DNA of 64,000 nt. It comes from Stella humosa. GTDB lineage: Bacteria > Pseudomonadota > Alphaproteobacteria > ATCC43930 > Allostellaceae. How positions within the stretch are numbered: position 1 is the stretch's first letter; the number at the start of each line of letters is the position of its first letter. This document shows, piece after piece, positions 1 to 64,000 of this stretch. The notes below the pieces were generated by a model. It was not told the DNA's origin, made no database searches, and saw nothing but the letters and a program-made list of their open reading frames with translations. The translations under genes were made by a program, and so were the position numbers. The stretch covers positions 2,802,001 through 2,866,000 of the forward strand of contig NZ_AP019700.1 of the NCBI RefSeq assembly GCF_006738645.1, written 5' to 3'.

Positions 1-391
1 CCATGCGCATGCCGCTCTCGCGGGGGCCCGCATGCTCGATCCGCGCTTCCACCGTGGTGGCCGGCAGGCGCCGCTCGATGCGCGGTGCGTCGGCGGTCCA
101 GGCCGACACCTGGATGGCGGCGAAACCGGCCGCGATCGCCGCCAGGGCCAGCAGCACGCCGCGAACCACCGGCCGGGCGCGCAGCACGAAGGCAGCGGCC
201 ACCAGGATCGCCAGGACGGCCGCGCCCAGCCAGCCGGCCGGCTCCTCGGCCAGAGCGAAGTAGCCGGCGATCCCGCAGCCGATCGCGACCGGCAACCAGA
301 GCGGCCAACGGTCGGAATCGCCGTGCAGTGCCGCCATGGCGCGTGGCAGCAACCTTTCCCGCCCGGCCGTCGCCGCGTCGATCGCAATCAT
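1..391 (-). CDS. comEC: ComEC/Rec2-family DNA uptake protein (N-terminal part)
   Basis: Only the first 130 codons are in the window; the gene runs off the left edge. The start is the ATG at 391, the first in-frame start before the hydrophobic region. The visible part has a short polar N-terminus and then two or three hydrophobic segments (LWLPVAIGCGIAGYFAL at about residues 31-47, followed by an Ala/Leu/Val-rich pair), then the start of a soluble domain (EARIEHAGPRESG). This matches the N-terminus (DUF4131 region) of ComEC, the inner-membrane channel for single-stranded DNA during transformation. It is divergent from gltX, as often seen in alphaproteobacteria. The competence and metallo-beta-lactamase-like domains are not visible, so the call rests on the N-terminus and context. 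Confidence 0.72.
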   Translation of the reverse strand, partial: MIAIDAATAGRERLLPRAMAALHGDSDRWPLWLPVAIGCGIAGYFALAEEPAGWLGAAVLAILVAAAFVLRARPVVRGVLLALAAIAAGFAAIQVSAWTADAPRIERRLPATTVEARIEHAGPRESGMRM

Positions 392-447
392 TCGTTGTGC
401 CGGCTCACCGGAACGATCCTAGACCGGCCGACCACCTTTTGACCAAG

Positions 448-469
448 CCGATCCGGAGGGAGGGATCGG
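448..469 (+). promoter_or_regulatory. inverted repeat in gltX upstream region
   Basis: CCGATCC (448-454) and GGATCGG (463-469) form a 7-bp inverted repeat with an 8-nt loop. It lies in the divergent comEC-gltX region, about 75 nt before gltX. It could be an operator or a leader hairpin; no T-run follows. Its function is unknown. Confidence 0.3.
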
Positions 470-544
470 CCGGCCAAGCGGATTGGATGGGGCGCCGTCC
501 TGTGGTAAGCGAAGCCTCCCTTTCAGCAGGCAAAGTTCAATCCG

Positions 545-1951
545 ATGACGGTCGTCACCCGGTTCGCGCCCTCGCCTACCGGCTATCTCCATATCGGCGG
601 CGCTCGCACGGCGCTCTTCAACTGGCTGTTCTCGCGCCATCATGGCGGCGTGTTCCGGCTGCGTATCGAGGACACCGACCGACAGCGATCGACCGATGCC
701 GCGGTGGAGGCGATCATCGACGGGCTGGGCTGGCTGGGTCTCGCCTGGGACGACGCCATCGTGTTCCAGTTTGCCCGCGCGCCCCGCCATGCCGAGGTCG
801 CGCTGAAGATGCTGGACGAAGGCCGCGCCTATCGCTGCTGGGCTTCGCCCGAGGAGCTGGAGGAGATGCGCGCCAAGGCCCGTGCCGAGGGCCGGCCGAT
901 CCGCTATGATGGGCGCTGGCGCGACCGCGACCCGGCCGAGGGCCCGGCCGGCGTGAAGCCCGTCATCCGCCTGCGCGCGCCCCAGATCGGCGAGACGGTG
1001 ATCGACGACATGGTCCAGGGCCAGGTCCGGGTCGCCAACGAGCAGCTCGACGACATGGTGCTGCTGCGCGCCGACGGCACGCCCACCTACATGCTGTCGG
1101 TGGTGGTCGACGACCACGACATGGACGTGACCCACGTCATCCGCGGCGACGACCACCTGACCAACGCCTTCCGCCAGACCCAGATTTATCGCGCGATGGG
1201 CTGGGACGTACCGGGCTTCGCTCATATCCCGCTGATCCACGGACCGGATGGGGCCAAGCTGTCCAAGCGCCACGGCGCGCTCGGCGTCGATGCCTATCGC
1301 GACATGGGCTATCTGCCCGAGGCCTTGTGCAACTACCTGCTACGGCTCGGCTGGGGCCATGGCGACGATGAGATCATCCCGGCCGAGCAGGCGATCGCGC
1401 TGTTCGACCTGGACGGCGTCGGCCGCTCGCCCTCGCGCCTGGATTTCGACAAGCTGGGCAACCTGAACGGCCACTATCTGCGCCAGGCCGACGACGACCG
1501 GCTGATGACCGCGCTGGTGCCGTTCATCGCCGGGGCCGCCGGCCATACGCCCGATGCCGAGGGGCTGCGCCGCCTGCGCCAGGGCATGGGCGGGCTGAAG
1601 GTGCGGGCCAAGACGCTGAAGGAACTGGCGGAGTTGGCCGCCTTCTACGTGCGCCAGCGGCCGCTGCCGATCGACGACAAGGCGCGCCGTCTGCTCGACG
1701 AAAAGGGACGCGGCCTGCTGGAGCGCGCCCTGCCCGCCCTGGCCGCGGTCGAGCCCTGGTCGGCCGAGACCGTCGAGTCCGCCGTGCGCGCGCTGGCCGA
1801 GCAGGAAGGGACCAAGCTGGGCCAGGTTGCCCAGCCGCTGCGCGCCGCGCTCGCCGGCTCGACGATTTCGCCCGGTATTTTCGAGGTCATCGAGATCCTT
1901 GGCCGTGAGGAGACGCTAGGCCGGATACGCGATGCTGCCATGCCGGTTTGA
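545..1951 (+). CDS. gltX: glutamyl-tRNA synthetase
   Basis: Class I aminoacyl-tRNA synthetase that charges tRNA-Glu (some alphaproteobacterial copies also mischarge tRNA-Gln for the GatCAB route). At 468 aa it has the usual length. The HIGH-type motif is HIGG at residues 16-19 within [18 protein letters not shown], and the KMSKS-type motif is KLSKR near residue 238. The C-terminal helical anticodon-binding region is complete. The start ATG gives the family-typical N-terminus (TRFAPSPTG). It is divergent from comEC and is followed about 120 bp later by gltA, which has its own promoter. Many alphaproteobacteria carry two gltX paralogues, so the tRNA specificity of this copy is not settled by sequence alone. 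Confidence 0.96.
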
Positions 1952-1973
1952 CGATCGTCCCGCATCGCGGCCT

Positions 1974-2002
1974 TTGATACCTGGAACCCCGCTAACTATC
2001 CT
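1974..2002 (+). promoter_or_regulatory. predicted sigma-70 promoter of gltA
   Basis: TTGATA (1974-1979), a 17-nt spacer, and TATCCT (1997-2002). The -35 box matches consensus at 5 of 6 positions and the -10 at 4 of 6. The predicted transcript start near 2009 leaves a leader of about 60 nt before gltA, with AAGGAG just ahead of the ATG. Confidence 0.6.
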
Positions 2003-2070
2003 GCGGCTCACCCCGCCGCGACCACGGCCCCCGGCCGTCTGCCCTCGGGCCGTATGAAGGAGTCGCCTGC

Positions 2071-3396
2071 ATGACCAGCCAGTCCACCCCGACCGCCGGA
2101 AAGAACACCCAGGCGGCGAAGCTGACCGACCCGTCGGGCCAGACGATCGAGCTGCCGATGATGGACGGCACCGTCGGTCCTCAGGTCATCGACATCCGCA
2201 AGCTCTACGGGGCGACCGGGTTGTTCACCTATGACCCGGGCTTCACCTCGACGGCGAGCTGCGAATCCAGCATCACCTACATCGACGGCGACAAGGGCGA
2301 GCTGCTCTATCGCGGCTATCCGATCGAGGAGATCGCCGAGCACAGCGACTTCATGGAAGTCTGCTACCTGCTCCTGTTCGGCAACCTGCCGACCGGCGAG
2401 GAGAAGACGAAGTTCGTCCATGACGTGACCCATCACACGATGGTGCACGAGCAGATCAACATGTTCTTCCGTGGCTTCCGCCGCGACGCACACCCGATGG
2501 CGGTGATGTGCGGCGTGGTCGGCGCGCTGTCGGCCTTCTACCATGACAGCCTGGACATCAACGACCCGCACCAGCGCCTGATCGCCTCCTACCGGCTGAT
2601 CGCCAAGATGCCGACCATCGCCGCCATGGCGTACAAGTATTCGGTCGGCCAGCCCTTCATGTATCCGCGGAACGATCTCAGCTACGCCGAGAACTTCCTC
2701 TACATGACGTTCGCGGTGCCCTGCGAGGAGTACAAGCCGAACCCGGTCCTGGCGCGCGCGCTCGACCGGATCTTCATGCTGCACGCCGATCATGAGCAGA
2801 ACGCGTCGACCTCGACCGTACGCCTGGCCGGGTCGAGCGGCGCCAACCCGTTTGCCTGCATCGCCGCCGGCATCGCCTCGCTGTGGGGTCCCGCCCATGG
2901 CGGTGCCAACGAGGCGGTGCTGAAGATGCTGGGCGAGATCGGCACCAAGGAGCGCATCCCAGAATTCCTGGAGCGCGCCAAGGACAAGAACGACCCGTTC
3001 CGCCTGATGGGCTTCGGCCACCGCGTCTACAAGAACTACGATCCCCGCGCGGCCGTCATCCGTCAGACCTGCTACGAGGTGTTGGAGGAGCTGGGCGTGA
3101 AGGACGAGCCCTTGCTGGCGCTCGCCATGGAGCTCGAGAAGATCGCACTCGAGGACAAGTACTTCGTAGACCGCAAGCTCTATCCCAACGTCGACTTCTA
3201 TTCGGGCATCATCCTGCGGGCGATGGGCTTCCCGGTCAGCATGTTCACCGCGCTGTTCGCGCTGGCGCGCACGGTCGGCTGGATCGCCCAGTGGGCCGAG
3301 ATGATCGAGGACCCGGAGCAGAAGATCGGCCGGCCGCGCCAGCTTTATGTCGGCGAGCCGCGCCGCGCCTACGTCCCGCTCGACAAGCGCGGCTGA
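2071..3396 (+). CDS. gltA: citrate synthase
   Basis: Condenses acetyl-CoA and oxaloacetate to citrate, the entry step of the TCA cycle. At 441 aa it is the usual length of the type II hexameric bacterial enzyme. Catalytic signatures are visible: the His in [15 protein letters not shown] (about residue 276), the His in [14 protein letters not shown] (about 316) and the Asp in NVDFYSG (about 374). The N-terminal beta-rich domain ([21 protein letters not shown]) is intact. The ribosome binding site AAGGAG lies 8 nt before the ATG. It sits between gltX and the lpx region, a common alphaproteobacterial arrangement, and has its own promoter. Confidence 0.98.
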
Positions 3397-3441
3397 TCGC
3401 GACCGACGATTGCCGAATCACAGGACCGGGAAGCGGACACG

Positions 3442-3639
3442 ATGAAGATGGGGGGCGCGATGGTTCGACACCTGCATGCACCCGGGAAGCCGCCCGGCTC
3501 CCCGCCGCCTGCCCGCCCCCGCATCCTCGTGCCCGTGAACGACAATCGGCCGCCGCTGCCTGTCCGGCTGCGGCGGCCGATCATGCTGGCGGCGCTGACG
3601 GCGCTGGCCGTGGTCGCCGCCTTCCACTGGATGGTTTAG
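3442..3639 (+). CDS. small hypothetical membrane protein
   Basis: A possible 65-aa protein just downstream of gltA. The N-terminal half is Pro/Arg-rich and basic (PPPARPRILVPVNDNRPPL). It ends in a single hydrophobic segment (IMLAALTALAVVAAFHWMV), which would give a tail-anchored, N-in topology. Starts at 3442, 3448 or 3460 are all possible, and none has a strong ribosome binding site. The hydrophobic tail after a basic stretch and the position behind gltA favour a real gene, but short open frames are common at this GC content. No function is assigned. Confidence 0.42.
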   Translation: MKMGGAMVRHLHAPGKPPGSPPPARPRILVPVNDNRPPLPVRLRRPIMLAALTALAVVAAFHWMV

Positions 3640-3671
3640 GGCGGCGACCAGCTACCAATGGGCGGGAGGGG

Positions 3672-4112
3672 TCAACCCTTCTGGATCAGCTCGATCTTGT
3701 AGCCGTCCGGGTCCTCGACGAAGGCGATGACGCTGCCGCCATGCTTCATCGGGCCGGGAGGCCGCGGAATCTTGACGCCGGCAGTGGCCATGCGGTCGCA
3801 CACGCCATAGATGTCGGCGACGCCGATGGCGATATGGCCGAAGGCATTGCCGATCGTGTAGGGCTCCTTCTGACCCCAGTTGTGGGTCAACTCGAGGACG
3901 GTGTTGCCGCTCTCGTCGCCATAGCCGACGAAGGCCAGCGTGAACTCGCCCGTCGGATAGTCCTTCTTGCGCAGCAGCTTCATCCCGAGCTGCTCGGTGT
4001 AGAAGGTGAGCGAGCGGTCGAGGTCGTACACGCGCAGCATCGTGTGCAGGAAGGACGGCCCCTTGCCGGCCACGGCAGAGGCGGCGGCAGGCGCGGCGGA
4101 GACTTCGTTCAT
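3672..4112 (-). CDS. gloA: lactoylglutathione lyase (glyoxalase I)
   Basis: Converts the hemithioacetal of methylglyoxal and glutathione to S-lactoylglutathione (methylglyoxal detoxification, cytoplasm). It is a single VOC-fold domain of 146 aa. The four metal ligands are present: His in FLHTMLRVYDL, Glu in NTVLELTHNW, His in FGHIAIGV, and Glu in YKIELIQKG at the C-terminus. The start at 4112 was chosen because GGAG lies 9 nt upstream and the family motif FLHTMLRV follows 20 residues in. An upstream in-frame ATG at 4127 would add 5 residues. The gene converges on gltA and is divergent from the gnnA-like gene. Confidence 0.93.
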   Translation of the reverse strand: MNEVSAAPAAASAVAGKGPSFLHTMLRVYDLDRSLTFYTEQLGMKLLRKKDYPTGEFTLAFVGYGDESGNTVLELTHNWGQKEPYTIGNAFGHIAIGVADIYGVCDRMATAGVKIPRPPGPMKHGGSVIAFVEDPDGYKIELIQKG

Positions 4113-4291
4113 GGCATTGGGCTCCATCAGGCAGGAATGGCGTCGGGACCCCATCGTAGCCGGCCCCGGCAAGGCGATAAACCGCGATCTCCGGTCACGG
4201 GATGACACAATCTTTGACCCGATCACGGGGTTACCGCCCATGAGTCCGGCGGCTAGATTGCCGGCCTCTTTCCGTGGCCACTAGCGATCCC

Positions 4292-5251
4292 ATGCCCCAA
4301 CCCGTTCGCTGCGCCGTCATCGGTGCCGGACATATCGGCCGCTTCCATGCCGAGAAATATGCCCGCCACCCATCGGCCAGGCTGGTCGCCGTCATCGACC
4401 CCGATCCCGTCCGCGCCGACCAGGTGGCCCGCCCTCATGGTGCGGCCCCCTGGCCCGACGCGGCCCGGCTGGCGGGACAGGTGGACGCGGTCAGCATCTG
4501 CGCGCCGACGCCATTCCATTTCGCGATCGCGCGCGACTGCATCGCGGCCGGCATCCATGTCCTGGTCGAGAAGCCGATCGCCGTCACGCTGGAAGAGGCC
4601 GACGCCATGATCGCCCAGGCCGACGCCCGCGGCGTCGTCCTGCAGGTCGGCCACCTGGAGCGCTTCTCGATGGCGGGGCTGGGCTATGCCGCGGTGATCG
4701 ACGACCCGGTCTTCGTCGACGCCCGCCGCCTGACCCCGTTCCGCGGCCGCGGCGCCGATGTCAGCGTCGTGCTCGACCTGATGATCCACGACATCGACCT
4801 GGTGACGGCCATCGTCCGCGCCCCGGTGGTAGCCGCATCCGCCTTCGGCCGCCGGGTCGTGTCGGACAGCGAGGACGTGGCCGCGGCCCAACTGCGCTTC
4901 GCCAACGGGGCGGCCGCCACGCTGCTCGCCAGCCGCGTCAGCCCCCAGGCCGAGCGCAGCCTGCGCGTGCTCCAGGGGTCGGGCGAGGTCGCCATCGACT
5001 TGCAAGGCCGCCGCCTGTCGGCCACCCGCGCCTCGGTCCGGGGCGATGCGCCGACGACGATCGAGGCGGCCCAGCCCGACGCCGATCCGCTGGGTGCGCA
5101 GATCGATTCCTTCCTCGCCTGCATCGCCACCGCCGGCCGGCCCGTCGTGGGCGGCCCCGACGGCCGGGCGGCGCTGGCGACCGCGCTGGCCGTCATCCAG
5201 TCCATCCGCAGCGACGGCGCCGCCGTCCCGATCGAGAAGAGCCATGTCTGA
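4292..5251 (+). CDS. gnnA: Gfo/Idh/MocA-family dehydrogenase, probable UDP-GlcNAc 3-dehydrogenase (GnnA-like)
   Basis: NAD(P)-dependent sugar oxidoreductase of 319 aa. It has an N-terminal Rossmann motif (AVIGAGHIGRFHAEKY, residues 8-23), the family EKP motif (LVEKPIAVT, near 91-99), and the substrate-domain sequence HLERF followed by LDLMIHDIDL with the conserved Asp and His. Its stop overlaps the start of the DegT/DnrJ aminotransferase by 8 nt, and the pair runs into the lpxB end of the lpx operon. In Acidithiobacillus, GnnA (this family) oxidises the 3-OH of UDP-GlcNAc and GnnB then aminates it, so the pairing suggests the same job here. An alternative GTG start lies at 4274. A CTAGAT box at 4253-4258 could be a -10. 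Another nucleotide-sugar substrate cannot be excluded. Confidence 0.66.
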   Translation: MPQPVRCAVIGAGHIGRFHAEKYARHPSARLVAVIDPDPVRADQVARPHGAAPWPDAARLAGQVDAVSICAPTPFHFAIARDCIAAGIHVLVEKPIAVTLEEADAMIAQADARGVVLQVGHLERFSMAGLGYAAVIDDPVFVDARRLTPFRGRGADVSVVLDLMIHDIDLVTAIVRAPVVAASAFGRRVVSDSEDVAAAQLRFANGAAATLLASRVSPQAERSLRVLQGSGEVAIDLQGRRLSATRASVRGDAPTTIEAAQPDADPLGAQIDSFLACIATAGRPVVGGPDGRAALATALAVIQSIRSDGAAVPIEKSHV

Positions 5252-6380
5252 CACAATCCCCGCCCCCATCCCGTTCGTCGATATCCCGGGCCAGGTCCGC
5301 CGCCTGCGCGACCGCATCGACGCGCGCGTCCGCCGGGTGCTCGACCATGGCCAATTCATCCTGGGGCCGGAGGTGCGCGAACTGGAGCAGGCGCTGTCCG
5401 ACTATGTCGGCGGCGCCCATGTGGTGACGACCGGCAGCGGCCACGATGCCATCCTGATGGGGCTGATGGCCGAAGGCATCGGCCCGGGCGATGCCGTGTT
5501 CGTGCCGGCCTTCACCTTCGTGTCCACTGCCGAGGCGGTGGCATCGGTCGGTGCCGTACCGATCTTCGTCGACGTCGACGAACACAGCTTCACCATGGAC
5601 CCGCTCGACCTGGAGCGGCGCATCGCCAAGGTGCGCCGCGACGGCACCTGGCGGCCGCGCGCGGTGATGCCCGTCGACATCTTCGGGATGCCGGCCGACT
5701 ATGCGGCGCTGGGCGCGGTTGCCGGGGCGGCCGGGCTGTTCCTGCTGTCGGACGCCGCGCAGAGCTTCGGCGGCACGATCGGCAACCAGCGCGTCGGCCG
5801 CCTGGCCCATGCCACCATGACCAGCTTCTTCCCGGCCAAGCCGCTGGGGGCGGCCGGCGACGGTGGCGCCCTCTTCACCGACGATCCCGCCCGCGCCGAC
5901 ACCTATCGCCGGCTGCGCAACCACGGCCAGGATGCCCGGGGCGAGTGCCTGTCGGTCGGCCTGACCGGTCGGCTCGACACGCTCCAGGCGGCGATCCTGC
6001 TGGTGAAGCTCGAGGCCTTCCCCGACGACCTGATCCGCCGCGAGGCCGCCGCGCGCCGGTACGACGCGGCTCTGGCCCGCCATGTCGCGGTGCCCCATCG
6101 CCCGGCCGACACCACTTGCGCCTGGGCGCTCTACACCATCCTGTCGGACCGCCGCGATGCCATTCGCGCGGCGCTGGCGGCCGAGAACATCCCGAGCCGG
6201 GTCTATTACGAGCAGGCCCTCCACCTGCATGCGGCGTTCGCCGCCTCGTCCGAGGGGCCGGGCTCGTTGCCGGTGACCGAGCGGCTGGGCCAGCGCAACC
6301 TGTCGCTGCCGATCCATGCCGAGCTGGATGCCGCCACCATCGACCGGATCACCGCCATCGTCGCGGCCGCGGCCGGCTGA
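5244..6380 (+). CDS. gnnB: DegT/DnrJ/EryC1-family aminotransferase, probable UDP-GlcNAc3N synthase (GnnB-like)
   Basis: PLP-dependent sugar aminotransferase of 378 aa, fold type I. Visible features are the PLP-phosphate region TGSGHDAILMGL (about residues 63-74), Asp170 in LFLLSDAAQSFGG, which would hold the pyridine nitrogen, and the Schiff-base Lys199 in TSFFPAKPLGAAGDGGA. It lacks the common degradation signs (truncation, loss of the lysine). The start overlaps the upstream dehydrogenase by 8 nt, so the two are probably co-translated. Inferred role: transfer of an amino group (from glutamate in known GnnB) to the 3-keto sugar, giving UDP-GlcNAc3N for LpxA. A 3- or 4-aminosugar for surface polysaccharide is the main alternative. 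Confidence 0.66.
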   Translation: MSDTIPAPIPFVDIPGQVRRLRDRIDARVRRVLDHGQFILGPEVRELEQALSDYVGGAHVVTTGSGHDAILMGLMAEGIGPGDAVFVPAFTFVSTAEAVASVGAVPIFVDVDEHSFTMDPLDLERRIAKVRRDGTWRPRAVMPVDIFGMPADYAALGAVAGAAGLFLLSDAAQSFGGTIGNQRVGRLAHATMTSFFPAKPLGAAGDGGALFTDDPARADTYRRLRNHGQDARGECLSVGLTGRLDTLQAAILLVKLEAFPDDLIRREAAARRYDAALARHVAVPHRPADTTCAWALYTILSDRRDAIRAALAAENIPSRVYYEQALHLHAAFAASSEGPGSLPVTERLGQRNLSLPIHAELDAATIDRITAIVAAAAG

Positions 6381-6381
6381 G

Positions 6382-7638
6382 GTGGCCGCCAGTCGGCAGG
6401 CGCTGCTGCTCGTCCCGACGCTGGGTCTGGTCTATGTCGCCAGCCAGTTCTACCGGGCCACCAACGCGGTCATCGCACCCGACCTGATGCGCGAGCTGCA
6501 TTTGTCGTCGGATGCGATGGGGATGCTGACGGGCGCCTTCTTCTTCGCCTTCGCCCTGGCGCAGATCCCGGTTGGCGTGCTGCTCGATCGCTACGGTCCC
6601 AGGCGGACCAACATGGGGCTGCTGCTGGTGGCGGCCGCGGGCGCGCTCGTCTTCGCGGGCAGCACGTCGGTCGAGGGGCTGATCGCCGGGCGCATCCTGC
6701 TCGGCATCGGCTCGTCGGGCGTGCTGATGGGCTCGATCATGATCTTCGCCCGCTGGTTCCCGCCAGACCGGCTGGCGTCGGCCATCAGCGTCATGGTGGC
6801 GGTGGGTGCCGGCGGGATCATCCTCGCCACCTGGCCGCTCGCGCTGGCGGTGCAGGCAATCGGCTGGCGATCGACGTTCGTCGGCGCCGCCATAGTCACC
6901 GCCTGCCTAGTGCCGCTGCTGGTGTTCCTGGTGCGGGACGGCCCGCCCGGCTGGCAGCCGGCGGGTGGCCGGACGGAGCCGCTGGGCGCCATCCTGCGCG
7001 GCCTGCCGCGGGTCTGGCGCATCCCCCCCATCAAGTACTTTTTCGCCGTCCACCTGACGACCCTGTCGGCGGTGCTGACGGTGCTGGGCCTGTGGGGCGG
7101 CCCCTATCTGGCCGACGTGCACGGGCTGGATGCGGTCGGCCGCGGCCGCATCCTGCTGGCCATGAGCATCGCCTCGATCGCCGGCAACCTGTCCTACGGC
7201 CCGCTCGACCGGATCTTCGACACGCGCAAGCGGCTGGTGCTGTGCGGCGGCTCCGTCACCATCTGTGTGCTGTCGACGCTGGCCCTGCTCCAGGCGCCAC
7301 CCCTGTGGGCCGCCACCCTGCTGTTCATGGCACTCGCCTTCGGCGGCTCCATCACCATCATCCTGCAGACGCACAGCCGCGGCCTCCTGCCCGACAACAT
7401 GGCCGGCCGCGGCCTGACGGTCCTCAACATGTCGACGATGCTGGGGGTGGCGCTGGGGCAGACGATGTCGGGCGTCATCGTCGGCGCCTTCCCGGCCGTC
7501 GACGGCGCCTATCCCGAGGCCGCCTATCGCTGCGTCTTCGCCTACCTCGCCTGTGTTCTGGTACTGGGCCTGCTGGCCTACACGCGCGTGGCCGACGTCC
7601 GCCCGAGCGACCAGCGGCTCAAGACCGCGGCGCGCTGA
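6382..7638 (+). CDS. MFS transporter
   Basis: Major facilitator superfamily permease of 418 aa with about 12 hydrophobic segments. The loop 2-3 signature appears as GVLLDRYGPRRTNMG. The GTG at 6382, directly after the aminotransferase stop, is taken as the start because it begins just before the first hydrophobic segment (LLLVPTLGLVYVASQFYRATN); an upstream ATG would make a long non-hydrophobic overlap. The 3' end overlaps the end of lpxB (opposite strand) by 20 bp. It is probably co-transcribed with gnnA and gnnB. The substrate cannot be read from sequence; a link to lipid A sugars rests only on position. Confidence 0.85.
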   Translation: MAASRQALLLVPTLGLVYVASQFYRATNAVIAPDLMRELHLSSDAMGMLTGAFFFAFALAQIPVGVLLDRYGPRRTNMGLLLVAAAGALVFAGSTSVEGLIAGRILLGIGSSGVLMGSIMIFARWFPPDRLASAISVMVAVGAGGIILATWPLALAVQAIGWRSTFVGAAIVTACLVPLLVFLVRDGPPGWQPAGGRTEPLGAILRGLPRVWRIPPIKYFFAVHLTTLSAVLTVLGLWGGPYLADVHGLDAVGRGRILLAMSIASIAGNLSYGPLDRIFDTRKRLVLCGGSVTICVLSTLALLQAPPLWAATLLFMALAFGGSITIILQTHSRGLLPDNMAGRGLTVLNMSTMLGVALGQTMSGVIVGAFPAVDGAYPEAAYRCVFAYLACVLVLGLLAYTRVADVRPSDQRLKTAAR

Positions 7639-8794
7639 CCAGTTCGAGGATCGCCGCCGCCGCCCGCTCGCTCGGTGCCTCCTCGCCGCCGCCCAGCAGG
7701 CCGATCGCGGTTGCCAGGTCGCGTCGCTGGGCCGCGCGGGCCGTCGGATCGGTCAGCAGCGGCAGCAGGGCGGACACCAGGGCCGTCGGCGTGCAATCGT
7801 CCTGTAGCAGTTCCGGCGCGATCGCGCGATCCATCAGCAGGTTGACCATGGTGGCATAGCGCACCCGCACCTTGCGGCGCACCAGCCAAGCCGTCGCCGC
7901 ATTGACGCTGTAGCCGACGACGAAGGGCGTGCCGCTCAGCGCCAGTTCCAGCGTGACCGTGCCGGATGCCGCCAGTGCGGCATCGCTTGCGGCGAAGGCT
8001 GCCGGCTTGTCGCCCGGTGCCCGCACGATGGCAACCGGCAGCGGCCAGCCCGCGACGGCCTGCTCGACCCGGTCGGCCACCGTCGGCACCGTCGGCAGCA
8101 CAACATGGAGGCCCGGAATACGGCGGCCGAGTTCGGCCACGGCCACGGCAAAGATCGGCAGCAACCGCTTGATCTCCGACCCGCGGCTGCCCGGCAGGAC
8201 GGCCAGGACGGGCGCATCGGCCGCAATGCCGTAGCGGGCGCGGAAAGTCGGGTCCGGCGCGCGGCCGAATCCCTCCTCGATCGCCGGATGGCCGACGAAG
8301 CGGCATTCGATGCCATGCCCGCGGAAGAACTCCGGCTCGAACGGGAACAGCGCCAGCACCCGATCGTACCAGCGCCGCAGCGAGCGTGCCTTGGCCGGTC
8401 GCCACCAGGCCCAGAGCTGCGGAGCCACATAGTGGATCAGCGGGCCCTTGTAGCCCTGCTGGCGCAACTGCCGGGCCAGGCGGAAGTTGAAGCCGGAGGA
8501 ATCGATGGTGACGACCGCCGCCGGCCGGGCGGCCACGATGGCCGCGGCCGTGTCGCGCACCAGACGCAGGATGCGCAGGGCCTGGGGCAGCACCTCGAAC
8601 ACGCCGAAGAGCGACAGCGCCGACAAGGGCACGCGGCTGGCCAGCCCGGCCGCCGCCATGCGCTCGCCGCCGATGCCGTCGAAGGCGACGCGGCCGTCCA
8701 GCCGGCGTGACAGGGCCGCCATCAGCCGCCCGCCGATGGCATCCCCCGATGGCTCGGCCGCCACCAGGAAGATGGTGGGAACCGGCTCCGTCAC
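7619..8794 (-). CDS. lpxB: lipid-A-disaccharide synthase
   Basis: GT19-family glycosyltransferase of 391 aa. It joins UDP-diacyl-GlcN and lipid X to form the beta-1,6 disaccharide of lipid A at the cytoplasmic face of the inner membrane. The N-terminus IFLVAAEPSGDAIGGRLM (residues 8-25) is the family signature. Others are FDGIGGERMAAAG, IDSSGFNFRLARQLR (with the Asp of the DSPEFNF-like motif), and LPGSRGSEIKRLLP. It is the last gene of the long lpx operon, overlaps lpxI by 4 nt (ATGA), and ends 20 bp inside the convergent MFS gene. If the neighbouring gnn pair makes UDP-GlcNAc3N, this enzyme would use amide-linked substrates. Confidence 0.96.
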   Translation of the reverse strand: MTEPVPTIFLVAAEPSGDAIGGRLMAALSRRLDGRVAFDGIGGERMAAAGLASRVPLSALSLFGVFEVLPQALRILRLVRDTAAAIVAARPAAVVTIDSSGFNFRLARQLRQQGYKGPLIHYVAPQLWAWWRPAKARSLRRWYDRVLALFPFEPEFFRGHGIECRFVGHPAIEEGFGRAPDPTFRARYGIAADAPVLAVLPGSRGSEIKRLLPIFAVAVAELGRRIPGLHVVLPTVPTVADRVEQAVAGWPLPVAIVRAPGDKPAAFAASDAALAASGTVTLELALSGTPFVVGYSVNAATAWLVRRKVRVRYATMVNLLMDRAIAPELLQDDCTPTALVSALLPLLTDPTARAAQRRDLATAIGLLGGGEEAPSERAAAAILELVSAPRS

Positions 8795-9618
8795 GCAGCC
8801 GGCAAGGGCGGGATGCCAACCAGGAACAACCCGGCCGCGTCGGCAGCGGCCACCACTGCCGCGCGGTCGACGACGAGCGCGCCGCCAGCTTCCACGGCTA
8901 TGCCGGACAGGCCGGCCGCGGCCGCGCGGGCCACGGTCGCCTCGCCGATCGTCGGCAGGTCGACCCGGCGCTCCTGCTGCGGCTTCTTCATCTTGACCAG
9001 CACGCCCCCGGGGCCCGGCAGTCGCAGGGCGGCCGCGCGGTCCAACATGGCATCGGTGCCCTCCACGGCCTCGATCGCCAGGATCGTCCCGGCCTGCACG
9101 ACGACGCCCTGGCCGACATCGAGGCGGCCAAGCGCCGTCGCCACCTCACGGCCACGGGCAATGTCGGTATCGGCAACGTCGTCGGGCCGGTGGCGACCCA
9201 GCGGGCCGGTCGCGATCAGCAGGCTGGCCAGGATCTGGTCGATTCCGACCACCCGGAATCCCTCGCGCTCCAGTTCGGCCACGATGGCCGACAGCAGACC
9301 GTCGTCCCCGGCTGCGCGGATGCCGATGCGCGCCAACAGCCGGGTGCCGGTCCAGTCGGGCCGGAGCGCGGCCAAGCCGGGCCGGCGGACGCGGCCGACC
9401 ATCACGACCTCCTCCACCCCGTTGCGGCGCAACAGGTCGAGCGCGGTGCCGATCGCCCCCATTCGGACCATGGCGCTTGGCCCGCAGGCCAGCGTCTCGG
9501 CCTCGGTCTCGCCGTCCAGGCCCAGGATGAAATAGGGTCGTCCGTCGTCCCGGCAGGCGGCGGCCGCCTGCCTCGGCAGCGGCCCGCTGCCGGCGATGAT
9601 GCCGAGCTTACCCGCCAT
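8791..9618 (-). CDS. lpxI: UDP-2,3-diacylglucosamine pyrophosphatase LpxI
   Basis: Hydrolyses UDP-2,3-diacyl-GlcN to lipid X and UMP, the fourth step of lipid A synthesis. It is the alphaproteobacterial substitute for LpxH and is unrelated to it in fold. The protein has 275 aa with the family start KLGIIAGSGPLPRQAA, the central VVMVGRVRRPGL, and the C-terminal domain with AVEGTDAMLDRAA, VLVKMKKPQQERRVDLPTIG and GIAVEAGGALVVDR. Both LpxI domains are complete. It overlaps lpxA by 11 nt and lpxB by 4 nt, so the three are probably coupled. Confidence 0.94.
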   Translation of the reverse strand: MAGKLGIIAGSGPLPRQAAAACRDDGRPYFILGLDGETEAETLACGPSAMVRMGAIGTALDLLRRNGVEEVVMVGRVRRPGLAALRPDWTGTRLLARIGIRAAGDDGLLSAIVAELEREGFRVVGIDQILASLLIATGPLGRHRPDDVADTDIARGREVATALGRLDVGQGVVVQAGTILAIEAVEGTDAMLDRAAALRLPGPGGVLVKMKKPQQERRVDLPTIGEATVARAAAAGLSGIAVEAGGALVVDRAAVVAAADAAGLFLVGIPPLPAA

Positions 9619-10405
9619 TCGCCCGCGGCTGGCAGATCGAGCGGGTCGAATCCTCGCGGATGAAATTCACGATATCCATGACCGGCGGGTGGTCCTCGAA
9701 CAGCTCGGCCACATCGACCAGCCGCTCGGCCATCGTGCCTTCCTGCGCGAAGAGCAGCCGATAGGCGCTGCGCAGCCGGTGCACGTCCTCCCGGGAGAAA
9801 CCGTGCCGCTTCAAGCCGACGACGTTCAGTCCGGACAGGCGCCCGCGATCGCCCATCACCGAGCCGTACGGGATGACGTCGCTCTCCACCCCCGACATGC
9901 CGCCGATCATCGCATGGTGGCCGATGCGCACGAACTGATGGATGGCGCAGAGGCCGCCCAGATAGGCATGGTCGTCGACATGGACGTGCCCGCCCAGGGT
10001 CGCGTTGTTTGCCAAGATGACGTGGTTGCCGATGGCGCAGTCATGGGCGACATGCGTGCCGACCATGAACAGGCCGTTGTCGCCGACGCGGGTGGCGCCG
10101 GTGCCAAGCGGCGTGCCCGGATGCATGGTCACATGCTCGCGGATCTGGTTGTTGCTGCCGATGTCGAGCGTAACCCGCTCGCCCTTGTAGCGCAGGTGCT
10201 GCGGCGGCAAGCCAAGGGCGGCGAAGGGAAAGACCCGGGTGCCAGCACCGATGGTCGTATGGCCTTCGACCACGACATGAGAAACGAGCGAGACGCCGTC
10301 GCCAAGCCGGACATTCTCGCCGACGCAGCAGAACGGGCCGATCGTGACGCCGGCACCAAGTTCGGCGCCCGGGGCCACGACGGCCATCGGATGAATCTGG
10401 GTCAT
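9608..10405 (-). CDS. lpxA: UDP-N-acetylglucosamine acyltransferase LpxA
   Basis: First committed acyl transfer of lipid A synthesis, from hydroxyacyl-ACP to position 3 of the UDP-sugar. It is a 265-aa left-handed beta-helix built from hexapeptide repeats (MAVVAPGAELGAGVTIGPFC), with a C-terminal helical domain (GLKRHGFSREDVHRLRSAY). The active-site His is in THVAHDCAIGN and the conserved HQF in LCAIHQFVRIG. Because gnnA- and gnnB-like genes are close by, the natural acceptor may be UDP-GlcNAc3N (amide formation) instead of UDP-GlcNAc. The sequence alone does not decide this. It lies between fabZ and lpxI in the operon. Confidence 0.96.
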   Translation of the reverse strand: MTQIHPMAVVAPGAELGAGVTIGPFCCVGENVRLGDGVSLVSHVVVEGHTTIGAGTRVFPFAALGLPPQHLRYKGERVTLDIGSNNQIREHVTMHPGTPLGTGATRVGDNGLFMVGTHVAHDCAIGNHVILANNATLGGHVHVDDHAYLGGLCAIHQFVRIGHHAMIGGMSGVESDVIPYGSVMGDRGRLSGLNVVGLKRHGFSREDVHRLRSAYRLLFAQEGTMAERLVDVAELFEDHPPVMDIVNFIREDSTRSICQPRANGG

Positions 10406-10426
10406 GTGGGTCGGAAGCCGCGCCCC

Positions 10427-10891
10427 CTAGTCGAGAATCATGGCTGCATAGGTGGCCTCGGCGACAAGATGGCCGTCCACCTTGGCTTCGGCAGAGAACT
10501 TCCACACGTTGCCGCGGCTGCGTTCCTTGCGGACATGGACGCGCAGTTGATCGCCCGGGACGACCGGCTTGCGGAAGCGCGCGCCATCGACCGACATGAA
10601 GTAGACGAGCTTGCCTTCCGAGGCAGCACCCAGGGTGTGGACCACCAGCACGGCCGACGTCTGGGCCATCGCCTCGATGATCAGGACCCCCGGCATCACC
10701 GGCCTGGTCGGAAAATGGCCCTGGAAGAACGGCTCGTTGATCGAGACGTTCTTGACCCCGACGCAGCCTTCGTTCGCCACCACGTCGACCACCCGGTCGA
10801 TCATGAGAAATGGATAGCGGTGCGGGATCATCGCCATCACGCGCTCGATGTCGATGGTCAATCCGTTGACCGCAGCCTCCTTGCCGTCCAT
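10427..10891 (-). CDS. fabZ: 3-hydroxyacyl-[ACP] dehydratase FabZ
   Basis: Dehydrates 3-hydroxyacyl-ACP in fatty acid elongation and so competes with LpxA and LpxD for hydroxyacyl-ACP. It is a 154-aa hot-dog-fold protein with catalytic His in [14 protein letters not shown] and catalytic Glu in [17 protein letters not shown]. The N-terminus has about 10 residues before the conserved region, and the start at 10891 was kept because it lies 4 nt from the lpxD stop. It sits between lpxD and lpxA, the standard lpxD-fabZ-lpxA order. Confidence 0.97.
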
Positions 10892-10895
10892 GCCC

Positions 10896-11915
10896 CTAAG
10901 CGCCTTTCCCTTTCGTCATCCGGCGAAGCAGGGCGCTCTGCCGAAGGAACTCCGGCAGCGGAATCGCCGGTGTTCCGCCGACGGTCGAGCCATCGGGAAG
11001 ATCCCGCATCACGCCGCTCTGCGCCGCGATCCGGCAGCCGTCACCGATCCGGATATGTCCCGACATGCCCACCTGGCCGCCCACCATCACATTGTCGCCA
11101 AGGACGGTACTGCCCGATATACCGACCAGGGCGGCGATGATGCATCCGCGACCGAGGCGGACGTTGTGCCCGATCTGCACCAGATTATCAATGAAACAGC
11201 CAGGGCCGATGATCGTGTCGCCGATCGTCCCGCGATCGATCGTGCTGTTGGCGCCGATCTCCACATCGTCATGGACGATGACGCGGCCGAGTTGCGGCAT
11301 CTTCACATGCGCGTCCCGGCCGGGTACCACGCCGAACCCGTCCTGACCGATGCGCACGCCAGGGTACAACGTCACCCGGCATCCGATCACCGCGTGGCTG
11401 ACGCTGGCACCGGCGCCGATACGGCTGTCCGCGCCGATGCTGCAGCCGCGGCCGACGACGGCGTTGGGGCCGATGACCACGCCGGCCGCGATCCGGGCGC
11501 CGGCGCCGACATGGGCGCCGGCCGCGATCTCGCAGCCGTGGTCGATCTCGGCCGTCGCGTCGACGAACGCCAGCGGCGATATGCCGGCCGCAACGGGGTC
11601 GGGGGGATGAAAGGCTGCCGCCGCGATCGCGAATGCCCGCTGCGGCGCCCGGGTGACCAGCAGCGCCATGCCGGCCGGCGCGCGACCGACGACATCGGGG
11701 TGGAGGAAGCAGGCGCCCCCTGCGGACAGTCCGAGCGCATCCAGGTAGCGGCGATCCTCGACGAAGATCACGTCGCCGGCCTCGGCCTCGGCGACCGCGG
11801 CCACATCGTGGAAAAGATCGCCCCGCTGACCCGGCCGTGCATCGGCGCCGGTCAACCGGGCAAGATCATCCAGGGTCCACGGACCGGCACGCCGGTGAAA
11901 ACGTTGATCGGCCAT
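10896..11915 (-). CDS. lpxD: UDP-3-O-acylglucosamine N-acyltransferase LpxD
   Basis: Adds the second hydroxyacyl chain (N-2) in lipid A synthesis. It has 339 aa: an N-terminal uridine-binding domain ([12 protein letters not shown], then [13 protein letters not shown] and GACFLHPDV) and a hexapeptide-repeat beta-helix from about residue 110 ([20 protein letters not shown]). The catalytic-His region is within [18 protein letters not shown] short basic C-terminus follows ([16 protein letters not shown]). It lies 22 nt downstream of skp and 4 nt upstream of fabZ. Confidence 0.96.
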
Positions 11916-11937
11916 CGACCGGGCCGCGATACCGCCG

Positions 11938-12510
11938 CTACTTCTTGGCCGGCAGCTTCACGCTGACCTGGGTGATCGCGGCGTCGAGGCGCTTCAGGGC
12001 CTCGTCCGACTGGTCGAAGCGCTTGTCGACCAGCACGACCAAGGTCTTGGGCAGCACGACCGTGGCCCCCCGCTCCTCGGCCAGCTTGCCGACGACCTGG
12101 AGGAGCTGGCGCTGCACCTGCTGCATCGCCTCGTTGAAGCCTTCCTCAAGCTGGCGGCGGCGGGCCTGCGCGTTGCGCTGCACGTTATTGACCCGCTCCT
12201 GGAACTCGCGCTGCTTGGCGCCGAAGGCCTCGGGCGACAGGACGGTACGCTGGCGCTGCAACTCCTGCTCGGCGCCGCGGAGCTGCCCTTCCTGGTCGCT
12301 GATCTCCTTCTGGAACGACTGGCGGTGCGTCTGCATCTGCGCCTGGATGTTCTTGAACGCCTTCGAACCCTGCTGCACGCCCTGGATGTCGACGATCATG
12401 ATGATCGGGGCCGGCAGTTGCTGGGCCGCGGCGGGCACGGCCGTCATGGCGACGGCCGCCCCCAGGATCGCGGCGGCCGCGGCCGCGCGCAGGTAACCAA
12501 ACTGCATCAT
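11938..12510 (-). CDS. skp: periplasmic chaperone Skp/OmpH
   Basis: Holds unfolded outer-membrane proteins on their way to BamA. It has 190 aa. A clear Sec signal peptide ends near AVPAAAQQ (residues 1-30), then comes the conserved [21 protein letters not shown], then a long Gln/Glu/Arg-rich coiled coil (about residues 50-145) that would form the tentacles. The C-terminal strand ([23 protein letters not shown]) returns to the trimer body. It is immediately downstream of bamA (1-nt gap) and upstream of lpxD, as in most proteobacteria. Confidence 0.94.
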
Positions 12511-12511
12511 G

Positions 12512-14818
12512 CTAGAACCTCGTTCCGAAGCTGACCCGGAAATTCTCGGTGCGGTCGGAGTCCTCCTTCAGCACCGGCACCGCAAAGTCGAGGCGGATCG
12601 GACCCAATGGCGATTTCCACGAAAGACCGATACCGGTGGCGAACCGGATGGAGTTCTTGTCGGCAACGTCGTCGCCCTTGGAATCGGAGTTCCACAGGCT
12701 GCAGGCGTCGCCGAAGACGCGGCCCGCGAGGCCGAATTCCTGCGGCAGGCCGAGGGGGAAGGTGAGTTCGGTGGTGGCGGTGTAGTAGGTGTTGCCGCCC
12801 AGCGCGTCCTTGGTCCCGGTGTCGCGCGGGCCGACGCCGGAGTTGCGGAAGCCACGGCAGTTGTCCCCGCCGATGAAGTAGCGATCGGTCAGGCGGACCT
12901 CGTCGTCGAAGCTGACGATATGGCCGACTTCGCCGCGCACGCTCAGCACCCAAGGCAGCGAGATCGGGAAATAGTACCCGGCCGACAGCTTGGGCTTCAG
13001 GAAGTGGCGGTCGCCGCCCAGGCCGGCCAGGTCCGTCGCCAGCGTGACGTAGTAGCCGTCGGTCGGATCCATACGGCTGTCGCGGCGGTCATACGTCAGG
13101 GTCGTGCCGACGATCGACGCGATCGAGGACCCTTCCAGCTCCTTGATGAAGCGCGATGCCGTGGAGGGCACGCTCTTGATCTCGTCCTGGCGCAACGTAT
13201 AGCGCACCGTCTGCCGCAGGTGCTCGCTGAGCTGGAATCCCGAGCGCAGCGAGATGCCCGTGATCGATTCGTCGTACGAGCTTTCGTCCTGCAGGTCGCG
13301 GACGATGCGGAAGACGTCGAAGCCGGCCGAGAGGTTGCGGTCGAGGAAATAGGGCTCGGTGAAGCTGAGGTCGACTTCCTGCGACCGCTCCGACAGCGAG
13401 AAGCCGATGCGCAGGTCTTGGCCGCGGCCAAGCAGGTTACGCTCGCGCAGGCTGACGTCACCCAGCACGCCATTGCTGGTCGAGAAGCCGGCGCCGAAGG
13501 CGATCTCGCCGGTCGACTGCTCCTCGACCTCCACGGTCACCACCGTCCGGTCGGGCGTGGCCCCCGGGACGTTGGTCATCTCGACCTTCTTGAAGTAGCC
13601 GAGATCGCGGACCCGCTGGCGCGACCGCCGCAGCTTGGCGGCATTGAAGGCGTCGCCCTCCACCAGCTGGAATTCGCGGCGCACCACCTTGTCGAGCGTG
13701 CGGACGTTGCCGACGATGTCGATCCGCTCGACGAAGACGCGCGGGCCTTCCTGGATTTCGAAGGTGACGCCGATTTCCTTCTTCTCGCGATCGCGGGTGA
13801 TCTGCGGGCGGACATCGACGAAGGCGTAGCCGCGATTGCCAATGGCGTCGGTCAGGCGGGTGATGGTCGTCTCGACCTGGTCGGCGTTGTAGTCGCGGCC
13901 CTCGACGGCGGCGACGAGGCCGCGCACCGACTCCGGATCGAGGTCGCGCAACTGAGAGACCACCTCGACCTTGCCGTACTTGTACTTGTCGCCCTCGTCG
14001 ACCGTCACCGTGACCACGAAACCTTCACGGTCGGGCGTCAGCTCGGCCACCGAAGAGACGACGCGGAAGTCCGCATAGCCCTCGGACAGGTAGAACTTGC
14101 GCAGCAGCTCGCGGTCGAAGGTCAGCCGATCCGGGTCATAGCTGTCGTCGGAGGTCAGGAAGCGCCACCAGCGGGTTTCCTTGGTCTGGATGACCTCGCG
14201 GAGGCGGCCGTCGGAGTACTTCTGGTTGCCCACGAAATTGACGCGACGGATGCCCGTCAGCGTGCCTTCGTCGATTTCGAACACGAGGTCGACGCGGTTC
14301 TGCTCGCGCTGGATGACCTTCGGCTCCACGGTCGCGGCAAAGCGCCCGGAGCGGCGATAGACATCCAGGATGCGCTTCACGTCGTTCTGGATCTTGGTCC
14401 GCGTATAGACGGTCCGCGGCTTCAACTGCACCTCGGCGGTCAGGATCTCGTTGGTGATCCGCCGGTTACCTTCGAAGGCGATGCGGTTGATGATGGGGTT
14501 CTCGGAGATGCGCACGATGAGCGCATTGCCGTCGCGGCGCAGGTTCACGTCCGCGAACAGGTTGGTCGCAAACAGCGCTTTCAGCGACCGGTCGATGGCC
14601 TGCGAATCGAACTGGTCGCCCGGCTGCACGGACATGTACGACCGAACCGTCTCCGGCTCGATGCGCTGCGTGCCCTCGATGCGGACTTCCTGAATGGTCC
14701 CCTGCCCGAACTGGGCCCAGGCGGGAACCGAAGAGACCATTGCGCCTGCCACCAGCGCCAAGGCGATCACGAACGTACGAAGCACCCCATGCCCTTTCTC
14801 GGAGGCTGCACCGCTCAC
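12512..14818 (-). CDS. bamA: outer membrane protein assembly factor BamA
   Basis: Omp85-family insertase that folds beta-barrel proteins into the outer membrane. It has 768 aa with a signal peptide cleaved near VPAWA-Q (about residue 35), five POTRA domains (the first starts IQEVRIEGTQRIEPETVRSY), and a C-terminal 16-strand barrel from about residue 395. The barrel includes the loop 6-type region FIGGDNCRGFRNSGVG and ends in Phe (SFGTRF), as expected for a BAM signal. The start at 14818 overlaps the rseP stop by 4 nt (ATGA). Confidence 0.97.
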   Translation of the reverse strand: MSGAASEKGHGVLRTFVIALALVAGAMVSSVPAWAQFGQGTIQEVRIEGTQRIEPETVRSYMSVQPGDQFDSQAIDRSLKALFATNLFADVNLRRDGNALIVRISENPIINRIAFEGNRRITNEILTAEVQLKPRTVYTRTKIQNDVKRILDVYRRSGRFAATVEPKVIQREQNRVDLVFEIDEGTLTGIRRVNFVGNQKYSDGRLREVIQTKETRWWRFLTSDDSYDPDRLTFDRELLRKFYLSEGYADFRVVSSVAELTPDREGFVVTVTVDEGDKYKYGKVEVVSQLRDLDPESVRGLVAAVEGRDYNADQVETTITRLTDAIGNRGYAFVDVRPQITRDREKKEIGVTFEIQEGPRVFVERIDIVGNVRTLDKVVRREFQLVEGDAFNAAKLRRSRQRVRDLGYFKKVEMTNVPGATPDRTVVTVEVEEQSTGEIAFGAGFSTSNGVLGDVSLRERNLLGRGQDLRIGFSLSERSQEVDLSFTEPYFLDRNLSAGFDVFRIVRDLQDESSYDESITGISLRSGFQLSEHLRQTVRYTLRQDEIKSVPSTASRFIKELEGSSIASIVGTTLTYDRRDSRMDPTDGYYVTLATDLAGLGGDRHFLKPKLSAGYYFPISLPWVLSVRGEVGHIVSFDDEVRLTDRYFIGGDNCRGFRNSGVGPRDTGTKDALGGNTYYTATTELTFPLGLPQEFGLAGRVFGDACSLWNSDSKGDDVADKNSIRFATGIGLSWKSPLGPIRLDFAVPVLKEDSDRTENFRVSFGTRF

Positions 14819-15948
14819 GTCACGAGCCCTCTGAGAAAGGAGAACACCCGGAGTTGTACCAGGTCGTTCCAGGTCGAAAACAGCATCAGCGTCAGGACCA
14901 ATGCGAGCCCGATGCGGAAGCCGTACTCCTGTGCTCGTTCGCCAAGCGGTTTTCCCCGGACCGCCTCCGCTGCGTAGAACAGCAGGTGCCCCCCGTCAAG
15001 CACGGGGATCGGGAACAGGTTGATAAGTCCCAGATTGATCGAGAGAATCGCCGCAAACCAGAGAAAGCCGGCGACGCCCGACCGGGTCGCCTCGCCCGAC
15101 ATCTGCGCGATTCGCAACGGGCCGCCCAGTTCCTCGGTCGTGCGCACGCCGCTGATCATCTGCCAGACCGCGGTCAGCGTGCCGGCGGTCAGGGTCCAGG
15201 TCTCCTCCGTGCCGGCCACGATCGCCGTCAGCGGGTTGTGCTGCATGAACTCCACGCCGCTGCGGCCGACACCGAGTTGGCCCACGCGCTGGGTCCCGCC
15301 GATGCGGTCCTGCAATTCCACGACGCGCGGGGTGACCGGCAGGTTGATCGTGCGCCCGTCGCGCAGCACGTCGACCGAGAGCGGCGTGCCCTGGTTCAGC
15401 CGGACGATGAGTTGCACCTGCTCGAACCGCTCGATGCTGCTGCCGTTGATCGCGACGATGCGGTCGCCCGGCTGCAGGCCGGCGGCGGCGGCCGCACTGT
15501 CGGGCCGGACCGTGCCGATCTCCGCCGGGGTGTAGGGCTGGCCCTGGGTCATGAACAGGCCGGCCAGGACCAGGATGGCGAAAAGGAAGTTGGCGATGGG
15601 CCCGGCCGCGACGATGGCCGCGCGCTGGCCCAGGCGCTTGTGGTGGAAGGCGACGGCGCGCTCGTCGGCCGACATGCGATCCAGCCCTTCGGCCGGGTTG
15701 CTGGCGGCGCCCGCGTCGCCGAACATCTTCACGTAGCCGCCCAGCGGCAGCAGGCTGAACTTCCAGCGCGTGCCCGTGCGGTCGTTCCAGCCGAACAGCT
15801 CCGGGCCGAAGCCGATCGAGAACACCTCGACCCGCACGCCGTTGCGCCGGGCGACCCAGAAATGGCCGAACTCGTGCACGAACACGAGGATGGTCAAAAG
15901 GAGGATGAAGGACAGACCGTAGTGGGGAACCTGGAGTATGGCATCCAT
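14815..15948 (-). CDS. rseP: site-2 intramembrane zinc metalloprotease RseP
   Basis: Inner-membrane protease that cleaves anti-sigma factors and signal-peptide remnants in regulated intramembrane proteolysis. It has 377 aa. The zinc-binding HEFGH is at residues 25-29 in the first membrane segment, and the second motif LDGGH is near residue 318 with the third ligand Asp. A PDZ region in the middle (PDSAAAAAGLQPGDRIVAI) is clear. It lacks the longer double-PDZ insert of E. coli RseP and appears to have one obvious PDZ domain. It lies between dxr and bamA in the operon. Confidence 0.95.
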   Translation of the reverse strand: MDAILQVPHYGLSFILLLTILVFVHEFGHFWVARRNGVRVEVFSIGFGPELFGWNDRTGTRWKFSLLPLGGYVKMFGDAGAASNPAEGLDRMSADERAVAFHHKRLGQRAAIVAAGPIANFLFAILVLAGLFMTQGQPYTPAEIGTVRPDSAAAAAGLQPGDRIVAINGSSIERFEQVQLIVRLNQGTPLSVDVLRDGRTINLPVTPRVVELQDRIGGTQRVGQLGVGRSGVEFMQHNPLTAIVAGTEETWTLTAGTLTAVWQMISGVRTTEELGGPLRIAQMSGEATRSGVAGFLWFAAILSINLGLINLFPIPVLDGGHLLFYAAEAVRGKPLGERAQEYGFRIGLALVLTLMLFSTWNDLVQLRVFSFLRGLVT

Positions 15949-15958
15949 TCTCGATGAC

Positions 15959-17167
15959 CTAGGTGCGAAGGCTGGCAGTTACCAGCGCCGACGCCACCCG
16001 GCGCGCCTCGTCGTCGAGTGCCACGACATCGTCTATGCTGTCCAGTGACGGAATGTTCATGCGCCCGATCGCATCCTGGACGATGGCCGGGATATCGAGG
16101 AAGCCGATCCGCCGCTCCAGGAACGCCGCCACCGCCACTTCGTTGGCGGCGTTCAGCACCGCCGGCGTGCCGCCGCCGGCGGTCAGCGCCCGGCGGCAGA
16201 GGCCCAGCGCCGGAAAGCGGTCGTCATCGGGCGCCTCGAAGGACAGGGTGCCGATCTGCGCCAGATCGAGCCGCGGCGAAGGTGCGGCGATGCGATCGGG
16301 CCAAGCCAGCGTGTGGGCGATCGGCGTGCGCATGTCGGGCGAGCCGAGCTGGGCCAGCACCGAGCCGTCGACATAGGCGACGAGGCTGTGGACGATCGAT
16401 TGCGGATGGATCACCACCTCGATCCGCGGCTCGGGCATGGCGAAGAGGTGATGAGCCTCGATCACCTCCAGCCCCTTGTTCATCATGGTCGCCGAATCGA
16501 CCGAGATCTTGGCCCCCATCCGCCAGTTGGGATGGGCCAGGGCCTGCTCCGGCGTCACGGCGGCCAGGCTTTCGCGCGGCGCCTGGCGGAACGGGCCGCC
16601 CGACGCGGTCAGGATGATGCGCTCGATCGCCTCGGGCCGGGCGAAGTCGAAGACCTGGAAGATGGCATTGTGTTCGGAATCCACCGGCAGCAGGGTCGCG
16701 CCGTGGCGGCGGATCGCGGCCATCATCAGCGGCCCGGCGGCGACCAGGCATTCCTTGCTGGCAAAGGCGACGGTGGCGCCGGCGCGGATGGCGGCCATGG
16801 TCGGGGCCAGCCCGGCCATGCCGACGATGGCGGCCATGACCCAGTCGACCGGGCGTGAGGCAGCATCCACCACCGCATCGGCACCGGCGGCGACCGCGAT
16901 GCCGGTGCCGGCCAGGCCGGCGCGCAGTTCGGCCAAGCCGGCGGGATCGCCGATCACCGCCAGGCGCGGGCGGAGATCGTGGGCGAGCGCCACCAGGCCG
17001 GCGACATCGCGGTGGGCCGTCAACGCCTCGACCTCGTAGCGTTCGCGGTGACGCGCCAGCAAGTCGGCCGTGCTGCGACCGACGGAGCCCGTCGCCCCCA
17101 GGATCGTGACGCTCCGCCGCCGGCGGGCCGCGAGCCCGGCCGGGCGGGGCGCATCGCTCATCGCCAT
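15959..17167 (-). CDS. dxr: 1-deoxy-D-xylulose 5-phosphate reductoisomerase
   Basis: Second step of the MEP isoprenoid pathway: DXP to 2-C-methylerythritol 4-phosphate with NADPH and a divalent metal. It is about 402 aa. The dinucleotide motif is ILGATGSVGRST (near residue 23). Metal and substrate motifs are PVDSEHNAIFQ, ASGGPFR, and SVDSATMMNKGLEVIEAHHLF. The start at 17167 is preferred because GAGAGG lies 10 nt upstream; the alternative ATG at 17161 would overlap the cdsA stop as ATGA. The reading frame continues open upstream inside cdsA without family similarity. It supplies precursors that UppS, encoded in the same operon, uses. Confidence 0.96.
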   Translation of the reverse strand: MAMSDAPRPAGLAARRRRSVTILGATGSVGRSTADLLARHRERYEVEALTAHRDVAGLVALAHDLRPRLAVIGDPAGLAELRAGLAGTGIAVAAGADAVVDAASRPVDWVMAAIVGMAGLAPTMAAIRAGATVAFASKECLVAAGPLMMAAIRRHGATLLPVDSEHNAIFQVFDFARPEAIERIILTASGGPFRQAPRESLAAVTPEQALAHPNWRMGAKISVDSATMMNKGLEVIEAHHLFAMPEPRIEVVIHPQSIVHSLVAYVDGSVLAQLGSPDMRTPIAHTLAWPDRIAAPSPRLDLAQIGTLSFEAPDDDRFPALGLCRRALTAGGGTPAVLNAANEVAVAAFLERRIGFLDIPAIVQDAIGRMNIPSLDSIDDVVALDDEARRVASALVTASLRT

Positions 17168-17961
17168 CCGAGCAAATCCTCTCCCAGGCACAGTTGCAGG
17201 ATGGCGAAGGCCAGGGCTGCGGCCATCAGGCCGTCCAGCCGGTCGAGCACGCCCCCATGCCCGGGGATCAGACCACTCGCATCCTTGATGCCAACGTAGC
17301 GCTTTGCCGCGGATTCCGCGAGGTCCCCCGCCTGGGCCACGATCGCCAGGCAGAAACCGAGGATCGCTGCCGCCCATGCCGGCGGCCCGTCCGTCGCCAC
17401 CGCCAGCGCGGCACCGGCGATGGCGGCCGCCGTGGCCCCACCCAGCAGGCCCGACCAGGTCTTGCGCGGGCTGAGTGCGGGCGCCAGCAGCGGGCCGCCG
17501 ATCGAGCGCCCGGCGGCATAGGCGGCGATGTCGGTCGCCCACACCACGACGAAGAGCCACAGGGTCGGCAGCGCGCCGCCGGCCAGCCGCACATGCAGGA
17601 CCGTCAGGACGGCCAACGCGATATAAAGGGTGCCCATCGGCGCCAGCCAGCGGGCACGCACGGCCTGGCGGGCGGTTAGGATTGCCAGGCCCCCTGCCCC
17701 GAGGATGCCGATGCCGACGCCCCAGGCGAACCAGCCGGCGGCCCCGGCCAGCGTGGTGGCCGCGACGGTGGCAATGATCGCGGCATCCTGGCCGGCGACG
17801 GGCGAGACGCGATGGCTCATGGCGGCCCATTCCCAGGCCATGCCCAGCGCGAACAGGCCGACCACGGCCGAGAACCACCAGCCACCGGCCCAGGCACCGC
17901 CCACGGCGACGGGAATGAGGATAGCGGCCGAGAGAATGCGCAGCAGCAGCGCGCGGCTCAT
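17158..17961 (-). CDS. cdsA: phosphatidate cytidylyltransferase
   Basis: Makes CDP-diacylglycerol from phosphatidic acid and CTP for all phospholipids. It is a polytopic inner-membrane protein of 267 aa with about 7-8 hydrophobic segments. The CDP-alcohol-type cytidylyltransferase signature is near the C-terminus (SAAKRYVGIKDASGLIPGHG, about residues 212-231), with the K-D pair and the HGG/D residues. It is shorter than E. coli CdsA, as is usual for alphaproteobacteria. It lies between uppS and dxr. Confidence 0.95.
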   Translation of the reverse strand: MSRALLLRILSAAILIPVAVGGAWAGGWWFSAVVGLFALGMAWEWAAMSHRVSPVAGQDAAIIATVAATTLAGAAGWFAWGVGIGILGAGGLAILTARQAVRARWLAPMGTLYIALAVLTVLHVRLAGGALPTLWLFVVVWATDIAAYAAGRSIGGPLLAPALSPRKTWSGLLGGATAAAIAGAALAVATDGPPAWAAAILGFCLAIVAQAGDLAESAAKRYVGIKDASGLIPGHGGVLDRLDGLMAAALAFAILQLCLGEDLLGWR

Positions 17962-17994
17962 CAGGGGGCCGCCGCCGCGGAGATGGTCATGCCG

Positions 17995-18720
17995 TCAGCG
18001 TGCCACCGCACCGAAGCGTCGTTCGCGGCTGCCGAAATCGCGCAAGGCCTCGTCGAGCTGCGCATGGCCGAAATCGGGCCAGAGGGTCGGCGTGAAGTGC
18101 AGTTCGGTATAGGCGCTCTGCCACAGCATGAAATTGCTGATCCGCTGTTCGCCGCTGGTGCGGATCAGCAGGTCGGGGTCGGGCAGGTCGCGGGTGTCGA
18201 GCCGGCCAGCCAGCGTCGCCTCGTCGATCTGATCGGGCGCGATAAGGCCCGCGCGAATGTCGTCGGCCAGGCGGCGCACCGCGCCGACGATCTCCTGGCG
18301 CCCGCCATAGCTCAGCGCCACGGTCAGGTTGAGGGCCTCGTTGGCGCCGGTCGTGGCCTCGGCATTCTCGATCAGGGCGCGGATGTCGCGGGCCAGGCGG
18401 TTGCGGTCGCCGATGACGCGCAGGCGGACCCCGTTCGCGTGCAGTTCGGCGATCTCGGCGCGGAGATAGTGGCGCAGCAGGCCCATGAGGTCGTTGACCT
18501 CCGGCTCCGGCCGCTTCCAGTTCTCGGACGAGAAGCCGAACAGCGTCAGGTAGCGGACGCCCAGGTCGCCGGCGGCCCGCACGGTGCGCTTGACGGCCTC
18601 CGCACCCTGGCGGTGGCCGGCCGCGCGCGGCAGGCCACGCGCCCGCGCCCAGCGGCCGTTGCCGTCCATGATGATCGCCACGTGCCGGGGCACATGGCCG
18701 TCTGCGGGCGCCATGGCCAC
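17995..18720 (-). CDS. uppS: isoprenyl (undecaprenyl) diphosphate synthase
   Basis: Cis-prenyltransferase that builds the C55 carrier lipid for peptidoglycan and O-antigen. It has 241 aa, with the catalytic Asp and pyrophosphate-binding motif in IIMDGNGRWARARG (about residues 16-29), the FGFSSENWKRP motif, and the C-terminal DLLIRTSGEQRISNF / ELHFTPTLWPDF region. All conserved family regions are present. It is 4 nt downstream of frr and about 30 nt upstream of cdsA. Confidence 0.97.
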   Translation of the reverse strand: MAMAPADGHVPRHVAIIMDGNGRWARARGLPRAAGHRQGAEAVKRTVRAAGDLGVRYLTLFGFSSENWKRPEPEVNDLMGLLRHYLRAEIAELHANGVRLRVIGDRNRLARDIRALIENAEATTGANEALNLTVALSYGGRQEIVGAVRRLADDIRAGLIAPDQIDEATLAGRLDTRDLPDPDLLIRTSGEQRISNFMLWQSAYTELHFTPTLWPDFGHAQLDEALRDFGSRERRFGAVAR

Positions 18721-18724
18721 CGCC

Positions 18725-19282
18725 TCAGACCTGGAGGATGTCCTTTTCCTTGGCTTGAAGCAGCTCGTCGATCTTCTTGATGTGCTCGTCCGTCAGGGCC
18801 TGCACTTCGGTTCCGATCTTGCGCTGCTCGTCCTGGGAAATCTCGCCGTCCTTCTCGATCCGCTTCACATGGTCCATCGCGTCGCGACGGATGTTGCGGA
18901 CCGAGATGCGGCAGGCCTCGGCATACTTGTGCGCGACCTTGGTCAGTTCCTTGCGGCGATCGGCCGTCAGGTCGGGCAACGGCACGCGGATGGTCTGGCC
19001 CTCGGTCATCGGGTTGAGGCCCAGGCCGGATTCGCGGATCGCCTTGTCGACCGCCTTCACCATGCTGCGGTCCCACACCTGCACCGTCAGCATGCGTGGC
19101 TCGGGCACGTTGACGGTGCCGACGCGCGAGATGGGCTGGTGCTGGCCATACGCCTCGACCATGACCGGGTTCAGCAGATCGGCCGATGCACGGCCGGTCC
19201 GCAGCCCCGCGAACTCCTTGCGCAGCACATCGAGGGCGCCGACCATCCGGCGACGATATTCCTCGAGGTTCGCTCCCGCCAT
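18725..19282 (-). CDS. frr: ribosome recycling factor
   Basis: With EF-G it splits post-termination ribosomes. The protein is 185 aa, the normal length. The helical domain starts with [27 protein letters not shown], the small beta domain has [18 protein letters not shown], and the C-terminal helix is [20 protein letters not shown]. It is 16 nt downstream of pyrH, in the conserved pyrH-frr-uppS order. Confidence 0.98.
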
Positions 19283-19298
19283 TCCTCGTCCCTCCCCC

Positions 19299-20012
19299 TC
19301 AATCGCCGATGATCGTGAAGCGCCCGCGACCCTGCACCACCTCGGCGAATGCGCCGTGGGTGTAGATCGAGAACACCACGATCGGGATCCGGTTCTCGCG
19401 CGCCAGCGAGATCGCCGACGCGTCCATCACCTTAAGATCCCGCGACAGGACCTCCATATAGGAAAGTCTATCATAGCGCTCGGCGTCCTTCACCTTGACC
19501 GGGTCGTCGGAATAGACACCGTCGACCTTGGTCGCCTTGAGGATCGCGTCGCAGCCCATTTCCGAGGCGCGCAACGCCGCCGCGGTGTCGGTGGTGAAGA
19601 ACGGGTTGCCGGTGCCACCGGCAAAGATGACCACCCGCTTCTTCTCCATGTGCCGGATCGCCCGGCGCCGGATGTACGGCTCGCACACCGTCGACATGGG
19701 AATGGCCGACTGCACCCGGGTGTTGACGCCTTCCCGCTCCAGCGCGTTCTGGAGCGAGAGGGCGTTTATCACCGTCGCCAGCATGCCCATGTAGTCGGCG
19801 CTGGCCCGCTCCATGCCGGCCGCCGCCCCCGACACGCCGCGAAAGATGTTGCCGCCGCCGATGACGGCGCAGATCTCCACGCCCAGGTCATGGACGTGGC
19901 GGACCTCCTTGGCGATCCGCTCGACGGTCTCGCCGTCGAGACCGTATTCGCGGTTGCCGAGAAGCGCCTCTCCCGAAATCTTCAGGAGGACGCGGCGATA
20001 GGCGGCGGACAC
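19299..20012 (-). CDS. pyrH: uridylate (UMP) kinase
   Basis: Phosphorylates UMP to UDP in pyrimidine synthesis; an amino-acid-kinase-fold hexamer in bacteria. It has 237 aa with the ATP-site start [20 protein letters not shown], the UMP-binding [18 protein letters not shown], and [13 protein letters not shown]. The start codon is GTG at 20012, with GGAG 9 nt upstream. It lies between tsf and frr. Confidence 0.97.
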
Positions 20013-20036
20013 GGCGCCGGGCTCCGGGGCCTGGCC

Positions 20037-20960
20037 TCAGCGACCGAGCTGGGCTGCCACTTCCGCGGCGAAGTCCGACTGCGCCTTCTCGATGCCCTCG
20101 CCCAGCGCGTAGCGCGCGAAGCCGGTCAGCTTGATCGGCTGGCCGATTTCCTTGGCCACGCCCTCGACGATCTTCGACACGCGGCTCTCGCCGTCGATGA
20201 CGAAGACCTGCTCGACCAGCACGGTCTCCTCGTAGAACTTGCGCAGGCGGCCCTCGACCATCTTGTCGATGATCGCCTCGGCCTTGCCGCTGGCGCGGGC
20301 CTGCTCGCGCAGCACGTCGCGCTCGCGGTCGAGTGCCGTGGTGTCGACCGAGGCCACGTCCAGGAACTGCGGGTTGGCGGCCGCCACATGCATGGCGAGC
20401 TGGCGCCCCAGCGCCTCGAGCTTGGCGGTGTCGCCGGCCGACTCCAGCGCGACGAGGACGCCGATCTTGCCCAAACCCGGCGCCGTCGCATTGTGCACAT
20501 AGCTGGCGACGATGCCCTGCGACACTTCCAGGCGCAGGGCGCGGCGCAGCGCCATGTTCTCGCCGATGGTGGCGATCAGGTGGGTCAGCTCGTCGGCGAT
20601 GGTTCGGCCGGATGCGACGCTCTTGCCCTTCAACGCCTCGATGTCGCCGCCCGTCTCGAGCGCGCCCTCGGCGACCTGACGGACCAAGCCCTGGAAGATC
20701 TCGTTGCGCGCGACGAAGTCGGTCTCGGCATTGACCTCGACGATGGCGCCACGCTTGCCCGACGCGGCGACGCCGACCAGGCCCTCGGCCGCAACGCGGC
20801 CGGCCTTCTTGGCGGCGGCCGACAGGCCCTTCTTGCGCAGCCAGTCGACAGCAGCCTCGACGTCGCCACCGGTCTCGGCCAGCGCCTTCTTGCAGTCCAT
20901 CATGCCGGCGCCGGTCTTCTCCCGCAGTTCCTTCACCAGGGCGGCAGTGATCTCGGCCAT
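20037..20960 (-). CDS. tsf: elongation factor Ts
   Basis: Nucleotide exchange factor for EF-Tu. It has 307 aa: an N-terminal UBA-like module ([20 protein letters not shown], residues 7-26), the core motif [12 protein letters not shown] that contacts the EF-Tu GTP site, then the dimerisation region. The start at 20960 was chosen for the canonical N-terminus and an AAGGAG 7 nt upstream; the open frame extends far upstream without similarity. It follows rpsB across a 133-nt gap with a strong hairpin. Confidence 0.98.
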
Positions 20961-21039
20961 CGGTCTCTCCTTCGTTTTTCGTTGGTACGAACGGACGTCG
21001 TCGGTTCGAAACGTATCGGTAGGGTATCTGCTTAAGCGA

Positions 21040-21063
21040 ACGGCGGCAGGTGCCTGCCGCCGT
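21040..21063 (-). terminator. rpsB-tsf intercistronic hairpin (attenuator)
   Basis: An 11-bp perfect stem (ACGGCGGCAGG, 21040-21050; CCTGCCGCCGT, 21053-21063) lies between rpsB and tsf. On the minus strand it is followed by TCGCTTAAG, so the U-tract is weak. It probably gives partial termination or an RNA-processing point that sets the S2:EF-Ts ratio. Confidence 0.55.
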
Positions 21064-21093
21064 CGCCCGTTCTTTCCGGTGCGCGCCGCGGGA

Positions 21094-21954
21094 TCAGGCG
21101 CCGGCGGCGGGCTCCACCGCTTCCTCGGCGGCCGGGGCCGCTTCGTCGACGGCAGGAGCCGCTTCGGGAGCCGCTGCCTCGGCCTCGGCCAGGAGCTCTT
21201 CCTCGCCGTCGAGGTCGATCTCCGGCGCGTCGGCCTGGCTGCCGATGTCGACGCCAGCGGCGGTGAGCTCGGCCTGGATGCCGTCCAGCACCGCACCCGA
21301 GATCAGGTCGCAGTACATGTTGATCGCCCGGATGGCGTCGTCATTGCCGGGGATGGGCAGCAGCACGCCTTCCGGATCGGAATTGCTGTCGATCACGGCG
21401 ACCACCGGGATATGGAGGCGGTTGGCCTCCTGCACGGCGATCGACTCCTTGTTCGTGTCGATCACGAACAGCATGTCCGGCAGGCCGCCCATCTCCTTGA
21501 TGCCACCCAGCGCGCGGTCGAGCTTGTCGCGGTCGCGCGTCAGCTCCAGCCGCTCGCGCTTGGTGAAGCCGCTGGCATCCTGCTGCAGCCGCTCTTCCAG
21601 GTCGCGCAGGCGCTTGATGGAAAAGGAGATGGTCTTGAAGTTGGTCAGCATGCCGCCGAGCCAACGGTGATTCACGTAGTACTGGCCGCACCGCTTGGCG
21701 GCCGCGGCGATCGGCTCCTGGGCCTGGCGCTTGGTGCCCACGAAGAGCACCCGCCCGCCGCCGGCGACGACGTCGCGCACCGACTGCATGGCCCGGTGCA
21801 GCATCGGCACCGACTGCTCGAGGTCGAGGATATGCACCCCATTGCGCGTGCCGAAGATGTACGGACGCATCTTCGGGTTCCAGCGACGGGTGTGATGGCC
21901 GAAATGTACGCCGGCTTCGAGAAGCTGGCGCATGGTGAAGGAAGGCATCGCCAT
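21094..21954 (-). CDS. rpsB: 30S ribosomal protein S2
   Basis: Small-subunit protein at the head-platform junction, needed for S1 binding. It has 286 aa. The start [20 protein letters not shown] and the signature [12 protein letters not shown] are canonical. A C-terminal extension of about 50 residues is rich in Ala and Glu ([20 protein letters not shown]), as in many alphaproteobacteria. The start at 21954 has AAAGGA 7 nt upstream. An upstream open frame to 22098 has no similarity and is not used. It heads the long envelope operon. Confidence 0.98.
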
Positions 21955-21995
21955 GTCTTGGTCCTTTTCCGGTTCTGCCGCCGCGGGCCTTGTGA

Positions 21996-22011
21996 TTCGG
22001 CAAGTGCCGAA
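21996..22011 (-). promoter_or_regulatory. rpsB leader hairpin
   Basis: TTCGGCA and TGCCGAA (21996-22002 and 22005-22011) form a 7-bp stem with a 2-nt loop in the rpsB 5' leader, about 40 nt before the start codon. S2 autoregulates rpsB-tsf in other bacteria through leader structure, so this is a candidate binding element, by inference only. Confidence 0.35.
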
Positions 22012-22069
22012 CACCGGAAGGGGGCCGAACGACGTCCGGCTCCCGATGGCCCGCGTGAGGAATGGCGCG

Positions 22070-22098
22070 GTGATAGCCGGGCGCGCCCGGATTTGCAA
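22070..22098 (-). promoter_or_regulatory. predicted promoter of the rpsB operon
   Basis: On the minus strand TTGCAA (22093-22098), a 17-nt spacer, and TATCAC (22070-22075). Each box matches consensus at 4 of 6. The spacer holds a perfect 14-bp palindrome, CCGGGCGCGCCCGG (22077-22090). The predicted leader to the rpsB ATG is about 110 nt. Confidence 0.5.
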
Positions 22099-22121
22099 GC
22101 AGTCGGCTGCCGTCGGCGCCG

Positions 22122-23438
22122 TTATTCGGTGACGACCTTGATGTCGACGAAGGCCGGCGCCCCCTGGCCGGAGTCGACGATGCGCAGCACGTAAGTCTTG
22201 CCGGCGACCATCTTGTCCATCCCCGTCAGGGTGACGCTGCGAAAGGCCCGATCCCGGCCGACCTCGGTCTTGCCGGGCTCCTCGCCAATCCAGACGGCGT
22301 CGTAAGGCGCCAGCCCGCCGCTGGAGACGAGGGTGACGGTCTGGCCCTTGCGCAGCTTGACGTCGCCCGACGGGCTGACCGTAAGGGCGACCACCGTCGA
22401 ATCGCCTATCTTGCAGCCGGTCAGCGCCGTACGCGCGGTGCCGGTGGAACGATCAAGGTCTAGCGGGATGAACGGCACGGCAGCCCGCACTTCGGCAATG
22501 AGCAGGCCAAGCTCGTTCGCTTCGGCTTTTTGCAATGCTGCATCGGGCGGGGACTGGCGCCCCGGCGGCGTCGCACCCATAAATCCTTTGGGCATACCGG
22601 CGGCCCCAACCATGGGTGCATTCCTCAGATCCTCGATCTCTTTCTTGACCTGATTGGCGTTCTTCAAGGCGGAAGTGGCGGAGAGCAGTCCGGCCGCACG
22701 TACAAATGCATCCGCGTCCGGGCGACGCTGTCGAATTTGGTCGTTGCCCTTGGTGACAACCCGATTGACTGCTCCGACGATCGCGTCTGCCAGACCGTAC
22801 TCGATCACCAGATAGTCATCCGCGCGGTTCAGTGCCCGCTTGGCCGCGTCCAGCATGGAAGCGGCTTCGGTCAGCTTGACAGCCAGTTCATCTTCAATGT
22901 CGGCACGGTCGGCGATCCGGCGCTTAGTCGCGATGTACTTGCTCTGAAGGCGGTCGGTTGCCGCGCCTACGGCACGGCGCGCATTCCGGATCGGCCGGAC
23001 GGGCTCGTAGGCCTTGCGCGCCTCCTCGTCGACGCAGTCCAGCGCCTCGATAAGATTGCCGTAAATCTCGATATAGCCCCGGTCGCCGTATAGCTGGCCG
23101 CCGACATAGCTGGCGGAACCACCCAGCAGGAAGCCGACGATCAGGTTGGTGCTGGCGCCGTAGGCGGCGGCCACCGCGGCACCCGCGGCACCGACGATGA
23201 TCCCGCTGTTGGCGACCGTGTCGATCAGCACCCGGTTGTCCCGCGCGCCCTCCGCCTTCAGGCGCGTGTCATCGAGGTAGCGCAGCGCCTGCTCGGTCGC
23301 CCCCGCATCGGCGGCGGAGATCCTGGGGCGGTCCGGCAGCGGTTCGCGCTCAAGGAAGGGGGAGCAGCCGGAAAGCATGGTGGCACTGGCCAGGCCGGCA
23401 AGAGCGATCGTCCGGGCGCGACTACCGAGCAGCAGCAT
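22122..23438 (-). CDS. hypothetical lipoprotein with a glycine-zipper segment
   Basis: A protein of 438 aa that I do not recognise. The N-terminus is a lipoprotein signal with lipobox LSGC (Cys25); Ser at +2 suggests outer-membrane sorting. Residues 79-118 are Gly/Ala-rich and hydrophobic ([17 protein letters not shown], then [16 protein letters not shown]), like a glycine-zipper hairpin. The middle (about 130-270) is helical and charged. The last 110 residues look beta-rich ([28 protein letters not shown]), as in an Ig-like domain. The start at 23438 has GGGAGG 5 nt upstream. It has its own promoter and is in a locally AT-richer patch with less biased codons than its neighbours, which suggests later acquisition. 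Confidence 0.85.
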
Positions 23439-23458
23439 GGGACCCTCCCGATGCCGCA

Positions 23459-23487
23459 TTCATAATGGGAGTTTATATTTTTGGCAA
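23459..23487 (-). promoter_or_regulatory. predicted promoter of the lipoprotein gene
   Basis: On the minus strand TTGCCA (23482-23487), a 17-nt spacer, and TATGAA (23459-23464). Matches are 5 of 6 and 4 of 6, in an AT-rich stretch (about 23460-23520) that stands out from the high-GC surroundings. The transcript would start about 14 nt before the ATG at 23438. Confidence 0.55.
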
Positions 23488-23538
23488 TCAAAGATTGTAT
23501 AATCGAGATTGATATTGGCGTCGGCCGACTCCCATGGG

Positions 23539-24384
23539 CTACGGAGACCCGCGATCGGCAATGAACTCCTGGAATGTCCCGCCGCCCGGCCGGCCGTCGC
23601 GCCACACGGCGTAGGCGTGGTTCAGCGCCCGCTTGCGCTCCAGCGCCACGCGGAAAGACTTTCGGATGGCGGGGTCGCGGATGCCGAGGCCGTCCTGCTC
23701 CAGGCGGGCCAGGCAGGTGGCGTAGCCGCGATCGGCGCGCTGGTCGGAGTCGGGGGAATGGCAGATCGAGCCGTCGCGCACGCGATACTCGTGCAGCGGC
23801 TCGGCGGTGACGAGTAGGCCCCCTGCCCGGTCGATGGCCCGGAGGTTGAAGGGCAGGTCGTCGCAGAGGTCGACGTCGGCATCCCACCCCGCCATGGCGT
23901 CGCGGCGCACCAGCGTCATGATCGGCACGGCCGTCGCGAGGAAGGCGGGGGCGTCGAGCAGGCGGTCGCCCTCACCCGCCGGAAACAGGGTGCCGACCGG
24001 TCGGCCGGTCGCGTCGTCGACCACGCGGACATTGTCGGCGGCCGCCCCGCGCGTCTCGGCGATCGGCAGCAGGACCTCCAGCCGCCGCGGGAACCAGGCG
24101 TCGTCGGCGTCGAGCGGCGCCGCCACGCCGCCATGGGCCGCCGCCCAGGCGACGTTGCGGGCGCCAGCAGCACCGGTACGCGGCCGGTCCGTGCGGACAT
24201 GGCGGATGCGCGGATCGGCGATCCCCTGCCGGGCCAGGATCGCGCCATAGTGGCGGTCGTCGTCTGCCGCCACCACCGCTTCCCAGTCGCCCAGCGTCTG
24301 CTCCAGCAAGCTGCGCATGGCGCGACCGATCGTCTCTTCGGCGCGCCATGCCGGCACGATGACGGAGACGCGGGGGGCCGCCAT
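23539..24384 (-). CDS. GT2-family glycosyltransferase
   Basis: A soluble glycosyltransferase of 281 aa with a GT-A fold. The N-terminus VSVIVPAWRAEETIGRAMRSLLEQT and the metal-binding LDADDAWFP (DxD near residues 91-95) are typical of family 2. There are no membrane segments. It starts 8 nt after the dnaE stop and is probably co-transcribed with it. Donor and acceptor sugars cannot be read from the sequence. A role in lipopolysaccharide or capsule is likely but not shown. It is not part of the conserved gene order of this region. Confidence 0.87.
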   Translation of the reverse strand: MAAPRVSVIVPAWRAEETIGRAMRSLLEQTLGDWEAVVAADDDRHYGAILARQGIADPRIRHVRTDRPRTGAAGARNVAWAAAHGGVAAPLDADDAWFPRRLEVLLPIAETRGAAADNVRVVDDATGRPVGTLFPAGEGDRLLDAPAFLATAVPIMTLVRRDAMAGWDADVDLCDDLPFNLRAIDRAGGLLVTAEPLHEYRVRDGSICHSPDSDQRADRGYATCLARLEQDGLGIRDPAIRKSFRVALERKRALNHAYAVWRDGRPGGGTFQEFIADRGSP

Positions 24385-24392
24385 GGCGCGCC

Positions 24393-27836
<3,444 letters not shown>

Positions 27837-27904
27837 GGATGCCGACTCCTGCGTCCCGCGACTCTACCGGTCGGGCGTGGGTGACGAAAGGCGGGCGGCC
27901 GCCC

Positions 27905-28609
27905 TCAGGCGGCGTAGGGGACCAGCAGGCCGTCGCGCAGCTCTACGATCCGGTCCATGCGCCGCGCCAGTTCCAGGTTGTGCGTCGCGACCAGCGCGGC
28001 AAGGCCGGTGTCGCGCACCAGCCCCACCAGTTCGCCCATCACCAGGTCGCCGGTCGTGTGGTCGAGGTTGCCGGTCGGCTCGTCGGCCAGCAGCACCCGC
28101 GGGTCGTTGGCCAGCGCCCGCATGATCGCAACCCGCTGCTGCTCGCCACCCGACAGCCGCGCCGGCCGGTGCCCCTCGCGCGGCAGCAGCCCGACCCGGT
28201 CAAGCAGCGTGCGCGCCCGGGTGCGCGCGGCCGCCCGCGACACGCCTGCCACCATCTGCGGGATCATGACATTCTCGACGGCCGAGAATTCCGGCAGCAG
28301 GTGGTGGAACTGGTAGACGAAACCGATGGTGTCGCGGCGCAGCCGGGTGCGCTCGCCGTCATCCAGGTTCTCGGCCGGTCGACCGTCGACCTGGACACTG
28401 CCGCCGTCCGGCTTTTCCAGCAGGCCCGCGACATGCAGCAGCGTCGACTTGCCGGCCCCGGATGGGCCCACCAGCGCCACGATCTCGCCCGCGCGCAAGG
28501 TCAGCGAGGCGCCGCGCAGCACCTCGAGCGAGCCGGAGGCCTGGCGATAGGTGCGCACGACCGATTGCAGGTCGAGCGCGACTTCACCCTTGTTGCGGTT
28601 GGCGGTCAT
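27905..28609 (-). CDS. lolD: lipoprotein-releasing ABC transporter ATPase LolD
   Basis: ATPase that drives release of lipoproteins from the inner membrane to LolA. It has 234 aa: Walker [10 protein letters not shown] (residues 48-56), signature [15 protein letters not shown], Walker [13 protein letters not shown] and the H-loop THNLEL. The MacB/LolD-type insert [21 protein letters not shown] is present. The start overlaps the lolC stop by 4 nt. Its permease partner is the neighbouring lolC. Confidence 0.95.
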
Positions 28610-29853
28610 TCGTAGCGCAGGGCCTCGACCGGATCGAGGCGGGCTGCCCGCCAGGCCGGATAGATGGTCGCGAAGAAGGACAAGGCCAGCCCCATGCCCA
28701 GCACCTGGCTCACCTCGCGCCAGTCGATGATGGCGGGCAGGCGCGACAGGAAATAGACCTCGGGCGAGAAGAGCGGCGTGCCGGTCAGCGCCTGGAGCGC
28801 CTGGCGGATCGATTCGATGTTTTGGCAGAAGGCCAGCCCCAGCCCGAATCCCGCCAGCGTGCCGACGATGCCGATGCTGGCGCCGGTGAGGAAGAAGATG
28901 CGCAGGACCATGCCGCGCGTCGCCCCCATGGTGCGCAGGATGGCGATGTCGCGCCCCTTGTCCTTCACCAGCATGATCATCGACGAGATGATGTTGAAGG
29001 CGGCCACCACGATGATCAGCGTCAGGATCAGGAACATCACGTTGCGCTCCACCTGGAGCGCGTTGAAGAAGCTGGAATTGGCCTGCTGCCAGTCATAGAC
29101 GCGCACGCCCGGGCCCGCCGCCGCCAGGATGTCCTGGCGCAGGCGACGCACCTGGTCGGCGTCGGTCGCGAACACCTCGATGCCGGTGGCGGCATCGGGC
29201 ATCTGGAAGAAGAGCTGGGCCGCCTCCAGCGGCAGGAAGACGTGCGAGCTGTCATACTCGAACATGCCGACATTGAAGACGGCGACGATCTTGTAGGAAC
29301 GGATGCGCGGCAGCGTGCCCATGGGGGACGGCACCCCCTGGGGCGAGATCAGGGTGAGGCGGTCGCCGATCAGCAGCCCCAGCTTCTGCGCCAGGCGGTA
29401 GCCGATGACCACCGTATCCTCGCCACCGAACTGGTTGAGGAAGCCGGCCTCGATCTTCTCGGCGATCAGCTTGCGGGCCTTCAGGTCGTCCGGCCGGACG
29501 CCGCGGACGATGGCGCCGGACGCGCGGCCCTGGTTGGAAGCCATCACCTGGCCTTCGATCTGCGGGGTGGCGGTCACCACGCCCGGGATGCGGCGAACGG
29601 CATCGGCCACCCGGTCGAAGTCGCGCAGGTTGCCTTGCGTCGACAGCACCGTCATGTGGCCGTTGAGGCCGAGGATGCGGCCCAGCAGCTCCTGCCGGAA
29701 GCCGTTCATCACCGACATGACGATGATGAGCGTGGCCACGCCCAGCGCGATGCCGAGGAAGGAGAACCCGGCGATGACCGAGATGAAGCCTTCCTGCCGG
29801 CGCGACCGCAGGTAGCGGAAGGCCAGCATCCGCTCGAAGGCCGAGAAGATCAT
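28606..29853 (-). CDS. lolC: lipoprotein-releasing ABC transporter permease LolC/E
   Basis: FtsX-type permease of 415 aa with four membrane segments: one near the N-terminus ([31 protein letters not shown]), a large periplasmic domain of about 200 residues, and three near the C-terminus. As in most alphaproteobacteria a single protein probably serves as both LolC and LolE (LolF-like homodimer), because only one permease gene is beside lolD. It lies 7 nt downstream of proS. Confidence 0.93.
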
Positions 29854-29860
29854 CGGGCGA

Positions 29861-31201
29861 TCAGACCGCGGTGATGGGGGCGGCGGTGAAACGCGCGAGT
29901 GCGGCGTCGATCGGCAGTTCCTGCTTCTCCCCGGTCCGCCGCTCCTTCAGCTCGACCACGCCCTGGGCCAGGCCGCGCGGGCCGACGACGAGCTGCCAGG
30001 GCAGCCCGATCAGGTCCATCGAGGCGAACTTGGCGCCGGGGCTTTCGTCGCGGTCGTCATAGAGGACCTCGACGCCGGCCTTGCGCAGGGTGTCGTAGAT
30101 CCCCGTCGCGGCCGCACTGCAGGCGGCGTCGCCGACGCGCAGGTTGATCAGGCCGACCCGGAACGGCGCCACCGATTCCGGCCAGATGATGCCGCGCTCG
30201 TCGTGGCTGGCCTCGATGATGGCGCCCACCAGGCGCGACACGCCGATGCCGTAGGAGCCCATCTCGACCGGCACCGTCTCGCCGTCGGGCCTGGCGATCA
30301 TCGCGCCCAGCGGCTTGGAGTACTTGGAGCCGAAATAGAAGATGTGGCCGACCTCGATGCCGCGGGCCGATACGCGGCGCTCCTCCGGGATGGCGCCATA
30401 GGCCGCCTCGTCGTGCTTCTCGTCGGTCGCGGCATAGATCGCGGTCCAGCGGTCGACCACGCCCTGGACGGTGGCCTGATCGTCGAAGTCGATATCGGCA
30501 CCCAGCACGTCCAGTTCGAGGACGTCGCGATGGCAGTAGACTTGGCTCTCGCCCGTCTCGGCCAGGATGATGAACTCGTGGCTGAGGTCGCCGCCGATCG
30601 GGCCGGTGTCGGCGCGCATCGGGATCGCCTTCAGGCCGAGGCGCGCAAAGGTGCGCAGGTAGGCCACGAACATCTTGTTGTAGGAGTGGCGGGCGGCTTC
30701 CTTCGACAAATCGAAGGAATAGGCGTCCTTCATCAGGAACTCGCGGCCGCGCATCACGCCGAAGCGCGGGCGGACCTCGTCCCGGAACTTCCACTGGATG
30801 TGGTAGAGGTTGCGCGGCACGTCGCGCCAACTCTTGGCCGCACCCTTGAAGATGTCGGTGATCAGCTCTTCGTTGGTCGGGCCGTACAGCATCTCGCGGT
30901 CATGCCGGTCGACGATCCGCAGCATCTCCTTGCCGTAGTCGTCGTAACGACCGCTCTCACGCCACAGGTCGGCCGACTGGATCGTCGGCATCAGCACCTC
31001 CTGGGCGCCCGAGGCGTTCTGCTCCTCGCGCACGATCTGCTCGATCCGCTTCAGGACCCGGAAGCCCATCGGCAGCCAGCTGTAGATGCCGGCGCTGGCC
31101 TGGCGCACCATGCCGGCGCGCAGCATCAGGCGGTGCGACACGATCTGCGCCTCGCTCGGATTCTCCTTGAGCGTCGGCATGAAGTAGGAACTGAGGCGCA
31201 T
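29861..31201 (-). CDS. proS: prolyl-tRNA synthetase (short type)
   Basis: Class II synthetase that charges tRNA-Pro. At 446 aa it lacks the roughly 180-residue editing (INS) domain of the E. coli type, a known trait of alphaproteobacterial and mitochondrial enzymes. Motif 1 region is [20 protein letters not shown], motif 2 is [23 protein letters not shown], and motif 3 is [14 protein letters not shown], followed by the anticodon-binding domain. It heads the lolC-lolD-dnaE group. Confidence 0.97.
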
Positions 31202-31270
31202 GGCGTCCTGGGTCGATGGGGTGAGGCCGTTCCGTTTAGCCGATGGCCGGACCCGAGTCCATCGACGCCC

Positions 31271-31894
31271 CTAGGCCATGCCGGATTCTTCGGCCAGCGC
31301 CCGCTGCACCGCAGCGCGCTCCGCGCACCGGCGGCGATGGGCGATCACGTTCGGGAAGCGATCCGTATCGACGCCGTCCGCCTCCATCCACTGCGCCAGG
31401 GTGAAGAGATAGGGGTCGCAGATCGTGTAGGCGCCGCCCATCACCCAAGGGCCGGTCAACTCGCGCTCGACCACCTCGAAGCACTGGCTGACGGAGGCCG
31501 GCACCTTGCGCTGCATGGCCAGGATCGCGTCGGGCTCGTCGGCCCAGCGATAGCCGCGCATCCGGTGGGAATGGGCGACATGCAGGGTGGCGCAGAGATA
31601 GCTGTTGAACGCCTGGACCCGGGCCAGCGCGAAGGCGTCGTCGAAGGGCGCCAGGCGCGCCGCCGGGTAGCGCTGCGCCACATAGGCCAGCAGGGCCGGC
31701 GTCTCGGTCAGCACACCCTGCTCGGTCACCAATGCCGGCACCCGGCCCTTGGGATTGATCGCCAGGAACGCCGGCTTGCGCTGGTCCTCGGCGGCGAAGC
31801 TGAGGCGGATCAGGTCGTAGTCGGCGCCCGCCTCGATCAGCGCGATGTGCGTCGCCAGCGCGCAGGTCGCGGGCGCATAGAACAGCCTCAGCAT
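31271..31894 (-). CDS. glutathione S-transferase family protein
   Basis: A 207-aa protein with an N-terminal thioredoxin-like GST domain (FYAPATCALATHIAL, then KPAFLAINPKGRVPALVTEQGVLTETPALLAYVA) and a C-terminal helical domain (TICDPYLFTLAQWMEADG). Cys11 is where beta-class bacterial GSTs have their active-site cysteine. The start at 31894 has GGAGG 7 nt upstream. It is divergent from the purine permease gene and belongs to the accessory block between proS and DUF1467. Confidence 0.88.
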   Translation of the reverse strand: MLRLFYAPATCALATHIALIEAGADYDLIRLSFAAEDQRKPAFLAINPKGRVPALVTEQGVLTETPALLAYVAQRYPAARLAPFDDAFALARVQAFNSYLCATLHVAHSHRMRGYRWADEPDAILAMQRKVPASVSQCFEVVERELTGPWVMGGAYTICDPYLFTLAQWMEADGVDTDRFPNVIAHRRRCAERAAVQRALAEESGMA

Positions 31895-31960
31895 GACGGT
31901 GCCTCCGACACTTCCCGGCCCATCCATAGCAGAAGGCGGCGGCCCCGCATTCGAGACCGA

Positions 31961-31989
31961 TTGCCGGGCGCCGGACGAAGCCGCAGAAT
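31961..31989 (+). promoter_or_regulatory. predicted promoter of the NCS2 permease gene
   Basis: TTGCCG (31961-31966), a 17-nt spacer, and CAGAAT (31984-31989); each box matches consensus at 4 of 6. The transcript would start about 30 nt before the ATG at 32025, which has a G-rich ribosome binding site. Confidence 0.38.
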
Positions 31990-32024
31990 CGCATGGCGGC
32001 GGGCACAGGCCTTGGGGGGGAAGC

Positions 32025-33314
32025 ATGCTGGAACGGCTGTTCGGGTTGCGCGCACACGGCACCGACCTGCGCACGGAGGCGGTGGCGGGCATCACCACGT
32101 TCCTGGCCATGGCCTACATCATGTTCGTGAACCCGCTCATCCTGAAGGATGCGGGGATGGACCAGGGGGCGGTCTTCGTCGCCACCTGCCTGGCCGCCGC
32201 CTTCGGATCGGCGGCGATGGGCCTGTGGGCCAACTACCCCATCGCGCTGGCGCCCGGCATGGGCATCAACGCCTACTTCGCCTATGGCGTGGTCCAGGGC
32301 ATGGGGCATTCCTGGCAGGTGGCGCTGGGGGCGGTCTTCATCTCGGGCGTGCTGTTCCTGGCGCTCAGCCTCACCACCCTGCGCGAACGCATCATCGACA
32401 GCATCCCCCACGGGCTGAAAATGGCGATCGCGGCCGGGATCGGGCTGCTGCTGGCCATCATCGCCCTGCAGAACGCCGGCATCGTGGCCGCCCATCCGGC
32501 GACCATGGTGACGATCGGCCGGGTGACAGCGCCGCCCGCGCTGATCGCCATCCTTGCCTTCTTCGCCATCGTGGCACTCGACCAGCGCCGGGTGCCGGGC
32601 GCCCTGCTGATCGGCATACTGGGCGCGACTCTGGCCGGCATCCTCCTGGGCCTGACGCCGTTCCGCGGCATCGTCGACGCGCCGCCCAGCCTGCTGCCGA
32701 CTTTCCTGCAGATGGATATCCGGGGCGCGCTCGACCTCGGCGTGACCGTGGTCGTCTTCGCCTTCCTGCTGGTGGCGCTGTTCGACACGGCCGGGACGCT
32801 GGTGGGGGTAGCCTGGCATGGCGGCATGCTGGATGCGCAAGGGCGCCTGCCGCGTATGGGCCGGGCGCTGGTCGCCGACAGCAGCGCGGTCATCGCCGGG
32901 GCCGCGTTCGGCACCTCGACCACCACCGCCTATATCGAATCGGCGGCCGGAATGAAGGCGGGCGGCCGCACCGGCCTCACGGCCTGCGTCACCGCCGTCC
33001 TGTTCGTGGCGAGCCTGCTGTTCGCGCCGCTGGTGCTTTCGGTGCCGGCCTTCGCGACCGCGCCGGCCCTGCTGTTCGTCGCCTGCATGATGGTCCGCGC
33101 GATCACCGAGATCGACTGGAAGGACGGCAGCGAATACGTGCCAGCCGTGGTCACGGCGGTCGCCATGCCCTTCACCTTCTCGATCGCCCATGGGATCGCC
33201 TTCGGCTTCATCGCCTATGCGACGATCAAGCTCCTCAGCGGTCGGGCGGGCGACGTATCGCTGCCGGTCTGGCTGCTCGCCGGGCTGTTCGTGATCAAGT
33301 TCGCCGTGACATAG
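32025..33314 (+). CDS. NCS2-family purine permease (AzgA/GhxP type)
   Basis: An inner-membrane nucleobase transporter of 429 aa with about 12-13 hydrophobic segments. Family motifs are ITTFLAMAYIMFVNPLIL, ALAPGMGINAYFAYGVV, LLVALFDTAGTLVGVA and GTSTTTAYIESAAGMKAGGR, which place it with the adenine or guanine/hypoxanthine branch of NCS2. The start at 32025 is preferred (GGGGGGGAAGC just before it, and the family-typical LERLFGLRAHGTDLRTE); an upstream frame is open but unrelated. The exact purine cannot be told from sequence. Confidence 0.92.
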   Translation: MLERLFGLRAHGTDLRTEAVAGITTFLAMAYIMFVNPLILKDAGMDQGAVFVATCLAAAFGSAAMGLWANYPIALAPGMGINAYFAYGVVQGMGHSWQVALGAVFISGVLFLALSLTTLRERIIDSIPHGLKMAIAAGIGLLLAIIALQNAGIVAAHPATMVTIGRVTAPPALIAILAFFAIVALDQRRVPGALLIGILGATLAGILLGLTPFRGIVDAPPSLLPTFLQMDIRGALDLGVTVVVFAFLLVALFDTAGTLVGVAWHGGMLDAQGRLPRMGRALVADSSAVIAGAAFGTSTTTAYIESAAGMKAGGRTGLTACVTAVLFVASLLFAPLVLSVPAFATAPALLFVACMMVRAITEIDWKDGSEYVPAVVTAVAMPFTFSIAHGIAFGFIAYATIKLLSGRAGDVSLPVWLLAGLFVIKFAVT

Positions 33315-33647
33315 GGCCGCATCGCATGACGCAGACGTGATGCAGTCATGCAAAAAGGTGATGACAGCCGCCCGGTGATTGCTTACTCTTGCGGTGTGAA
33401 GAAGAGGCCGCGCCGAGACCTCGACGCAGCCCCGAGTTTAGGGAGGAATCGCCACCAGGCGACAATCGAGCGGCGAGAGCCGCTCGATTGCGTTTAGGAT
33501 GGTGACATACAGGCCCAGGCGCAAGGGTCAACTCGTCGCACTTCGCATTTTACGCATTAAAATCAATGGCTTGCTCAGGGGAACAGCAACTGCTCGCGAA
33601 ATGGGCAGGGTTTCGCTCATTCCTTTGGCGCGTTCGGAGTCCCCCGC
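33315..33647. other. 333-bp intergenic region with structured DNA
   Basis: No gene was found here. It holds a 7-bp inverted repeat right after the permease gene (GCATGAC, 33324-33330; GTCATGC, 33345-33351), the strong hairpin of the candidate RNA at 33463-33490, and an AT-richer stretch near 33545-33570 that may carry the promoter of the DUF2306 gene. Confidence 0.6.
33395..33495 (+). ncRNA. candidate structured small RNA or terminator element
   Basis: A perfect 12-bp stem with a GAGA tetraloop (CAATCGAGCGGC, 33463-33474; GCCGCTCGATTG, 33479-33490) follows a smaller hairpin CGCC-ACCA-GGCG (33450-33461) and a GGGAGG sequence (33440-33445). Only a weak T-run (CGTTT) follows. No known RNA family was recognised. 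It may be an sRNA with its terminator, or only the terminator of the upstream permease transcript. The 5' boundary given here is approximate. Confidence 0.35.
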
Positions 33648-34046
33648 ATGACCCTGGCCCCGCTGCTCGCCCACCCGCTCGCGACTCAGATCCACGCGTT
33701 TGCCGCCTTCGGCGCCTTCGTGCTGGGAATCGCCCAGTTCGTTGCCCCGAAGGGGACCCTGCCCCACCGCACGGTCGGATGGGTCTGGGTCATCCTCATG
33801 ACCATCGTCGCTATCACCGCCTTCTTCATCCATGGGTTGCGCATGTTCGGGCCGTGGAGCCCGATCCACCTGCTGGCGATCATGGTCCTGGTGCTGCTGC
33901 CGCTCGCCGTCATCCGCGCCCGCCAGCACCGCGTTTCCGCCCACAGCCGGACGATGACCGGCATCTTCCTGGGTGGCCTCGTCGTGGCCGGACTGTTCAC
34001 GCTGCTGCCCGGCCGGGCGATGTACGCGGTGGTGTTCGGCGGATAG
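33648..34046 (+). CDS. DUF2306 family membrane protein
   Basis: A 132-aa inner-membrane protein with about four hydrophobic segments (THAFAAFGAFVLGIAQF-like first segment, VWVILMTIVAITAFFIHGL, LLAIMVLVLLPLAVI, and a last one near TGIFLGGLVVAGLF). Conserved features are KGTLPHRTVGW and the His-rich loop HRVSAHSRTM, typical of DUF2306. The function of the family is not known. It converges on tag with a short gap. Confidence 0.85.
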   Translation: MTLAPLLAHPLATQIHAFAAFGAFVLGIAQFVAPKGTLPHRTVGWVWVILMTIVAITAFFIHGLRMFGPWSPIHLLAIMVLVLLPLAVIRARQHRVSAHSRTMTGIFLGGLVVAGLFTLLPGRAMYAVVFGG

Positions 34047-34081
34047 GCCTTATCCGGGATCCAGTCGGCACGTGGCGCGGA

Positions 34082-34636
34082 TCAGCGCCGGGCCCAGGCC
34101 GCTCCGGCGTCAACCGCCCGGTCATGCACGGGGCAGCCCGGGTGATGGGCACCCGGCAGGTAACCGGTGCTCATCAGGAACTCGCCCACGATCTCGCCGC
34201 CGGTGAAGCGGAAGGTCTTCTTGAAGAGCTTCAGCCACGCGTCCTTGGGCCGCGGGTGGTGGGCATCGAGCCAACCCGCGAAAGAGCCGTGGCTCGCGCG
34301 GATCCCTTGCAGCCGGCGCGCGTTCTCGATCGCGGCTTCGACCTTCAGCCGGTTGCGGATGATGCCGGGATCGGCCAGCAGGCGCGCTCGGTCGGCCTCG
34401 CCATAGGCGGCGACCCGGTCGATGTCGAAGCCGTCATAGGCGGCCTGGAACGAGGCCCGCTTCTTCAGGATGGTCAGCCAGGAGAGGCCCGCCTGGTTGA
34501 TCTCCAGCACCAATCGCTCGAACAGCGCATCATCGCCGGCGACCGGGAAGCCGTACTCCGCGTCATGATAGGGCGCGTGCCACGCATGCCCGAGCGCGGC
34601 CAGGCAGTAGCCGCTGACCGGGCCGCCGTCCGCCAT
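34082..34636 (-). CDS. tag: DNA-3-methyladenine glycosylase I
   Basis: Base-excision repair enzyme that removes 3-methyladenine. It has 184 aa of the helix-hairpin-helix Tag fold. Core motifs are APYHDAEYGFPVAGDDALFE and LEINQAGLSWLTILKKRASFQAAY, and LADPGIIRNRLKVEAAIENAR. The zinc-site residues fit Tag: Cys and His near the N-terminus (SGYCLAALGHAWH) and His/Cys near the C-terminus (GAHHPGCPVHD). It sits 3 nt from the DUF1467 gene, so it may be expressed from the rnj-mce transcript. It belongs to the accessory block. Confidence 0.92.
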   Translation of the reverse strand: MADGGPVSGYCLAALGHAWHAPYHDAEYGFPVAGDDALFERLVLEINQAGLSWLTILKKRASFQAAYDGFDIDRVAAYGEADRARLLADPGIIRNRLKVEAAIENARRLQGIRASHGSFAGWLDAHHPRPKDAWLKLFKKTFRFTGGEIVGEFLMSTGYLPGAHHPGCPVHDRAVDAGAAWARR

Positions 34637-34639
34637 CGC

Positions 34640-34876
34640 TCAGGGACCGCGGAAGCTGATGAGGTCGGTGGTCACGAGCCATTCGACGAAAAGCCAGAGG
34701 ATCGCCGCCACCACCGTCGTCACGCCGGCCTTCAGCAGCAGCCGCGGCCGCTCGGGCGCGCTCGGCGCGTGGCCGGGTGCCGGCTGGTCGGGGACGCGCA
34801 CGCCCCAGGGCAGGATCGCAAACAGCGAGATCCACCAGAGCACGAGATAGACGGCCGAGCCCGTGACGATGCTCAT
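34640..34876 (-). CDS. DUF1467 family membrane protein
   Basis: A 78-aa protein with two membrane segments (GSAVYLVLWWISLFAILPWGV and VTTVVAAILWLFVEWLV), and the family motif WWISLFAILPWGVR. DUF1467 genes are found between mce and proS in many alphaproteobacteria; the function is unknown. It is 4 nt downstream of mce, so probably co-translated. Confidence 0.9.
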   Translation of the reverse strand: MSIVTGSAVYLVLWWISLFAILPWGVRVPDQPAPGHAPSAPERPRLLLKAGVTTVVAAILWLFVEWLVTTDLISFRGP

Positions 34877-34880
34877 GGCC

Positions 34881-35285
34881 CTAGGCCTGTTCCAGCTCGA
34901 TCAGGGTGCCGGTGAAGTCCTTGGGGTGCAGGAACAGCACCGGCTTGTCGTGCGCGCCCAGCTTGGGCTCGCCGTCGCCCAGCACCCGCGCGCCGCCGGC
35001 CTTCAGCCGGTCGCGCGCGGCCAGGATGTCGTCCACCTCGTAGCAGACGTGATGCATGCCGCCGGACGGGTTGCGCGCCAGGAACGGCGCGATCGGCGAG
35101 GCATCGCCCAGCGGCTGCAACAGCTCGATCTTGGTGTTGGGCAGGCCGACGAAGACCACGGTCACGCCGTGCCCTGGCAGGGGCAGCGGCTCCGACACCT
35201 CGGCGCCCAGCACGTCGCGATACATGGCCGACGCGGCCGCGAGGTCCGGCACCGCAATCGCCACATGGTTCAGCCTCCCGATCAT
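34881..35285 (-). CDS. mce: methylmalonyl-CoA epimerase
   Basis: Interconverts (R)- and (S)-methylmalonyl-CoA in propionyl-CoA catabolism. It is a VOC-fold protein of 134 aa. Metal ligands are visible: His in LNHVAIAVPDL (residue 7), Glu/Gln in TKIELLQPLG, His in GGMHHVCYEVDDI, and Glu in GTLIELEQA at the end. It is downstream of rnj and upstream of DUF1467, a conserved order. The mutase it would serve is not in this window. Confidence 0.93.
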   Translation of the reverse strand: MIGRLNHVAIAVPDLAAASAMYRDVLGAEVSEPLPLPGHGVTVVFVGLPNTKIELLQPLGDASPIAPFLARNPSGGMHHVCYEVDDILAARDRLKAGGARVLGDGEPKLGAHDKPVLFLHPKDFTGTLIELEQA

Positions 35286-35321
35286 CCCAACGCCTCCCCT
35301 GCCCTGCAGATCCGGATGCCC

Positions 35322-37025
35322 TTACACCCGGACCAGATGTACGGAGATCGTCGGCCGTTTTCCACGCCCTTCGCGGACATAGCGCCGGAGTGCGGAGGCG
35401 ACGGCCGCCTCGACCACGGAGTCGTCGCGGCGGTCGGCCTTGCTGAGGCGGTCGAACGCCGAGGAGGCCGTCCGGCCAAGTGCCGTGATCTCGCCCGCGT
35501 CGACCTCCGGGTCGAAGAGGCCGGGGGCCGCCACCTGGGCCGGCGCGATCGGCCGCCCCTCGCCGTTCAGCACCAGCGTGGCCACCACCGCCCCGTGATT
35601 GGCGATGCGGCTGCGCGTCTTGAGCGAGGGGCCTTCCAGCGGCAGCAGGGCGTCGCCCTCGACCGCCACCCGGCCCGACGGGACCTGGGCCACGATGGCG
35701 GGCTTGCCGGGCGCCAGGCGGATCAGCGAGCCGTTGGCCGTCACCAGCGCCTGCGGCACCTGGCAGGTCAGCGCCAGCTCGGCGTGCGCCACCATGTGGC
35801 GATGCTCGCCATGCACCGGGATGGCCAGTTGCGGGCGCACCCACTGGTACATGCGCACCAGCTCGTCGCGGCAGGGATGGCCCGAGACATGGACGAAATG
35901 GTCGCGCTCGGTCAGCACCTCGACGCCCAGGCGCAGAAGGTCGTCCTGCAGCTTGCCGATCGACTTCTCGTTGCCGGGGATGATGCGCGACGAGAAGATG
36001 CAGGAATCGCCGGCTTCCAGCGTAATCTTGGGATGCGTGCCGTTGGCGATCCGCGGCAGGGCCGCGCGCGGCTCGCCCTGGCTGCCGGTGCAGACCATCA
36101 GCAACTGGTCGCGCGGCACGTATGCCGCCTCGCGGTCGTCCAGGAACGGCACGTCGCGGTCGAGGTAGCCGGTCTCGCGCGCGGCCGCCACGATGCGCCA
36201 CAGCGAGCGGCCGACCAGCGCAATCTGGCGGTCGGTCGCCTTCGCCACGTCGATCATCGTCTGCAGCCGGGCGACGTTGGAAGCGAAGCAGGCGATCGCC
36301 ACCCGGCCCTTGCAGCGGGCGACCAGCGACAGCAGCGCGCTGCGCACCTCCCCCTCCGAACCCGACTCGCCGTCGCGCATGGCGTTGGTCGAATCGCCGA
36401 TCATCACCAGCACGCCTTCGTCGCCCAGGGCCTTCAGGGCTGCCTCGTCGGCGACGGGGCCGACCAGCGGGTCAGGGTCGAGCTTCCAGTCGCCGGTATG
36501 GAGGATGGTGCCCTGGCCGGTGCGGATGACGACCGCATTGGGCTCGGGGATCGAATGGGTGAGCGTGATCAGTTCCAGGTCGAACGGGCCGACCTGGAAG
36601 CGGCCTTCCATCGGGATGATGGTGATGGGCATGTCGGCCAGGCCCGTCTCGGCCAGCTTGCGCCGGAGCAGGGCCGCGGTGAAGGGCGTGGCATAGACCG
36701 GGCACTTCAGGCGCGGCCAGAGATACTGGACGGCGCCGATATGGTCCTCGTGGCCATGGGTCAGCACGAGGCCGGCCAGCGCATCCCGGCGATCGGCGAT
36801 GAAGCCGATGTCGGGCATGATGACGTCGACGCCCGGCGTCGAATCATCGCCGAACGTGACACCCAGGTCGACCATCAGCCACTTGCCCTTGTAGGCGTAG
36901 AGGTTGAGGTTCATCCCGATCTCGCCCGAGCCGCCGAGGGCGAGGAAATGGAGATCCTGGGGCGCGCCCGGCGGGAAGGCGCCCGAAGTCAGCGCGGCTG
37001 CCGGTGCCATCTGGGAACTGGCCAT
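35322..37025 (-). CDS. rnj: ribonuclease J
   Basis: Metallo-beta-lactamase/beta-CASP RNase with endo- and 5'-exonuclease activity in RNA decay and rRNA processing. It has 567 aa. The metal-site motif is LTHGHEDHIGA, with DLGVTFGDDSTPGVD upstream and VMIGDSTNAMRDGESGSE and FVHVSGHPCRDEL downstream (motifs of the beta-CASP region). The start at 37025 overlaps the coaX stop; an open frame upstream lies inside coaX and is not used. The gene order coaX-rnj-mce is typical of alphaproteobacteria. Confidence 0.95.
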   Translation of the reverse strand: MASSQMAPAAALTSGAFPPGAPQDLHFLALGGSGEIGMNLNLYAYKGKWLMVDLGVTFGDDSTPGVDVIMPDIGFIADRRDALAGLVLTHGHEDHIGAVQYLWPRLKCPVYATPFTAALLRRKLAETGLADMPITIIPMEGRFQVGPFDLELITLTHSIPEPNAVVIRTGQGTILHTGDWKLDPDPLVGPVADEAALKALGDEGVLVMIGDSTNAMRDGESGSEGEVRSALLSLVARCKGRVAIACFASNVARLQTMIDVAKATDRQIALVGRSLWRIVAAARETGYLDRDVPFLDDREAAYVPRDQLLMVCTGSQGEPRAALPRIANGTHPKITLEAGDSCIFSSRIIPGNEKSIGKLQDDLLRLGVEVLTERDHFVHVSGHPCRDELVRMYQWVRPQLAIPVHGEHRHMVAHAELALTCQVPQALVTANGSLIRLAPGKPAIVAQVPSGRVAVEGDALLPLEGPSLKTRSRIANHGAVVATLVLNGEGRPIAPAQVAAPGLFDPEVDAGEITALGRTASSAFDRLSKADRRDDSVVEAAVASALRRYVREGRGKRPTISVHLVRV

Positions 37026-37834
37026 CAATGGGCCGGGCTGGCGGTAGCCGATGAACTGGCGGGCGCGGATGAATTGAGCGCGTGGACGGCGATCAGGCCG
37101 TGCAGGGTAAGGTCGCCGTCGACATGATCGAACACGTTGGTCGCCTCTGCGAATAGGGGTACGAGGCCGCCCGTACCGATGACTTTCAAGGGGGCATCCC
37201 ACTCCGCGCGAATGCGGGCGACGATGCCTTCGATCAATCCCACATAGCCCCAATAGACGCCGGACTGCATGCAGGCGATGGTGTTGCGGCCGATGACCTT
37301 CTCCGGCCGCTTGATGTCCACGCGCGGCAAGCGGGCGGCCGCCATGTGCAACGCCTGGAGCGACAGGTTGATGCCGGGCGCGATCACCCCGCCATTGTAG
37401 TTGCCGTCCCCGTCGATCACGTCGAACGTGGTGGCGGTGCCGAAGTCGATGACGATGGCCGGCCCGCCATAGCGGCGATGCGCTGACAGGCCGTTCACCA
37501 GGCGATCGGCCCCCACCTCGCGCGGGCGGTCGACCTTGGCCTCCACCCCGAGATGGACGGCCGAGTCCCCCACCACGAGCGGCTCGCAGCGGAAGTAGCG
37601 CCGGCACATGCCAACGACATTGAAGAGCGATTCGGGCACCACCGTGGCGACGACGATCGCCGTCACCTGCTGCGGCTCGATCCACTCCAGGCCCATGAGC
37701 TGGGTCAACCAGGCGCCATATTCGTCGGCGGTGCGCTTGGTGTCGGTGACGCAGCGCCAGGTGGCACGGATCGCATCGCCCTCGGTGAGGGCGAAGACGC
37801 TGTTGGTATTGCCGATGTCGATCGCCAGCAGCAT
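37025..37834 (-). CDS. coaX: type III pantothenate kinase
   Basis: First step of CoA synthesis, in the CoaX (ASKHA-fold) form that is not feedback-inhibited by CoA. It has 269 aa: phosphate loop LAIDIGNTNSVFAL (residues 3-16), REVGADRLVNGLSAHRRYGG, the second nucleotide motif IVIDFGTATTFDVI with its catalytic Asp, and VIAPGINLSLQAL. The start at 37834 gives the family-standard N-terminus. It is 5 nt downstream of birA. Confidence 0.96.
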   Translation of the reverse strand: MLLAIDIGNTNSVFALTEGDAIRATWRCVTDTKRTADEYGAWLTQLMGLEWIEPQQVTAIVVATVVPESLFNVVGMCRRYFRCEPLVVGDSAVHLGVEAKVDRPREVGADRLVNGLSAHRRYGGPAIVIDFGTATTFDVIDGDGNYNGGVIAPGINLSLQALHMAAARLPRVDIKRPEKVIGRNTIACMQSGVYWGYVGLIEGIVARIRAEWDAPLKVIGTGGLVPLFAEATNVFDHVDGDLTLHGLIAVHALNSSAPASSSATASPAH

Positions 37835-37839
37835 GGCAG

Positions 37840-38595
37840 CTATCCCGTCTGGAAGATCACGTCGCCCGCCAGCACCCGCCTCCGCGTGCCGGCCGGCAGG
37901 TCGAGCAGCAGGGCCCCGGACTCGTCGATCCCGGCAAAGCCGCCGGCGATCGTCTCCTGGCCGATGCGGACGCTGAGCGGCCGGCCCGGCCGGATGGCAG
38001 CGGCACTCCAGGCCGCGCGCACCGGTGCGAACCCCTGATCGAGCCACAGGCCGTACCAGCGCGCGACCGCAGCCCCCAGGGCCGATGCCACATCTTCCAG
38101 CACGACCGCCGCGTGGTGCGACAGGGCCGTCGCGGGATAGGGGGTGCCTTCCGGCGCATGGGCCACGTTGATGCCGATGCCGAGCGCCACCACCGGGCGC
38201 CCGTCCGGGCCCTGCTCGGTCTCGACCAGGATGCCGGACAACTTGGCCCCATCGATCAGCAGGTCGTTGGGCCACTTCAACTCCACCCCTGCGGACGCCG
38301 GGAGAAGCCCGCTGCATGCTTCAGCGGCCGCCACCGCCGCCACGAAGCTGAGTTCCGCCAGCCCCGCGGCCGGCCGGTCGGGCCGCAACAGGAACGACGA
38401 ATAGAGATTGCCGGGGGGCGATGCCCAGGTCCGTCCCCGCCGCCCCCGGCCACCGGTCTGGCTGCGCGCCGTGACCATGGTGATCTCCGCCGCCCCTTCG
38501 CGGGCAAGGCGGAACGCCTCGTCGTTGGTGCTCCCGACGGCGTCGAGCGCCACGCGGTGGACCGCCCGAGGCAGTCCACCGGCAGGGCCATTCAT
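37840..38595 (-). CDS. birA: biotin--[acetyl-CoA-carboxylase] ligase
   Basis: Attaches biotin to biotin carboxyl carrier proteins. It has 251 aa and lacks the N-terminal winged-helix of E. coli BirA, so it is a ligase without the repressor role. The ATP/biotin loop is [10 protein letters not shown] (residues 48-57), and the KWPNDLLI and KLSGILVE motifs follow. A C-terminal SH3-like domain closes the protein. Its start overlaps the nuoN stop by 4 nt, so it is translated with the complex I operon. Confidence 0.94.
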
Positions 38596-40055
38596 CCCTT
38601 GACCAGGGCTGCGGCGGCGGTCGCGGCAGCCGACAGCAAGGGTGCGGGATAGATGAAGAACAGCAGCGTGAAGACGGCGGCCACGCCGATGATCGCGTGC
38701 ACCTCGCCCGACACGTTCCGGTCGAAGCCCTCGGCCGGCTCGTCGAAATACATGATCTTGACGATGCGCAGGTAGTAGTAGGCACCCACGACGCTGGCCA
38801 GCACGCCAATGATCGCCAGGGCATAGAGCGCCGGGAACGTGCGCGCTGCGTCGATCGCCGCCATGAAGACGTAGAGCTTGCCGAAGAAGCCCGCCAGCGG
38901 CGGGATGCCGGCCATCGAGAACATGAAGATGGCGAGCGCCAGGGCCAGCAGCGGCCGCGTGCGCGACAGGCCGGCCAGGTCCTGGATGCCCTCGACCATC
39001 CGGTCCTTCTGGCGCATGCACAGGATGACGGCGAAGGTGCCAGCGGTCATGAAGAGGTAGATCGCCATGTAGATCAGCACGCCGCGCACGCCGGCCGCCG
39101 TGCCGGCGGCCAGCCCTACCAATGCGTAGCCGACATGGCCGATCGAGCTGTAGGCCATCAGGCGCTTGATGTTGGTCTGGTTGATCGCCGCGAAGGCACC
39201 CAGCACCATCGAGCCGACCGAGATGAAGATGATGATCTGGCGCCACTGGTCGACCAGGCCGCCCAGCGGCTCCAGCATGACGCGCAGCAGCAGCGCGACG
39301 GCCGCGATCTTGGGGGCCACGGCAAAGAAGGCGGTGACGGGCGTCGGCGCACCCTCATAGACGTCGGGCGTCCACATGTGGAACGGCACGGCCGACACCT
39401 TGAAGGCCAGGCCCGCGGCCAGAAACACGATGCCGAAGATGACGCCGATGGCGGGCTCGCCCGCGCGCAGCGTCGTCGCCAACGCCTCGAACGAGGTCGT
39501 GCCGGCAAAGCCGTACAGCAGCGACGAGCCGTAGAGCAGCATGCCGGACGACAGCGCGCCCAGGACGAAATACTTCAGGCCGGCCTCGGTCGAGCGCACC
39601 GTCTCGCGCCGGAAGGCGGCCAGGACGTAGAGCGCCAGGCTCTGCAGCTCCAGCCCCAGATAAAGCGAGATGAGGTCGGCCGCCGACACCATCATCAGCA
39701 TGCCGAGCGTCGAGAGGACGATCAGGATCGGGTATTCGAACCGCGCCTGCCCGTCGCGCTCGTTCTGGTCGGCGCCGAGCAGGATCGCCGTGATCGAGCC
39801 CAGCAGGATCAGCATCTTGGCGAAGGACGAGAAAGCATCGGAGACGAAGGCGCCGAAGAAGGTCACGCGCTCCGCGCCGCCGCCGGCCGCGACCAGCACG
39901 CCCGCCAGCAGCAGCAGCAGGACGCTGAGCCAAGCCACCAGCCGGGCCGAGCGATCGCCGTTGAACACGCCCAGCATCAGCAGCGCCATGCTGCCGACGG
40001 CGAGCACGATCTCGGGCAGGGCCGGCAGCAGGTCCGGGAACTGAACGGGAGTCAT
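38592..40055 (-). CDS. nuoN: NADH-quinone oxidoreductase subunit N
   Basis: Proton-pumping antiporter-like subunit of complex I, 487 aa, 14 membrane helices. The NuoN/Mrp-type motif region is clear: [40 protein letters not shown] and [18 protein letters not shown]. The start at 40055 was preferred (GAGGACC 5 nt before it) over an upstream ATG that would extend into nuoM. It is the last nuo gene and overlaps birA. Confidence 0.96.
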
Positions 40056-40065
40056 TTGCCGGTCC

Positions 40066-41580
40066 TCAGTGCTGCGCCAGGAAGATCGCATGGCCGGCGG
40101 CCTCGGCGAGCTTCAGCCGATCGACGAGCTGGCCCACCGGCAGCGCCATCGGATCGAGGAAGGAACTGGGATAGATGCCCATCCACAGGACCAGGACGAC
40201 CAGCGGCGCGAAGATCGCGATCTCGCGGCGGTCGAGGTCGAGCATGGTCTTGAGGTCGTCGCGGGTCAGCTTGCCGAAGACGACGCGGCGATAAAGGTAG
40301 AGCATGTAGGTGCAGCCCAGCACCACGCCGGTGGTCGCCAGCAGCGCCACCCAAGTGTTGGCGCGGAACGCGCCGACCAGCACCAGGAACTCGCCGACGA
40401 AGCCGCTGGTGCCCGGCAGGCCGACCGACGCCATCATGAACAGCATGAAGACGACCGCGTATTTCGGCATGCGGTGCACGAGGCCGCCATAGCGCGCGAT
40501 CTCGCGGGTGTGCAGCCGGTCGTAGACGACGCCGACGCACAGGAAGAGCGCGCCCGAGACGATGCCGTGGCTCAGCATCTGGAAGATGGCGCCCTCCAGC
40601 CCCTGCTGGGTGAAGGTGAAGATGCCCAAGGTCACGTAGCCCATGTGGGCCACCGACGAGTAGGCGATCAGCTTCTTCATGTCCTCCTGCGCCAACGCCA
40701 CGAGCGAGGTGTAGATGATGGCGACGACGCTCAGCGTATAGACGAACGGCGAGAAGTAGACCGACGCCTCCGGGAACATCGGCAGCGAGAAGCGCAGGAA
40801 GCCGTACGCGCCCATCTTCAGCAGCACGCCGGCCAGGATGACCGAGCCCGCCGTCGGCGCCTCGACATGCGCGTCGGGCAGCCAGGTGTGGACCGGCCAC
40901 ATCGGCACCTTCACCGCGAAGGAGGCGAAGAAGGCCAGCCACAGCCAGATCTGCATGTCGCGGGCGAACGAGAACGCCATCGCGGTCGGGATGTCCGTCG
41001 AGCCGATCTGGGCGTAGACCGCCAGGATGGCCAGCAGCATCAGGACCGAACCCAGCAGCGTGTAGAGGAAGAACTTGAACGCCGCATAGACCCGGCGCGT
41101 CCCGCCCCATACCCCAATGATGAGGAACATCGGGATCAGGACCGCTTCGAAGAAGATGTAGAACATCACGAAGTCGAGCGACGAGAACATGCCGACCATC
41201 ATGGTCTCGAGGACCAGGAAGCAGATCATGTACTCCTTCACCCGCTTCTGCACCGACTCCCAGGAGGCCAGCACGCAGATTGGCGTCAGGAACGTCGACA
41301 AGAGGACGAAGAACAGCGAGATGCCGTCGATGCCCAGGTGATAGGTGATGTTGAAGTCGGCGATCCAGGTCGCCTTCTCCTCGAACTGGAAGCCGGGCTG
41401 GCCGGGTTCGAAATCGACCCACAGCAGCAGCGACAGCAGGAAGGTGATCGTGCTCGTCCACAGGGCGACGTTGCGCGCGTTGCGGGCGACCGTGTCGACA
41501 TCGCCGCGCACCACGAAGATGAGCGCTGCCCCCACCAGGGGCAGGAAGGTGACGAGCGACAGGATGGGCAGGTCGGACAT
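40066..41580 (-). CDS. nuoM: NADH-quinone oxidoreductase subunit M
   Basis: Antiporter-like, proton-pumping subunit of complex I with 504 aa and about 14 membrane helices. Conserved features include [19 protein letters not shown], the Glu-bearing [18 protein letters not shown], and [19 protein letters not shown] with [15 protein letters not shown]. The start at 41580 gives a typical N-terminus ([19 protein letters not shown]). It lies between nuoL and nuoN. Confidence 0.97.
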
Positions 41581-41594
41581 CCGATCGATTCCCG

Positions 41595-43523
41595 TCAAAT
41601 GCGGACGTAGAGGTACCAGCTGACCAGCACGACGACGCCGATCAGCATGGCAAAGGCATAGTGGTAGACGTAGCCCGTCTGCAGCCGGCTGGCGCGGATC
41701 GACATGGCCTGCGTCGCCGCCGCCACCCCGTCCGGGCCGACGCCGTCGATCAGCGCCCCGTCGCCGGTCTTCCAGAGGCCGCGGCCGAGATAGAAGGACG
41801 GCCGCACGAAGATCCGGTCGTAGAGCTCGTCGAAGTACCACTTGTTGAAGAAGAAGCGGTGCACCGGCCGCAGCGCCTCTGCCGCCAGGCGCGGCAGGTC
41901 GGGCCGCGCAATGTAGGCGATCCAGGCGAGCGCGATGCCGGCCACGGCCACGAAGATCGGCAGCAGCTTCACCCAGCCCGGCACATGGTGGGCGGCTTCC
42001 AGCGGGTCGTGGTGGCTGGCGACGAAAATGGACGCCCCCCAGAATGCCTTCTGGTCGTGGCCGACGAAGGCCTCGTAGGCGAGCCAGCCCGAGAAGAGCG
42101 CGCCCAGCGCCAGCACCACCAGTGGCACGATCATCACCGGCGGCGATTCATGGACGTGGGCCATCACCTTCTCGTTCGCCCGCGGCTTGCCGTGGAAGGT
42201 GAGGAACAGCAGGCGCCACGAATAGAAGGCGGTCAGCAGGGCGGCCAGGATGCCGAGCCAGAAGGCGTACTGGCCGACGCCGCTATGGGCGCCGAAAGCG
42301 GCCTCCAGGATGATGTCCTTGGAATAGAAGCCGGCGAAGAACGGCAGGCCGGCCAGCGCCAGGCTGCCGATCCACATCAGCGTGTAGGTGGTCGGAATCA
42401 GGCGCCAGATGCCGCCCATGCGCCGCATGTCCTGCTCGTCGGACATGGCGTGGATGACCGAGCCCGCACCCAGGAACAGCAGCGCCTTGAAGAAGGCATG
42501 CGTCATCAGGTGGAAGATCGCCGCCTGGTAGGCCGAGACGCCGATCGCGAAGAACATGTAGCCGAGCTGGCTGCAGGTCGAATAGGCGATGACGCGCTTG
42601 ATGTCGAACTGCGTCAGGCCGACCGTGGCCGCGAAGATGGCCGTGGTCGCGCCCACCAGGGTGACGATGGCAAGCGCTGTCGGCGCGTACTCGAACACGG
42701 GCGACAGGCGGCACAGCATGAAGACGCCGGCCGTGACCATGGTTGCCGCATGGATCAGCGCCGACACCGGGGTCGGCCCCTCCATCGCGTCCGGCAGCCA
42801 GGTGTGCAGGCCGAGCTGGGCCGACTTGCCCATGGCGCCGATGAACAGGAGGATGCAGGCGGTCGTCAGGGCGTCAACCTGCATGCCCAGGAACTCGAAG
42901 TTCCGGCCGGCCATCTGCGGGGCGGCCTGGAACACGGCGTCGAACTGCACCGTCCCGAACAGGTAGAAGATCGCCATGATGCCGAGCGCGAAGCCGAAAT
43001 CGCCGACGCGGTTGACGATGAAGGCCTTCATCGCCGCGGCATTGGCCGACTGCCGGTCGAACCAGAAGCCGATCAGCAGGTAGGAGGCGACGCCCACGCC
43101 CTCCCAGCCGAAGAACATCTGCACGAAGTTGTCGGCCGTCACCAGCATCAGCATGAAGAAGGTGAAGATGCTGAGATAGGCCATGAAGCGCGGGATCGAA
43201 TGGTCGTGCGACATGTAGCCCACGGAATAGACATGGACCATCGCCGACACCGTGGTGACGACGAACACCATGACCGCGGTCAGCGTGTCGAAGCGCAGCG
43301 CCCAGGCGACCTCGAAGGTGCCGGACGAGATCCAGGTGAACAGCTCGACGGTGCGCGTCTCGCCCCGGAAGCCCACCAGGTAGAGGATGTACCAGCCGAG
43401 CAGCATGCTGATCAGCAGGCCGGCGCAGGTGACGATCTGGGCGCCCCGGTCGCCGATCCAGCGGCCGAAGAATCCGGCCACGATGGCGCCAAGCAGCGGC
43501 AGGAAGATGGCGGCGGCAAACAT
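41595..43523 (-). CDS. nuoL: NADH-quinone oxidoreductase subunit L
   Basis: Largest antiporter-like subunit, 642 aa, with about 16 membrane helices and the long lateral helix at the C-terminus that braces the membrane arm. Motifs: [62 protein letters not shown], and [19 protein letters not shown] 14-nt gap separates it from nuoM and 10 nt from nuoK. Confidence 0.97.
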
Positions 43524-43533
43524 CGGCCCGGCC

Positions 43534-43845
43534 TCAGCCCTTCATCAGGTTGACGTCCTCAACCGCGATCGAGCCGCGGTTGCGGAAGTAGACGACGAGG
43601 ATCGCCAGGCCGATCGCGGCCTCCGCGGCGGCCACCGTCAGCACGAAGAGCGTGAACACCTGGCCCACCAGGTCGCCCTGGAACGAGGAGAAGGCGACCA
43701 GGTTGATGTTCACGGCGAGCAGCATCAGCTCGATCGACATCAGGATGACGATGACGTTCTTGCGATTGAGGAAGACGCCGAAGATCCCGAGCGTGAACAG
43801 GATCGCGCCCACCGTCAGGTAGTGGCCGAGGCCGATGGTCTCCAT
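43534..43845 (-). CDS. nuoK: NADH-quinone oxidoreductase subunit K
   Basis: Small three-helix subunit of the membrane arm, 103 aa. Both conserved membrane Glu residues are visible: in [20 protein letters not shown] and in [15 protein letters not shown], part of the central proton axis. The start follows the nuoJ stop after 1 nt. Confidence 0.97.
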
Positions 43846-43846
43846 G

Positions 43847-44455
43847 TCAGCCCCCCGTCCCGCTCTGGACCTTGCGGATCTCCAGCGTGTCGCGGCGGGT
43901 GCGCGCGTTCTGCTGGGCGATCGACTGGCGGCGCACGCCCTCGCGGCTGCGCAGCGTCAGCACGATGGCGCCGATCATGGCGACCAGCAGGATCATGCCG
44001 GACGCCTGGAAGAAGTAGACGTACTTGGTGAAGAGCAGGCGGCCGAGCGCCTCGGTGTTGGACATCTGGGCCGCCGCCGGCGTCGGCGAGGCGGGCGTCA
44101 CGCCGGGCGCCACCACCCAGGTGCCGACGACGAGCACCAGCTCCACCAGCAGGATCAGGCCGACCAGGCCGCCGATCGGCAGGTACTGGAGGAAGCCCTG
44201 CCGCAGCTCGGCGAAATTGATGTCGAGCATCATCACGACGAACAGGAACAGCACGGCGACGGCGCCGACATAGACCACGACCAGCATCATCGCCAGGAAC
44301 TCCGCCCCCAGGAGGACGAAGAGCCCGGCCGCGTTGACGAAGGCCAGGATCAGGAACAGCACCGAATGGACCGGGTTGCGCGCGGCGATCACCATGAAGG
44401 CGGACGCCACGGTCAGGCCGGCGAACAGATAAAAGGCGAGCGTCTGGACGATCAC
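43847..44455 (-). CDS. nuoJ: NADH-quinone oxidoreductase subunit J
   Basis: Five-helix membrane subunit, 202 aa, with the family motif [19 protein letters not shown] and [27 protein letters not shown] (the helix with the pi-bulge). The C-terminus is polar and Arg-rich. A 42-nt gap separates it from nuoI. Confidence 0.96.
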
Positions 44456-44497
44456 GCCGTCCCCCCAAGGCTCTGCATGGCGATCAGCGGCCCGATG

Positions 44498-44986
44498 TCA
44501 GCGGTATGGCGCGTCGGCGGCGATGTTGGCGGCGATCTCCGCTTCCCACCGGTCCCCGTTCGCGAGCAGCTTTTCCTTGTTGTAGAAAAGCTCCTCGCGG
44601 CTTTCGGTCGCGAACTCGAAGTTCGGTCCCTCGACGATGGCATCCACCGGGCAGGCTTCCTGGCAGAAGCCGCAATAGATGCACTTCGTCATGTCGATGT
44701 CGTAGCGCGTGGTGCGGCGGCTGTCGTCCTCGCGCGGCTCGGCCTCGATGGTGATGGCCTGGGCCGGGCAGATCGCCTCGCACAGCTTGCAGGCGATGCA
44801 GCGTTCCTCGCCACTGGCATAGCGGCGCAGCGCGTGCTCGCCCCGGAAGCGCGGCGACAGCGGCCCCTTCTCGAACGGATAGTTCAAGGTGACCGGCTTC
44901 TTGAACATGTAGCGCAGCGTCAGGCTCATGCCGGAGACGAGCTCCGACAGGAAGAAGGCCCGCGCTCCGCGATCCAGCAGGGACAT
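44498..44986 (-). CDS. nuoI: NADH-quinone oxidoreductase subunit I
   Basis: Peripheral-arm subunit that carries clusters N6a and N6b. It has 162 aa. Two 4Fe-4S motifs are complete: Cys63, 66, 69, 73 ([12 protein letters not shown]) and Cys102, 105, 108, 112 ([12 protein letters not shown]). The start at 44986 has GAGAGG 5 nt upstream; an upstream frame is open but lacks similarity. About 100 nt separate it from nuoH, the widest gap in the operon. Confidence 0.97.
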
Positions 44987-45091
44987 TTCAGCCTCTCGTT
45001 CCGCGAACCCGCCCGGAGGCGGCGCGTACCATATGCGCAAACCCGACCGATGCAACCCCGAGCAGGGCGGCCACGGGATTTCTTGCGACGC

Positions 45092-46105
45092 TCATTTCGG
45101 CAGCCAGTCGAACGCCACCAGGACGCCGGCCGTCGCCACCACCCAGAACAGCGACAGCGGCAGGAACACCTTCCAGCCCAGGCGCATGAGCTGGTCGTAG
45201 CGGTAGCGCGGCAGCGTCGCGCGCACCCACAGGAAGACGAAAAGGCACGCCGCGATCTTCAGCGCGAACCAGATCGGCCCGGGCAGCCAATTGAAAGGCG
45301 CGATGTCGGCCGGCGGCAGCCAGCCGCCCAGGAAGAGGATCGAGGTCATGGCGCTCATCAGGATCATCTGGGCGTACTCGCCCAGATAGAAGAGCGCGAA
45401 GGACATCGAGGAATACTCGACGAAATAACCCGCCACCAGCTCCGACTCGCCTTCCGGCAGGTCGAAGGGCGAGCGGTTCGTCTCGGCCAGGGCCGAGATG
45501 AAGAAGACGACGAACATCGGAAACAGCGGCACGGCGAACCAGACCGTCTTCTGGGCCATGACGATATCAGTCAGGTTCAGCGAGCCGACGCAGAGCAGCA
45601 CCGTGATGATGACGAAGCCGATCGACACTTCGTACGACACCATCTGCGCGGCCGAGCGCAGGGCGCCCAGGAAGGCGTAGCGCGAGTTGCTGGCCCAGCC
45701 CGCCATGATGACGCCGTAGACGCCCAGCGACGAGATGGCGAAGAGGTAGAGCACGCCGACATTGATGTTGGAGATGACCGCGCCTTCGCCGAAGGGGATC
45801 ACCGCCCAGGCCATCAGCGCCAGCGCGAAGGTCAGGATGGGGGCCGCCAGGAACACCACCGGATTGGCCCCGGCCGGGATGATCGTCTCCTTCGTCAGCA
45901 GCTTCAGCCCGTCGGCGAACGGCTGCAACAGGCCGAAGGGCCCGACCACGTTCGGCCCCTTGCGGAGTTGCGCCATGGCCAGGACCTTGCGCTCGGCGAA
46001 GGTCAGGTAGGCCACCGCCACCAGCACGACGACGATGGTGGCCACGATCTGAGCCAGGATGATGATGGTGGGCCAGGCGTAGCCGTCCCAGAAACCGTCG
46101 GTCAT
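45092..46105 (-). CDS. nuoH: NADH-quinone oxidoreductase subunit H
   Basis: Membrane subunit at the quinone site, 337 aa, eight helices. Conserved features are [21 protein letters not shown] (quinone-side loop), the acidic [23 protein letters not shown], and [18 protein letters not shown]. The start at 46105 is used, since upstream residues lie within the end of nuoG and are not family-like. Confidence 0.97.
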
Positions 46106-46112
46106 GGCCGGG

Positions 46113-48176
46113 TCACCCGTGCGTGCCGGTGCGGGCGTCGGTGCCCCGCACATAGAGTTGGCTGCACTCGGCCATCGTCGTCGAGGCCCGGCAGATCGGA
46201 TCGGTCATGTAGAAGTCTGCCACCGGCGGCACGAATGGCGCGCCCGAGACCGTGCCCGCCACGCCGAACAGCGCCCAGGGGGCGGCCGTCACGGCATCGC
46301 GCGTGGCCAGGACCGGGCATGCGGCCGCGATCTTGCGGCGCAGTTCGTCCAGCGTGTCGAACGGCAGCGGCCGGCCAAGGGCGCCCGAGAAGGCGCGCAG
46401 GATCTTCCAGTCCTCGCGGGCCTCGCCCGGCGGGAAGACGGCGCGCCGACCTTCCTGCACCCGGCCTTCCATGTTGACGTAGAGGGCGTCCTTCTCGGTG
46501 TAGGCCGCCCCCGGCAGGATGACGTCGGCCCGATGCGCACCGGCGTCGCCATGGTGCCCCTGATAGACCACGAAGGCCCGACCCAGCCGGGCCATGTCGA
46601 ACTCGTCGGCGCCCAGCAGCCAGACGAGGTCGATCTCGCCTGCCGCCGCACCCGCCAGGATGCCGGCCATGTCGCGCCCGCCCGAAGCCGGGACGAAGCC
46701 GACATCGAGGCCACCCACGCGGGCAGCGGCTGTATGCAGCAGGTTGAAGCCATTCCAGCCGTCGCGCACGAGGCCGCAGCTATCGGCGACGCGCCGGGCG
46801 GCAGCCAGCACCGCCGCGCCGTCGGGCCGGGCGATGGCGCCCTGCCCCAGGATCAGCATCGGCGCCTTGGCGTCGCGCAGGCGCTGGGCGATCGGGTGCG
46901 AGCCGTCGGCGATGGCAGCCAGCAGCGACGGGTCGTTGCCCAGTTCCTCGACCGCATAGGTCAGTTCCGACCGCGGACCGATGCGGGCGACCGAGAAGCC
47001 GCCGCGCCGCCAGCGCTTGCGCAGGCGGGCATTGACCAGCGGCGCCTCCCAGCGCGGATCGGTGCCGATCAACAGGCAGAAGTCGGCGTCCTCGATGCCG
47101 GCGATGGTGGTGTTGAAGAGGTAGCCGGACCGGGCCGACGGGTCGATCGCCGCTCCATCCTGCCGGCAATCGCGGTGGGGCGAGCCCACGCCGTCCATCA
47201 TCGTGCGCAGGGCGAACATCGATTCGACGCAGGCGAGATCGCCCGCGATCGCCGCCATGCGGCCGCCGGCGAGGCCCTTCATGCGCTGGGCGATGACCTG
47301 GAAGGCCTCGTCCCACGTCGCCGGCGCCAGCTTGCCGTCGCGCCGGACATAGGGATGGTCGAGGCGCTGGCGCAGCAGCCCGTCATAGGCAAAGCGCGTC
47401 TTGTCCGAAATCCACTCCTCGTTCACCGCCTCGTTCAGGCGCGGCAGGATGCGCATGACCTGCGGCCCACGGGCGTCGATGCGGATGTTCGAGCCGACGG
47501 CGTCCAGGACGTCGACCGATTCGGTCTTGCGCAGTTCCCACGAGCGCGCCGTGAAGGCATAGGGCTTGGAGGTCAGCGCACCGACCGGGCAGAGGTCGAT
47601 GATGTTCCCCGACAGCTCGGACGTCAGCGCATGCTCGATATAGGTGCCGACCTCCATGTTCTCGCCGCGGCCGGTGGCACCCAGTTCCTCGACGCCCGCA
47701 ATCTCGGTCGCGAAGCGGATGCAGCGGGTGCAATGGATGCAACGGGTCATGGTCGTCTTGACCAGCGGACCCAGCTCCTTGTCCTTCACCGCACGCTTGT
47801 TCTCGCGGTAGCGGCCACGGTCGAAGCCGTAGGCCATGGCCTGGTCCTGCAGGTCGCACTCGCCGCCCTGGTCGCAAATCGGACAGTCCAGCGGATGGTT
47901 GATCAGCAGGAATTCCATCACCCCCTGGCGCGCCTTGCGGGCACGCGGCGAGTTGGTGTGGATCACCATGTTGTCGGCCGCCGGCATCGCGCAGGACGCG
48001 ATGGGCTTCGGCGCCTTTTCCTGCTCGACCAGGCACATCCGGCAATTGCCGGCAATCTCCAGCCGCTCGTGGAAGCAGAAGCGCGGCACCTCGATGCCGA
48101 GCATTTCGCATGCCTGGAGGACCGTGGTTCCGGGCGGAACCTCGACCTCGATGCCGTCGATCTTGAGTTTCGGCAT
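46113..48176 (-). CDS. nuoG: NADH-quinone oxidoreductase subunit G
   Basis: Large iron-sulfur subunit, 687 aa, of the 75-kDa mitochondrial type. The N-terminal 2Fe-2S site uses Cys34, 45, 48 and 62; then comes the His/Cys cluster in [18 protein letters not shown] and the 4Fe-4S motif [15 protein letters not shown] molybdopterin-oxidoreductase-like domain fills the rest and is catalytically inert in this family. The start at 48176 gives the usual [19 protein letters not shown] start. It lies 20 nt downstream of nuoF. Confidence 0.97.
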
Positions 48177-48196
48177 GTTCCCCGCCCCTGCCCGCT

Positions 48197-49504
48197 CTAG
48201 GCCGCCCGCGCCGGGGCGGACCGCCCCTGGAGCGTTGCCCGGTAGGCCATGATCCGCTGCTCCATCACCGGCCGGAAATGACGAATGAGCCCCTGGACGG
48301 GCCAGGCCGCGGCATCGCCCAAGGCACAGATCGTATGGCCCTCGATCTCCTGCGAGACGTCGAGCAGCATGTCGATCTCTTCCAGCTCGGCCTGGCCCTT
48401 CACCATCCGCTCCATCACCCGCCACATCCAGCCCGTGCCTTCACGGCAGGGCGTGCACTGGCCGCAGCTCTCATGCTTGTAGAAGCGCGACAGGCGGGCG
48501 ATGGCCTTGATGATGTCCGTCGACTTGTCCATGACGATGACGGCCGCCGTGCCCAGGCCCGAGCGGACCTCGCGCAGCGAGTCGAAATCCATCAGCACTT
48601 CGTCGCAGATCGACTTGGGCAGGACCGGCACCGACGAGCCGCCGGGGATGACCGCCAGCAGATTGTCCCAGCCGCCACGCACGCCGCCGCAATGCTTCTC
48701 GATCAACTCGCGCAGCGGGATGCCCATGGACTCTTCGACATTGCAGGGCCGCTCGACATGGCCCGACACGCAGAAGACCTTGGTGCCCGTGTTGTTCGGC
48801 CGGCCGATGCCGGCGAACCACGCCCCGCCGCGGCGCAGGATGGTGGGGGCGACCGCGATCGTCTCGACGTTGTTGACGGTGGTCGGGCAGCCATAGAGGC
48901 CGCAGGCCGCCGGGAACGGCGGCTTCAGCCGTGGCTGGCCCTTGTTCCCCTCCAGGCTTTCCAGCAGCGCCGTTTCCTCGCCGCAGATGTAGGCGCCGGC
49001 GCCGCGATGGACGTAGAGCTCGAAGTCATAGCCCGAGCCGCAGGCGTTCTTGCCGACCAGGCCCGCCGCATAAGCCTCGTCGACGGCCGCCTGAAGGCGC
49101 TGGGCCTCGTTGTAGAACTCGCCGCGCACATAGATGTAGCCGGCCGATGCCCCCATGGCGACGCCGGCCAGAAGGCAGCCCTCGATCAGCTTGTGCGGAT
49201 CGTGGCGCAGGATGTCGCGGTCCTTGCAGGTGCCGGGCTCGCTCTCGTCGGCATTGACGACGAGGTAGCTGGGCCGGCCGTCCGGCGACGACTTGGGCAT
49301 GAACGACCATTTCAGCCCGGTCGGGAAGCCGGCGCCGCCGCGGCCGCGCAGGCCGGACGCCTTCATCTGGTCGATGATCCAGTCGCGGCCCTTGAGGACC
49401 AGTTCGCGCGTGCCGTCCCAATCGCCGCGCTGGCGCGCGCCCTCCAGGCGCCAATCGTGGCGGCCATAGAGGTTGGTGAAGATGCGGTCCTTGTCGTCGA
49501 GCAT
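48197..49504 (-). CDS. nuoF: NADH-quinone oxidoreductase subunit F
   Basis: Flavoprotein that binds NADH and FMN, 435 aa. Motifs in order: [18 protein letters not shown] (NADH/FMN site), [34 protein letters not shown], and the 4Fe-4S cluster N3 motif [16 protein letters not shown], with the fourth Cys in [12 protein letters not shown]. The start overlaps the nuoE stop by 4 nt. A GTG directly upstream is possible but not needed. Confidence 0.98.
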
Positions 49505-50130
49505 CACTCGGCCCCTTTGGCGGCCGCCGGGGCGGCATCAAACGACAGGCTGTTCAGGGTGGTGGGTCCGCCGGCCGGTGCCGACATCTGCCGGCCCGTG
49601 GCCGAGCCCATCGGCGGCACCTCGCCACGGCGCAGCGATTCGAGCAGGCGCTCCGTCGCCGGGCCGTCGAGATCCTCGTAGAAATCGTCGTTCACCTGGA
49701 GGATCGGCGCGTTCACGCAGGCCCCCAGGCATTCCACCTCGATCAGCGAGAAGAGGCCATCGGCCGACGTCTCGCCGCCGCCGATGCCCAGCACCTTGCG
49801 ACAGGCTCCCATGATCTCGTCGGAGCCGCGCAGCCAGCAGGGCGTCGTCGTGCAGGCCTGGAGGAAATATCGGCCGACCGGCTTCAGGTTGAACATCGTG
49901 TAGAAGGTCGCGACCTCGTACACGCGGATCGGCGCCATCTTCAGCTTGACGGCGACATGGTCCATCGCCGCCCGGGGCAGCCAGCCATGCTGGCGCTGGG
50001 CCAGGTCGAGCAGCGGCAGGACGGCGCTCTGCTGCCGGCCGGCCGGATAACGAGCGATGATCGCGTCGGCCTTCGCGTCGTACTCGGCGTTGAAGGCGAA
50101 GGTGGCGGGCTGGGAGGTATCGGCGCTCAT
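49504..50130 (-). CDS. nuoE: NADH-quinone oxidoreductase subunit E
   Basis: Thioredoxin-like 2Fe-2S subunit (cluster N1a), 208 aa. The four ligands are Cys93, Cys98, Cys134 and Cys138. A Pro/Ala-rich C-terminal tail of about 40 residues goes beyond the E. coli length, as in many alphaproteobacteria. It is coupled to nuoF by a 4-nt overlap and overlaps the nuoD stop by 4 nt. Confidence 0.97.
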
Positions 50131-51305
50131 CGATCGATCTCACCGAAGACGATGTCCATGGACCCGATGATCGACACCACGTCGGCCAGCATGTGCCCCT
50201 TGGACATGAATTCCAGTGCCTGGAGGAAGGCGAAGCCCGGCGCACGGATCTTGCAGCGGTAGGGCTTGTTCGAACCGTCGGCGACGAGGAAGACGCCGAA
50301 CTCGCCCTTGGGCGCCTCGACGGCCGTATAAGTCTCGCCCGCGGGGACGTGGTAGCCCTCGGTGTAGAGCTTGAAGTGATGGATGAGCGCTTCCATCGAC
50401 CGCTTCATCTGGGCCCGCGGCGGCGGCGCGATCTTGCGATCGTTCACCTTGACCGGGCCGGACGGCATCTTCTCGATAGCCTGGCGCATGATGCGCACGC
50501 TCTGGCGCATCTCCTCCACCCGCACCAGGTAGCGGTCGTAGCAGTCGCCGTGGCGGCCGACCGGGATGTCGAAATCCATATCGGCATAGGCGTCGTAGGG
50601 CTGCGCCTTGCGCAGGTCCCAGCCGAAGCCGGATCCGCGCAGCATCGGCCCCGAGAAGCCCCAGTCGCACGCCTGCTCGCCCGTGACGACGCCGATGTCG
50701 ACCGTGCGCTGCTTGAAGATGCGGTTCTCGGTCAGCAGGTTGTCGAGATCGTCGATGACCTTCTCGATGCGGTCGCAATAGGCGTGGATGTCCTCGGCCA
50801 GGCCGGCCGGCATGTCGATGGCGACGCCGCCCGGGCGGAAATAGGCCGCATGGAGCCGGGCGCCGCATACGCGCTCGTAGAACTCCATCATCATCTCGCG
50901 CTCCTCGAAGCCCCACAGGAACGGGGTCAGCGCGCCGACGTCGAGCGCCATCGAGGTGACGTTGAGCAGGTGGTTCAGGATGCGGCTGATCTCGGCATAG
51001 AGCACGCGGATGTACTGCGCGCGTGGCGGCGCCTGGATGCCCAGCAGCTTCTCCACCGCCAGCGCATAGGCATGCTCCTGCGACATCGGCGCGACATAGT
51101 CGAGCCGGTCGAAATAGGGCACCGCCTGGAGATAGGTCTTGTACTCGATCAGCTTCTCGGTGCCGCGATGGAGCAGGCCGATATGCGGGTCGGCACGCTC
51201 GACCACCTCGCCATCCATCTCCAGCACCAGGCGAAGCACCCCATGGGCCGCAGGATGCTGCGGCCCGAAGTTCATCGCGAAGGATTTGAGCTCGACGTCA
51301 GCCAT
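50127..51305 (-). CDS. nuoD: NADH-quinone oxidoreductase subunit D
   Basis: 49-kDa-type subunit that forms the quinone pocket with NuoB, 392 aa, related to NiFe hydrogenase large subunits. Motifs: [39 protein letters not shown], and [22 protein letters not shown]. It is not fused to NuoC. An 18-bp-period duplication at its start separates it from nuoC. Confidence 0.98.
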
Positions 51306-51336
51306 CTAGACGCTCCCGCCCATCTAAACGCTCCCG
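51302..51336. repeat. imperfect tandem duplication at the nuoC/nuoD junction
   Basis: Two 17-nt copies (51302-51318 and 51320-51336, period 18) differ at one position. Each copy holds, on the minus strand, a GGGAGCG sequence, a TAG stop and an ATG. The first-read copy ends nuoC and the second precedes nuoD. Between them lies a five-codon frame (ATG to TAG). The duplication leaves both genes intact. Confidence 0.85.
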
Positions 51337-51959
51337 ACTGGGCGGTCGGGATTGGCATCCCTCGTCGCCTTCTCGTCGCCCGGCAGCAACGGCGTCATGC
51401 GCTCCCAGGGGCTTTCGAAATCGAAGCTGCGGAATTCCTGGACCAGCTTCACGGGCTCGTACACCACGCGCTTCTGCTGCTCGTCGTAGCGCACCTCGAC
51501 ATAGCCCGTCATCGGGAAATCCTTGCGCAGCGGATGCCCCTCGAAGCCATAGTCGGTCAGGATGCGGCGCAGGTCGGGATGGTCCGAGAAGAAGATCCCG
51601 TACAGGTCCCACGCCTCGCGCTCCCACCAGCCGGCGGCGCTGAAGACGGGCACGACCGACGGCACCGGCGTCGCCTCGTCGGTCGCGGTCTTCACCCGGA
51701 TGCGAAAGTTGTGATCGAGGCTGAGGAGGTTGTAGACGACCTCGAACCGCTGCGCGCGCTCGGGATAGTCGACACCGCAGACATCGACCAGGACCTTGAA
51801 CAGGCACTGCGAATCGTCGCGCAGGAAGGTCAGCACGCGGGTGACCGACGCGCTCGGGACATGCACGATCAGCTCGCCCAGCGCCTGCTCGACGCGCAGC
51901 ACATGGTCGGGAAGGGCGGCCTCGACGAGCGCGCCGAGATCGGCCAGGACAGGGTTCAT
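51324..51959 (-). CDS. nuoC: NADH-quinone oxidoreductase subunit C
   Basis: 30-kDa subunit of the peripheral arm, 211 aa. The family signature is [38 protein letters not shown] near residues 111-148. The start at 51959 is the ATG before [17 protein letters not shown]; an upstream extension lies inside nuoB. The C-terminus reaches the duplication at the nuoD junction. Confidence 0.96.
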
Positions 51960-51972
51960 CGGCCGGCTGCCT

Positions 51973-52515
51973 TCAACGCGCGAAGTTGCTGGTGCGACGG
52001 ATCTTCTTCTGCAACTGCAGGATCCCGTACAGCAGCGCCTCGGCGGTCGGCGGGCAGCCCGGCACATAGATGTCGACCGGCACGATGCGGTCGCAGCCGC
52101 GCACCACCGAATAGGAATAGTGATAGTAGCCGCCGCCGTTGGCGCACGACCCCATGGAGATGACCCAGCGCGGCTCCGACATCTGGTCGTAGACCTTGCG
52201 GAGCGCGGGCGCCATCTTGTTGGTCAGCGTGCCGGCGACGATCATCACGTCGGACTGGCGCGGGCTGGGGCGGAAGAAGATGCCGAAGCGGTCGAGGTCG
52301 TAGCGGGCAGCCGCCGTGTGCATCATCTCGACCGCGCAGCAGGCGAGCCCGAACGTCATCGGCCACATCGAGCCGGTGCGCGCCCAGTTCAGCACCTTGT
52401 CGAGCTGGGCCACGACGAAGCCCTTCTCCTCGATCTCGGCGGTGACGTGGCGCAGGACCGCGTCCTGCGCCACGCCGGGGGCCAGAACGGCGCCCGAAGT
52501 GCCCGTCAGTCCCAT
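51973..52515 (-). CDS. nuoB: NADH-quinone oxidoreductase subunit B
   Basis: PSST subunit that carries the terminal cluster N2 next to the quinone site, 180 aa. The four ligands are the adjacent Cys59 and Cys60, Cys124 and Cys154. The start at 52515 overlaps the nuoA stop by 10 nt. The sequence ends in the usual basic tail ([13 protein letters not shown]). Confidence 0.98.
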
Positions 52516-52871
52516 TCCAGCGCGCCCTTCTTCCACTCGTAGATGAAGCCGATCGTCAGCACGCCCAGGAACACGATCATCGACCAGAAGCCGAACAGGC
52601 CGATCCCGCCCAGGGCTACCGCCCAGGGGAACAGGAACGCCACCTCGAGGTCGAAGATGATGAACAGGATGGCGACCAGGTAGAATCGCACGTCGAACCG
52701 GCCGCGGGCGTCGCCGAACGGCTCGAAGCCGCACTCGTAGGCCGACACCTTCTCGGAGTCCGGCTTCTGCCGGCCGGCGATGTAGGACGCGGCCACCATG
52801 GCGATGGCGATCGCGAACGCGACGCCGATGAACAGCAAAATAGGCAGGTATTCGCGGAGCATGCCCGGCAT
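52506..52871 (-). CDS. nuoA: NADH-quinone oxidoreductase subunit A
   Basis: Three-helix membrane subunit that heads the operon, 121 aa. Conserved regions are [43 protein letters not shown]. The start at 52871 was chosen (AGGGG just upstream); the ATG at 52862 would give MLREYLP and is also possible. An open frame upstream to 52988 has no similarity. Confidence 0.95.
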
Positions 52872-52950
52872 GTCCCCTAGCGGTTCGAACAGAAGGTTGC
52901 GCCGTGGGGGAAACGCTCTGTGACCCAGACCCCTCGCCCCGGCGCGCAGG

Positions 52951-52979
52951 AACATAGTCCCATTTGTTGCACCGGCAAA
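52951..52979 (-). promoter_or_regulatory. candidate promoter of the nuo operon
   Basis: On the minus strand TTTGCC (52974-52979), a 17-nt spacer, and TATGTT (52951-52956). The -10 matches at 4 of 6 and the -35 is weak. The transcript would start about 75 nt before nuoA. Confidence 0.35.
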
Positions 52980-53066
52980 GACCTGCATTGCAGTGCAAAC
53001 GGTGCGGCAAAAGGGTGCGCGCGCAGGGCGTCGGCGCCAGGCTGGACGGTCATGCGTTCCGCATAT

Positions 53067-53088
53067 GAAAATGGCCGCCGGAGCGGCC
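53067..53088 (-). terminator. hairpin with T-run between tRNA-Asp and nuoA
   Basis: A 6-bp stem (GGCCGC 53073-53078; GCGGCC 53083-53088) is followed on the minus strand by ATTTTC (53066-53071). It probably stops transcription from the tRNA genes before nuoA. Confidence 0.5.
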
Positions 53089-53121
53089 GCAGGATGATCC
53101 GCCGTGGCGGAAGGAGACCCG

Positions 53122-53138
53122 CCACCGTCTTGCGACGG

Positions 53139-53141
<3 letters not shown>
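53122..53141 (-). terminator. hairpin at the 3' end of tRNA-Asp
   Basis: A perfect 8-bp stem, CCACCGTC (53122-53129) and GACGGTGG (53134-53141), overlaps the encoded CCA of tRNA-Asp. The sequence after it is pyrimidine-rich (TCTCC) without a real T-run, so it may serve as a processing or weak termination signal. Confidence 0.45.
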
Positions 53142-53215
<74 letters not shown>

Positions 53216-53255
53216 GCATTCCGACGCTTCGAAGCGCGTCGCAACGAGGTCCCGG

Positions 53256-53284
53256 GATTTAAAGGTCCGGGCTCCTCAAGTCAA
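53256..53284 (-). promoter_or_regulatory. predicted promoter of tRNA-Asp
   Basis: On the minus strand TTGACT (53279-53284), a 17-nt spacer, and TAAATC (53256-53261). The -35 matches 5 of 6. The start would be about 35 nt upstream of the mature tRNA 5' end, so tRNA-Asp need not depend on tRNA-Val. Confidence 0.62.
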
Positions 53285-53330
53285 GAAATGGAAACGCCTC
53301 GGAAGTGGATATTTGCGCTTGCCATTCGGC

Positions 53331-53405
53331 TGGTGGGCGATGACGGATTCGAACCGCCGACCCTCTCGGTGTAAACGAGACGCTCTACCGCTGAGCTAAT
53401 CGCCC
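53331..53405 (-). tRNA. tRNA-Val (anticodon TAC)
   Basis: A 75-nt cloverleaf with encoded CCA. The acceptor is GGGCGAT/ATCGCCC, the anticodon stem is TCTCG/CGAGA with loop TTTACAC, and the T-loop is TTCGAAT; discriminator A. No clear promoter was found between it and the hup terminator. Confidence 0.97.
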
Positions 53406-53435
53406 GCCCTGCCACGACCCGCTGACGACCGCACA

Positions 53436-53466
53436 AAAAGAACCGGCCGGACGCTGCCGTCCGGCC
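53436..53466 (-). terminator. intrinsic terminator of hup
   Basis: A perfect 9-bp GC-rich stem (GGCCGGACG 53445-53453; CGTCCGGCC 53458-53466) with a 4-nt loop is followed on the minus strand by GGTTCTTTTTG. It is 33 nt after the hup stop. Confidence 0.85.
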
Positions 53467-53499
53467 GTCGCGACATCGGCGAGGCACCCCTCGCCTACC

Positions 53500-53772
53500 T
53501 CAGTTGATGGCGTCCTTCAACCCCTTGCCGGCCCGGAACTTGGGCTGCTTGGATGCCGCGATCTTGATCTTCTCGCCCGTCCGGGGATTGCGACCCTCGG
53601 ACGCCTCACGCTTGGTGGCGAAGAAGGTCCCGAAGCCGACGAGGCGAACCTCGTCCCCCTTCTTCAGCGCCTTCGTCACCATCAGAATCACGCTGTCGAC
53701 CGCCTTGGCAGCATCGGTTTTCGACAGGTCGGTATCCGCAGCCACCGCAGCCACGAGATCGTTCTTATTCAC
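53500..53772 (-). CDS. hup: DNA-binding protein HU
   Basis: Histone-like nucleoid protein of 90 aa. The N-terminal helical dimer part (NKNDLVAAVAADTDLSKTDAAKAVDSV) is followed by the beta arm with VRLVGFGTFFATKREASEGRNPRTGEKIKIAASK. The start codon is GTG at 53772 with GGAGG upstream; the family-standard N-terminus argues against an upstream ATG at 53841. It has its own promoter and terminator and is downstream of lon, a common position. Confidence 0.96.
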   Translation of the reverse strand: MNKNDLVAAVAADTDLSKTDAAKAVDSVILMVTKALKKGDEVRLVGFGTFFATKREASEGRNPRTGEKIKIAASKQPKFRAGKGLKDAIN

Positions 53773-53842
53773 CGTTCGGCCTCCCTCCTGACCACGTTCG
53801 TCGGCTATAGCGGCCGGGAACCTGACCCAATCGAGAGGCAAA

Positions 53843-53871
53843 GTCTAGAACGCCTGCTCGCAAGGGGTCAA
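53843..53871 (-). promoter_or_regulatory. predicted promoter of hup
   Basis: On the minus strand TTGACC (53866-53871), a 17-nt spacer, and CTAGAC (53843-53848). The CTAGAC/T form of -10 is typical of strong alphaproteobacterial promoters. The leader would be about 65 nt. Confidence 0.7.
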
Positions 53872-54298
53872 TCGACCCGAGGGGTGTTTTCGTCGATCCG
53901 GACAGCATGACTGACAGGTTGGATTTCAGGGCGGAAACGCCATTTGGCGTTGGGCCAGTCGCCCGGGGCTTCGGCAGGCAATTCGCTGGAAGCGCCGCAC
54001 TATTGGGCATTGATCGCGCACCCGGGAGTGTCGGCGGCGATCCTCTTGGGCTGCGGCGTGTCGCAAGTTCCGCCGATTTCCGGTGCTCGCCGCGCTGCGA
54101 TCAAGTCTGATGATCGGAGCCACGTCTTCTGCCGTTCGTCTGCCCGAAGTCGAGCAAGGCATAACAGTATCTTATCTGGCGAAAACCCATGACTGGGTCG
54201 CGATCGGTATCGACTGTATGGAAGTCGCTGGATACAACCGGCAGGGTGGAGCTGGCCACGCAGCACACTCGGTAGAAATATCGGCCCCAAAACGCAGA
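53872..54298. other. non-coding stretch between hup and lon
   Basis: About 430 nt in which I see no supportable gene. It is less GC-rich than its surroundings. Several short open frames on both strands lack similarity, codon bias or ribosome binding sites. The one clear structure is a 6-bp inverted repeat (AACGCC 53936-53941; GGCGTT 53946-53951). It may be a gene remnant or hold a regulatory RNA. Confidence 0.5.
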
Positions 54299-54324
54299 AC
54301 GCGGCCCCCTTGCGGGGACCGCGT
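54299..54324 (-). terminator. intrinsic terminator of lon
   Basis: ACGCGG and CCCC (54299-54304, 54306-54309) pair with GGGG and CCGCGT (54314-54317, 54319-54324) around a TTGC loop and one mismatch. On the minus strand it is followed by TCTGCGTTTTG. It is 26 nt after the lon stop. Confidence 0.7.
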
Positions 54325-54350
54325 CCTCAACCCGACCGCCCAGGCAGCGG

Positions 54351-56762
54351 TCAGTGCGTCACGAGGCTCGAACGCCCGTCGGCCGCGGGATCAGCCGCCG
54401 CAGCGGGCTTGTCCGGGTCCGGCTCCAGCCACTCGATCGGCGTCGGCGGGGTCACCAGGGCGCGCGCCAGCACCTCGTCGACCGTGTTGACCGGGATGAT
54501 CTTCATCCCCTTCTTCACGTTGTCCGGGATGTCGGCCAGGTCCTTCTCGTTGTCCTTGGGGATCAACACCGTCTTGATGCCGCTCCGCAGGGCCGCCAGC
54601 AGCTTCTCCTTCAATCCGCCGATCGGCAGCACCCGCCCGCGCAGCGATATCTCGCCGGTCATGGCAAGGTCGCGGCGGACCGGGATGCCGGTCAGCACCG
54701 ACACGATCGACGTCACCATGGCGACGCCGGCTGATGGGCCGTCCTTGGGCGTGGCGCCCTCGGGCACATGGACATGGATGTCCTTGCGATCGAAGATCGT
54801 CGGCCGGATGCCGAAGATGGCTGCCCTCGACTTCACGTAGCTCTCGGCCGCCTGGACCGATTCCTTCATCACGTCGCCCAGCTTGCCCGTCGCGGTCACC
54901 TTGCCCTTGCCGGGCACGGTCACCGATTCGATGTAGAGCAGCTCGCCGCCGACTTCCGTCCAGGCCAGGCCCGTGGTGGTGCCGACCAGGTCGTCCGTCT
55001 CCAGCTCGTTGTCGCGGAAGCGGCGGATGCCGGCATACTTGTCGAGGTTCTTGCGCGTGACCGCGACCTTGGTCGCCTCGCCCGAGACGATCTCCTTGGT
55101 CGCCTTGCGCGCCAGGTTGGCCAGTTCCCGCTCCAGGCTGCGCACGCCGGCTTCCCGCGTGTAGTAGCGGACCAGGTCACGCAGCGCCTCGTCGTTGATC
55201 GACCATTCCTTCTTGGCCAAGCCGTGCGCTTCCACCTGCTTGGGGATCAGGTGGCGCTTGGCGATCTCAACCTTCTCGTCCTCGGTGTAGCCGGCCAGGC
55301 GGATGATCTCCATCCGATCCAGCAGCGGCTGGGGCATGCGCAGCGTGTTGGCCGTCGTCACGAACATCACGTCGGACAGGTCGTAGTCGACCTCCAGGTA
55401 ATGGTCGTTGAACGTGCCGTTCTGCTCGGGGTCCAGGACCTCCAGCAGGGCCGCCGACGGGTCGCCGCGCCAGTCCGCGCCCAGCTTGTCCACCTCGTCG
55501 AGGAGGAAGAGCGGGTTCGAGGACTTGGCCTTCTTCATGCCCTGGATGACCTTGCCGGGCATCGAGCCGATATAGGTCCGCCGGTGGCCGCGCACCTCCG
55601 CCTCGTCGCGCACGCCACCCAGCGACATGCGGATGAAGTTGCGGCCGGTGGCCTTGGCGATCGACTTGCCGAGCGAGGTCTTGCCGACGCCGGGCGGGCC
55701 GACGAGGCAGAGGATCGGGCCCTTCATCTTGCGCATCCGCTGCTGGACAGCGAGATGCTCGAGGATGCGCTCCTTCACCTTGTCGAGGCCGTAATGGTCC
55801 TCGTTCAGGATCGCCTCGGCGAGCTTGATGTCCTTCTTGACCTTGGTCGGCTTCTTCCACGGAATGGTCAGCAGCCAGTCGAGGTAGTTGCGCACGACCG
55901 TCGCCTCGGCCGACATCGGGCTCATCGAGCGCAGCTTCTTGACCTCCAGCAGGGCCTTTTCGCGGGCCTCCTTGCTGAGCTTGGTCTTCTTGATGCGCTC
56001 TTCGAGCTCGGACGCCTCGTCGCGGCCCTCCTCGTTCTCGCCCAGCTCCTTCTGGATCGCCTTGAGCTGTTCGTTGAGGTAGTACTCGCGCTGCGTCTTC
56101 TCCATCTGCCGCTTCACGCGGTTGCGGATGCGCCGCTCCACCTGGAGCACGCCGATCTCGCCTTCCATGAAGCCGCAGATCTTCTCAAGCCGGCCGCCGA
56201 CGGAGCGGATCTCCAGCAATTCCTGCTTGTCGGAGATCTTCAGCGCCAGGTGGGCGGCGATGCTGTCGGCCAGCTTGGCGACGTCGTCGATCTGGCTGAC
56301 CGAGACCAGGACCTCGGGCGGGATCTTCTTGTTGAGCTTGATGTACTCCTCGAACTGCGAAACCGCAGTCCGGCTGAGCGCCTCGAGCTCGCGCGGGTCG
56401 CCGTCGTCGTCGCCATAGGGCTCGGCGTAGGCCTGGAAGAAGGACGGATTGTCGATGTAGTTGGCGACCTTCACCCGCTGGCCGCCCTCGACCAGCACCT
56501 TCACGGTGCCGTCCGGCAGCTTCAGGAGCTGCAGCACGGTGCCGACGGTGCCGACGGTGTAGATATCGGCCGGGGCCGGATCGTCCTGGCTGGCGCTCTT
56601 CTGGGTGACGAGCAGGATCTGCTTGTCATCCTTCATCACGTCTTCGAGGGCACGAACGGACTTCTCGCGGCCCACGAACAGAGGCACGACCATGTGCGGG
56701 AAGACGACGATGTCCCGCAGCGGCAGGACGGGATAGAGCTGTTGACCGGAAACGTCTTGCAT
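54351..56762 (-). CDS. lon: ATP-dependent protease Lon
   Basis: Cytoplasmic AAA+ serine protease that degrades misfolded and regulatory proteins. It has 803 aa: N-terminal substrate domain ([20 protein letters not shown]), a coiled-coil stretch, Walker [14 protein letters not shown], Walker [13 protein letters not shown], and the C-terminal protease with catalytic Ser in [11 protein letters not shown] and Lys in the downstream [10 protein letters not shown] region. The start has GAGGCAAG just before the ATG. It is downstream of clpX but has its own heat-shock-type promoter. Confidence 0.98.
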
Positions 56763-56780
56763 CTTGCCTCAGATGGCAGC

Positions 56781-56802
56781 GCGGGCCGGCGAACCGGCCC
56801 GC
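56781..56802 (-). promoter_or_regulatory. UUCG-capped hairpin in the lon leader
   Basis: A perfect 9-bp stem (GCGGGCCGG 56781-56789; CCGGCCCGC 56794-56802) whose loop on the minus strand is TTCG. It lies about 10 nt after the predicted transcript start and 19 nt before the lon ATG. It may stabilise the mRNA 5' end or affect translation. Confidence 0.55.
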
Positions 56803-56819
56803 TACATTGGATATCCGAG

Positions 56820-56848
56820 AGATGGCGCCGCCCGGAAACCGGTTCAAG
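56820..56848 (-). promoter_or_regulatory. predicted sigma-32 (RpoH) promoter of lon
   Basis: On the minus strand CTTGAA (56843-56848), a 15-nt spacer, and CGCCATCT (56820-56827), against the heat-shock consensus CTTGAAA and CCCCATNT. Position (about 60 nt before lon) and match are both good. Heat-shock control of lon is established in other proteobacteria. Confidence 0.6.
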
Positions 56849-56901
56849 GCCGGCGGCCTCCAGGGACAAGCCCGGAGGCCCCGGGGGCCGGGCGGCCCCG
56901 G

Positions 56902-58179
<1,278 letters not shown>

Positions 58180-58214
58180 AGCCGCTCCAAACGAGATCGG
58201 GGGCCGCGGGGGAT

Positions 58215-58242
58215 GTTAGACCCTGGCTCGGCCCAGGGACAA
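58215..58242 (-). promoter_or_regulatory. candidate clpX promoter with a palindromic spacer
   Basis: On the minus strand TTGTCC (58237-58242), a 16-nt spacer, and TCTAAC (58215-58220), each 4 of 6. The spacer overlaps an inverted repeat, CCCTGG (58221-58226) and CCAGGG (58233-58238), that could be an operator. The start would be about 30 nt before clpX. Confidence 0.3.
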
Positions 58243-58392
58243 CGCCCTAGATCTGGACATTGACCCCGGCCTGCAAGACCCGCGCCGCAACCCGATATGC
58301 GCACCGACCGCCACCATTGGGGCCGTTACGCAGATCGAAACCCATCAGTAATATGGGGGGGCCGTCAAGACCCCCAACCTCTACTGCCGCTC

Positions 58393-58424
58393 CCGGGGTA
58401 CGCCGCGGCGCGGCCGTACCCCGG
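58393..58424 (-). terminator. strong hairpin downstream of clpP
   Basis: A 10-bp stem, CCGGGGTACG (58393-58402) and CGTACCCCGG (58415-58424), with an inner GC-rich part that can pair further. It starts 15 nt after the clpP stop. There is no T-run, so it may be a partial terminator or mRNA stabiliser between clpP and clpX. Confidence 0.5.
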
Positions 58425-58438
58425 TCGAACCCTGCCGG

Positions 58439-59080
58439 TCAGGCCGGGCGGCCATCCTCTTCGCGGGGCGGCCGGCTGGCGATGACTTCGTCGATGAGGC
58501 CGAATTCCTTGGCTTCGACGGGGGTCAGGAACTTGTCGCGCTCCATCGCCCGCTCGATCACGTCCAGCGGCTGGCCGGTGTGCTTCACATAGATTTCATT
58601 CAGCCGGGCGCGGATCGCCAGGATCTCGCGGGCGTGGATTTCGATGTCCGTCGCCTGCCCCTGGGCGCCGCCCGACGGCTGGTGGATCATGATTCGCGCA
58701 TTGGGCAGGGCAAACCGCTTGCCCTTGGCGCCGGCCGTCAGCAGCAGCGACCCCATCGAGGCCGCCTGGCCGATGCACAGCGTCGTCACCTCGGGGCGGA
58801 TGTACTGCATGGTGTCGTACATCGCCAGGCCCGAGGTCACCACGCCGCCCGGAGAGTTGATGTAGAGCGCGATGTCCTTGTTCGGATTCTCGGACTCGAG
58901 GAACAGGAGCTGCGCGCAGACGAGGCTCGACACCGCATCGTTGACGGGGCCGACGAGGAAGATGATCCGCTCCTTCAGGAGGCGGGAATAGATGTCGTAG
59001 GCCCGCTCCCCCCGGTTCGTCTGCTCGACGACCATGGGAACCAGGGTGTTCATGGTGAAGTCGTAGGGATCGCGCATCAT
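58439..59080 (-). CDS. clpP: ATP-dependent Clp protease proteolytic subunit
   Basis: Serine protease that forms the ClpP tetradecamer, 213 aa. The catalytic Ser is in [15 protein letters not shown], His in [11 protein letters not shown], and Asp near the C-terminal third. The start at 59080 is used because GGAG lies 5 nt upstream; a GTG at 59086 and an ATG at 59077 are alternatives. It is about 50 nt downstream of tig. Confidence 0.98.
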
Positions 59081-59132
59081 CCTCACTCCGCTGGCGGCCT
59101 TGGCGCCGCCAAAACTGGTTGCCGGTCCCTGC

Positions 59133-60545
59133 CTAGGAGGCGGCGGGGCTGTCGGCGGCCTGGTCGTCGGGATCGCGGAGCAGTTCCTCCACCGGGACGG
59201 CGCGCTCGCTCACCTTCGCCTGCTCGACGATGTGATCGACGACCTTGTCCTCGAACAGCGGCGCGCGGAGCGAGGCGACCGCCTGGGGATTCTTCTCGTA
59301 GAACTCGATGACCCGCCGCTCCTGGCCGGGATAGCGCCGTGCCTCCTCGGAGATCGCCCGGTTGATCTCTTCCTGGGCCACACTGATGTTGTTCAGCCGC
59401 CCCACTTCCGCAAGGAGCAGGCCAAGGCGGACGCGACGCTCGGCAATGGCGCGGTATTCGGCCTTCAGCGTCTCGTCGTCCTTGCCGGCATCCGGATCGG
59501 GCTCGACCGCGGGTGCCGCAGCCGGCGCCTCGCCTTCGGCAGGCGCCTCACCGTCCTGCGCCGGTGCGGCGGCGGCCTTGCGCTGCTCCTCGACGCGGCT
59601 CCAGATGCCCTCGAACTCAAGCTCGACCATGCCCTGCGGCACCTCGAAGTCGTTGTTCGCCGACAGCTTGTCCAGCAGCTCGCGCTTCATGCGGGCGCGG
59701 GTGACGGCCGAGAAGTCCTTCTCCATCTCCTGGCGGGCGGCCTCACGCAGCTCGACCAGCGAGGGGAAGCCGATCTGGGTCGCCAGCTCGTCGTCGACCT
59801 GGGCCGGTGCCGGCGTCTTCAGTTCCTTGATAGTGACGGCGAAGCGCGCCGGCTTGCCGGCGAGCTGCTTGTTGCCATAGTCCGCCGGGAAGGTGACCTC
59901 GACGTCGAACGGCTGGCCGGCTTCCTTGCCGACGATCTGGTCCTCGAAGCCCGGGATGAACATGCCACTGCCGACTTCCAGGTGGAAGTCCTCGGCCTTG
60001 CCGCCGGCGAACGCCGTGCCGTCGACGAAGCCCTCGAAGTCGATCACGGCGATGTCGCCCGCCTGCACCGGACGCGGCTCGGCCACGGCGACCGAGCGCT
60101 TGTGCTGGTCGGCGACGCGCTGCAGGGCGCGATCGACCTCGGCCTCGTCGACCTGCGCCTTCAGGCGCTCCAGCTCGATGACGCTGAAGTCGGGCTGCGC
60201 GATCTGCGGCAGCACCTCGACGGCCATCGTGTATTCCAGGTCGGCGCCTTCGTTGAAGGACTGGATCTCGACCTTGGGCTGCAGGGCGGGGCGCAGGCCG
60301 CGCTCTTCCATCGCCTGCTGGACGCCGCTTTCCAGCGTCTCCTGCAGGACCTCGCCGAGAAGCGCCTGGCCGTAGCGCCGCCGCAGGACGGGCAGCGGCA
60401 CCTTGCCCGGGCGGAAGCCCGGCATGTTGGCCGTCTTGGCGATCTCGGTCAGGCGAGTCTCCACCTTGCCGCTAAGTTCCGCCGCCGGGACGGTCACTTT
60501 GAATTCGCGCTTCAGGCCCTGGCTGGCAGTCTCGACAACGTTCAT
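59133..60545 (-). CDS. tig: trigger factor
   Basis: Ribosome-bound chaperone and peptidyl-prolyl isomerase, 470 aa (E. coli has 432). The ribosome-docking motif is GFRPGKVP (residues 43-50), the FKBP-type isomerase domain covers about 155-240, and the C-terminal helical arms follow. An Ala/Pro/Glu-rich low-complexity insert at about 324-358 explains the extra length. It is the first gene of the tig-clpP-clpX-lon series. Confidence 0.97.
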
Positions 60546-60624
60546 CGAAGGTTGATTCCTAATTCTGATGGCCGACCGCGCCGGCCAGGAAAGCCTGTTT
60601 TTCCGGATGAATCCGGGACAGCGT

Positions 60625-60709
60625 TGGTGCGGGCGAAGGGACTCGAACCCCCACGACTTGCGTCACCGGAACCTAAATCCGGCGCGTCTACCAGTTCCGC
60701 CACGCCCGC
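60625..60709 (-). tRNA. tRNA-Leu (anticodon TAG)
   Basis: An 85-nt class II tRNA with encoded CCA. The acceptor is GCGGGCG/CGCCCGC, the anticodon stem is CCGGA/TCCGG with loop TTTAGGT, and it has a long variable arm and T-loop TTCGAGT. Discriminator A73 is the known leucine identity base. Confidence 0.96.
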
Positions 60710-60753
60710 CCGCAACGACGGCCGGCGCCCTTGTCCGTCGCAGATGACGGGGC

Positions 60754-60783
60754 GTTCTACCGCAGGTCCCGCCGGTTCGACAA
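60754..60783 (-). promoter_or_regulatory. predicted promoter of tRNA-Leu
   Basis: On the minus strand TTGTCG (60778-60783), an 18-nt spacer, and TAGAAC (60754-60759), each 4 of 6. It lies between the hydrolase gene and the tRNA and would start about 38 nt upstream of the mature 5' end. Confidence 0.45.
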
Positions 60784-60791
60784 CTTAGTTG

Positions 60792-61663
60792 CTAGAGCGC
60801 CCCCGGCCCCGTGCCCTTCAGAACCTCGGCCGGGGGCATCCGGCCCTCGAACCAGATGCCGGCCGCCGCCCGCGACATCGCCGCACCATCATGGCCGACA
60901 CCCGGAACGCTGATGAGATTCCAGGCGAATGGCAGGCCCAGGCGCGCGGCCTCGCGCTGGCCGAACGCGTACATGAAATGGGCGCGTGCGTAGCGCGTCG
61001 GCCCCTGGGCCTTGGCCTCCGGGTTCGACGGCAGGTTGGCCTCGGTCGGGTCGTTGTCCTGGTCGCCGGCGAAGATGGTCATGGGATAGGCCAACCAGCG
61101 GGCCAGATCGTCCGGGCCGAGCCCAAGGCCGCCCATGCCCTCGGGGAAGGCGCGGTCCAGGGTCGGCAGGGTGTACCAGCCGGAGTTGGCGGCCATCGCC
61201 ACCGCGAAGCGCGAATGGTCGGCCTCGGTCGCCAGCAGGCGGTGGACGAACTGCCCGCCGGCCGAATGGCCGAACAGGCGGACCTGGGGACGGGTGGCAA
61301 CCCCACCCTGGCTGAGCGCGTCCAGCACCCGGCCGGGCACGCCATAGATGCGCTGGTCGCGCGGCCGCATGGTGCCGTCCGCCGCGACCGTCAGGCCGTT
61401 GTTGTAGCCCTCCGCCTGCGGAAAATGCTGGTTGGAGAAGGTCGGCGCCACGATCAGGATGGCGTGCTTCTCCGCCGCATCGATCCAGAAATCGCGATAG
61501 TCGTCGCCGTTGCGCATCATGCCGTGCTGGACCACCACCACCGGGCCGTCCGGCCGGTGCGCCGCCGGACGATAGAAGTTCACCTCGAGCGGCCGGTCGG
61601 GGAACAGGCGGTCGACGAAGGGCAGCGTGCTGCGGCCGACTTCGGGGGCGAGGACGGTGGTCG

Positions 61664-61667
<4 letters not shown>
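60792..61667 (-). CDS. alpha/beta hydrolase (PHB-depolymerase/lipase-like)
   Basis: A 291-aa alpha/beta-hydrolase. The nucleophile elbow is GHSAGG with Ser135 (LFGHSAGGQFVH); the likely acid is Asp in TIFAGDQDNDP, and the His is in VPGVGHDGAAM. An oxyanion-type motif VVVQHGMMRNGDDYRDF comes early. There is no signal peptide, so it should be cytoplasmic. It overlaps the upstream ABC ATPase gene by 4 nt and is the last gene of the peptide-transport operon. It may process an imported ester or amide; the substrate is unknown. Confidence 0.85.
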
Positions 61668-62670
<1,003 letters not shown>

Positions 62671-62671
<1 letters not shown>

Positions 62672-63654
62672 CAGCGTCGGTCCTCTGCCATCGGCACGGG
62701 GTTGTGGCAGCGGAAATTGCGCTGGGCATCGCCGGTCGGCGGCGGGTCGACCTCGGCACAGACGGCGAGCGCGCGCTCGCAACGCGGTCGGAACGGGCAG
62801 CCGGACGGCCGCGAATCGATGCGCGGGGCCACGCCGTCGATCTGGTGCAGCTTCTGGCCCGGCTCCACCATCGAGGCGGACGAGTTCAGCAGGCCCAGCG
62901 TATAGGGATGGCGCGGCAGGTCGAGGATGTCGTCGACCGGGCCGACCTCGACGATGCGGCCCGCATACATGACGGCCACGCGGTCGGCCAGCTCGGCCAC
63001 CACGGCCAGGTCGTGGGTGATCCACAAGACCGCCGTGCCGGTCTCGCGGCTCAGCTTCTGGACCTCGAACAGGATCTGGCTCTGGATGGTGACGTCGAGC
63101 GCCGTCGTCGGCTCGTCGGCGATGATGAGATCGGGTTCGTTCAGCAATGCCGTGGCGATCGCCACGCGCTGGCGCATCCCGCCCGAGAATTCGTGCGGGT
63201 ATTGCTTGAGCCGCGTCTGCGGCGAGGAAATGCCGACCCGGGCCAGCGCGTCGGCGGCGCGGCGCATGGCGCCCGGTCGGTCGCCGGGCCGGTGCTCCAG
63301 GATCGCCTCGGCCATCTGCTCGCCGATGGTCAGCACCGGGTTCAGGGTCATCAGCGGGTCCTGGAAGATCATGGCGATGCGGTCGCCGCGCAGGCCCCGC
63401 AGCGTCTCGGGCGTGGCCCGGCACAGGTCGCGGCCCCGGAACAGCACCTCGCCCGCGACGATCTCCCCCGGCGGGTCGACCAGTTGGACCAGCGAGAAGC
63501 CGGTCACCGACTTGCCCGACCCCGATTCGCCCACCAGGCCCAGCACCTCGCCGAGGGCGATGGTGAAGTCGACGCCGTCGACCGCAGCCCACGCGCCGTC
63601 GGCAGCGTGGAACACCGTGCGCAAGCCACGGACGGCGAGCAACGGCTCGGTCAT
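62671..63654 (-). CDS. oligopeptide/dipeptide ABC transporter ATPase (OppD/DppD type)
   Basis: A 327-aa ATPase, partner of the OppF-type protein. It has Walker A GLVGESGSGKSVTGFS, Q-loop MIFQDPLMTLNPVLTI, signature FSGGMRQRVAIATAL, Walker B DLIIADEPTTALDVTIQ, and the C-terminal SGCPFRPRCERALAVC cluster motif. It is coupled by 4-nt overlaps to both neighbours. Confidence 0.92.
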
Positions 63655-64000
63655 TGGCCGCGCACGTTGAGGCTGCGGCGCAGACGGTCGCCGAAGACGT
63701 TGAGCGACATGATCAGCAGCACCAGCGCAATGCCCGGGAAGACCGCGATCCAGTATTCGCCCGACAGCAGGAACTCGAAGCCGTTGGCGATGAGCAGGCC
63801 GAGCGAGGGCTGGGTCACCGGCACGCCGACGCCGAGGAAGGACAAGGTCGCCTCCAGGGTGATGGCGCCGGCGACGCTGATCGTCGCCACCACCAGGACC
63901 GAGCCGATCGAGTTGGGCAGCAGGTGGGCCAGCATGATGTGGCGGCGCGGCAGGCCGAAATTGACCGCCGCCTCGATGTATTCCTTGCGCCGCTCCACCA
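63651..64000 (-). CDS. peptide ABC transporter permease (OppC/DppC type), C-terminal part
   Basis: Only the last 115 or so residues are in the window; the gene starts beyond the right edge. The EAA loop (EAAVNFGLPRRHIMLAHLLPN) contacts the ATPases, and three membrane segments follow (SVLVVATISVAGAITLEATLSFLGVG and WIAVFPGIALVLLIMSLNVFGD). The C-terminal GDRLRRSLNVRGQ is typical of DppC. A partner permease and binding protein probably lie further right. Confidence 0.9.
   Translation of the reverse strand, partial: VERRKEYIEAAVNFGLPRRHIMLAHLLPNSIGSVLVVATISVAGAITLEATLSFLGVGVPVTQPSLGLLIANGFEFLLSGEYWIAVFPGIALVLLIMSLNVFGDRLRRSLNVRGQ

Follow-up and report, generated by a model that had tools for sequence, protein, structure and literature searches.

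The 64,000-nucleotide stretch of Stella humosa DNA analyzed here (contig NZ_AP019700.1, positions 2,802,001 to 2,866,000; hereafter the window) carries genes for a Gfo/Idh dehydrogenase and a DegT-family aminotransferase next to genes of lipid A biosynthesis. The locus raises the question of whether this pair, gnnA and gnnB, makes UDP-GlcNAc3N for a lipid A with amide-linked primary chains, or an amino sugar for some other polymer. The lipid A role is preferred, with a probability of about 0.86, and the adjoining MFS gene is then an accessory rider.

In the proposed pathway, GnnA would oxidize the 3-OH of UDP-GlcNAc using NAD+, and GnnB would transaminate the 3-ketone to UDP-GlcNAc3N. The single LpxA, if it accepts the amine, would add a 3-hydroxyacyl chain to the 3-amino group, LpxC and LpxD would prepare and then acylate position 2, and LpxI and LpxB would process the product onward to a predicted lipid A with 2,3-diamino-2,3-dideoxyglucose (GlcN3N) and amide-linked primary chains. 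Should the pair make UDP-GlcNAc3N, GlcN3N with amide-linked chains is therefore likely, and its share in the backbone is a prediction of its own.

Organization of the Locus

The gene identities and their linkage to lpx genes are directly observed (Table 1). A sequence-only reading had described two genes overlapping by 8 nt close to lpxI, lpxA, and lpxD, and the coordinates agree (shared nucleotides 5244–5251); the MFS frame opens with a GTG one base past the gnnB stop. The same reading had the pair run into lpxB, which holds for a 20-nt tail-to-tail overlap between the MFS gene and lpxB, but not for a shared direction, because the gnnA-gnnB-MFS unit (+) and the lpx operon (-) are convergent. 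The pair is outside the lpx operon, on the opposite strand.

Table 1. Genes at the gnnA-gnnB locus, in window coordinates.
Gene and product	Position	Strand	Basis or remark
Glyoxalase I (Glo1) gene, divergent neighbor marking the conserved slot	3672..4121	-	
gnnA, predicted NAD-dependent UDP-GlcNAc 3-dehydrogenase (Gfo/Idh/MocA)	4292..5251	+	closest solved relative A. ferrooxidans GnnA
gnnB, predicted PLP-dependent 3-aminotransferase (DegT family), alphaproteobacterial clade	5244..6380	+	closest solved: 4qgr, WbpE
MFS transporter, GTG start at 6382, possibly co-transcribed, accessory	6382..7638	+	PF07690
lpxB, lipid-A-disaccharide synthase, convergent with MFS gene	7619..8794	-	TIGR00215 above cut-off
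lpxI, UDP-2,3-diacylglucosamine pyrophosphatase	8791..9618	-	LpxI_N and LpxI_C above cut-off; NCBIfam LpxI equivalog match below that model's cut-off
lpxA, sole LpxA match of the genome; predicted acceptor enzyme for UDP-GlcNAc3N	9608..10405	-	
fabZ	10427..10891	-	
lpxD, N-acyltransferase	10896..11915	-	

The block Glo1-gnnA-gnnB-lpxB is present in all three other genomes of the genus that were compared, two of which also have the MFS gene, so the arrangement goes beyond chance. A pattern search for sigma-70-type promoters and terminators between 3600 and 8000 found none, such a search being uninformative in DNA of this kind. GC content by 1-kb block is 0.71–0.73 over gnnA, gnnB, the MFS gene, and lpxB, against 0.63–0.73 over the first 16 kb, and gives no sign of a recent transfer of the pair.

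Identity of the Dehydrogenase and Active Sites

Sequence, model, and genome context all identify the dehydrogenase as a GnnA, in agreement with the sequence-only reading. It shares 40.8% identity over 294 aa with GnnA of A. ferrooxidans (7bvj/7bvk; the reference was taken from PDB 7bvj), compared with 36–45% for five lpx-linked GnnAs of other classes (L164, L165, L166, L169, L170). Its model superposes on the A. ferrooxidans structure with Z 40.5 and 1.5 Å over 299 residues; the next protein reaches Z 37.4, and the dehydrogenases of the WbpB/WlbA pathway, which are distant relatives only, 34.9 (WlbA) and 33.5. By sequence, A. ferrooxidans GnnA scores 176 bits among solved structures, the next protein 70, and WlbA (3q2k) 53. 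The genome encodes 11 matches to the family, and this product ranks first among them (182 vs. 94 bits). Against NCBIfam NF040723 (UDP-GlcNAcDh_Arch) it scores 182.5 bits, under the curated cut-off of 450 bits; the model is archaeal by name, so this miss rules out that equivalog only.

The Gfo/Idh fold retains its conserved Lys and His/Asp, and Lys94, Asp162, His166, and Asp167, which we take to be catalytic, are all present. The aminotransferase has the DegT fold with the PLP residues Lys199, Asp170, and Gln173, presumably its catalytic residues. The active sites, earlier read as intact, are so at these positions, but not at GnnB residue 67. In what we assume to be the PLP-phosphate motif (GT, residues 66–67), Gly66 is retained. 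Position 67 is Thr in 79 of the 87 rows aligned, but the window and the three other genomes of the genus (4/4) have an unusual His there; Thr is absent from eight of the 87 rows, two of which are repeats of one gene.

Co-occurrence and lpx Linkage

The aminotransferase is the usual genomic partner of GnnA. In the class sample, GnnB was found in 48 of 49 GnnA-positive genomes and in 59 of 240 GnnA-negative ones, at thresholds chosen by the analyst in a single setting (GnnA E<=1e-40, GnnB E<=1e-70). Physical linkage is rarer: a GnnB-like gene (E<=1e-12) lies within the fetched gnnA flank in 14 of the 49 genomes, the window counted, and lpxB in six of the 49. Two of these six lie outside the genus and have gnnA in the same Glo1-lpxB slot (L062, L076). 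In both the class sample and the named loci, gnnA may adjoin lpxB even where gnnB is located elsewhere. GnnA was not found at E<=1e-40 in the two sampled genomes of the order's other family (G004, G005), and the trait is therefore patchy.

Among the best 80 named gnnA loci, a set ranked by an lpx-linked query and biased accordingly towards lpx linkage, 59 include an lpx gene within the stretch fetched, and gnnA-lpxB occurs in all five named Legionella species; the genome scan placed no Acidithiobacillus locus among these 80. The order lpxD-fabZ-lpxA-gnnA-gnnB-lpxB is found in L166, L167, and loci of Limnohabitans and Geobacter type.

Operons with lpxA-gnnA-gnnB-lpxB (Limnohabitans L228, L229, L231; L166, L167, L169; Geobacter-type L218, L220, L222) resemble the Stella locus in GnnA (45% for L166) and in Tyr321/His327 of GnnB. 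They differ in being colinear within the lpx operon and in having, in the best tree, a GnnB of another clade. With the A. ferrooxidans system, where the sequence comparison covers the GnnA half only, the locus shares the GnnA family, fold, and conserved residues and a DegT aminotransferase as partner. Here, however, the pair sits on the opposite strand converging on lpxB, and the aminotransferase falls in the alphaproteobacterial clade.

LpxA and the Lipid A Backbone

Statements from papers given by PMC number refer to excerpts of those papers. Two analogies would count for a lipid A role. The solved structure nearest to the aminotransferase is from Brucella abortus, whose lipid A contains diaminoglucose (PMC10787603, excerpt), and gnnA-lpxB occurs in Legionella, whose lipid A contains GlcN3N (PMC7867332, excerpt). 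None of the papers listed by a literature search on Stella concerns its lipid A, as far as titles and abstracts indicate.

A lipid A containing GlcN3N is the best prediction, but the four amide-linked chains predicted earlier go beyond it: bacteria carrying these genes are on record with hybrid backbones, and the sequence did not reveal the selectivity of LpxA. Within the preferred reading, and at odds that overlap with its own, LpxA may take both UDP-GlcNAc and UDP-GlcNAc3N, giving backbones that are hybrid (GlcN3N-GlcN) or mixed, some of the 3-chains being ester-linked. We consider this sub-case a real prospect, at somewhat below even odds. Granulibacter, for which the authors name a GnnA homologue, has both GlcN3N and GlcN (PMC8036547, excerpt), L. 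israelensis and L. bozemanae have mixed GlcN3N/GlcN (PMC7867332, excerpt), and Capnocytophaga, with gnnA/gnnB homologues named by the authors, has a hybrid backbone, which those authors, however, attribute to two lpxA genes (PMC3342949, excerpt). The Stella genome has a single LpxA match, and any hybrid would therefore need a relaxed LpxA; LpxC is likewise present in one copy.

The structure matches of LpxA included 3hsq and 3r0s, which we take to be LpxA of Leptospira and Campylobacter. Gly138 of LpxA (E. coli Ala142) is Gly in 33 of 34 GnnA-positive genomes and in 10 of 29 genomes negative for both GnnA and GnnB, with two independent pairs on supported branches, which are too few. At gnnA loci of other classes this column has Ala in 22 of 27. 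As a diagnostic of amide selectivity this column, the best candidate, was rejected, being inseparable here from phylogeny and different in most gnnA loci of other classes, and is kept as a lead only. Comparison by sequence and structure places GnnA closest to a characterized GnnA, the best tree puts GnnB outside the lpx-linked clade, and LpxA carries no proven amide signature.

Affinities of the Aminotransferase

The closest solved relatives of the aminotransferase are a DegT enzyme of Brucella abortus, 4qgr (47% identity, Z 54.1), and WbpE (43%, Z 52.1). The former is its best match in both structure and sequence and belongs to the same alphaproteobacterial clade, and its structure title names no function. 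In the best tree this clade joins WbpE (SH-aLRT 99) and stands apart from the GnnB proteins that are linked to lpx genes in other classes. The tree therefore does not establish strict GnnB orthology, although a single clade of both GnnB groups is not rejected (AU p 0.151). Residues 321/327 are Tyr/His in the Stella protein and in all 24 rows from the lpx-linked GnnB group, and His/Asn in WbpE and Pcryo_0616, a signature defined post hoc with two WbpE-type sequences on its other side. The aminotransferase of L260 joins WbpE in the tree, adjoins a gnnA, and carries Tyr/His. Tyr321 also occurs in 12 of 12 GnnB-like proteins from genomes with no GnnA match and is therefore no proof of GnnA partnership. 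The partnership with GnnA and Tyr321/His327 speak for the earlier assignment as GnnB-like; the grouping with WbpE and the unusual His67 speak against it.

It is conceivable, though we think it rather unlikely, that the alphaproteobacterial GlcN3N pathway combines an old lpx-linked GnnA with a separately recruited WbpE-type aminotransferase, Tyr321/His327 being convergent with lpx-linked GnnB. On that view, Tyr321 would be the residue that switches specificity from 3-keto-GlcNAcA to 3-keto-GlcNAc.

WbpB/WlbA and WbpE, of the UDP-3-keto-GlcNAcA pathway, perform the same two-step chemistry as GnnA and GnnB. The related aminotransferase, grouping with WbpE at 43% identity, would fit a role of the pair in supplying a surface polysaccharide with a 3-amino sugar, much as WbpB/WbpE act in the formation of UDP-GlcNAc(3NAc)A. 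This is improbable: the dehydrogenase is much nearer GnnA than WlbA in both bits and Z, residues 321/327 differ from those of WbpE and Pcryo_0616, and lpxB is the sole sugar-transferase gene beside the pair, whereas the genome's other strong DegT match neighbors epimerase and glycosyltransferase genes.

The MFS Gene

The MFS gene had been noted as having no known place in the GnnA/GnnB pathway, and it looks like an accessory, optional passenger. It is retained in G001 and G003 but missing at the locus in G002 (one of the four genus genomes), which keeps gnnAB and whose closest match to the window protein is only 32% identical; across the 151 loci fetched, three have an MFS gene near gnnA, and two of these three belong to the same genus. 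A part in the pathway, such as export or import of an amino-sugar intermediate, would suit the GTG start so close to the gnnB stop and the retention in two genomes, but is judged very improbable from this distribution and because the pathway's substrates are nucleotide sugars of the cytosol.

Implications

For the preferred lipid A role, amide linkage gives lipid A more chemical resistance than ester linkage does. Campylobacter with inactivated gnnA/gnnB is reported to activate TLR4 more strongly and to be more sensitive to antimicrobial peptides (PMC8036547, excerpt). Residues 321/327 offer a testable signature for splitting GnnB-type from WbpE-type aminotransferases. The GnnA/GnnB route to amide-linked chains is itself already known from other bacteria; the Stella locus adds to the Alphaproteobacteria that are predicted to make GlcN3N lipid A.

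Organization of the locus

The 8-nt overlap of gnnA and gnnB proposed in the sequence-only reading is confirmed, and the GTG start of the MFS frame lies one base past the gnnB stop. The same reading had the pair running into lpxB; this holds only tail to tail, the gnnA-gnnB-MFS and lpx units being convergent, with the 3' ends of the MFS gene and lpxB overlapping by 20 nt. LpxA and LpxC have one match each in the genome.

Features of the gnnA-lpx region (positions within the window)
Feature	Position	Strand	Basis
gnnA, Gfo/Idh/MocA dehydrogenase	4292-5251	+	ORF reading, domain match
gnnB, DegT aminotransferase	5244-6380	+	ORF reading, domain match
MFS transporter frame	6382 (GTG)-7638	+	ORF reading, domain match
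lpxB, lpxI, lpxA, fabZ, lpxD	9608-10405 (lpxA)	-	ORF reading and profile matches

The MFS gene is absent from the locus of G002, another genome of the genus, where the best match is 32% identical. Across the class, 88 of 289 genomes encode a similar MFS protein (E≤1e-40), but of the 151 loci fetched only three have one close to gnnA, two of these belonging to the genus.

The dehydrogenase and LpxA

Sequence search of the gnnA product (P0001) against solved structures placed 7bvj first (176 bits; next protein 70 bits), an entry titled UDP-N-acetylglucosamine 3-dehydrogenase GnnA of Acidithiobacillus ferrooxidans, which we take to come from the study Manissorn 2020, listed among the references of PMC10509195. 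Structure modelling (pLDDT 93.4) bears out the identification as GnnA: the A. ferrooxidans enzyme ranks first (Z 40.5, 1.5 A, 299 residues), above the next protein (Z 37.4) and Bordetella WlbA, the dehydrogenase of a related pathway (Z 34.9). Identity to A. ferrooxidans GnnA is 40.8% over 294 residues, and 36-45% for five lpx-linked GnnAs of other classes (L164, L165, L166, L169, L170). Of the 11 proteins in the genome that match the UDP-GlcNAc 3-dehydrogenase model, P0001 scores far ahead, with 182 bits against 94 for the runner-up, though below the model's cut-off of 450. A quick, arbitrarily rooted tree built from 84 GnnA rows puts the window protein in a 63-row part containing all rows with a nearby lpx gene, where it is placed only with its genus; the remaining 21 rows stand apart.

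Among the class-sample rows compared, LpxA residue 138 tracks GnnA presence. It corresponds to Ala142 of E. coli LpxA, which adjoins the active-site His144. Gly138 is found in 33 of 34 LpxAs from genomes with GnnA vs 10 of 29 from genomes lacking GnnA and GnnB. Since this contrast comprises only two independent pairs on supported branches, and outside the class Ala stands at the equivalent position in 22 of the 27 gnnA loci compared, Gly138 does not settle LpxA selectivity, nor the four amide-linked chains that had been predicted. Mixed backbones are on record: Granulibacter has GlcN3N and GlcN together, its authors naming a gnnA homologue (PMC8036547), and the hybrid lipid A of Capnocytophaga is attributed to two lpxA genes (PMC3342949).

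Distribution in the class

The class sample comprised 289 genomes (requested completeness ≥90). GnnA (E≤1e-40) was present in 49, with a single match in each, and GnnB (E≤1e-70) in 48 of these 49 vs 59 of the 240 genomes without GnnA (Fisher p 1.6e-23, kinship ignored). The sole exception, G083, has a 34% identical DegT gene adjoining its gnnA. Flanks of gnnA, up to 6 kb per side (less on several shorter contigs), were taken from the 48 genomes with GnnA other than that of the window. With the window added, 14/49 flanks contain a gene resembling gnnB (E≤1e-12; this count takes in G083) and 6/49 contain lpxB.

The block Glo1-gnnA-gnnB-lpxB, with the glyoxalase I gene as divergent neighbour, is conserved in the three other genomes of the genus (G001, G002, G003). 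In another family, a lone gnnA occupies the same Glo1-lpxB slot and converges on lpxB (L062, 6001-6957; L076, 2877-3782); gnnA of L068 (6016-6912) adjoins lpxB convergently with no adjacent gnnB, and in all three genomes gnnB lies at another site. In G111 (L070, 2029-4347), LpxB (46%) and an LpxD-like protein (41%) are encoded within 4 kb of gnnA, the LpxA match being on a different contig. GnnA and GnnB are not ubiquitous in relatives: GnnA (E≤1e-40) was not found in G004 and G005, the two sampled genomes of the order's other family, and GnnB (E≤1e-60) occurs in 17 of 41 relatives, with identity above 80% solely within the genus.

Loci outside the class

The named gnnA loci are the best 80 of at least 588 confirmed relatives, ranked with an lpx-linked query, a choice that favours lpx linkage. 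Among these 80, the fetched stretch holds an lpx gene in 59 and gnnB in 38. The order lpxD-fabZ-lpxA-gnnA-gnnB-lpxB is found in Limnohabitans and Geobacter-type loci of this set, and lpxA-lpxI-gnnA-lpxB in Desulfobacterales. Ten loci have the latter order without gnnB in the fetched stretch (L245, L249, L252, L255, L258, L259, L261, L263, L266, L274), mostly from Desulfobacterales and other deltaproteobacterial-type MAGs. All five Legionella species named in the set have gnnA ahead of lpxB and no gnnB in the stretch; for Legionella, published work describes GlcN3N in lipid A and, in the case of L. israelensis and L. bozemanae, backbones of mixed type (PMC7867332). In the genus of G637 (taken as Limnohabitans; L166 and L167 are noted alongside it), gnnA (E≤1e-60) occurs in 14 of 40 genomes and in 11 of 24 more complete ones, thus a patchy trait.

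Aminotransferases: two clades in the best tree

Among solved structures, the window GnnB (model pLDDT 94.1) is nearest to the Brucella abortus DegT enzyme 4qgr (47%, Z 54.1) and WbpE (43%, Z 52.1), an aminotransferase of surface-polysaccharide 3-amino sugar synthesis; Brucella lipid A contains diaminoglucose (PMC10787603). It retains Lys199, Asp170 and Gln173 in the window GnnB. Within the PLP-phosphate motif, 79 of 87 rows carry Thr at position 67, where all four genomes of the genus have His and L075 has Arg; being conserved, the unusual His67 is probably not decay. The only other strong DegT match in the genome (372 bits; third 45) lies among epimerase and glycosyltransferase genes.

A 78-row tree with four outgroup rows separates alphaproteobacterial GnnB-like proteins and 4qgr (47 rows) from the GnnBs with lpx linkage in other classes (20 rows; only L221 has no lpx gene in its stretch). 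WbpE, the WbpE-type Pcryo_0616 and L260 group with the alphaproteobacterial clade (SH-aLRT 99). The gnnB assignment of the sequence-only reading holds as to GnnA's usual partner, but the best tree sets the protein apart from lpx-linked GnnBs, a constraint joining both groups not being rejected (AU p 0.151).

Sweet 2004 is the original work on the GnnA/GnnB pathway. The pathway is already known (PMC8036547 and PMC5644692); as no open-licence paper was found joining gnnA, lpxB and operon, or WbpE with GnnB, the two-clade picture may be undescribed so far within that literature.

A signature picked post hoc, after inspection of the alignment, accompanies the clades. All 24 rows of the lpx-linked group, like the window GnnB, have both Tyr321 and His327. 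The corresponding residues are His/Asn in WbpE and Pcryo_0616, and His/His in four paralogue rows. Among the remaining rows located near a gnnA, a set that takes in the window and its genus, Tyr321 is present in 23/24 and His327 in 24/24; GnnBs located elsewhere in genomes with GnnA have them in 11/12 and 10/12, and those from genomes without a GnnA match have Tyr321 in 12/12. Judged from these sequences, the signature marks the clades rather than partnership with GnnA as such.
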